33,510 nucleotides of DNA from Deltaproteobacteria bacterium (GTDB lineage: Bacteria; Desulfobacterota; Syntrophia; Syntrophales; UBA2210), in the NCBI GenBank assembly GCA_016930775.1, contig JAFGGB010000017.1, forward strand, positions 1 through 33,510. Direction: 5' to 3'. Below are positions 1 through 33,510 of this stretch, in pieces. A program made the translations under genes and the position numbers. The notes under the pieces were generated by a model. That model was not told the origin of the DNA. It was given only the letters and a program-made list of their open reading frames with translations, and searched no databases. Position 1 is the first letter of the stretch. Each line of letters begins with the position of its first letter.

Positions 1-108
1 GGACAAGCCACCGGCGTCGCGGGTTTCGGCGGAGCAACTACTCCACCAGAGGACCTTCGGTTAAATTATTTTTTACCGAACATTAAAACTAACAACGGAC
101 GGGATTCA
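1..108. other. Upstream region of grpE; no gene recognised
   Basis: This is the left edge of the window. Two plus-strand frames close at about 62 and 87, and the short tails they would encode match nothing I recognise, including the C-terminus of HrcA, which often precedes grpE. The grpE frame itself stays open to base 1, so the grpE start rests on homology and on the ATG, not on an upstream stop. I see no CIRCE element and no convincing promoter. Confidence 0.4.
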
Positions 109-705
109 ATGACGGGGAAAAAAAGACACGAGGATAATGTAAAGCTGTCCGAAGAGGCGGCTCTGGCACGGGAAGAAAAACCGGCAAAGGGAGACCGGGC
201 GGAGGTCCCAACCGAAACCGATCTGGTTGCAGAATTGGCAAAGGCCAGGGAAGAGGCGGCTCAGATCTACGATAAATATCTGCGTCTCGCGGCAGAATTC
301 GAAAACTACAAGAAGCGCGTTGAACGGGACAAGAGCGATCTTCTTAATTTTTGTAACGAAAATCTCCTTCGGGAGCTTCTCCCTGCATTAGACAGCATAG
401 AAAGAGCCCTTGAACACGCACAGAACACCATTGATTTCAATGCGTTTCTGGAAGGTTTCAAGCTGATCCGCGATAAGGTGATCGCAGTTTTGGGAAAATT
501 CGGCGTTGAGCCCATAGAGGCCCTTGGCAAACCCTTCGACCCGAATTACCACGAAGCAATGATGCAGGTGGAAACCGATCGTCACGATCACAATTTTATA
601 GTCGAAGAATATGAAAAGGGATACCTGTTGAATGGAAGACTGCTCAGACCCTCGAAGGTATCCGTAGCGAAGAATGTAAGCGACAAGATAAGTGACAAGA
701 ATTGA
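109..705 (+). CDS. grpE: Nucleotide exchange factor GrpE (DnaK co-chaperone)
   Basis: Cytoplasmic co-chaperone that releases ADP from DnaK. The 198-residue length is normal for the family. The first 40 residues are charged and disordered. They are followed by a long coiled-coil helix (about 40-100, including 'AAEFENYKKRVERDK') and then the compact beta domain with the family signature around 'FDPNYHEAMMQVE' and 'GYLLNGRLLRPSKVSV'. The start is the ATG at 109, preceded only by a weak purine-rich stretch (GGACGGGA). dnaK follows 40 bp downstream on the same strand, so the two are probably cotranscribed. dnaJ is not here but on the other strand near 15-16 kb. Confidence 0.96.
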   Translation: MTGKKRHEDNVKLSEEAALAREEKPAKGDRAEVPTETDLVAELAKAREEAAQIYDKYLRLAAEFENYKKRVERDKSDLLNFCNENLLRELLPALDSIERALEHAQNTIDFNAFLEGFKLIRDKVIAVLGKFGVEPIEALGKPFDPNYHEAMMQVETDRHDHNFIVEEYEKGYLLNGRLLRPSKVSVAKNVSDKISDKN

Positions 706-745
706 AAAGAATAGTTGACATATTTGTTAAGGAGGACTTTCTGAA

Positions 746-2674
746 ATGGGAAAAATTATAGGGATCGACTTAGGCACGACAAACTCCTGTGTCGCCATCA
801 TGGAGAGCACGGAACCGAAAGTGCTGACAAACCAGGAAGGCAACCGGACGACACCATCCGTTGTGGCTTTCGCCGAAAGCGGAGAACGGATCGTCGGCCA
901 GGCTGCACGACGCCAGGCTATAACGAACGCCGAAAACACCGTCTATGCCATTAAGCGTCTCATCGGCAGGCGATTCAATGCAAAAGAAGTGCAGTACGAT
1001 AAGACCATTTTACCGTACAAGGTAACGGAAGCTCCCAATGGGGACGCCCAGGTGACCATACGCGGAAGAGGCTTCAGCCCGACGGAGATATCCTCCATGG
1101 TTCTCGTGAAGATGAAGCAGGTTGCTGAAGATTATCTTGGAGAAAAGGTGAACGATGCCGTAATCACCGTTCCCGCCTACTTCAACGACTCGCAACGCCA
1201 GGCGACAAAGGACGCCGGCAGAATAGCCGGCCTCAATGTGCTCCGCATTATAAACGAGCCAACGGCTGCCTCCCTTGCTTACGGACTCGACAAGAAGAAA
1301 GACGAAAAAATCGCCGTATTCGACCTCGGCGGTGGAACGTTCGATATATCCATTCTGGAACTCGGAGACGGCGTTTTCGAGGTGAAGGCCACCAACGGAG
1401 ACACCCACCTTGGCGGCGAGGACTTCGATCAGCGCATAATAGACTACGTCTGTACCGAATTCAAGAAGGACCAGACAATAGACTTGAGAAACGACAAGAT
1501 GGCTCTACAGCGGATAAAAGAGGCGGCAGAGAAGGCTAAGATGGAGCTTTCAACCTCCATGGAAACGGATATTAATCTCCCCTTCATAACTGCCGATGCC
1601 TCCGGTCCGAAGCATTTGAGCATGAAACTGACCAGGGCCAAACTGGAAATGCTTGTATCGGAGCTGATCGACAAGCTCGAACAGCCCTGCAGAACGGCCA
1701 TGAAAGACGCCGGGCTTAATGCCAAGGATATCGATGAGGTTATCCTCGTGGGCGGTATGACCAGAGTGCCCCGCGTTCAGCAGAAGGTAAAGGAAATCTT
1801 CGGAAAGGAACCCAACAGGAGCGTCAACCCCGATGAGGTTGTGGCCGTCGGCGCAGCCATACAGGGAGGCGTTCTTGCCGGCGACGTGAAGGACGTGCTG
1901 CTCCTGGATGTCACTCCTCTTTCATTGGGCATCGAGACGCTGGGCGGCGTCATGACGAAGCTCATCGAGAAAAATACGACGATACCCTCGAAAAAGAGCC
2001 AGATATTTTCCACTGCCGCGGACAATCAGCCCGCCGTGAGCATCCATGTCCTTCAGGGCGAGCGATCAATGGCTGCGGACAACAGAACCCTGGGCCGATT
2101 CGAGCTCTCGGGAATTCCTCCGGCGCCACGGGGCGTTCCCCAGATAGAGGTAACCTTTGATATAGATGCCAATGGCATTGTCCACGTCTCAGCCAAGGAC
2201 CTTGGCACAGGCAAGGAACAGAGCATCAGGATCACCTCGTCAGGCGGTCTCAAGGAGGAAGAAATCCGGAATTTTGTCAAGGAAGCCGAATCACACTCGG
2301 AAGAAGACAAGAAAAAGCGGGATCTCGTGGAAGCAAGAAACCAGGCCGACAGCCTCGCCTACAGCGTCGAAAAGAACCTGAAAGAGATGGGCGATCAGAT
2401 CGCCGCCGCAGACAAGACGCGCATAGAAGAGGCTCTCGCGAAGGTCAAAAAGGCCATGGAGAGCGACGATGCCGCCGCCATCACACAGGCCTCGGAGGAG
2501 CTAACCAAGGCCTCCCACAAGCTTGCCGAAGCCATGTATGCAAAGGCCTCAACCAAGAAGGAAGGTCAGGGACCATCCTCCGGCGCCGACGGCGCCTCTC
2601 AGGACGGAGGAGCGGGAACTTCCGGCAAGAACGATGAGGACGTAGTGGACGCCGACTTCGAAGAAGTCAAGTAG
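746..2674 (+). CDS. dnaK: Molecular chaperone DnaK (Hsp70)
   Basis: ATP-dependent Hsp70 chaperone. It works with GrpE (directly upstream) and DnaJ (15090-16151, minus). The protein has 642 residues, close to the usual length. It opens with the phosphate-1 motif '[16 protein letters not shown]' and carries the phosphate-2 region '[15 protein letters not shown]' and the adenosine motif '[14 protein letters not shown]'. The substrate-binding domain begins near residue 390 after the linker '[15 protein letters not shown]', and the helical lid is followed by a Gly/Ser-rich tail ending in EEVK. A strong ribosome binding site (AAGGAGG, 729-735) fixes the ATG at 746. A terminator follows at 2708-2741. 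Confidence 0.98.
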
Positions 2675-2707
2675 CATCGCCGGCAAAACCTTCTGATATT
2701 GCAAACA

Positions 2708-2741
2708 ATGCCCGGGAGTTCTCGAAACTTCCGGGCATTTT
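2708..2741 (+). terminator. Intrinsic terminator after dnaK
   Basis: A 13-bp stem (arms 2708-2720 and 2726-2738, with one G-U pair) has a 5-nt loop (CTCGA) and is followed by TTTT. It begins 33 bp after the dnaK stop codon. It separates the grpE-dnaK operon from the genes that follow on the same strand. Confidence 0.85.
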
Positions 2742-2745
2742 GCTA

Positions 2746-2774
2746 TCGACTTCGCTAACCGAATCCGGTACTAT
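2746..2774 (+). promoter_or_regulatory. Possible sigma-70 promoter with dyad over the -10 box
   Basis: A -35-like TCGACT (2746-2751) lies 17 bp from a -10-like TACTAT (2769-2774), each matching consensus at four of six positions. An exact 6-bp inverted repeat, CCGGTA-CTA-TACCGG (2765-2779), covers the -10 box and could be an operator. The site lies just after the dnaK terminator and 33 bp before the next gene, where the next operon needs a promoter. The box matches are only moderate. Confidence 0.4.
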
Positions 2775-2806
2775 ACCGGGGCGGATCAGCCGCCGGCGAG
2801 AAATTC

Positions 2807-3373
2807 ATGCATGACAGATCCTGGAAGACAATCGTTCTACTGCTTGTCGTCGTTATGGCCCTGGCGTTCCCGGCGCCGGGAGACGCCGCCGAACAATGGA
2901 GAGACAAGGATCCCAGCGTTCGTCTCGTTAAAGACGGCGCCTATCTCAACCTTCTTTGCACAGCCATAGCGGGCGCCAAGAACGAAATAGTCATGACTTT
3001 TTTCCTCTTTAAAACAACAGGCCATGCCGAAGGCGCCCCTGACCGAGTAGTCGGGCGCCTGGCCGAGGCAAGAGAACGGGGGGTGCATGTAAGGGTTATC
3101 CTGGAAAGGAGCAACGAGAGGAAAAGCGCTGTTGACGGTGCAAACGAAGAAACGGCCAAAATCCTCAAAGAAAAAGGCATTTCCGTCACCTTTGATTCCC
3201 CCGCCGTCACTACCCATGTCAAGGCCGTTGTAATAGACCGAAGGTATGTTTTCCTGGGAAGCCATAATATGACGAATTCCGCACTCAAGTACAATCGGGA
3301 ATTGTCGGTTTTCGTCGATTCCACGGCTCTGGCTGAAGAAATGCTTGCCTATTTGAACGGTTCTGCGGGCTGA
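2807..3373 (+). CDS. Secreted phospholipase D-like (single HKD) protein
   Basis: A 188-residue member of the phospholipase D/Nuc superfamily. An N-terminal signal peptide (Lys at 7, hydrophobic core about 9-21, likely cleaved near 'GDAAE') sends it out of the cytoplasm. The single HKD motif is in the C-terminal half: 'HVKAVVIDRRYVFLGSHNMT' contains H-x-K-x4-D followed by the usual G-S-x-N. One HKD per chain is typical of small Nuc-type nucleases, which dimerise to form one active site. Substrate (DNA or phospholipid) cannot be told from the sequence. The next gene starts 5 bp after its stop codon, so the two are almost certainly cotranscribed. Confidence 0.85.
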   Translation: MHDRSWKTIVLLLVVVMALAFPAPGDAAEQWRDKDPSVRLVKDGAYLNLLCTAIAGAKNEIVMTFFLFKTTGHAEGAPDRVVGRLAEARERGVHVRVILERSNERKSAVDGANEETAKILKEKGISVTFDSPAVTTHVKAVVIDRRYVFLGSHNMTNSALKYNRELSVFVDSTALAEEMLAYLNGSAG

Positions 3374-3378
3374 AGTCT

Positions 3379-5334
3379 ATGATGAAATGTACGATGGTTG
3401 CAAGAATTCTGGTTATCCTCTGTTGCGCTCTGTTTATCGTCGCCGGTTGCGCGCCCAAGGCGCCGCAGGAAATGCCGCCTATGAGAGTTCCGCCCAGTCC
3501 TCCGACGCCTATTCCCGCAGCGATTCCACCGCCAACGGAAGTCACCGATGAGGTGGCGCAATTATTTCAAGCCGCTGAAGACGCCTATAAAGAGGGCGCC
3601 TACGATCGGGCTCTCGACCTTTATGACAGGGTCATCGAACAGTCAACCCGGGGAAACGCCATAAGCCTCGCCCGGATGAGACGGGGGGAGATTTTCTTCT
3701 CCAGAGAGGAACAGGATCGAGCCATTGAAGAATGGTCCTTCCTCAAGGAAGACGACATGGACAAGGAGAGCTTTCAGCGCATCCGCCTCCTCACCGCTCG
3801 TACTTACTTCGACCGCGGCAATCAGGAATCGGCAGGGATCATACTGGCAGAGATGGAGAACCGCGGCATTCCGCGATCACTCCGGGGCGATGCTGTCCTG
3901 CTCAAAGCGGATATCGCTTTTGCCGATGGTCTCTATCGGGATTCCCTGAGTGGATATCTCGAAATTCTCGATAAAGCACCTGAATACGACTATGACGGCG
4001 CAATTCGGAAACTCGTCGTCTCCCTGATAGATATTTATTTTGACCGAAGCGACCTGGAAGACCTTGCGGGGCGTTACAAAAAGGGCTTTCCGGCGGGTTA
4101 TATTCTTGCGCGCCTGGGAGAATATTACTGCCGGGACGGCAATTATGACAGCTCCGAAAGAGTCCTTAAAGATTTCATAAGTCGGTTTCCCGGTCACGAA
4201 CAGACAGGCATGGCGGAGAACCTTCTGATAAGAATCACAAAAAGGTATGAGGCTGATCCTCATACCCTTGGCTGCATTATGCCCCTTACAGGCAAGTTCG
4301 GACCATACGGAACCAAGGCTCTTGATGCCGTTGTTCTTGCTACGGAAATCTTTAACAGCACATCGGCCAGTCCTGTTACGCTCTATATCGAGGATTCCGG
4401 CAGCAATGCGGAAACGGCCAGGGAGGCCGTACGGAAGCTTGCCCTCGATCGCAAGGCAATGGGCATTATCGGACCCCTGGGAAGCATAACGGCCCAGGCG
4501 GCCGCAGAGGAGGCTCAACGTTTAGGCGTTCCGATCATGACGCTCACCCAGAGACCGGGCATTGCCGATGTCGGAGATTTCGTCTTCCGTAACTTCCTCA
4601 CGGCCGATATGCAAATCCGGACGGTCGTAGCCTACGCCATGCACAACCTGGGCTATGGCGCCTTCGCAATCCTCTACCCCGAAGATGCCTACGGAACTGA
4701 AATGATGAAGCTCTTTTGGAACGAGGCGCTCACGGGGGGAGGAGAGATTCATGCAGTGGAATCCTACAAACCGGGCAGCACCGATTTCGGATCGCAGATT
4801 AAGGCGCTGTTCGGCCTTGACCGGGAAAAGGCCTCAGGACGATCAGACATAACCAGTCCGGTCTTTCCCTTCGAAGCGCTCTTTATCCCGGGCGATCCGG
4901 CGACGGTCCTCATGATCGCTCCTCAACTCGCCTTTTACAACGTGACGGATCTTCAGCTTTTCGGCGTCAGAGGATGGGATAACGATCTTCTGTCCGTTGA
5001 AGACAGTCAATATGTTGAGGGGCTTATCTTCGTCGACGGTTTCTTTGCAAATAGTTATCTGCCGCACGTGAGACAATTCGTCAACCGTTTCTTTACGACC
5101 TACGGACGGATGCCGACGGATCTGGAAGCCCTCTCGTATGATTCCGCCCGTATCATGGTTGATGCACTGCTCGATAGGAATGTTGAAATCAGGGAGGATC
5201 TCAGAGACCACCTTCGAATGACGGTCGAATACCCCGGAGTCACCGGCCTTATCTCCTTCAGCAGTTCCGGCGATGCCGATAAGATCCTGACGGTACTGAT
5301 GATCGCCAACGGAGAAGTAATTCAGATCGAATAA
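3379..5334 (+). CDS. LpoA-like lipoprotein: TPR domain plus periplasmic-binding (Peripla_BP_6) domain
   Basis: A 651-residue predicted lipoprotein. The hydrophobic segment ends in the lipobox 'IVAGC', giving Cys24 as the lipidation site, and a Pro-rich linker follows. Residues about 55-290 are tetratricopeptide-like helical repeats ('AEDAYKEGAYDRALDLYDRV'). From about 295 there is a leucine-binding-protein fold beginning 'LGCIMPLTGKFGPYGTKALD'. This order, TPR then a type I periplasmic-binding domain on a lipoprotein, is that of LpoA, the outer-membrane activator of penicillin-binding protein 1A; branched-chain amino acid binding proteins lack the TPR part. Activation of a PBP here is inferred. 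Two adjacent ATGs (3379, 3382) are possible starts. It lies between the PLD-like gene and surE in one operon. Confidence 0.82.
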   Translation: MMKCTMVARILVILCCALFIVAGCAPKAPQEMPPMRVPPSPPTPIPAAIPPPTEVTDEVAQLFQAAEDAYKEGAYDRALDLYDRVIEQSTRGNAISLARMRRGEIFFSREEQDRAIEEWSFLKEDDMDKESFQRIRLLTARTYFDRGNQESAGIILAEMENRGIPRSLRGDAVLLKADIAFADGLYRDSLSGYLEILDKAPEYDYDGAIRKLVVSLIDIYFDRSDLEDLAGRYKKGFPAGYILARLGEYYCRDGNYDSSERVLKDFISRFPGHEQTGMAENLLIRITKRYEADPHTLGCIMPLTGKFGPYGTKALDAVVLATEIFNSTSASPVTLYIEDSGSNAETAREAVRKLALDRKAMGIIGPLGSITAQAAAEEAQRLGVPIMTLTQRPGIADVGDFVFRNFLTADMQIRTVVAYAMHNLGYGAFAILYPEDAYGTEMMKLFWNEALTGGGEIHAVESYKPGSTDFGSQIKALFGLDREKASGRSDITSPVFPFEALFIPGDPATVLMIAPQLAFYNVTDLQLFGVRGWDNDLLSVEDSQYVEGLIFVDGFFANSYLPHVRQFVNRFFTTYGRMPTDLEALSYDSARIMVDALLDRNVEIREDLRDHLRMTVEYPGVTGLISFSSSGDADKILTVLMIANGEVIQIE

Positions 5335-5347
5335 GGTTGCATGATAG

Positions 5348-6112
5348 ATGAATATACTGCTGACCAATGACGACGGCATACACGCACGCGGACTGGCCGC
5401 GCTCTATGACGAATTCTCCAGGATCGGCCGCTGCCTCATCGTAGCTCCCGAAACGGAGCAGAGCGCCGTGGGCCATGCAATCACCTTCACCAAGCCGCTG
5501 ACGATGAGAAAAACGATGCACAACGGTCATTACACTGGCTATGCCGTGGCGGGTACGCCGGCCGATTGCGTCAAGCTGGGAGTCAGGATTCTTTCGGAGG
5601 AAACGATTGACCTGGTCGTTTCCGGCATAAACCGGGGCGCCAATGTGGGAATAAACGTAATATACTCGGGCACTGTTTCGGCCGCAACGGAGGCCGCCAT
5701 CCTTGGGGTTCCTTCTATGGCAGTTTCGCTCGATTCCCGAAAAGAAGAGGCGGACTTCACTGTCGCCGCCCGCATAGCCCGCCGTTTGGCCTTCAGGATG
5801 ATGGAACGGCCTTTCCTGAAAGGCGTCACTCTCAACGTCAACGTACCGGCTCTGCCGGAAGAGGAAATTCGAGGCATCGCCGCAACCCGGCAAGGCGCCA
5901 CGCAACTCCTGGAGACCTATGACAGGCGAACGGATCCTCGAGACAACATCTATTACTGGCTTGCCGGGGAAACTATCCTGCCTGACGAGGACGACGAAGC
6001 CGACGCCTGGGCGTTGAAAAAAGGTTTCGTTTCCGTAACGCCCATTCAGTATGACCTCACGCGGTACAACGTCCTGAAACAGCTTGCCGAAGATCTGAGG
6101 GATTTTTCCTAA
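5348..6112 (+). CDS. surE: 5'/3'-nucleotidase SurE
   Basis: Metal-dependent nucleoside monophosphate phosphatase (SurE family) of 254 residues, the normal size. The N-terminus 'MNILLTNDDGIHARGLAAL' carries the metal-binding Asp-Asp pair (residues 8-9). Further family motifs are 'AVAGTPADCVKLG' and 'SGINRGANVG'. It starts 13 bp after the LpoA-like gene, so it is probably the last gene of that operon. Its TAA overlaps the stop codon of the convergent universal stress gene by a few bases, leaving no room for a separate terminator between them. Confidence 0.95.
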   Translation: MNILLTNDDGIHARGLAALYDEFSRIGRCLIVAPETEQSAVGHAITFTKPLTMRKTMHNGHYTGYAVAGTPADCVKLGVRILSEETIDLVVSGINRGANVGINVIYSGTVSAATEAAILGVPSMAVSLDSRKEEADFTVAARIARRLAFRMMERPFLKGVTLNVNVPALPEEEIRGIAATRQGATQLLETYDRRTDPRDNIYYWLAGETILPDEDDEADAWALKKGFVSVTPIQYDLTRYNVLKQLAEDLRDFS

Positions 6113-6948
6113 CGGACGAGGAGAACCGGAATGGAACTCCTGCGGATGACAAAAGTAGTCGTGCTTCCCAGAATCAGCTCGCGAATGCGGCTTCGGCCAT
6201 AGGCCCCCATGACGAGGAGATCGACGGCGCCTCCGTCGGCAAAATCGAGAATTTCCTGCTCATCCTTGCCCGCTCTCACCGAAAGGGGGCACTGCATTCC
6301 TCTCTTTCCGCAGGCTTCATTCAATTGGCCGTTCACATCGGCCGCCCTTGCAGCTTCGTCGGTGATCACAACAGCCGACACGGACCATCCCGTTAGCTTC
6401 GACACATCCAGGGCCGCATCAAGAGCCCGGCCGGCCGGTTCGCTCCCGTCATAGGCAATGCCGATCCTTCCTATGGTTCGGTATTCGAGAGGAGTTACAA
6501 GCACTGGCTTCGTCGATTTCCGGATCACCGATTCGGTAGTGGAACCGAGGAGGCCTCTCTTCGTCAGGAGGTAGTGCTCGCCCTTCTGGGCGAGAATGAT
6601 AAGATCGGCGTCCTGACCCTCCTCGACGATTACATCGTCCACAACTCCCATCCGCTTTTTCAGAATGGGTCTTACGCCCTCAGCGAGGCACTTCTCGTCG
6701 AATTCTTTTAGAATCCCGTCGGCCCGTTCGTTGAGACTTTTTTCTATGAGGGAAACGAATTCCTGGGAAGGGGCGACGCCCATGAAGCCCGACAGATCGT
6801 CGAAAAGAGGGCCCTGTATGATTTTTATGTCAATGACCGTGAGCCCGCGAAGCTCCGCTGAAAGACGACGGGCCAGACTGATGCCGTACTCGATTGCGAT
6901 TGCGCCGTGTTCCGATCCATCTGTAGCCACAAGAACGGAATTAATCAT
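6109..6948 (-). CDS. Tandem-domain universal stress protein (UspA family)
   Basis: A 279-residue protein with two consecutive Usp domains (about 1-150 and 155-279). Each starts with a beta strand and acidic residue typical of the ATP-binding Usp fold: 'VLVATDGSEHGAIAIEYG' and 'IGIAYDGSEPAGRALDAA'. The second domain has the full nucleotide-binding motif G-x2-G-x9-G-S/T ('GAYGRSRIRELILGST'). The first keeps only part of it ('RGLLGSTTESVI'), so the C-terminal domain is the more likely ATP binder. Usp proteins bind ATP and are linked to stress and energy limitation; the specific role is unknown. A ribosome binding site (GAGGAA) lies 8 nt before the ATG. It converges on surE with overlapping stop codons. 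Confidence 0.9.
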   Translation of the reverse strand: MINSVLVATDGSEHGAIAIEYGISLARRLSAELRGLTVIDIKIIQGPLFDDLSGFMGVAPSQEFVSLIEKSLNERADGILKEFDEKCLAEGVRPILKKRMGVVDDVIVEEGQDADLIILAQKGEHYLLTKRGLLGSTTESVIRKSTKPVLVTPLEYRTIGRIGIAYDGSEPAGRALDAALDVSKLTGWSVSAVVITDEAARAADVNGQLNEACGKRGMQCPLSVRAGKDEQEILDFADGGAVDLLVMGAYGRSRIRELILGSTTTFVIRRSSIPVLLVR

Positions 6949-7119
6949 TGGCAGTTCCTCGCTTTCTCCATTCCGGCCCTTTTGTTCCGCTCCTTCGATG
7001 ATTATGCGGAACTACCGGAACATTTGACGCCCTCGATCGATCGTGAAGGCGCCGAGCCCCTTGAAACGATATTTTTCGCCGCTGAATCTTCCAAGCGCTG
7101 AAGCATCATAGTCTTCCGC

Positions 7120-7842
7120 TCATTCCTTCTCGTCGAAACGCCGCCTCGCCGGATGCTTTTTAAATTTCAACGATGACGCGACAATTTTTACTATTGTCTC
7201 TGCCGTCAAGTATTCGGTATTGATGATAAGATCGAAATACGACGGATCGTTGATGTCGAAGGCGAAGTGATCTTTCACATAAGCCTGCCGCTCCTCATCG
7301 GACTTTCTGACCCGCCGCTCCGCCTCTTCTTTCGATATATTCTCCCTTTCCGCCACGATATCGACACGGTAGGCCAGAGAACCGACAAACCTGACGCGGA
7401 GAGTTTCTTCCTCCGGAAGCAAATAATTGGCCCCTCTTCCCATAATCACCACACTACCGTGCTCCGCTATGGCGCCGACCACCTTGGTTAAATGCTGGCG
7501 GTATTTATCGGGCCAGAGGAACCTCGTTGACTTGAGAATCTGGATCCAATGTTCCAGGGAACTTCGCATTCGCTCATCAAGAGAGGCAACAACCTGTTCG
7601 CTCATCTGCATGCTTTCTGCGACAGCCTGGATAATCTCTCGATCGAAAAAATCGAATCCCAGCGTTTCAGCAATTTTCCTGCCCAGGGCCGTCCCCCTTG
7701 ACCCCATTTCTCTTGAAATTGTTATGGTCGGCCGGGGTTCGCTTTTACGCCGACGTTCGTTTGCCAGCTGCCATTTGCGTATCTGTTCTTCAATTAACAG
7801 CTCCTTCGATCGAGACGTCGGGACGGCAGGCGCCGATGTCAT
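7120..7842 (-). CDS. Cytidylate kinase-like family protein
   Basis: A 240-residue member of the cytidylate-kinase-like family (Cytidylate_kin2 type). The phosphate-binding segment is the family variant 'TITISREMGSRGTALGRKIA' in place of the GxSGxGKS loop of true Cmk. It is followed by 'FDFFDREII', a Lid-like Arg-rich stretch around 'ERRVRKSDEERQAYV', and 'YFDLIINTEYL' near the C-terminus. The true substrate of these proteins is usually not known, so nucleotide kinase activity is an inference. The start at 7842 has a clear ribosome binding site (AAGGAG). A possible promoter lies about 90-115 bp upstream. Confidence 0.85.
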   Translation of the reverse strand: MTSAPAVPTSRSKELLIEEQIRKWQLANERRRKSEPRPTITISREMGSRGTALGRKIAETLGFDFFDREIIQAVAESMQMSEQVVASLDERMRSSLEHWIQILKSTRFLWPDKYRQHLTKVVGAIAEHGSVVIMGRGANYLLPEEETLRVRFVGSLAYRVDIVAERENISKEEAERRVRKSDEERQAYVKDHFAFDINDPSYFDLIINTEYLTAETIVKIVASSLKFKKHPARRRFDEKE

Positions 7843-7928
7843 AACTTCTCCTTCCGGTTTGAAGAAACAATTGCAAATGTTCGTTACCCTGGAACAGACT
7901 ATGCTGATTTTGCTGAATTTTTTGTTTT

Positions 7929-7958
7929 ACTGTAGTATAAAGGCCTCCGTTTTGTCAA
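7929..7958 (-). promoter_or_regulatory. Predicted sigma-70 promoter for the cytidylate-kinase-like gene
   Basis: On the minus strand a perfect -35 TTGACA (7953-7958) is separated by 18 bp from TACAGT (7929-7934, four of six). The start of transcription would be near 7922, giving an 80-nt leader before the ATG at 7842. Confidence 0.5.
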
Positions 7959-7981
7959 CCTTTTAATCGCCTAGCCGTGCA

Positions 7982-8215
7982 TCAGTTTCGGACGTGAGCA
8001 TGTTCGATGGGAATTCCCCACCATTGCTCCGCGATTGAACGCTCAACAGTTTCCCGGGACAGAGGCTTCGTATAGCCTTCCCAACTGTACCAGAGATGGT
8101 TCCAGCTCAAATACATGCTGTCATGCTTGTAAAACTCCGACTTTTCCGCAAGCGTGCCGCAACCGCACAGCGTCATACAAAAAAGCACCATAAAACACCA
8201 TGTTCTTTTCCTCAT
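7982..8215 (-). CDS. Small predicted lipoprotein, unknown function
   Basis: A 77-residue protein that matches no family I know. I chose the ATG at 8215 over one 33 bp upstream because AGAGGTGAAG sits just before it and because it puts the signal sequence at the N-terminus. 'MRKRTWCFMVLFCMTLCGCG' has a basic start, a hydrophobic core and a lipobox-like Cys near residue 19. The mature part is short and rich in Trp and Tyr ('YLSWNHLWYSWEGYTKPL'), with 'AEQWWGIPIEH' near the end. The aromatic content suggests a surface or peptidoglycan contact, which is a guess. Confidence 0.6.
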   Translation of the reverse strand: MRKRTWCFMVLFCMTLCGCGTLAEKSEFYKHDSMYLSWNHLWYSWEGYTKPLSRETVERSIAEQWWGIPIEHAHVRN

Positions 8216-8302
8216 ATGCCCTTCACCTCTGCTTCTTAGCAAAATCATTGTGACAGATTCATGGGCATCCCAATCAACCCGATCGGCTCGTTACTGTTCT
8301 TT

Positions 8303-8319
8303 GCACCGCCAGGCGGTGC
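8303..8319. repeat. 17-bp palindrome between two lipoprotein genes
   Basis: GCACCGCC-A-GGCGGTGC is an exact 8-bp inverted repeat around a single A, in the 266-bp gap between the genes at 7982-8215 and 8482-8883. No T-run follows on either strand, so it is not a normal intrinsic terminator. It may be an operator or an extragenic palindrome. Confidence 0.4.
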
Positions 8320-8445
8320 GCTATACGTGAATAGCTGCCGCATAATCACGGATCGGTCTATGCACACTTATCGGAGATCATAGACTTGTGGAAAGACAGG
8401 TCGGTTCACGGAGATGTACCCGAAAACACGAAAAAGACCATTGCC

Positions 8446-8466
8446 TGAACTGCTGCTGTCAGTTCA
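8446..8466 (-). terminator. Hairpin after the DUF3568-like gene (weak terminator)
   Basis: Exact 7-bp arms TGAACTG (8446-8452) and CAGTTCA (8460-8466) flank a 7-nt loop. The hairpin starts 16 bp after the stop codon of the minus-strand gene ending at 8482. On that strand the T-run (TCTTTTTC) comes about 8 nt after the stem instead of directly after it, so termination would be imperfect. Confidence 0.35.
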
Positions 8467-8481
8467 TTGATAATTCAATGT

Positions 8482-8883
8482 CTACTGCTTGCTGAGAAAA
8501 TCAGTCACCCGGTCATGGAGATACTGAGAAGCCTGCTGATCGCCAACAAGGCCGACGCGAATGCCCACCGTCGTTTTGTTCCGCGACTTGTAAACCACAT
8601 TGATGCGCACCTTTTCATCATTTATAACGGCATTGATAGATCCCTCGCTGATCTCCTTGTTCGGTGCAACGTCAACGGCCTTCATGGCTGCCACGGTTTT
8701 TTCACAGGCCTTCCATGTGTCATCGAAGGAAGCAAGGTAATCCGTTTTCAATTCGCCGTTCACGAAGAAATAGGTACCCGTCCCCGCGGTAACGGCGGCG
8801 CCGCCGGCAATCAGCGGAGCGCATCCGGCACTGAGGAAGCATGCCAGCACTATCGGAATCCAGACGTTCTGCCTTATTTTCAT
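8482..8883 (-). CDS. DUF3568-like lipoprotein
   Basis: A 133-residue predicted lipoprotein. The signal sequence ends in 'CFLSAGCAPLIAGG' with the lipidated Cys near residue 21, followed by a Gly/Ala-rich stretch. The conserved body 'YFFVNGELKTDYLASFDDTW' and the following helix 'KACEKTVAAMKAV' resemble DUF3568, a family of small bacterial lipoproteins of unknown function. The assignment is from memory of the family pattern. The start at 8883 is preceded by GGGAGGATGCT, a good ribosome binding site. The gene appears monocistronic. Confidence 0.75.
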   Translation of the reverse strand: MKIRQNVWIPIVLACFLSAGCAPLIAGGAAVTAGTGTYFFVNGELKTDYLASFDDTWKACEKTVAAMKAVDVAPNKEISEGSINAVINDEKVRINVVYKSRNKTTVGIRVGLVGDQQASQYLHDRVTDFLSKQ

Positions 8884-8928
8884 AGCATCCTCCCTGCTGA
8901 TTCTCCTTGGACAAATTCCCCTTTATCG

Positions 8929-8937
8929 TCTATACCA
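8929..8937 (-). promoter_or_regulatory. Possible extended -10 promoter for the DUF3568-like gene
   Basis: The minus strand reads TGG-TATAGA, an extended -10 (TGn) with a five-of-six -10 box, 46 bp before the ATG at 8883. No good -35 box is present at 17 bp. No gene is seen in the rest of the 231-bp gap up to 9114. Confidence 0.3.
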
Positions 8938-9114
8938 AATTATCAAATAATACAAGACCATTGAGGCTATGAGAACGGACTGTCGTTGGCAGCATTTTAT
9001 AAAGATTAAAGGCGCTCTTCCACCAGAAGAATTTTTTATCCTTGATCTTGCGCTCCTCTCCGTCCTCTGTTAGGTTCAGCAACGCGAAAACAAGAGAGTC
9101 AGGGTGAATGCCTC

Positions 9115-10011
9115 GTGTCAGTAATTCAATATCTTTCCGTTGCGGCAGCGTTGCTGTTGACACTTGCAGTTCCGGGCGCATCGTACGCTCTTGAAGCTGC
9201 CCCGGCAGCCGCCGAAAAAGATCTCCGGCTGGAGGTCCTGCACGGAACAATACAACCCGGTTCGATCCTGAAACTTTCTCTCACCGGCCCTCCCGGAACG
9301 AATGCTGCCATGTCTTTTCAGGGATCATCGCGTTTCTTCACCGGCCGCGGAGGAGACGACCCTCTTGTTCTTTTTTTCGGCCTGGGCTGGGACGCACGAC
9401 CGGGAATCTACCATGTCGGGATCGACGTTGCAATGCCAGACGGATCCATGAAGCGCCTCTCCTTCACGCTTCCCATCGCTGAAAGGAACTTTCCACGTCA
9501 AAGCATAACCGTCAAAGATATTTTCATAACGGCGCCGCCGGAATCAGTTCAACGGATCGCCGATGAAACAGTCCTGCTGCATCGAATTTTCAATGCCTCT
9601 TCGGCAGAGCTCTACGGCAAGCGTTCCTTCATTCTCCCCCTTTCAGGAAAAGTGAGCAACAACTTCGGCGAATGGCGCATTTTCAATGGAACGAAAAACT
9701 CCCGCCACCGGGGAATCGATATTGCCTGCCCCGTGGGAACGCCCGTGCGGGCATCGAACGATGGCCGCATCGTTATTGCCCGCGACCTCTATTACTCAGG
9801 GAAAACCGTCATAATAGATCACGGTCTGGGGCTTTTCACTTTCTACTGTCATTTCTCACAACTCAACGCGGCGGAAGGGCAATTCGTATCATCGGGAGAG
9901 ATCATAGGATTGGCAGGGGCTACGGGCAGGGTTACAGGCCCCCATCTTCACTGGGGCGCATTCCTGGGGAACCTTCCCGTGGATCCGCTGTCTCTTCTGG
10001 AGATGAGATGA
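9115..10011 (+). CDS. Secreted M23 (LytM-type) peptidoglycan endopeptidase
   Basis: A 298-residue exported zinc metallopeptidase expected to cut peptide cross-links in the cell wall. Residues 1-26 form a signal peptide ('YLSVAAALLLTLAVPGASYA'). Residues about 35-130 form a beta-rich N-terminal domain and about 190-295 the M23 domain. The zinc ligands are all present: His198 and Asp202 in 'HRGIDIACPVG' and His279 in 'GPHLHWGAF' (His277 is the catalytic partner); His246 lies in 'FYCHFS'. The enzyme is therefore likely active, unlike the degenerate LytM activators. The start is the GTG at 9115, with GGGTGA 7 nt upstream; no in-frame ATG fits better. It converges on the purF-like gene, with 48 bp between them. 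Confidence 0.9.
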   Translation: MSVIQYLSVAAALLLTLAVPGASYALEAAPAAAEKDLRLEVLHGTIQPGSILKLSLTGPPGTNAAMSFQGSSRFFTGRGGDDPLVLFFGLGWDARPGIYHVGIDVAMPDGSMKRLSFTLPIAERNFPRQSITVKDIFITAPPESVQRIADETVLLHRIFNASSAELYGKRSFILPLSGKVSNNFGEWRIFNGTKNSRHRGIDIACPVGTPVRASNDGRIVIARDLYYSGKTVIIDHGLGLFTFYCHFSQLNAAEGQFVSSGEIIGLAGATGRVTGPHLHWGAFLGNLPVDPLSLLEMR

Positions 10012-10059
10012 ACGTCCGTCTGGAACGGAAGGCGCCCTTGAGAGAAATGAAAAACTCAG

Positions 10060-11457
10060 TTACTTGAAGGACTGCTGTCGGGACTCCTGCTCGTTAAAAG
10101 GCCACATTCCATCGAAGCAGGCAAGGCATAGCCTGCCGCGAGAGATTCCCAAGGCTCTGACGAAAGCATCGATGCTGTTGAATTTGACAGAGTCAGCAGC
10201 GGTTTCCGCAGCAATCCAGCGTTCCAGAGCCCGCTGCTCGTCCAGCGACTGAAATTTTCCGTCAGGCAGAAAACGGCGGGCGATCAGTTCTTCCCGCGTC
10301 CTCGTCGAAATCCCGAAATCACAAGGATACATAAGGGGAGGGCAGGCAACCCGCACATGAACTTCCCGGGCGCCTGCATCCTTTAGATCCCGCACCTTAT
10401 GACGGATCTGTGTTCCCCGAACGATAGAGTCGTCGCAGATCACGATTCGCCTGTTTTTAACGGCATGGGTAAGCACGGAGAGCTTCCTCTTCGCCATCCG
10501 GTCCCGGGCTGCCTGATTCGCTTGCATATAGCTGCGGTCGGCATAGCGATGGTAGAGAAAAACTTCCTGATAATTCATGCCTGACTGCATGTGATATCCG
10601 ATGGCGTGACCGATGCCTGAAAGCGGTATGGGCGCGACAATGTCGGCTTCTATGCCGCCCTCGTCGATATCCCTCTGCGCCAGTTCCCTGCCGAGGTTGT
10701 TACGGGCCTCTTGGACCGAAAGGCCGTCGATAATGGAATCGATGCTGGCCGTATAGGCCCACTCAAAAGCACAGTGGGCAATCCGCTTGCTCGGGACGCG
10801 GCAGACCGTCGTGAATCCCCGATGGTCGATGAGAACGACCTCCCCCGGTTCTACGTCTCGGACAATCTCAAGGTCGAGATTCTGGAGAGCTCTGGACTCC
10901 GAACTCACGGCATGCCGCTTTCCATCGCTGCCAAGCACAAGCGGCCGGAAACCCAGGGGGTCTCGCGCCGCATAGATTCCTTCTTTAGTGAGGACAACAA
11001 GGGAATAGGCGCCTCGGACCTTCGACGCAACCTTGACAAGGCCATCGACAATGTCACCGGCCTCTATAATTATTTTTGACAGAATTTCCACATGATACTG
11101 CTTGTAGAAACTCTTTCCCCGAGCCATCATCTCTTCAATGAGACTATCGGCGTTTATTACGTTGCCGCTGAATGCAACGGCAACTTCGCCGATATGGGTC
11201 TGCCATTTCATGGGTTGCCGTTCCAGGAGACTTACGTGACCGATGCCCCAACGTCCCTGAAGCTGGCTAAGTTCCGCGTCGGTAAAGCGTTCTACTACTT
11301 TTCCGTGGTGAGTCACATGATTGATTCCGTCGCCGAAAACCGATATTCCGCAGTACTCCTGACCTCGGTGCTGAAGAAAATCGAGGCCTCGGTAGATATC
11401 ATGGACACATTCATCGTTTCCATACATGGCGAAAACGCCGCATTTTTCTCCCGTCAT
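10060..11457 (-). CDS. PurF-like amidophosphoribosyltransferase homologue with altered glutaminase site
   Basis: A 465-residue homologue of PurF, which makes phosphoribosylamine from PRPP and glutamine. An N-terminal class II amidotransferase domain (nucleophile candidate Cys6 after a 5-residue propeptide; 'LQHRGQEYCGI') precedes a phosphoribosyltransferase domain with an intact PRPP loop ('VICDDSIVRGTQ', 339-350). Four Cys expected to hold the 4Fe-4S cluster of Bacillus-type PurF remain (229, 379, 444, 447). Several key residues differ. The glutamine-binding Arg of the usual 'HVRYST' is Ser76. The oxyanion-hole Asn of 'HNGN' is Ser97. The Asp of 'SDTEVL' is His122. The PRTase 'PDSG' reads 'PLSG' (279). 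It may be a paralogue with another nitrogen source or function. It starts 17 bp after carB and is probably cotranscribed. The reading frame is intact. Confidence 0.82.
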   Translation of the reverse strand: MTGEKCGVFAMYGNDECVHDIYRGLDFLQHRGQEYCGISVFGDGINHVTHHGKVVERFTDAELSQLQGRWGIGHVSLLERQPMKWQTHIGEVAVAFSGNVINADSLIEEMMARGKSFYKQYHVEILSKIIIEAGDIVDGLVKVASKVRGAYSLVVLTKEGIYAARDPLGFRPLVLGSDGKRHAVSSESRALQNLDLEIVRDVEPGEVVLIDHRGFTTVCRVPSKRIAHCAFEWAYTASIDSIIDGLSVQEARNNLGRELAQRDIDEGGIEADIVAPIPLSGIGHAIGYHMQSGMNYQEVFLYHRYADRSYMQANQAARDRMAKRKLSVLTHAVKNRRIVICDDSIVRGTQIRHKVRDLKDAGAREVHVRVACPPLMYPCDFGISTRTREELIARRFLPDGKFQSLDEQRALERWIAAETAADSVKFNSIDAFVRALGISRGRLCLACFDGMWPFNEQESRQQSFK

Positions 11458-11474
11458 CGCGACACCCGTTCCGT

Positions 11475-14400
11475 TTACAGTATGTCTTTGTGATATTCCT
11501 GAAGCGATTTCAATTTCCCCCGCCCTGTCAGAACTGCCTTGATGCCCTTTGCCGCCGCGGCGGCGGCTGCGGTCGTCGTAATATAAGGTATCTTGAATTT
11601 TATGGCCGTCTTCCGGATGTAGGAATCGTCAAACTGACCCATCTTTCCTACAGGCGTATTGATCACCAGAAGTATCTCGCGGTTTTTGATGGCATCGACG
11701 ATGTTGGGACGCCCTTCATGCATCTTCATAATCAAATCGCTTTCGATGCCCTGGGCTGTTAAAAACTCTCTGGTTCCCGAGGTGGTCACAATTCCGAAAC
11801 CGAGGCTCTTGAAGGCCTTCGCTACCGGAACAATGGCGGTCTTGTCCCTCTCCGCCACCGTAATTAATATGTTCCCCGCCGTAGGAAGAGTCTGCTGAGC
11901 CGCCATTTCCGCCTTGAAGAAGGCCTCTCCAAAGCTGTCGGCCATACCAAGCACCTCGCCGGTGGATCTCATCTCCGGCCCGAGAACCGGGTCCACCTCG
12001 GGAAACATATTGAAAGGAAACACCGCTTCTTTGACGCCCACATGAGGTATTTTTCGAGGCCGCACTCCGATTTCGCCGATTGTTTTACCCGTCATCAACT
12101 GCGTTGCTATCCGCGCCATGGGAATATTGCAGACCTTGGACACGAGCGGCACGGTCCGCGACGCCCTGGGATTCGCCTCAAGAACGTACACAACATTGTT
12201 GGCTATGGCGTACTGCATGTTCATAAGACCTATAACATTCAATTCGCGGGCGATTCTTCGCGTATAGTCGTAGATGGTTTTTACGAGTTCGTCCGGTATC
12301 GTCACCGGAGGAATGGCGCAGGCGGAGTCGCCGGAATGAACGCCGGCAAACTCGATGTGCTCCATGACGGCGGGCACAAAGGAATCAACCCCGTCGGCCA
12401 AGGCGTCTGCTTCGCACTCAATGGCATTCTCCAGAAACTTGTCGATGAGAATCGGCCGCTCGGGCGTCACTTCCACGGCAGCTTCTATGTATCGCTTCAG
12501 ACTGCCCTCGTCATAGACGACTTCCATGCCACGGCCGCCCAGGACATAGGAAGGACGAACCATCAGTGGATAGCCTATGCGGGAAGCTATGGCCGAGGCT
12601 TCCTCAAAGTTGCTTGCCATGCCCGACTGAGGCTCCGGTATGCCCAGTCTTTCCATCACCTTTCTGAACCGGTCCCGGTCTTCCGCAAGATCGATCATTT
12701 CCGGCGATGTGCCGATGATTTTCACACCCGCCTCGGCGAGTTCTCCGGCAATATTAAGAGGCGTCTGGCCTCCGAACTGAACGATGACGCCTTCGGGTTG
12801 CTCCTTCTCGTAAATGGCCAGGACATCCTCCACAGTCAGCGGCTCGAAATAGAGCCGGTCGGACGTGTCATAATCGGTGGAAACCGTCTCGGGGTTGCAG
12901 TTGATCATGATGGACTCGAAGCCTTCGTCTTTCAAAGCGAAGGCTGCATGGACGCAGCAGTAGTCGAATTCGATGCCCTGGCCGATGCGGTTGGGACCTC
13001 CGCCGAGAACAATGATCTTCCGGCGACCCGATGGCGCCGCCTGATCGGGCCCGTTATAGGTAGAGTAATAATAGGCCGCATCTTCCACGCCGCTCACCGG
13101 AACGGCTTCCCATCCCTGGACGATCCTCAGAGCCTTCCGCCGCTCCCTGATGTCCTTTTCAGGGACCCCCAGAAGCCGCGACAGATACTTGTCCGCAAAA
13201 CCGTCCTTCTTTGTCGTTGCGAGGAGATCATCGGGAATCATCCCGCCTTTATACTTCAACACTTCCTCTTCCAGTTCGACGAGTTCCTTCATCTGCTCGA
13301 TGAACCAGGGCTTAATGAATGTCCGTGAATGAAGGTCTTCCACGGAGGCGCCCTTTCGAAGCGCCTCGTACATTATAAATTGTCTCTCACTGGAAGGTTG
13401 CGCAAGAAGACGGAGCAACTCATCCAGGGATTTCTTGTTGAAATCCTTTGCGAAACCAAGGCCGTAACGGTTGATCTCCAGGGACCGAATCGCCTTATGA
13501 AGAGCCTCTTTGTAAGTTTTGCCGATGCTCATTACCTCGCCAACGGCCCTCATCTGCGTGCCCAGAATATCCTGTGAACCGGGAAATTTTTCAAAGGCCC
13601 AGCGGGCGAATTTGACCACGACGTAATCGCCCGAGGGTTCGTACTTATCGAGGGTCCCCGCCCTCCAGTAGGGAATTTCATCAAGGGTAAGACCGGCTGC
13701 CAGCATGGCTGACACGAGAGCTATGGGAAATCCCGTTGCCTTGGAGGCTAGGGCCGACGACCGGGAGGTCCGGGGATTAATTTCGATAACGACTATGCGG
13801 TCCGTCTTCGGGTCGTGAGCGAATTGAACGTTCGTGCCGCCAATCACCTCAATGGCTTCAACGATTGTATAGGAATAGCGTTGAAGCCTCGCCTGGAGTT
13901 CCGGCGAGATGGTCAGCATCGGCGCCGTGCAGAAAGAATCGCCCGTATGGACGCCCATGGCGTCGACATTTTCGATGAAACAGACGGTAATCATCTGATT
14001 CTTCGCGTCGCGGACTACCTCCAGTTCGAGTTCCTCCCAACCCAGGACCGACTCCTCCACCAAGATCTGTCCGATCATGCTCGCGGCGATACCCCGGTTC
14101 GCAACAGTCTGCAATTCTTCACGGTTATAAACGAGGCCTCCGCCGGTGCCGCCGAGTGTATAGGCGGGGCGAATGACGACGGGATATCCAAGTTCATCGG
14201 CGATCGCTTCGGCCTCCTCCACGGTGTAGGCCGGCTTGCTGGCGGGCATGGGAACGCCGAGGCGGCTCATCGTTTCCTTGAACGCAATCCTGTCCTCGCC
14301 TCGTTCAATGGCGTCAACGTTAACACCGATTATTTTAACGCCGTATTCTTCGAGAATTCCTTTTTTGTTGAGTTCCGCCGTAAGATTCAGTCCCGTCTGG

Positions 14401-14675
14401 CCGCCCAGGTTAGGAAGTACGGCGTCGGGCCTTTCTTTCTTTATTATTTCCCGAAGAGATTCGACAGTGAGGGGTTCGATGTAGGTTGCGTCTGCCATGC
14501 CGGGATCGGTCATGATCGTCGCCGGATTGGAATTTACGAGAACAATCTCGTACCCCAGCTTTTTTAAGGCCTTGCAGGCCTGCGTACCGGAATAATCGAA
14601 CTCACAGGCCTGTCCTATAATGATGGGCCCCGAACCTATTATAAGAATCTTTCGTATATCGCGTCGTGCAGGCAT
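11475..14675 (-). CDS. carB: Carbamoyl-phosphate synthase large subunit
   Basis: The synthetase subunit that makes carbamoyl phosphate for pyrimidines and arginine. Its 1066 residues match the family. Two homologous halves are visible, each with a pre-ATP-grasp motif ('ILIIGSGPIIIGQACEFDYS' near 10; 'IIVLGGGPNRIGQGIEFDYC' near 560) and an ATP-grasp core ('VVIRPAYTLGGTGGG', 'LMVRPSYVLGGRGMEVVYDE'). The allosteric MGS-like domain occupies about 930-1066 ('INTPVGKMGQFDDSYIRK'). The ATG at 14675 follows a GGAGGAAAGGGTGA region. The partner carA is not in the window. The purF-like gene follows 17 bp downstream. A near-consensus promoter lies about 190 bp upstream. Confidence 0.97.
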   Translation of the reverse strand: MPARRDIRKILIIGSGPIIIGQACEFDYSGTQACKALKKLGYEIVLVNSNPATIMTDPGMADATYIEPLTVESLREIIKKERPDAVLPNLGGQTGLNLTAELNKKGILEEYGVKIIGVNVDAIERGEDRIAFKETMSRLGVPMPASKPAYTVEEAEAIADELGYPVVIRPAYTLGGTGGGLVYNREELQTVANRGIAASMIGQILVEESVLGWEELELEVVRDAKNQMITVCFIENVDAMGVHTGDSFCTAPMLTISPELQARLQRYSYTIVEAIEVIGGTNVQFAHDPKTDRIVVIEINPRTSRSSALASKATGFPIALVSAMLAAGLTLDEIPYWRAGTLDKYEPSGDYVVVKFARWAFEKFPGSQDILGTQMRAVGEVMSIGKTYKEALHKAIRSLEINRYGLGFAKDFNKKSLDELLRLLAQPSSERQFIMYEALRKGASVEDLHSRTFIKPWFIEQMKELVELEEEVLKYKGGMIPDDLLATTKKDGFADKYLSRLLGVPEKDIRERRKALRIVQGWEAVPVSGVEDAAYYYSTYNGPDQAAPSGRRKIIVLGGGPNRIGQGIEFDYCCVHAAFALKDEGFESIMINCNPETVSTDYDTSDRLYFEPLTVEDVLAIYEKEQPEGVIVQFGGQTPLNIAGELAEAGVKIIGTSPEMIDLAEDRDRFRKVMERLGIPEPQSGMASNFEEASAIASRIGYPLMVRPSYVLGGRGMEVVYDEGSLKRYIEAAVEVTPERPILIDKFLENAIECEADALADGVDSFVPAVMEHIEFAGVHSGDSACAIPPVTIPDELVKTIYDYTRRIARELNVIGLMNMQYAIANNVVYVLEANPRASRTVPLVSKVCNIPMARIATQLMTGKTIGEIGVRPRKIPHVGVKEAVFPFNMFPEVDPVLGPEMRSTGEVLGMADSFGEAFFKAEMAAQQTLPTAGNILITVAERDKTAIVPVAKAFKSLGFGIVTTSGTREFLTAQGIESDLIMKMHEGRPNIVDAIKNREILLVINTPVGKMGQFDDSYIRKTAIKFKIPYITTTAAAAAAAKGIKAVLTGRGKLKSLQEYHKDIL

Positions 14676-15089
14676 AGCTCACCCTTTCCTCCATTTATCG
14701 ATTAACGTCGCTCATGAGCAACCCCGTTCCCGAATCGGCTTCGAGCACGCTTTTCTTCCCGGCAGGAGTCCCGACATCCGCGGGTCCGTTTACCGCCTCA
14801 TCGAGATCCCGAAGGAACCCTGCCTGTCTGTGGATCGCTCCCAGAGATATTGACAAAACGAGCGGAGTATAGATAACGCCCTGTCTGGTGTCAAGGGGCT
14901 TTGATCTTTCAGACGGCGCCGTGGGATTTGTTCCGTGAAACCAGATATTAGAATCTGCATCGAGGCTCTCGGGCGCCCGACCATGAACTTCAGTCTTCGA
15001 AAAAGGGCTCGCCGCATCCAGGGGCGATTCCCTCAGTTTCTCTGCCGCAGTGCATCTCCCGCCGAATGGCCGCACATCGGAGGAAAAAG
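14676..15089. other. 414-bp gap between dnaJ and carB: promoter and leader, no convincing gene
   Basis: This gap contains the carB promoter (14866-14894) and about 180 nt of presumed 5' leader. In the leader, a near-perfect palindrome around GCTCATGAGC (14707-14722) lies 30 bp before the carB ATG. A 126-codon minus-strand frame (14695-15075, GTG start) spans the gap. It has no ribosome binding site and no recognisable domain, and the promoter lies inside it, so I do not call it a gene. Confidence 0.55.
14866..14894 (-). promoter_or_regulatory. Strong predicted sigma-70 promoter for carB and the purF-like gene
   Basis: The minus strand has a perfect -35 TTGACA (14889-14894), a 17-bp spacer and TATACT (14866-14871, five of six). 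Transcription should begin near 14859, leaving a leader of about 180 nt before the carB ATG. This is one of the two best sigma-70 promoters in the window. Confidence 0.7.
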
Positions 15090-16151
15090 TTACAACTCAC
15101 CCCGCAGACGGGCGAACTGTTTCAGCAGATCTTCTTCCTGTTTGCTCAGTTCGGAGGGTATTTCCACGAGAGTTTGAACGATCTGATCCCCCTTGCCGAA
15201 ACCCCGAAGATGCTGGAAACCATGTCCCTTGAGGCGGAATATCTTCCCATGTTGAGTCCCCCGGGGAATTTTCAGTTTTTCATCGCCGTTCAGCGTCGGG
15301 ACCTGGACCGTTGCCCCGAGAGCAGCCTGCGTCATGGAAATCGGAATCCGGCAGATAATATCGTCGCCGTCCCTCTCAAAGAATTCATGTTTCTTCACAT
15401 GCAGGAATATGTAGAGATCTCCCCTCGGTCCCCCGAAATCACCGGGTTCCCCTTCGCCTCTGAGACGAAGCCGGGACCCTGTCTCGACACCGGCCGGCAC
15501 CTTTATGTGCAACGACTTCATGCGGGAAAGCTTGCCGGCCCCGCTGCAGGAGGAACAGGGATGCTCTATCACGCGGCCGGCGCCCTGACAGTGGGGACAG
15601 GTCGTGCTGACGCTGAAAAATCCCGTCGTCCTTGTCACCTGACCACGCCCCCTGCACTGGGGACAGAGAACCGGTTCCGTGCCCTGCTCTGCTCCCATGC
15701 CGCCGCAGGCGCCGCACTGTTCCAATCGTTCGATCTCGATATCCCTGGAGATCCCCGAAGCGGCGTCGGCGAAGGATATTTCCAAGTCGTACCGGAGGTC
15801 GGCGCCAGCCCGAGGCGCCGTGCGCGACCTGGAACGGCCACCGTTGAATCCGAACACGCCTTCGAAAATATCGCCGAAATGGGAAAAAATGTCGTCGAAA
15901 CCGGAAAAACCGCTGAAACCGGCGCCGCTCAACCCGTCATGGCCGAAACGGTCGTAGATCTGGCGTTTTTCGGAGTCCCTGAGCACTTCGTAGGCCTCGG
16001 CAGCTTCTTTGAATTTCTCTTCTGCTTCCTTGTTACCGGGATTCCTGTCGGGATGGCACTTCAAGGCAAGTTTGCGGTAGCTTTTCTTAATTTCCTCGTC
16101 GGTGGCCGACGAGCTCACTCCAAGAATTGTGTAATAATCCTTACGAATCAT
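15090..16151 (-). CDS. dnaJ: Chaperone protein DnaJ (Hsp40)
   Basis: Class I Hsp40 that delivers substrates to DnaK and stimulates its ATPase. In 353 residues it has the J domain with HPD at 33-35 ('KCHPDRNPG'), a Gly/Phe-rich linker ('[16 protein letters not shown]'), and a zinc-finger region with four CxxCxGxG repeats ('CGACGGMG', 'CPQCRGRG', 'CPHCQGAG', 'CSSCSGAG'). The C-terminal substrate-binding domain ends with '[16 protein letters not shown]'. The upstream ribosome binding site is weak. It lies 136 bp after purC on the same strand and far from dnaK (746-2674), so its expression may be uncoupled from grpE-dnaK unless a second copy exists elsewhere. Confidence 0.95.
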
Positions 16152-16287
16152 GGTCCAACTGTCTGCCGTGAGGAATCACGGCGATATCTTGCATCAATCT
16201 TTCGCATACCTCTGCGGAAGCGGCGACACCGGAAAACGACCATAAGATAGTAACCGAACGGGCCGGTGTCAAGGCGACGGCGGGCTT

Positions 16288-17172
16288 TTACCGAATAATC
16301 CGCTCCAGAGCCTCGGCGTAACGTTCTTTCGTTTTCACAATTATTTCCGTCGGGAGCGCCGGCGGAGGCGGTTCTTTGTTCCAATCGAGGGATTCCAGAT
16401 AATCCCTGAGAAACTGCTTGTCAAAACTATTCTGCGCCCGGCCGGGTTCATACGTATCCTTGGGCCAGAACCGGGACGAATCCGGTGTTAGAAGCTCATC
16501 GATCAGGATAAGCTTGCCGGAGGCAATGCCGAATTCCAATTTCGTATCGGCTATGATAATCCCGCCCCGGTCGGCAATTTCCTGGGCGCGCCTGTATATC
16601 AGGAGAGATGCCTCAATGATTCTATCCGTCAGATCGATCCCGATAAGGTTCGCCACCTCGGCGCGGGTTATGGGAAGGTCATGATGACCTTGCTCGGCCT
16701 TTGTGGATGGAGTAAATACGGGTTCCGGTAGTTTTGACGATTCCGCAAGACCGGACGGCAGTCTTACCCCCGATACGGCGCCGGTATTCCGGTAATCTTT
16801 CCAGCCTGATCCGCTGAGGTACCCTCGTACGACGCACTCAACGGGAAGGGGTTTCGCCTTGCGGACGAGCATGCTCCTGCCGGCCAGTTGCTCGGCGTAG
16901 GGCCTGCATTCGGCCGGATAGGCATCGACATCCGTTGACAGGAGGTGATTCGGTACGATGTCTTTCATTCTTTCAAACCAGAAGGCGGACAGGGTCGTCA
17001 GAATCTCTCCCTTGCCCGGGATAGGTTCGTTCATGATTACATCGAAGGCGGAGATTCGATCGGAAGCCACTATCAAAAGACAATCAGAAACCTCGTAAAT
17101 GTCTCTCACCTTTCCCCTGCCCATGAGTTTCAGCGTTGACATGCTGGTTTGACGAAGACCCTTCTCGGCCAT
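16288..17172 (-). CDS. purC: Phosphoribosylaminoimidazole-succinocarboxamide synthase (SAICAR synthetase)
   Basis: The step of purine synthesis that joins aspartate to CAIR using ATP. The 294-residue length corresponds to the longer form found in many bacteria and yeast. Motifs include '[11 protein letters not shown]' (nucleotide-binding loop), '[20 protein letters not shown]', '[20 protein letters not shown]' and '[10 protein letters not shown]'. The ATG at 17172 is supported by AGGAG 8 nt upstream, in preference to a second Met at residue 11. It starts 6 bp after the stop codon of the metallo-hydrolase gene, so the two are cotranscribed. Confidence 0.96.
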
Positions 17173-17178
17173 TGCCCG

Positions 17179-17811
17179 TTACTCCTGTAAAAAGGGATTG
17201 TTTCTTTTTTCATTACCGATTGTGGAGCGTTCTTCCCGGCCGTAATTATGTCCCGGCAGCACTACTGTCTCATCCGGAAGAACAAACAGCCTGGAACGGA
17301 TGGAATCTCTCATGACTTCCCATGATCCGCCGGGCAGGTCGGTCCTGCCCACAGCCTCTACGAAAAGCGTGTCGCCGGTAATCACGTATCCGGGAACATA
17401 GAGAGCGATCCCTCCGGGCGTGTGTCCCGGCACATGGATGACCCGAAGAGAAATCGAGCCGACGTTAATGCAATCTCCGTCACGGACCGTCCTGTCGGCT
17501 ATCGGCGACTGCTTCGCATGACACATGAGAAGCATGACAGGCGAAGCGGCGCCGAGCATGAGGGCATCGTCCTCGTGGATAATAATCTTCGCTCCCGTGC
17601 GGCTTTTCATATCGGCGTTGCCACCGGTATGATCGGAATGACCGTGGGTGTTCACGATATATTTTATTGAAATGCCATATTTTTCGGCCTCGGCGACAAT
17701 ATCGTCGGCCCGGGAAGCCGGATCGACTGCAAGACCCTCCCCTGTTTCCTCGTCACCGACGAGATAGGCAAAAACGGCCATAGGGCCCACCTGCATCTGT
17801 CGCAGCACCAT
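17179..17811 (-). CDS. Metallo-beta-lactamase-fold hydrolase (glyoxalase II-like)
   Basis: A 210-residue cytoplasmic metallo-hydrolase. The dinuclear metal motif 'NTHGHSDHTGGN' (H-x-H-x-D-H) is intact, and further ligands lie in 'VIHVPGHTPGGIALYV' and 'VVLPGHNYGREERS'. 'VITGDTLFVEAVGRTDLPGG' supplies the bridging Asp and is typical of the glyoxalase II-like YcbL/GloB group. The natural thioester or other substrate cannot be deduced. It lacks the C-terminal helical domain of full-length glyoxalase II. It is tightly coupled to purC (6 bp) and preceded by a 117-bp gap with a possible promoter. Confidence 0.9.
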   Translation of the reverse strand: MVLRQMQVGPMAVFAYLVGDEETGEGLAVDPASRADDIVAEAEKYGISIKYIVNTHGHSDHTGGNADMKSRTGAKIIIHEDDALMLGAASPVMLLMCHAKQSPIADRTVRDGDCINVGSISLRVIHVPGHTPGGIALYVPGYVITGDTLFVEAVGRTDLPGGSWEVMRDSIRSRLFVLPDETVVLPGHNYGREERSTIGNEKRNNPFLQE

Positions 17812-17875
17812 TGATCCTCATCCTCCTCTATCTCTATGGCGGCCGTGCCCACCCGGGTTAAAAAACAAGGTACAT

Positions 17876-17904
17876 TACCTACACTCTCCGGAAGGAAAGG
17901 TCAA
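17876..17904 (-). promoter_or_regulatory. Possible promoter before the metallo-hydrolase gene
   Basis: On the minus strand TTGACC (17899-17904, five of six) lies 17 bp from TAGGTA (17876-17881), a poor -10 match. It is in the 117-bp gap between the HD-domain gene and the hydrolase gene and could give the hydrolase-purC-dnaJ part of the cluster its own start. Confidence 0.3.
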
Positions 17905-17928
17905 CGGGGGAAAATGTTATTCGGCGCC

Positions 17929-18507
17929 TCAGGATTCTCCGGCGAGACCGATTTCGTCGGCCACCTGGCGCATACCCATTATCACATCGTCGACAAGCGC
18001 CGGAATATTCATGCCGAGCATAGCGGCGCCCTGTTCTATAATTGAACGATCCACGCCGGCAGCGAAGGCCGGGGACTTCCACTTCTTCATCACCGATTTC
18101 ACCGTGAGATCTTTCAGGCTTTTCGACGGCCTGACAAGGGCGCTCGCCGCCACGAGTCCCGTGAGTTCATCGACGGCAAAAAGCGTCTTTTCGAGATCCG
18201 TTTTGGGCTCCAGATCGGAACAGATTCCCCAACCGTGTGAACGAACCGCCCGAATCAATGGTTCGGGCCACATACGCGCTTTCAAAATCTCGCCGGTCTT
18301 TCGGCAGTGTTCCTCGGGGAAGAGCCCGTAGTCGAGATCGTGGATGAGCCCGACAATTCCCCAGGTCTCCTCGTCTTCGCCCCGCTTCCGGGCCATATGT
18401 CTCATGACGGCCTCCACGGCGTAGGCATGGCGTCTGAGACTTTCATTTTCATTGAATTCGTGGAGCAAGGCGATCGCTTCATCGCGGGAGGGAATTTTTG
18501 AATCCAT
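17929..18507 (-). CDS. HD-domain (HDIG-type) protein, putative phosphohydrolase
   Basis: A 192-residue HD-superfamily protein. The metal site is visible as 'RRHAYAVEAVMRHMA' (first His), 'VGLIHDLDYG' (the HD pair) and a later 'RAVRSHGWG'. Proteins of this family usually hydrolyse phosphoester bonds in nucleotides or act as small metal phosphohydrolases; the substrate here is unknown. The ribosome binding site of its ATG (AAAGGA) overlaps the last codons of rsmB, with a 4-bp gap, so the two are cotranscribed and probably translationally coupled. Confidence 0.85.
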   Translation of the reverse strand: MDSKIPSRDEAIALLHEFNENESLRRHAYAVEAVMRHMARKRGEDEETWGIVGLIHDLDYGLFPEEHCRKTGEILKARMWPEPLIRAVRSHGWGICSDLEPKTDLEKTLFAVDELTGLVAASALVRPSKSLKDLTVKSVMKKWKSPAFAAGVDRSIIEQGAAMLGMNIPALVDDVIMGMRQVADEIGLAGES

Positions 18508-18511
18508 GGTT

Positions 18512-19864
18512 CTATCCTTTCTCTCTTGTCGTCAGACGGACTGCATAAAAACCGTCCGTTCCATGCCGATGGGGATATGAACGAAAGGAATTCTCCCCGT
18601 CAAGCATCTCCACGGGGAAATGCCCCGGCGGAGATGCGCGGCGAAAGTCCGGCCTGGCATCGAGAAAAGCCCCCGCGTTTCCCTCGTTCTCTTCTCGCGA
18701 TATGGCGCAGGTGCTGTACACCATGACGCCCCCTTTCTTCATATATTGAACGGCGGCGGCAAGGAGTCGTCGCTGCAGTTCCGCCGCACCCTGAATCTCC
18801 CCGGATTGGCGCTGCCACTTGATCTCCGGATTTCTTCTCAACGTGCCGAGACCAGAGCAGGGCGCATCCACGAGAATACGGTCAAAAACACCGCGATATT
18901 TCTCCCCGAGAAATTCCGTGGCATCGGCCGTCACCGTCTCGATAATCGAAACGCCATGTCTGCGGGAAAGAACCTCCAGTTCGTCGATCTTCCGTTTCTT
19001 ATTGTCCACGGCGACGATCATGCCGCGATTTTCCATCAATTCCGCCAGATGGGTCGTTTTTATGCCTGCGCCGGCGCAGAGATCGAGAACCCTGTGACCG
19101 GGCAGGGGATCGAGAAAAGGAGCTATCATCTGAGAGGCCTCGTCCTGAACCTGCAAGAGCCCCTCCCGGAAGTACGATGTTTCAGAAACCGGCACGGCCG
19201 AGCCGTAAAGATGTACTCCTGCGGTTGCGTATCTGCAGGGCTTCGCTTCCCAACCCTCTGTGCGGAGATTCTCGATTATGGCCGAACGATCGTTTTTTAT
19301 GCGATTGATCCGGATTGTCAGGGGCGGTATTTCATTGTTGGCCTCGCAGAGAGCCTTCGCCTCTTCTTCTCCCAGCTCAAAAATCCACTTTCTAAGGAGC
19401 CAGGGCGGATGCGAAAGTTGAACAGACAGAGGAAACATGGGATCATCCCCCAGAGCCGGACAAGGGAGGCGCCCAAGGCTGCGAACTATGTTTCTAAGGA
19501 TGCCGTTTACCAGACCGGATCTCCCGGGGTAGGCCTTTTTCGTCATCTCCACGGCCTCGTTGACTGCAGCGTACGGAGGAATCCGATCCGTATGAAGAAT
19601 CTGAAAGAGGGCCGTTCGAAGTATATTCCGTATGCCCGTATCCATCCGGTCAATATCGCCCCGGAAGAAGCTCCCGATGAGAAAATCCAGTTCTCCCCTT
19701 CTCCGAAGAGTCCCGTAGACTATGTTCGTCGCGAGAGCTTTGTCGCTTTTTTCGGTGAAAGCTTCACCGGAGAGGCAGTGATCCAGGAGAGGCCCTGCGT
19801 AGGACCTCTCCTCGTCTACACGGTTCAGAACAGCAACGGCAATAAATCGGGGATTCTGTGTCAT
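18512..19864 (-). CDS. rsmB: 16S rRNA (cytosine(967)-C(5))-methyltransferase RsmB
   Basis: SAM-dependent methyltransferase that modifies C967 of 16S rRNA. Residues about 1-140 form the NusB-like RNA-binding domain ('VLNRVDEERSYAGPLLDHCL') and the rest the Rossmann methyltransferase. SAM motif I is 'VLDLCAGAGIKTTHLAEL'. The two catalytic Cys are in 'VDAPCSGLGTLRRNPEIKW' and 'VYSTCAISREENEG'. I chose the ATG at 19864 (450 residues), which begins 'MTQNPRFIAVAVLNRV' as in relatives and follows AAAGGA, over one 42 bp upstream that lacks a ribosome binding site. It lies between the DUF3047 gene and the HD gene in the fmt cluster. Confidence 0.94.
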   Translation of the reverse strand: MTQNPRFIAVAVLNRVDEERSYAGPLLDHCLSGEAFTEKSDKALATNIVYGTLRRRGELDFLIGSFFRGDIDRMDTGIRNILRTALFQILHTDRIPPYAAVNEAVEMTKKAYPGRSGLVNGILRNIVRSLGRLPCPALGDDPMFPLSVQLSHPPWLLRKWIFELGEEEAKALCEANNEIPPLTIRINRIKNDRSAIIENLRTEGWEAKPCRYATAGVHLYGSAVPVSETSYFREGLLQVQDEASQMIAPFLDPLPGHRVLDLCAGAGIKTTHLAELMENRGMIVAVDNKKRKIDELEVLSRRHGVSIIETVTADATEFLGEKYRGVFDRILVDAPCSGLGTLRRNPEIKWQRQSGEIQGAAELQRRLLAAAVQYMKKGGVMVYSTCAISREENEGNAGAFLDARPDFRRASPPGHFPVEMLDGENSFRSYPHRHGTDGFYAVRLTTREKG

Positions 19865-19927
19865 GGTTCCTTTAAAGAAAAACGGCCCATAATTCTTAGT
19901 CCGCATTGAGGATATCGTTATGAGAGT

Positions 19928-20761
19928 TCACTGTTTTCCGGCGCTTTTTTCTTCCTTCCCCGCTCTCTTCATCATTACTATGCTGCTGAAGGCCGCCTCA
20001 ACTCCCTCGTTCGTCTGGTCCGTGTCGGAAAGGACCAGAACCGCCGAGAGGCGGGGAGAATCCATTCCAAAGAGGCGTCGGAAATCCTCTTGAAGGTTCC
20101 TTTCTTCCCAGACCCATCGGCCGGCCCTGTTATTTCCCTGCTCGAGGGCAATCATTTTATGGGTTCCACGCCCCGGGTAATCGACAACCTCTCCCGGCCG
20201 CAATCCCGTCGCCCATATATAGTCTATCTTGTAACCCCAGGGCTCCAGGACGGGCAACACCAGGCCGCGGCCCTCGAAGAATTTTTTTAATTCCGGCACA
20301 TTCTTGAAAGGCTCCTTTTCCGTCCCTTTTCCAAAAACCGCTCTGATCCGCGCCGCCGCGTCGTTGCGCCCGCTGTCCCTTTCCACTGCCATGCCGACGG
20401 ACCGGTTGACCCGCCAACGCCAAGTGAGAACAGGATATTCATCAAGATCGATGTCGCATCGTTTCAGGAGGGCCGATGCGCTGTTCAGGCTCTTCACCTC
20501 GAGAATCATCGTTCCTTCCTTCCGAGAGAGGCTGAAACTGTTTTCCGCAATGCCGAAGTAGGAAATATGCTCCCACCCTTCGGGCATCGCCTGTTCTTCA
20601 GCGTCCCTGCTGAATCCGAGAACAAGAAAAGCCCTGTCGCCGGCCGTTGCGTATCGCTGTTGGACCCCGAAGAAAGCAAACAGGAACGTCCATAGGACGA
20701 GGCATGCCCTGACGACAAAGACGGGGAACCGCTCATTCGATCTCCACGCATAATAAGCCAT
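19928..20761 (-). CDS. DUF3047 domain protein, exported or membrane-anchored
   Basis: A protein of about 277 residues whose body matches DUF3047 ('DEYPVLTWRWRVNRSV', then 'DAAARIRAVFGK', and 'LSAVLVLSDTDQTNEGVEA' near the end). An N-terminal hydrophobic segment ('VVRACLVLWTFLFAFFG') indicates export or anchoring. I prefer the ATG at 20761, which has GAAGAGG about 7 nt upstream; an ATG at 20794, just after the fmt stop codon, has only a weak GAG. Function unknown; the fold is probably a beta-sandwich, which is inference. It sits between fmt and rsmB, which are common neighbours elsewhere. Confidence 0.85.
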   Translation of the reverse strand: MAYYAWRSNERFPVFVVRACLVLWTFLFAFFGVQQRYATAGDRAFLVLGFSRDAEEQAMPEGWEHISYFGIAENSFSLSRKEGTMILEVKSLNSASALLKRCDIDLDEYPVLTWRWRVNRSVGMAVERDSGRNDAAARIRAVFGKGTEKEPFKNVPELKKFFEGRGLVLPVLEPWGYKIDYIWATGLRPGEVVDYPGRGTHKMIALEQGNNRAGRWVWEERNLQEDFRRLFGMDSPRLSAVLVLSDTDQTNEGVEAAFSSIVMMKRAGKEEKSAGKQ

Positions 20762-20801
20762 GATGAACCTCTTCGTCCAGGACCGGCGCTCCATCGCTCA
20801 G

Positions 20802-21746
20802 CTATTCGAGGGTGTCGTCTGAAGAAAGTTTAAACCCCCTTAAAAATTCATCAATGAACATGCGGCGTTTCCCCTCGAGTTGAATCTCCTGAAGATAAAC
20901 GTGGCCGTCTCCTGCCGTGACCTGGAGTCCCGACTCCAGGAGTTTGCCGATTGCGCCGGGATACTTTTCGCCGGAGGTTTCTTTCACTATCCCCGTCGCG
21001 GCAAAGATCTTCAGCTGTTTTTCCCGGAGAAAGGAATAGGCCCCTGGAGTCGAGGAAAGACCCCTGATCTGATTCACGATTTTAACGACGCCGTCGTTCC
21101 AGTCGATATACCCGATCTCCCGGTTGATCCGCGGGGCGAGGGTCGCTTCGGCATGATTCTGCGGAGTCCGTTTCGCCGTACCTTCTATGATCCCGTCGAC
21201 GGCCCGCATGAGGAGTTCCGCCCCCATCAGCGAAAGTCTGTCGTGGAGGTCGTCATACATTTCCTCTTCGCCGATAGGCGTTTCCTTCTGAAGGATTATA
21301 TCGCCGGCATCCACCCCTTCGTTCATGTACATAATCGTAACGCCCGTACGCTTCTCTCCGTTCATAACAGCCCAGTTGATCGGCGCCGCCCCCCGATACT
21401 TGGGAAGGAGCGAAGGATGGACGTTTACGCACCCCAGGGGTGGACCTTCGATGACGGCCTTGGGGAGTATTTGCCCAAATGCAACGAGAACAACGAGATC
21501 GGGAGCGAGATTGCGGAAAACTTCGAGAAAGCTTTCGTCGCGAACCCGTTGCGGCTGGTAGAGGGAAAGTCCCCGCTCTTCGGCGAAGATCTTCACCGGA
21601 GAAGAAATTTCCAGCCGGCCCCGCCCTTGAGGCCGTTCCGGCTGGGTCACCACGCCGATCACCCGATATCCGCCGTCCACAAGGGCCGCAAGGGACGGAA
21701 CGGCAAATTCTGGCGTTCCCATGAAAAGAATCCCCGGTTTTTCCAT
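20802..21746 (-). CDS. fmt: Methionyl-tRNA formyltransferase
   Basis: Formylates initiator Met-tRNA using 10-formyltetrahydrofolate. The protein has 314 residues from the ATG at 21746, which is preceded by GGGAGGTG at the correct distance; an upstream in-frame start at 21794 would only add an unconserved tail. The N-terminus 'ILFMGTPEFAVPSLAAL' and the active-site region 'GCVNVHPSLLPKYRGAAPIN' (catalytic Asn, His) are classical, followed by 'GVTIMYMNEGVDAGDIIL' with the catalytic Asp. The C-terminal OB-fold domain starts near residue 205. The def gene that often precedes fmt is not present. This is the first gene of a minus-strand cluster running to at least 17929. Confidence 0.96.
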   Translation of the reverse strand: MEKPGILFMGTPEFAVPSLAALVDGGYRVIGVVTQPERPQGRGRLEISSPVKIFAEERGLSLYQPQRVRDESFLEVFRNLAPDLVVLVAFGQILPKAVIEGPPLGCVNVHPSLLPKYRGAAPINWAVMNGEKRTGVTIMYMNEGVDAGDIILQKETPIGEEEMYDDLHDRLSLMGAELLMRAVDGIIEGTAKRTPQNHAEATLAPRINREIGYIDWNDGVVKIVNQIRGLSSTPGAYSFLREKQLKIFAATGIVKETSGEKYPGAIGKLLESGLQVTAGDGHVYLQEIQLEGKRRMFIDEFLRGFKLSSDDTLE

Positions 21747-21789
21747 GTCCTCACCTCCCATAAAGTTCAGACAGCGATCACTATAGTTA

Positions 21790-21819
21790 GACATACCAAC
21801 TTTTCGGAAATCCTGTCAA
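21790..21819 (-). promoter_or_regulatory. Possible sigma-70 promoter for fmt
   Basis: On the minus strand a perfect TTGACA (21814-21819) is followed after 18 bp by TATGTC (21790-21795), a weak -10. Transcription would start near 21783, about 37 nt before the fmt ATG. A TATAGT lies slightly downstream but lacks a spaced -35. Confidence 0.4.
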
Positions 21820-21930
21820 ACGGTATGTGCCTGCAACCGTTGGGGCCAAGCAGAAACCGCTCAACTCGAACCGCCAAAGCAGAGATAACTATCAGTCAAT
21901 ACTCTCTCTTTGCTGATCCGGTCGGCACAG

Positions 21931-21959
21931 TTTACAGCCGGTTGATTTTGTACTATAGT
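21931..21959 (+). promoter_or_regulatory. Strong predicted sigma-70 promoter for the exported protein gene
   Basis: TTTACA (21931-21936) and TATAGT (21954-21959), each five of six to consensus, are spaced by exactly 17 bp. Transcription should begin near 21966, about 110 nt before the ATG at 22077. Confidence 0.7.
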
Positions 21960-22076
21960 GCATTTAACTATGGCGTGGTGTCAACGCGAGCGATCCGCGA
22001 AATGCCTCATTGTTTTTTTATCAACCCGGCCGCTTTGTCATAAAAAGCGCGCCAAACGTACAAGGAGGTGTCAAAC

Positions 22077-22658
22077 ATGAAACGCACTATGTCAATTGTT
22101 TTCATCGCCTGTCTCGTTTTTTCCCTGATAATAAGCATCCAGTCCGCCTCGGCGGCCGAACGCATCAGGATCCCCTATCTTTCTCACGGTGGCGACTGGT
22201 TCTGTGGATTGGCCGTCACGAACCTCACATCAACTGCAATAAACGTTACGATGGATCTCGTTACATCGGAAGGAAACAACCACAGCATGTATTTTCAGTA
22301 CAGGACTGAGCTTCCCGAGATCGATCCCTACGCAATCCTTGCGGGACCGATAACTGGAACAGAAGGTATGTACGGCACGGGCGCAAATGTCCCAGGTCCC
22401 GACATCGGCGGCGGTTGCAGACGCTTCTGGGTCGAGTTATGGCACAGCGGCACGGAGGATTTCGCCGCCCTGAGCTTCATGGCCAACTTGAACTCGGGAG
22501 CAATCGCCGGCTATGCTTATGAAACGTTTTTTTCCACCGCCAATACCAATACCTTCGGTGAATATTCTCCTCCAACGTTCGCAGTGGACCTGATACCCGA
22601 TTGGGGAACGAAATATCAACCCTTCCTGCCAAAGGGCTGGTCGCTGCTTTTTCCTTAG
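22077..22658 (+). CDS. Exported protein of unknown function
   Basis: A 193-residue secreted protein. The start at 22077 follows an excellent ribosome binding site (AAGGAGGTG); a GTG inside that site is not a credible start. A signal peptide ('MSIVFIACLVFSLIISIQSA') should be cut after 'SASA', leaving 'AERIRIPYLSHGGDW'. The mature part is rich in Thr, Asn, Gly and aromatic residues. It begins with a pattern ('GGDWFCGLAVTNLTSTAINV') recalling the beta-sandwich repeats seen in exported proteins of deltaproteobacteria. Two Cys could form a disulfide. It has its own promoter and terminator, so it is monocistronic and probably well expressed. I recognise no family. Confidence 0.75.
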   Translation: MKRTMSIVFIACLVFSLIISIQSASAAERIRIPYLSHGGDWFCGLAVTNLTSTAINVTMDLVTSEGNNHSMYFQYRTELPEIDPYAILAGPITGTEGMYGTGANVPGPDIGGGCRRFWVELWHSGTEDFAALSFMANLNSGAIAGYAYETFFSTANTNTFGEYSPPTFAVDLIPDWGTKYQPFLPKGWSLLFP

Positions 22659-22696
22659 CAGCATGTTTTCGAGGCAATAATCGCCTTTAACCATTC

Positions 22697-22730
22697 AGCG
22701 GGGCGGCCGTTGACGGTTCGCCCCGCTTTT
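22697..22730 (+). terminator. Intrinsic terminator after the exported protein gene
   Basis: A 9-bp GC-rich stem (AGCGGGGCG at 22697-22705, CGCCCCGCT at 22719-22727) carries an inner 4-bp stem (CCGT/ACGG) in its loop and is followed by TTTT. It lies 39 bp after the stop codon and just before the next gene. Confidence 0.85.
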
Positions 22731-22747
22731 GCGCAGAGTCGGCCATC

Positions 22748-23194
22748 ATGAAGGATTTTAAAGGAGTTGCACTGAGAGGATTGGCGAACTTGATGGTCGT
22801 CATTGTCATGGCGGGTTGCGCTGCACTGCATGACCGCCCGCCTGAAGAATCACTCCGACCAAAAGTTGAACAACTCGTGGCGCTGAAAACGGCGGGTCGC
22901 TGGGATCAGGTCTACGGCCTCTACGACAGTGGATTCCGAAAAGCAATCAGCCGGGAAGCTTTCCTCGCGGGTCCGAAAGACGTTAAATTCGATGCATGCC
23001 GGATAGGCGAAATCGTTGTCGCTCCCGACGGAAAAACGGCAGTTGCAACGGTGGAAAACGATGTTACCGTCATGGGATTCCACCTGAAAGGCATTATTCA
23101 GAAGCAACAGTGGATCAGGGAGGACGGCAAATGGCGCCTCCAGGTCGATCCCTACTCCAACCCCATCACGGGCAGCAAACAGAAGGCGCCCTGA
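22748..23194 (+). CDS. Small lipoprotein with NTF2-like body
   Basis: A 148-residue predicted lipoprotein. The N-terminal segment ends in 'VMAGCAALHD', with the lipidated Cys at residue 23. The mature part has a helix-rich start ('LRPKVEQLVALKTAGRWDQV', 'YGLYDSGFRKAISREAFL') followed by strands ending in 'REDGKWRLQVDP'. This is the pattern of NTF2/SnoaL-like folds, in which the last strand often reads 'dGkWri'. Function unknown. It follows a strong terminator, and no good promoter was found in the 17-bp gap, so it may depend on read-through. Its stop codon lies in the loop of a terminator. Confidence 0.7.
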   Translation: MKDFKGVALRGLANLMVVIVMAGCAALHDRPPEESLRPKVEQLVALKTAGRWDQVYGLYDSGFRKAISREAFLAGPKDVKFDACRIGEIVVAPDGKTAVATVENDVTVMGFHLKGIIQKQQWIREDGKWRLQVDPYSNPITGSKQKAP

Positions 23195-23207
23195 TGGCGC
23201 CTTTTTT
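23181..23207 (+). terminator. Intrinsic terminator overlapping the lipoprotein stop codon
   Basis: The 8-bp stem AAGGCGCC (23183-23190) / GGCGCCTT (23196-23203) has a 5-nt loop and runs into TTTTTT. The stop codon TGA (23192-23194) sits in the loop and first arm. It may also act weakly on the opposing kinase transcript that ends at 23245. Confidence 0.85.
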
Positions 23208-23244
23208 ATCGGCGTGCTGTAGGGATAGGGGGCAAACGATGCTT

Positions 23245-24342
23245 CTAACGGGGCAGCCTGACAACGAAGGTAGTTCCCATGCCTTCCTGCGAGGCGGCCT
23301 CGATCGTCCCGCCGTGGGCTTCGACGATCTTTTTACAGAACGTGAGACCCAATCCTGAGCCTTTCTGGCGCTCGTCCTTGCCTCTGACGCGAAAAAAGGC
23401 ATCGAAGATGAAGGGCAGCTTGTCCGCCGGAATTCCGGCGCCTGTGTCTTCGATTGTGATGACTTCATAGAGCGCGTCCGATTCCACCCTCACCTTTATA
23501 GTTCCTCCGGGAGGCGTGTATTTCGTCGCGTTTCCGATGATGTTGATGAAAACCCGGACAAGGCTCTCTTCGTCTCCGATGATGTCCGGAAGTTCCGGAG
23601 ACATAAAGACGGCAAGGGCTATGTCCCGCTTCTCGCAAAGCGGTCTCATGTCATCGACGGCTCTCTCCATGGCCCGATTAAGATTAATAGGCTTTTTCTT
23701 CTGCGTAAACTCCCCGGCATCTATCCGGCTGATATCCAGCCAGTGTTCCACCAGCTCCTGAATGCCGCCGAGACGTTTCTCGCAGCGATCGATGATGTCT
23801 CTGGCTTCCAAGGAAAGCGAGGCCGATGCCACGGCTTTCAGCGCCTCGATGTACTGCTGAATCGTCGCCAGGGGCGAACGCATCTCATGGCTCACGAAGG
23901 TTATGAAATTTCTCTGAATCTGCTCCTTCTCTTCTCTGAGACGCTTTGTCTCGATGGCTAGGTTCCTGTGGTCGGTGGCCCGCTTGGCCACAGTCCTCAG
24001 CTGATCGGGGCTGAAGGGCTTGGGAAGATAATCGTAGGCGCCCTTCTTCGTTGCTTCCACGGCGGATACGATGGAAGCAAAACCGGTAATGACAACGATG
24101 ACCGTATCGGGAAGATCCGTGGAAATGATGTCGATTACTTCCATTCCCGAGAGTCCGGGCATTTTCAGATCCACGAAGACGAGACCTGGTTTTTCTTCGC
24201 GAGCCCTTTTAATGCCCTCCGTTCCATCGCAACCGGCGATCACCCTGTAGCCCGATTTTTCAAGGGCCTGGGTGCATCCGTCCCGGATGGGCTCCTCGTC
24301 ATCGATGACGAGAACGAGTGGTTTGTCTCTCCCGCCAAACAT
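23245..24342 (-). CDS. Receiver-histidine kinase (REC-HisKA-HATPase), cytoplasmic
   Basis: A 365-residue soluble signalling protein. Domain order from the N-terminus: a receiver ('LVIDDEEPIRDGC', phosphoacceptor Asp in 'VFVDLKMPGLSG', Lys in 'YLPKPFSPDQL'), a linker coiled coil about 120-150, HisKA with the phosphorylated His in 'FVSHEMRSPLATIQQY', and an HATPase domain with N box ('INIIGNATKYTPPGG'), 'EDTGAGIP' and 'GSGLGLTFCKKIV'. It has no membrane segment. Being led by a receiver, it is likely to be phosphorylated by, or sensed through, another kinase. I chose the ATG at 24342 with GAGGA 8 nt upstream; a TTG 15 bp further out overlaps the previous stop codon. It is the last gene of the signalling cluster. 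Confidence 0.9.
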   Translation of the reverse strand: MFGGRDKPLVLVIDDEEPIRDGCTQALEKSGYRVIAGCDGTEGIKRAREEKPGLVFVDLKMPGLSGMEVIDIISTDLPDTVIVVITGFASIVSAVEATKKGAYDYLPKPFSPDQLRTVAKRATDHRNLAIETKRLREEKEQIQRNFITFVSHEMRSPLATIQQYIEALKAVASASLSLEARDIIDRCEKRLGGIQELVEHWLDISRIDAGEFTQKKKPINLNRAMERAVDDMRPLCEKRDIALAVFMSPELPDIIGDEESLVRVFINIIGNATKYTPPGGTIKVRVESDALYEVITIEDTGAGIPADKLPFIFDAFFRVRGKDERQKGSGLGLTFCKKIVEAHGGTIEAASQEGMGTTFVVRLPR

Positions 24343-24353
24343 GAGTTCAATCC

Positions 24354-24740
24354 TCAACCGGCGAGTTGCGACACGTACCTCAGCAGGTCGTCGGCCTTGA
24401 TCGGCTTATGGAGCACCATATTGACCGTCGGGAACTCGTCGGAAGGTTCGTAGGACTGGAAAGGTCCCTGCAAATCAACGGCGCTCAAGATAATGAGGGG
24501 AAGGTCCTTCCCTCCCTCGGTGGACCGCACCTTCGTAACGACATTGAAACCCTCGCCCCAGGTTTCCATCATCATATCCACGATGGCAAGATCTGGCTTA
24601 ACAGTTTTCACCATCTCGATGCCCGTCTTGCCGTCCTCCGCCAGAAAAATCTCGTATCCTCCGCGCTCGAGGATGAGCTTTGTGGCCATGAGGAAATCCT
24701 TATCGTCATCGATGAGCAGGATCTTTTTTTTCATTGACAT
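24354..24740 (-). CDS. Single-domain response regulator (receiver only)
   Basis: A 128-residue stand-alone receiver. The acidic pocket is 'LLIDDDKDFLM', the phosphoacceptor Asp is in 'LAIVDMMMETWGEGF', and the conserved Lys is in 'VLHKPIKADDLL'. There is no output domain, so it would act by protein contact or as a phosphorelay step. I chose the ATG at 24740, with GGGAGG 8 nt upstream, over a start 63 bp earlier that lacks a ribosome binding site. The receiver-kinase gene starts 11 bp after its stop codon. Confidence 0.92.
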   Translation of the reverse strand: MSMKKKILLIDDDKDFLMATKLILERGGYEIFLAEDGKTGIEMVKTVKPDLAIVDMMMETWGEGFNVVTKVRSTEGGKDLPLIILSAVDLQGPFQSYEPSDEFPTVNMVLHKPIKADDLLRYVSQLAG

Positions 24741-24898
24741 CGTCGGCGCCTCCCTTTCGCGGTTTGTTATTGAATTCAATGCAAAGTCGGCGCCACCAAT
24801 CAACTATCTGATTTTCAACGTAGTTATTATAGCCATTAACTGGTTCTGGGGGTGTTCCGCCCCCGAGACGAGGAAGAAGTACCCTCGGGATTGCGGAA

Positions 24899-26266
24899 TC
24901 ACTCCTGCTTCTCTACGGCGATATCGTAGGCCTTGATCTTCATTCTAAGTGTCTTGCGGTCGATTCCGAGGAACTGGGCTGTTTTATTGATCTGAAAATT
25001 GAAATGTTTGAGGGCCTTCATGATATGCTCCCGTTCTACATCTACCAGTGTCATTCTGCCGGACAGGCTGTCCACTACGGGGGCTTTGGCGCCTTCGTTC
25101 TGGCCGTAATAGAGGATATCCGACTGAAGCACCATCTCGCTGTCGGAAAGAACGCACAACCGCTCCATGGTATTTTTCAGTTCACGTACGTTGCCGGGCC
25201 AACCGTAGGATACGAGAGATTTTTTCGCTTCCTCCGACAACGTGGTTACCCGGCTTCCGTATTTCTTTCTGAAAATCGAAAGGTAATGATAAGAGATTGG
25301 AAGGATGTCGCTCTTGTGCTCGCGAAGTCCCTTGATCTCTATCGGAACGACGGAAATCCTGTAGAAAAGATCTTCCCTGAAACGGCCTGCTTCGATTTCC
25401 CGGCGGAGATCCCGGTTTGTTGCGGCGAGAAGCCGAACATCCACTTTTTCAGACCTTGAGCTGCCTACGCGGGGAACCTCCTGTTCCTGGATGACCCTGA
25501 GAAGCTTTGCCTGTATGTTGAGGCTCACGTTCGATATCTCATCAAGAAAAAGGGTGCCCCCGTTGGCCAGCTGAAAACGTCCCTCGCGGGCCTGTGTGGC
25601 GCCCGTGAAGGCGCCCTTGACGTGGCCGAAGAGTTCGCTCTCCATAATGGTTTCTACGAGGGATGAACAGTCCACCGGTATGAAGGGTTTTGCGGCCCTG
25701 CCGCTCAGCGCGTGAATGGTCTGGGCCACTAGTTCCTTTCCCGTGCCGCTTTCGCCGGCGATGAGGACGGTGCTCTCCGTAGAGGCAACCCGGCGGATAG
25801 TATCCTTCAGTTCTCTCATATAGTCGCTGTCGCCGATCAGTTGTGCCAGCAGTCCCGAAGAATCAACGACTTCAGCCCGCTCCAGAACATTTTTCAGAGC
25901 CTTCCTCAGCTCTGCGGGGCTGAAGGGCTTCGTCAACAGATCATCGGCGCCGGCTTTCATGGCCGTCACGGCGAGGGCTATCGTTCCGTAGCCCGTTATT
26001 ATAATCACCTTTGCCCTGATCTTTTTTTCCCTCTTGATTGTATGGAGTATTTCAAGACCGTCGACCTTGGGCATTCGAAGATCCAGCAACACTGCGTCAT
26101 AGAGATCCGTCAGCGCCATCGCCAGACCGGTTTCTGCATTGTCGGCGCATTCCGGCCGGCAGCCCGCCTTTGCAAGAGCCTGGGAACAGCCATCAAGTAT
26201 GGCGGCATCGTCGTCTATAACGAGCACTCTTGGTTTCGACGATATTCCGTTCACTCGTTCAGACAT
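24899..26266 (-). CDS. Sigma-54-dependent response regulator (NtrC/AtoC family)
   Basis: A 455-residue transcriptional activator. It has a receiver at about 10-125 ('[13 protein letters not shown]', '[15 protein letters not shown]'), and an AAA+ sigma-54 interaction domain at about 145-375 with Walker A '[11 protein letters not shown]', the sigma-54 contact loop 'GAFTGA' and Walker B 'GGTLFLDEI'. A Fis-type helix-turn-helix is at the end ('[20 protein letters not shown]'). It therefore activates sigma-54 promoters when phosphorylated. It overlaps the upstream histidine kinase by 8 bp, so that kinase is its likely partner. The most obvious sigma-54 promoter in the window is that of the formate dehydrogenase operon (32774-32792). 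GGAGG lies 6 nt before the ATG. Confidence 0.95.
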
Positions 26267-28262
26267 TCCCTGCCTCCTCGGGCGATTTTACCACACCAAG
26301 AAGGGGGGGCAGTGAAATTTTGAAGGTCGTACCTTTTCCGGGCTCGCTTTCCACATCAATGATTCCGTTGTGCTGCCGGATAATGCCATAGGCGATAGAT
26401 AGACCCAGCCCAGTCCCCTTGCCCGGATCTTTCGTTGTAAAGAACGGCTCGAATATTCGCGCAAGGTATGTCCTGTCGATCCCCTTGCCCGTATCGGAAA
26501 TCGATATATTTACGGTCTTCGCACTCGTCAGGCGCGTGGCAATGGAAAGGATGCCTTTGCCGTCCATCGCATCGGCGGCGTTCACGAAAAGGTTCAGAAA
26601 AACCTCCTCAAGTCTCGACAGGTCTCCTCGTATAGGTGGAAGGTCTTTGGCAAAGACCGTTTTTATTTCAATGCCGAAGAAAAACGACTGGTCTTTTACC
26701 AGGTTGAGGGACTTAATGATGATTTCGTTGATATCGCAGGACTCGAAGTTGCCCGAGGGAGTCCTCGCAAAGTCCAGGAGGTTCTCAACTATTTTCTTGC
26801 TCCGCTCCGTCTGGTAGACAATCTTTTCGAGGTTCGCCCGCACCGGGTCTCCCTCGGGCAATTCCTCCAGAATGAGATTGCTGTAAAGCAGTATGCCTCC
26901 CAAAGGATTGTTGATCTCATGAGCCACGCCTGCGGCCATCTGGCCAAGGGCGGCAAGCCTCTCGGTTCGGGCAAGTCTCATGAAGGCCTCCTGGAGACGG
27001 TCGTCCCGCTCCTTGAGCGATCGCGTCATGTTGTTGAAGGCCTCATCGAGCATGCCGTATCCCAGGAATTGCTCATGGGAGAGACGATAATCAAGGTTCC
27101 CCGCAGCGATCGCCTCCGTGGCTTCCTTCAGCATTCTGATGCGGGAAATGATGCTGTTCCCGATGCCGACCGATATAATGAAGGCGAAAACCATGCCGAG
27201 AAAGGTAATTCCAAGGAAAATCCAGAGGGTCCGCCGTTTAATGTCCCTGTATTTCGCCTCCAGCATTCCCGTATAGAGCATGCCGACGATTTTTTTATCA
27301 ATGTCATAGAGGGGAGTGTAGGCGCTGATGTACCAGTCGTTCACCACAAAAGCCCTGTCGATCCAATCCTTGCCTTCCTTGATCACGTGATCGTAGACCT
27401 CCCGGGAAACGATCGTGCCGACAGCTCTCGACCCTTCCGAGGTTATTACATTTGTGGAAATTCGAACGCCTCCCAGAAAAATTGTTGCATAACCCATTGA
27501 CCGGTCGCGATATATTTCGTTGTGATAGACTGTTTCCGTGATCTTGTCCACGATATAGTAATTCCTGTTCAGCAGAACCCCCCCGATCAACGCCCCCCGA
27601 ATCTCCTGATTCTCGCCGATGATGGGATAGACAACGGTCAGCACGAGGCCGGCATTGAGATCTTGTTCTTTCACATCGGCCGATTGAGGAGTCTTCACGA
27701 TGGGAATGGCCACCCGGTCTCTCAATATCGGGTTTTCCCGGAGAATGGCCTCGAGCGAAAGGAGTTCAGTGGAAGTTATAAGACGCTTCGTCTTCAAACA
27801 CTGTTGAACCGCCGGCATGTGGGCAAGACTGTCGCCATTCAGCTTAGGATTGAGCACCCGGTAGAGAACGGTTCCCTTGCCGTCGACCACCGCCAGCATG
27901 TCTATCCGCATAAATTCAAAATACTGCTGGTGGCTGTAGACAAGCTGAAAAAGGTCTTCGAGCGTTTTGAGGCTGTGAAGAGTCTGAACGCCGATCGCTT
28001 CATCGAGTTTTGTGTTCAGGGCGGCGAATCTGATTTGCGCGGCGAGTCGTTCAAGGCTGTGACTGTAGATGAACCGCGAGGCGTTCAAATCCTGTTGGAC
28101 CCGCCGTTGGACTTCGGCGATGGTGCTGTCGTTGATGATGCGGATGCCTACAAGGGTGGCGATAATGCCGGTGAGAACCGTGGCAATGATGAAACCGGCC
28201 ACAAGACGAGCCTGGAGATTCAACCCGTATCCGAAATGGAACAGCCGCGCAAGCTTTCCCAT
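26259..28262 (-). CDS. Membrane sensor histidine kinase with extracytoplasmic Cache-like domain
   Basis: A 667-residue membrane sensor. TM1 ('LVAGFIIATVLTGIIATLVG') is near residues 20-42. It is followed by a large periplasmic region of about 300 residues that looks like a double Cache sensor ('GYATIFLGGVRISTNVI', 'VVNDWYISAYTPLYDIDKK', 'VGMLYTGMLEAKY'). TM2 is near 345-368 ('FLGITFLGMVFAFIISVG'). Then come HAMP ('KEATEAIAAGNLDYRL'), HisKA with the His in 'AAGVAHEINNPLGGILL', and HATPase ('NLFVNAADAMDGKG', 'DTGKGI', 'GTGLGLSIAYG'). Cache domains bind small metabolites such as organic acids; the ligand here is unknown. The ATG at 28262 has GAGAGGGG upstream. It is coupled to the NtrC-type regulator. 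Confidence 0.93.
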   Translation of the reverse strand: MGKLARLFHFGYGLNLQARLVAGFIIATVLTGIIATLVGIRIINDSTIAEVQRRVQQDLNASRFIYSHSLERLAAQIRFAALNTKLDEAIGVQTLHSLKTLEDLFQLVYSHQQYFEFMRIDMLAVVDGKGTVLYRVLNPKLNGDSLAHMPAVQQCLKTKRLITSTELLSLEAILRENPILRDRVAIPIVKTPQSADVKEQDLNAGLVLTVVYPIIGENQEIRGALIGGVLLNRNYYIVDKITETVYHNEIYRDRSMGYATIFLGGVRISTNVITSEGSRAVGTIVSREVYDHVIKEGKDWIDRAFVVNDWYISAYTPLYDIDKKIVGMLYTGMLEAKYRDIKRRTLWIFLGITFLGMVFAFIISVGIGNSIISRIRMLKEATEAIAAGNLDYRLSHEQFLGYGMLDEAFNNMTRSLKERDDRLQEAFMRLARTERLAALGQMAAGVAHEINNPLGGILLYSNLILEELPEGDPVRANLEKIVYQTERSKKIVENLLDFARTPSGNFESCDINEIIIKSLNLVKDQSFFFGIEIKTVFAKDLPPIRGDLSRLEEVFLNLFVNAADAMDGKGILSIATRLTSAKTVNISISDTGKGIDRTYLARIFEPFFTTKDPGKGTGLGLSIAYGIIRQHNGIIDVESEPGKGTTFKISLPPLLGVVKSPEEAGNV

Positions 28263-28293
28263 AGACACCCCTCTCGCGCTCCTTATATGTAAT

Positions 28294-28323
28294 TGTATAA
28301 CACCTGTAGATCAGGAGAATCAA
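28294..28323 (-). promoter_or_regulatory. Possible promoter for the kinase/NtrC operon
   Basis: On the minus strand TTGATT (28318-28323) is followed after 18 bp by TATACA (28294-28299), each four of six to consensus, 32 bp before the kinase ATG. It would separate the signalling genes from the formate dehydrogenase operon upstream. Confidence 0.35.
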
Positions 28324-28358
28324 TGACGCAATGCGATGGGACCTCTCCAGGGAGGGAC

Positions 28359-28384
28359 CGGGCGCGGTTGCGGAACCGCGCCCG
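28359..28384. repeat. 11-bp GC-rich hairpin downstream of the receiver gene
   Basis: CGGGCGCGGTT (28359-28369) and AACCGCGCCCG (28374-28384) form an exact 11-bp stem with the tetraloop GCGG. It begins 6 bp after the stop codon of the minus-strand receiver gene. Neither side has a T-run, so it is better seen as an mRNA 3' stabiliser, a factor-assisted terminator or an extragenic palindrome. Confidence 0.5.
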
Positions 28385-28390
28385 TGGGGG

Positions 28391-28795
28391 TCAGGAATTC
28401 CTGCCGATGAGTTTATTCACTCGATTTAGCAGATCAGCCACGGGAATAGGTTTCGATACATAATCATCGGCTTGAAGATATTCGCCATCGGTTGCCGGAG
28501 AAAACTTGAATCCCGTCTTGTCCGTCACGGCCGTTACCATGAGCACGGGGATCTTTTTACAGGCTTCATCGTGTTTCAGGTCGTAACAGAGTTCAAAGCC
28601 GTCTGTGTGTCGTTCCATCATGACATCGAGGATTATAAGATCAGGGTGCTCTTTCTCAATGGCCGTTCTGCCGTCGCTGATGTTAACGGCATGTTCTACC
28701 CGATAACCGTTGCTCTCGAGTACGATCTTAAGGGCATTCCCATAATCGAGATCATCGTCGATAATCAATATTCTCTGTTTCGCTTTGTCGGCCAT
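28391..28795 (-). CDS. Single-domain response regulator within the formate dehydrogenase operon
   Basis: A 134-residue stand-alone receiver: acidic pocket 'ILIIDDDLDYG', phosphoacceptor Asp in 'LIILDVMMERHTDGFEL', and Lys in 'DDYVSKPIPVADLL'. It has no DNA-binding domain. I chose the ATG at 28795, preceded by GGGAGG, over an open frame running further upstream without conserved sequence. It lies 44 bp after the beta-subunit gene of the formate dehydrogenase, so it is probably cotranscribed. A hairpin and a possible promoter separate it from the sensor kinase gene. Confidence 0.92.
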   Translation of the reverse strand: MADKAKQRILIIDDDLDYGNALKIVLESNGYRVEHAVNISDGRTAIEKEHPDLIILDVMMERHTDGFELCYDLKHDEACKKIPVLMVTAVTDKTGFKFSPATDGEYLQADDYVSKPIPVADLLNRVNKLIGRNS

Positions 28796-28839
28796 GCATA
28801 CCTCCCACAGGACTGGCAATTCAATTCCGCCTTGTAAAA

Positions 28840-29859
28840 CTATTTCGACTGAACGATGGCCCTCGCAACTTCCAGCGTCCCGATATGAACGGGGCAGTAA
28901 TCGGAACAGCGGCCGCAACCTACGCAGCCGCAGAGAGCTTCCTGAATGTCCGTTTCATTGAAATACCGTAATTTGTGTTCATGCCGCCGTTTAAGCCTCA
29001 GAGCCTGACTGCCCCGGGGATTATGGCCCGAGGCCTCGCGGGTAAATCCTCCGAAGAGGCAGGCATCCCAGGTGCGGATCCTCTGTCCCGAACCTTCCCC
29101 TCGCACCTGGTCGTAAACATTGAAGCAGGTGCAAGTGGGACATACAAAGGCGCAGCCGCCGCAGACAATGCACTTTGAACCAAAGCGGTTCCAAAAGTCG
29201 TCGCCGACGCCGTCGTCCTGCAGCATCGTCATGGATTGCTTAACTTCATGTACGACAGGTATTGCAGCGGCGGCTTTCTCACGGAAATCCTCTATCTTCC
29301 GCAAGATTTCAGAATCTGTAATATCTATGAACTGCTCTCCCGAGGAAAGCTCTGCGCCTCGTTCGCTGCCCGTCTCCACAAAAAAAAGATCGCCGAGATC
29401 GTAAAACTGAAGATCGAAGCCTCGTCGCAACCAGGGCCCCGTTGAGGCAGTGGTGCAGAAACAGGTTTCATTCTGAGGTCCCTCGCAGGCCATCACGACT
29501 ATGGCAAGGTCTTCAAAGCGGGATCGGTAATATATATCCTCTTTGTCCCTGGTCATGAAGCTGGCCGACTGGAGAATTGCCATCGCATCGCAGGAACGGA
29601 CGCCGAAGAGGAGCGTCGCTCCCTTTGCAGGGGTTTCCCGGTAGGCGCCTTCCTCGACGTTGAAGGTGACTTCGCTCTGAGGCAACAGGATTCCCTTGGG
29701 CGATAATGAAGGCTTGCCGAATTCCAGGGTGAATCGATCGCTGTCAAGCCTGTCGACGACGATGTCGCCCTGCTCCCGCCGCAGCGGCGCCAGGACGGAG
29801 TACAGACCCCTCCAGCCCTCGAGAACTGAAAGAAGATCCTTCTTCGCAAGCCCTTTCAT
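28840..29859 (-). CDS. Formate dehydrogenase-associated 4Fe-4S subunit (sulfhydrogenase beta/AsrA-like)
   Basis: A 339-residue electron-transfer subunit with two C-terminal ferredoxin-type clusters: Cys 230/233/236/240 ('CIVCGGCAFVCPTC') and Cys 312/315/318/322 ('CVGCGRCSDYCPV'). The N-terminal part has 'LLFGVRSCDAMAILQ' and 'CEGPQNETCFCTTAS', which are features of the beta subunits of archaeal sulfhydrogenase and of anaerobic sulfite reductase subunit A. It lacks a signal peptide and is cytoplasmic. The ATG at 29859 has AGGAGG 5 nt upstream and overlaps the stop codon of the alpha subunit (ATGA), so translation is coupled. It would pass electrons between the alpha subunit and the flavoprotein at 31894-32736. 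Confidence 0.88.
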   Translation of the reverse strand: MKGLAKKDLLSVLEGWRGLYSVLAPLRREQGDIVVDRLDSDRFTLEFGKPSLSPKGILLPQSEVTFNVEEGAYRETPAKGATLLFGVRSCDAMAILQSASFMTRDKEDIYYRSRFEDLAIVVMACEGPQNETCFCTTASTGPWLRRGFDLQFYDLGDLFFVETGSERGAELSSGEQFIDITDSEILRKIEDFREKAAAAIPVVHEVKQSMTMLQDDGVGDDFWNRFGSKCIVCGGCAFVCPTCTCFNVYDQVRGEGSGQRIRTWDACLFGGFTREASGHNPRGSQALRLKRRHEHKLRYFNETDIQEALCGCVGCGRCSDYCPVHIGTLEVARAIVQSK

Positions 29860-31892
29860 GCTATCCTCCTGATCTTGACGGCACACCCCTTGAACTCCGG
29901 AATCTTAGACACGGGATCATGGACGGGATTGGTAAGAATGTTGACCGGCGCTTCGTGAAAATGGAAGGTTGTAAAAACGACCTTTTTAGGCACTCGACTC
30001 GTCACTTCGGCCCTTAAGCGGATGGCGCCTCTCCTTGACTGGATTTCCGCCATTTCGGCATCCCTGATGCCGAGGCGTTTCGCGTCTTCGGGATTGATCT
30101 CGAAGGTCGGTCTCGGGGCTTCTCTCTCGAGCATGTTCGTCCGCCTCGTCATGGTGCCCGTGTGAAATTGGCAATAGATCCTTCCGGTCGTCAGCATAAA
30201 ATCGTATTCCTCGTCGGGCGGTTCCGCTACCGGTTTAAATTCACAGGGAAGAAATGTCCCAAGACCCTTGGTAAAACGGTCCTTATGGAGAAATGCCGTG
30301 CCGGGATGATCGCTGTTGGGGCACGGCCACTGGAGACCATCTCCCTTTTCAAGCCGTTCCTTCGTAATGCCCCCGTAGGAAGGCGTGACCGTGTTTATCT
30401 CCTTGAGAATCTCCCAGGACGAATCATAGTTCATGGAATAACCGGCGGCCGTGGCTACCCGGCAAATGATTTCCCAGTCAACCTTGGCCTCGCCGGGCGG
30501 TTTGACGGCGCAATGGGAAATCTGAACGCGCCGCTCGGTATTCGTGTATGTTCCCTCTTTCTCGGCGTAACATGCGGCGGGCAAAACCACATCGGCCAAG
30601 GCGGCCGTCTCAGATAGAAAGATGTCCTGTACGACGAGAAACTCCAGATTCGAAAGGGCAAGCTCCACCTGTGATCCGTCGGGATCGCTTAAAATAGGAT
30701 TCTCGCCCATGACATAGAGGGCCTTGAGATCCCCTGTCCGGGCTGCGGTCATCATGTCGGTAATCGTGAGCCCCACCTGATCGTCGAGGCCCTGGACCCC
30801 CCAAGCCTTTGAAAATTTATCCTTGACGGCGTCGTCATTCACCCTCTGATAACCGCTGTAAACATTGGGCAGACCGCCCATGTCGCAGGCGCCCTGGACG
30901 TTATTCTGTCCTCGCAAAGGGTTGACGCCTGTCCCTGCCCGCCCGAGATGACCGGTCAGCATGGCGAGATTGGCGCAGGTCTTAACGTTGTCGGTTCCTG
31001 TAGCATGCTGGGTGATCCCCATGGCATAGACGAGCATTGCCTTGTCGGCGCCCGCGTAACGCCTTGCTGCCTCCTCAAGGTCTGCTGCCCTGATGCCGGA
31101 GATCTTCTCAACCACCTGGGGCGTGTACTTCGCCACGGTCTCTTTCAATTGTTCGAATCCTTCAGTTCTTGTCGCTACAAAGGTTTCGTCGTACAGGACC
31201 TCGTTAATTATGACGTTCATCATCCCGTTCATTACAGCCACATCGGTGCCGATGTTTTGACGGAGGAAAAGGGAGGCGTAGGAGACCAGAGGAATCTCCC
31301 TGGGATCCGCAACGATAAGCGTTGCACCCCCTTCCACGGCGTTAATGATTCGGGCGCCTATAAGGGGATGCTGTGCGGTGGTGTTCGAACCGATGACGAA
31401 GAAGAGATCTGCGCCTTCGAACTCGCCGATGGAATTCGTCATAGCGCCGGAACCGAAAGCGGCGGCCAGACCGGCCACGGTGGAGCTGTGTCAGAGCCGG
31501 GCGCAGTGATCGACGGAATTTGTTTTGAAGGCCGCCCGGGCCATTTTCATGAAAAGATAGTTCTCTTCGTTTGTCACCTTTGCGGAACTCAGGAACCCAA
31601 GCGATCGGGGACCCGAGCGGGACCCGATATCCGAAAGTCGAGTCGCCACTGTCGTTATGGCCTCATCCCAGGAAGTCTCCACGAGGGTCCCCTGCTTACG
31701 GATCAGAGGTTTCACAAGTCTATCGGGCGAATTGACAAAATCAAAGGCGTTCCAACCTTTTGCGCAGAGCATCCCTTTGTTCACGGGATTGCCGGCACTG
31801 GGTTCCACTCCTATGACGCGGTCGCCCTCGGTCAAGATATAGAAGGAACAACCGCAACCGCAAAAGGGGCAGATCGATCGGGTCCGCGACAT
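29856..31892 (-). CDS. fdhA: Formate dehydrogenase catalytic subunit, molybdopterin selenoprotein (UGA = Sec134)
   Basis: Cytoplasmic formate dehydrogenase alpha subunit, 678 residues when the in-frame TGA at 31491-31493 is read as selenocysteine. The first part has the 4Fe-4S site Cys8/11/15/43 ('CPFCGCGC', 'GMLCAKGW', with the conserved Lys45). The active site is 'DHCARL-Sec-HSSTVAGLA', with the conserved His just after Sec, as in E. coli FdhH (Sec140-His141). Molybdopterin-binding segments follow: 'LFFVIGSNTTAQHPLIGARI', 'HATGTDNVKTCANLAMLTGH' and the C-terminal 'TGRIYCQFHTGTMTRR'. The sequence reads cleanly on both sides of the TGA in one frame, and a SECIS-like hairpin follows. The ATG at 31892 follows GGAGG and lies just after the gamma-subunit stop codon. 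Mo versus W cannot be decided. Confidence 0.94.
31450..31493 (-). promoter_or_regulatory. SECIS element and selenocysteine codon in fdhA
   Basis: The UGA at 31491-31493 is followed, 12 nt later, by the stem GUGGCC (31473-31478) / GGCCGC (31462-31467) around the loop GGUCU (31468-31472). The codons GGU CUG are the seventh and eighth after UGA, the same place as in E. coli fdhF, whose SECIS loop has the same GGUCU needed by SelB. The stem has six pairs with one G-U. Confidence 0.85.
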
Positions 31893-31893
31893 A

Positions 31894-32736
31894 TCAGATT
31901 GCCTCCTTGATCAGTTCTATTTCTCTATAGGGAAAAACCGGGCCGTCGGTGCAGCAGTACTTGTCGCCGATAGCGCAGTGCCCGCACTTGCCTACTCCGC
32001 ATTTCATCATTCGTTCGAGGGACATGTAAATATGCTCCTTGGGAAAGCCCAGTTTCAGGAGGCGCTCCAGGACAAAGCGGTACATAATGGGGGGGCCGCA
32101 CAGAACGGCGTAGGTCTCCTGGGGAGAGAGAGCGGTCCTGTCAAAAAGGCCCGTGACGACGCCAACATACTGTTTCCAGATCCCTTCCTCATCACGGTCT
32201 ACACTGTAGAGATATCTTATATCATCCCTGTCGTAGAAACTAAGGAGTTCATATTTAAAGAGGACATTCTCGGGATTGTTCGTGCCGTACATGAGGATAA
32301 TCTCATCAAATTCACTGCGGCGGTCAAGGACGTAGAGGAGAAGCGACCGTAGGGGCGCCAGACCCAGTCCCCCGGCCACGAGAAGAAGCTTCTTGCCCCT
32401 GAGAACATCCAGCGGGAATCCTCTGCCGTAGGGACCGCGTATATGAATTGCGGCGCCCTTCTCGAGGTCAAAGAGGGCATTTGTCACAGATCCCGCCCGC
32501 CTGACGCAGAGTTCGAGATGCTCGGAGCGCGTGGGCGGCGACGATATGCTGATCGGGGCCTCGCCTACCCCAAAGATAGAAACTTCCACAAACTGTCCCG
32601 GCTGATGTCCGAAGGCATCCCACGTCCCTCCGTCTTCCAGCTTCAGTTGAAATAGTCGGTGTTCCTTGATCTGGGGCAACGACCTGACAATCGACACGGG
32701 ACGAAGCTGATAGATGTTCTCGGCGGTTGTACCCAT
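31894..32736 (-). CDS. FAD/NAD(P)-binding [2Fe-2S] electron-transfer subunit (sulfhydrogenase gamma/DHOD-B-like)
   Basis: A 280-residue flavoprotein of the ferredoxin-reductase family and first gene of the formate dehydrogenase operon. It has an FAD-binding beta barrel at about 5-95 ('GQFVEVSIFGVGEAPISISS'), an NAD(P)-binding domain at about 100-220 ('LLLVAGGLGLAPLRSLL', 'AVLCGPPIMYRFVLERL'), and a C-terminal [2Fe-2S] site with Cys 246/251/254 and 261-262 ('KCGVGKCGHCAIGDKYCC'). With the two Fe-S subunits it would connect formate oxidation to NAD(P)+, or run the reverse reaction. The ATG at 32736 follows AAGGAG; an upstream alternative (32769) lacks one. It lies 39 bp from the sigma-54 promoter -12 element. 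Confidence 0.9.
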   Translation of the reverse strand: MGTTAENIYQLRPVSIVRSLPQIKEHRLFQLKLEDGGTWDAFGHQPGQFVEVSIFGVGEAPISISSPPTRSEHLELCVRRAGSVTNALFDLEKGAAIHIRGPYGRGFPLDVLRGKKLLLVAGGLGLAPLRSLLLYVLDRRSEFDEIILMYGTNNPENVLFKYELLSFYDRDDIRYLYSVDRDEEGIWKQYVGVVTGLFDRTALSPQETYAVLCGPPIMYRFVLERLLKLGFPKEHIYMSLERMMKCGVGKCGHCAIGDKYCCTDGPVFPYREIELIKEAI

Positions 32737-32773
32737 GCACGTTCTCCTTGCAGTCGATCTTCTGGTCATATTA

Positions 32774-32792
32774 AAGCAAATTTGGTACCAAC
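32774..32792 (-). promoter_or_regulatory. Sigma-54 (RpoN) promoter for the formate dehydrogenase operon
   Basis: The minus strand reads TTGGTACC-AAAT-TTGCTTT: a -24 element TGGTAC (consensus TGGCAC) and a -12 element TTGC with exactly GG-N10-GC spacing (GG at 32789-32788, GC at 32777-32776). Transcription should begin near 32765, 29 nt before the ATG. No competing sigma-70 boxes were seen here. Confidence 0.8.
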
Positions 32793-32800
32793 ATTCAAAA

Positions 32801-32838
32801 TGCCGTATTTGTTGATATTAATAATATCCATGACGGCA
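32801..32838. promoter_or_regulatory. Nested dyads upstream of the sigma-54 promoter
   Basis: An outer inverted repeat TGCCGT (32801-32806) / ACGGCA (32833-32838) encloses an inner exact repeat GATATT-AAT-AATATC (32814-32828). It begins 11 bp upstream of the -24 element. An IHF-like sequence (TATCAACAAATAC, one mismatch) overlaps it at 32805-32817. This is a candidate activator or co-regulator site. Confidence 0.45.
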
Positions 32839-32863
32839 AACCGGGAATGCTTTCGGGGAGCCT

Positions 32864-32881
32864 TACCCCACCAAAGGGGCA
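32864..32881. promoter_or_regulatory. Candidate upstream activator site, TACCCC-N6-GGGGCA
   Basis: A near-exact inverted repeat (four C and four G in the core plus T/A ends) is centred about 108 bp upstream of the predicted sigma-54 start. This is the usual distance for an NtrC-type enhancer. Only one clear copy is seen. Confidence 0.35.
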
Positions 32882-32927
32882 ATCCTCCCCCGCCTGAAAG
32901 CAACAGATAAACTGTTTGAAAGGGGTT

Positions 32928-33146
32928 TTACTTCTTGGGATTCGAGCCTTTGAGCCAGGGTCTCGTATTGTCGAGAAGGTATTCCGATGTATTATCCAAC
33001 ATACAGTCTTGACAGAGGTGAACCATCATCATGGTGGAAATCTGTCTGACTATGAAGAAATGCTGAGAATTTGCGCTGCAAAGGAAACAATGATCGTTGA
33101 CGTCTTTTTCATGAAACCGATAGCTGGCGTCGTCGTCGTATTTCAT
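32928..33146 (-). CDS. Small CxxC/CxxC protein, putative zinc ribbon
   Basis: A 72-residue frame starting at ATG 33146. It has two CxxC pairs 24 residues apart: Cys20/23 in 'NDHCFLCSANS' and Cys45/48 in 'VHLCQDCMLDN', the spacing of a zinc ribbon or of a small metal or Fe-S binding protein. Codon choice resembles that of the neighbouring genes. A plausible promoter lies about 65 bp upstream (33210-33239). Against it, no Shine-Dalgarno sequence is seen 5-10 nt before the ATG, and I know no family. It is upstream of, and on the same strand as, the formate dehydrogenase operon. An overlapping plus-strand frame looks less like protein. Confidence 0.45.
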   Translation of the reverse strand: MKYDDDASYRFHEKDVNDHCFLCSANSQHFFIVRQISTMMMVHLCQDCMLDNTSEYLLDNTRPWLKGSNPKK

Positions 33147-33209
33147 TCTGTGCGGGCTCGTTTCTCCGACGGTCGGCGTCGCCGCCGGAATAACTTTCTC
33201 AGGAATAAA

Positions 33210-33239
33210 TATATAGCATGGATAAAGAACTATTGGCAA
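33210..33239 (-). promoter_or_regulatory. Possible sigma-70 promoter for the small CxxC protein
   Basis: On the minus strand TTGCCA (33234-33239, five of six) is followed after 18 bp by TATATA (33210-33215, four of six). The start would be near 33203, 57 nt before the ATG at 33146. Confidence 0.4.
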
Positions 33240-33317
33240 TCGGATCGTTCAGAAACTGTTCATCTCCGCGATACAACCGAACTGCCTTTCGGCCCGCCGT
33301 TGCATCCCAATGGCGGA

Positions 33318-33346
33318 TTGTCAGGCACGGACAAAAATGATACAGT
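33318..33346 (+). promoter_or_regulatory. Predicted promoter for the korA-like gene
   Basis: TTGTCA (33318-33323, five of six), a 17-bp spacer and TACAGT (33341-33346, four of six), about 70 bp before the ATG at 33416. An exact 7-bp inverted repeat, CAGGCAC (33322-33328) / GTGCCTG (33345-33351), covers the spacer and both boxes. A second palindrome, CGGGT-A-ACCCG, follows at 33363-33373. Confidence 0.5.
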
Positions 33347-33351
33347 GCCTG
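33322..33351. promoter_or_regulatory. Inverted repeat (possible operator) over the korA-like promoter
   Basis: Perfect arms CAGGCAC and GTGCCTG are separated by 16 bp, which places them about two helical turns apart on one face of the DNA. A repressor dimer bound here would block RNA polymerase. No regulator gene for it is in the window. Confidence 0.4.
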
Positions 33352-33415
33352 CTCTTCTTGACCGGGTAACCCGAGACGCGAAGAAAATTTTTATAGGGAA
33401 CGCGGAGGACAACTG

Positions 33416-33510
33416 ATGGGATCTGCTCGTTTATTGCAGGGCAACGAGGCGTGCGTGCTGGGTGCGTTGGCGGCGGGGGTGCGGTTTTACGCGGGGTATC
33501 CGATAACGCC
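33416..33510 (+). CDS. 2-oxoacid:ferredoxin oxidoreductase alpha subunit, 5' end only (KorA-like)
   Basis: Only the first 31 codons are in the window. 'LLQGNEACVLGALAAGVRFY' followed by 'AGYPITP' is the N-terminal pyrimidine-binding-domain signature of alpha subunits of 2-oxoglutarate or other 2-oxoacid ferredoxin oxidoreductases (KorA/VorB group). These oxidatively decarboxylate 2-oxoacids, or run in reverse, using ferredoxin and CoA. The ATG at 33416 has GGAGG 7 nt upstream. A ferredoxin-like delta-subunit gene, often the first gene of such operons, is absent upstream, so this may be the first gene. The exact 2-oxoacid cannot be told from so short a piece. Confidence 0.85.
   Translation, partial: MGSARLLQGNEACVLGALAAGVRFYAGYPIT

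Follow-up and report, generated by a model that had tools for sequence, protein, structure and literature searches.

Background

PurF and carbamoyl-phosphate synthase are classic examples of glutamine amidotransferases, and the canonical forms of both take ammonia derived from glutamine. The PurF structures of Bacillus subtilis (1gph/1ao0) and Escherichia coli (1ecc) have a two-domain fold, an N-terminal cysteine (Cys1) exposed after a short leader, and a PRPP loop. The glutamine loop extends from R73 to E84, one wall of the NH3 channel is formed by Y74 and I335, and PRPP is contacted by T333, R371, T374, and K349 (PMC7953260).

Several described systems bear on the use of ammonia itself. PurF mutants in Cys1 still use ammonia, and crenarchaea have a PurF paralogue, PurF', that lacks a normal glutaminase, occurs beside a true PurF, and was likewise proposed to depend on ammonia (PMC3261824). 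In vivo, E. coli CarB on its own forms carbamoyl phosphate from NH3, according to the title of Rubino 1987 as cited in PMC6245113. Human CPS1, a carbamoyl-phosphate synthase uncoupled from glutamine, is ammonia-specific after loss of the glutaminase cysteine (PMC4655335).

The locus described here lies in a window of 33,510 nucleotides, the whole stretch of DNA that was analysed, and consists of a PurF-like gene and carB1, a second, divergent gene for the large subunit of carbamoyl-phosphate synthase. A literature search found no description of this pair, and a search with Desulfovibrio locus tags was likewise empty. The explanation favoured here, with a probability of about 0.4, is that carB1 and the PurF-like gene form a duplicated pair that has become uncoupled from glutamine, most likely using free ammonium.

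Results and discussion

The PurF-like gene and its fold

The features of the locus are collected in Table 1. An earlier note on this DNA had described the frame of the PurF homologue as intact, and 465 unbroken codons were found on the minus strand, starting 17 nt past the carB1 stop. The protein aligned over its full length with B. subtilis PurF (2.6e-79). An AlphaFold2 model (pLDDT 89) matched PurF structures over the whole length with TM-scores of 0.85-0.87, and the predicted structure is a full-length PurF fold. Unlike PurF proper, the protein scored 324.7 bits with TIGR01134 (purF equivalog), below the curated cut-off of 350. The listed members of its group, designated type A, scored 296-330 bits versus 504-539 for complete canonical copies.

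Table 1. Positions of the genes, residues, and motifs of the carB1/PurF-like locus within the window
Feature	Position	Strand	Remarks
PurF-like gene (type A)	10060..11457	minus	465 aa, single intact frame; coding part 11457 down to 10063, stop 10060-10062
Cys6 codon, N-terminal nucleophile (Cys1 of PurF)	11440..11442	minus	after five-residue leader MTGEK; Cys in 45/45 type A
Ser76, opposite Arg73	11230..11232	minus	at the 8-residue deletion; Ser in 45/45 type A, Arg in 19/19 canonical
Ser97, opposite Asn101	11167..11169	minus	Ser in 44/45 type A, Asn in 19/19 canonical
His122, opposite Asp127	11092..11094	minus	column in type A: Asn 21, Asp 18, His 5, Gln 1
Span of Fe-S cysteines C229, C379, C444, C447	10117..10773	minus	aligned to B. 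subtilis C236, C382, C437, C440
PRTase flexible loop, residues 302-325, YHRYADRSYM	10483..10554	minus	remodelled; Arg308, Arg318, Lys325 kept
PRPP loop CDDSIVRGTQ, residues 341-350	10408..10437	minus	last residue Gln350 for Thr
carB1, second divergent carbamoyl-phosphate synthase large subunit	11475..14675	minus	NF003671, 1521.7 bits
Sigma-70-like promoter match TTGACA-17-TATACT ahead of carB1	14866..14894	minus	11/12 consensus positions; consensus match only

The glutamine site

Alignments with B. subtilis PurF (1gph/1ao0), the Arabidopsis structure 6lbp, and 45 type A relatives confirmed the earlier claim that R73, N101, and D127 of E. coli PurF correspond to Ser76, Ser97, and His122, and no alternative placement of the Arg and Asn appeared. 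Residue counts were taken over 45 type A, 15 type B, and 19 canonical PurFs. The loop that had been called shortened carries a deletion of eight residues, which is present in all of the aligned type A and type B proteins. Y74 is deleted in the PurF-like protein, and the position of I335, the other residue of the channel wall, is Thr in 41 of the 45 type A proteins and Met in the window protein. Chance or sequencing error was ruled out as the source of the altered site, given the 40 or more independent homologues with open frames and the near uniformity of Ser76 and Ser97 among them.

The N-terminal cysteine was, as the earlier note held, kept, and throughout type A. The leader that precedes it ends in [DE]N in 37 of the 38 readable type A sequences and in EK in the window protein. 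The retention of both Cys1 and this conserved leader speaks for a continued importance of the N-terminal Cys in type A. The RGQ motif and Gly98 are also retained, and the pocket has acquired residues that are invariant or nearly invariant in type A, namely Arg80 (invariant across the alignment), Phe96, Ser97, Cys36, and Arg189. In three loci (L004, L006, and L007) the type A glutaminase domain contains, after residue ~43, about 26 additional residues that the others lack. The most divergent type A protein, from genome G028, has FSGK and Gly in place of Glu124.

The retention of Cys1, RGQ, and Gly98, the invariant Arg80, and the Asp or Asn that most type A proteins have at the Asp127 position could be accommodated by a PurF that still depends on glutamine and tolerates the altered site, for example with Arg80 replacing Arg73. 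Such an enzyme is nevertheless very improbable, since the loss of the glutamine loop and of the oxyanion Asn is general, Cys1 is absent from type B, and 18 of the 22 genomes with type A also carry a canonical PurF, whole or as a fragment. The best reading of the alignments is that the link to glutamine has probably been lost in the PurF-like clade.

The transferase site

The PRPP loop, which the earlier note had called perfect, is not: its final residue, the equivalent of E. coli T374, is Gln in 45/45 type A and 15/15 type B proteins and Thr in all 19 canonical ones. Of the other PRPP contacts, T333 is replaced by Ser in the window protein and R371 and K349 are retained; the PRPP-binding Asp, Ser, Arg, and Lys are kept in both type A and type B. 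The changes noted earlier in 'PDSG' and 'GRTFI' were also found, the motifs being PLSG and DRSYM here, and the remodelled flexible loop is nearly invariant within type A. On the acceptor side, types A and B have in common the changes of Thr374 to Gln, Ile335 to Thr, and Phe334 to Tyr, and of Ala to His after the PPi loop. The four Fe-S cysteines, of the B. subtilis type, are present as the earlier note had said and show no substitution in the type A, type B, or canonical alignment.

These derived transferase residues, the new pocket residues of type A, and the conserved [DE]N leader would fit a phosphoribosyltransferase that uses a new amine acceptor or, in type A, a new amide donor, in which the acceptor site and the glutamine pocket have been rebuilt and Cys1 is working in type A. 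The suggestion of a different transferase in the earlier note agrees with this alternative, which is credible but unlikely: neither a substrate nor an additional pathway gene is associated with the locus, around which lie ordinary genes of nitrogen and nucleotide metabolism. Taking over from orotate phosphoribosyltransferase was considered as one such role. No pyrE was recognised in the window's own genome, a 97% complete draft (best score 22.9 bits), but pyrE scored above the cut-off in two type A and two type B genomes, so this role cannot be general and was rejected.

Two clades of PurF-like proteins

A scan of named genomes gave 41 relatives, the titles of which point to Desulfobacterota-type bacteria; the phylum names shown for 'Deltaproteobacteria' MAGs at NCBI are unreliable. 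Among 395 genomes of the phylum, mostly drafts, type A was found in 22 and type B in 78. The two types were together in none of the 395, an outcome with a chance of 0.007 if they occur independently and the genomes are treated as unrelated. In unrooted trees type A, type B, and canonical PurF each formed one group. The idea that the carB-linked members are a clade sharing Ser76, Ser97, and His122 thus stood for the clade and the two serines and failed for His122, which is a local feature and not a marker of type A, because its column is mixed (Table 1).

Type B has the same deletion, carries Ser or Gly at the Cys1 position, lacks Arg26 and the glutamine Asn and Asp, and retains the PRPP loop and the Fe-S cysteines. 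Types A and B were taken as sisters because they share the deletion and at least ten derived residues, mostly in the transferase domain. The loss of the N-terminal cysteine seen in crenarchaeal PurF' was found in type B only. PurF' lies among purine genes, in contrast to type A, which has the cysteine and sits with carB1.

The association with carB

The gene immediately upstream of type A is a carB in 29 of 41 named loci and in 19 of the 22 surveyed genomes. Type B adjoins carB in 11 of 55 loci, in some from upstream and in others from downstream, so that the two genes are found together in at least two arrangements. A tree built from 53 CarB sequences placed all carB genes linked to type A or type B in the carB1 clade (34/34 aligned) and all those linked to canonical purF in a second clade, carB2; the split had a support of 100. 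Whole carB-purF pairs therefore exist in two versions. The identity between CarB1 and CarB2 is about 53%, and carB1 and the PurF-like gene may have arisen by one joint duplication.

CarB1 retains the residues assigned to the two ATP sites, those of the tunnel gate (Cys232/Ala251), and almost all of the ornithine and nucleotide-effector residues, the exceptions being Ser948 to Thr and, in the tunnel, Ile352 to Gly. The tunnel gate was checked against the description of human CPS1 (PMC4655335). Where CarB2 is the same as E. coli, CarB1 has fixed differences at 31 of 400 positions of the first half, compared with 7 of 381 of the second, which is homologous to it (p = 9e-5); these differences clustered at 214-282 and 337-352. 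The first synthetase half is where ammonia meets carboxyphosphate. CarB1 would have the role of human CPS1, with the difference that CPS1 has a dead, fused glutaminase and needs N-acetylglutamate, whereas CarB1 is a separate large subunit of the bacterial type.

Regulators derived from other enzymes are known, such as PyrR and PurR of B. subtilis and HisZ, and the conserved PRPP-binding residues, the lost glutamine chemistry, and the exclusive linkage to carB1 would suit a regulatory paralogue that senses PRPP and binds CarB1 or controls the operon. A regulator is rather doubtful, however, in that the near invariance of the flexible loop and the Fe-S cysteines goes beyond the needs of ligand binding, and the full-length PurF fold carries no DNA- or RNA-binding addition. 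It is improbable, too, that CarB1 and the PurF-like protein are a two-enzyme unit that joins a nitrogen carrier beyond glutamine and free ammonia (carbamate or another amide, for example) to PRPP, or that channels an intermediate between them.

The recurrent neighbours in related loci are an FMN-type glutamate synthase, glnA, asnB, GAF-ANTAR, NrpR-like, nadE, and guaA, identified by reading the sequences or by similarity to such readings, without profiles. The GAF-ANTAR protein adjoins the FMN-type glutamate synthase beside carB1 and the PurF-like gene in five loci (L024, L012, L028, L031, and L182).

The canonical set in the same genome

A second, canonical purF, which the earlier note had proposed to look for, is present in the same genome on contig C185 with R73, N101, and D127 intact. 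It encodes a protein 38% identical to the PurF-like one, and the earlier view that the latter is a paralogue was upheld by this coexistence. The same note had taken carA to be missing; no carA was seen beside carB1, but the gene lies on C185, flanked by guaA and carB2 on one side and by aspS-purF on the other. Only the first 752 residues of carB2 are encoded there, at the contig edge. The canonical purF follows carB2, usually with carA, in most of the type A genomes examined, in several with type B, and in two with neither.

A canonical PurF was not found in four of the 22 type A genomes, G028 (L055/L122), G329, G163, and G392, all of them draft or incomplete, versus about 7 of 140 genomes without type A, the latter counted by eye (p ~0.04). 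In three of these four, purD scored above the cut-off, a hint that type A may be able to make phosphoribosylamine. The case for type A as the sole PurF was weak, given the draft genomes and a probable frameshift error (purM is broken in G028), and this reading was set aside.

A pair that may use free ammonium

We infer that both proteins are active enzymes, with NH4+ as the nitrogen source and phosphoribosylamine as the product of the PurF-like protein. In each duplicate the side that delivers ammonia is altered and the side that uses it is kept. The PurF-like protein would still bind PRPP and has its Fe-S cysteines, and has lost the glutamine loop, with Arg73 and the channel wall residue Tyr74, and the oxyanion Asn. 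In CarB1 the residues of the ATP sites and nearly all allosteric ones are retained, and the half that receives ammonia is remodelled. The pair would make carbamoyl phosphate and phosphoribosylamine from free ammonium instead of glutamine, as a second entry to pyrimidine and arginine synthesis and to purine synthesis in anaerobes with much ammonium. Direct use of ammonium is favoured because the same pattern is seen in both duplicates and because nitrogen genes are the neighbours. A function shared by types A and B would need no glutaminase, because type B, without Cys1 and Arg26, lies beside the same carB1 clade; a common role in supplying glutamine-derived NH3 to CarB was discarded since type B beside carB1 has no Cys1.

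Several observations stand against the use of free ammonium, 1) Cys1, RGQ, and the leader of type A point to a working nucleophile and perhaps an amide donor other than glutamine, 2) the acceptor-side changes of types A and B exceed what free NH3 would need, 3) CarB1 might work with the distant CarA, and 4) type B genes mostly lie away from carB.

If the proposed use of ammonium is correct, some anaerobes would have, beside the normal set, a parallel route into purine and pyrimidine synthesis that does not depend on glutamine. Annotation would be corrected as well, in that the PurF-like proteins are similar enough to be named amidophosphoribosyltransferase, yet fall below the curated cut-off of the family.

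Other gene orders

Upstream of carB1 in the window, at 15090-19906 on the minus strand, are dnaJ, purC, the gene of an MBL-fold hydrolase, that of an HD-domain protein, and rsmB. The order MBL-purC-dnaJ-carB1-purF-like-M23 is common to the window and loci L004, L005, and L006. In one set of related genomes (among L118, L119, and L193-L196) the type B gene comes immediately after dapL, and it follows dapL-dapF-guaA in five other loci.
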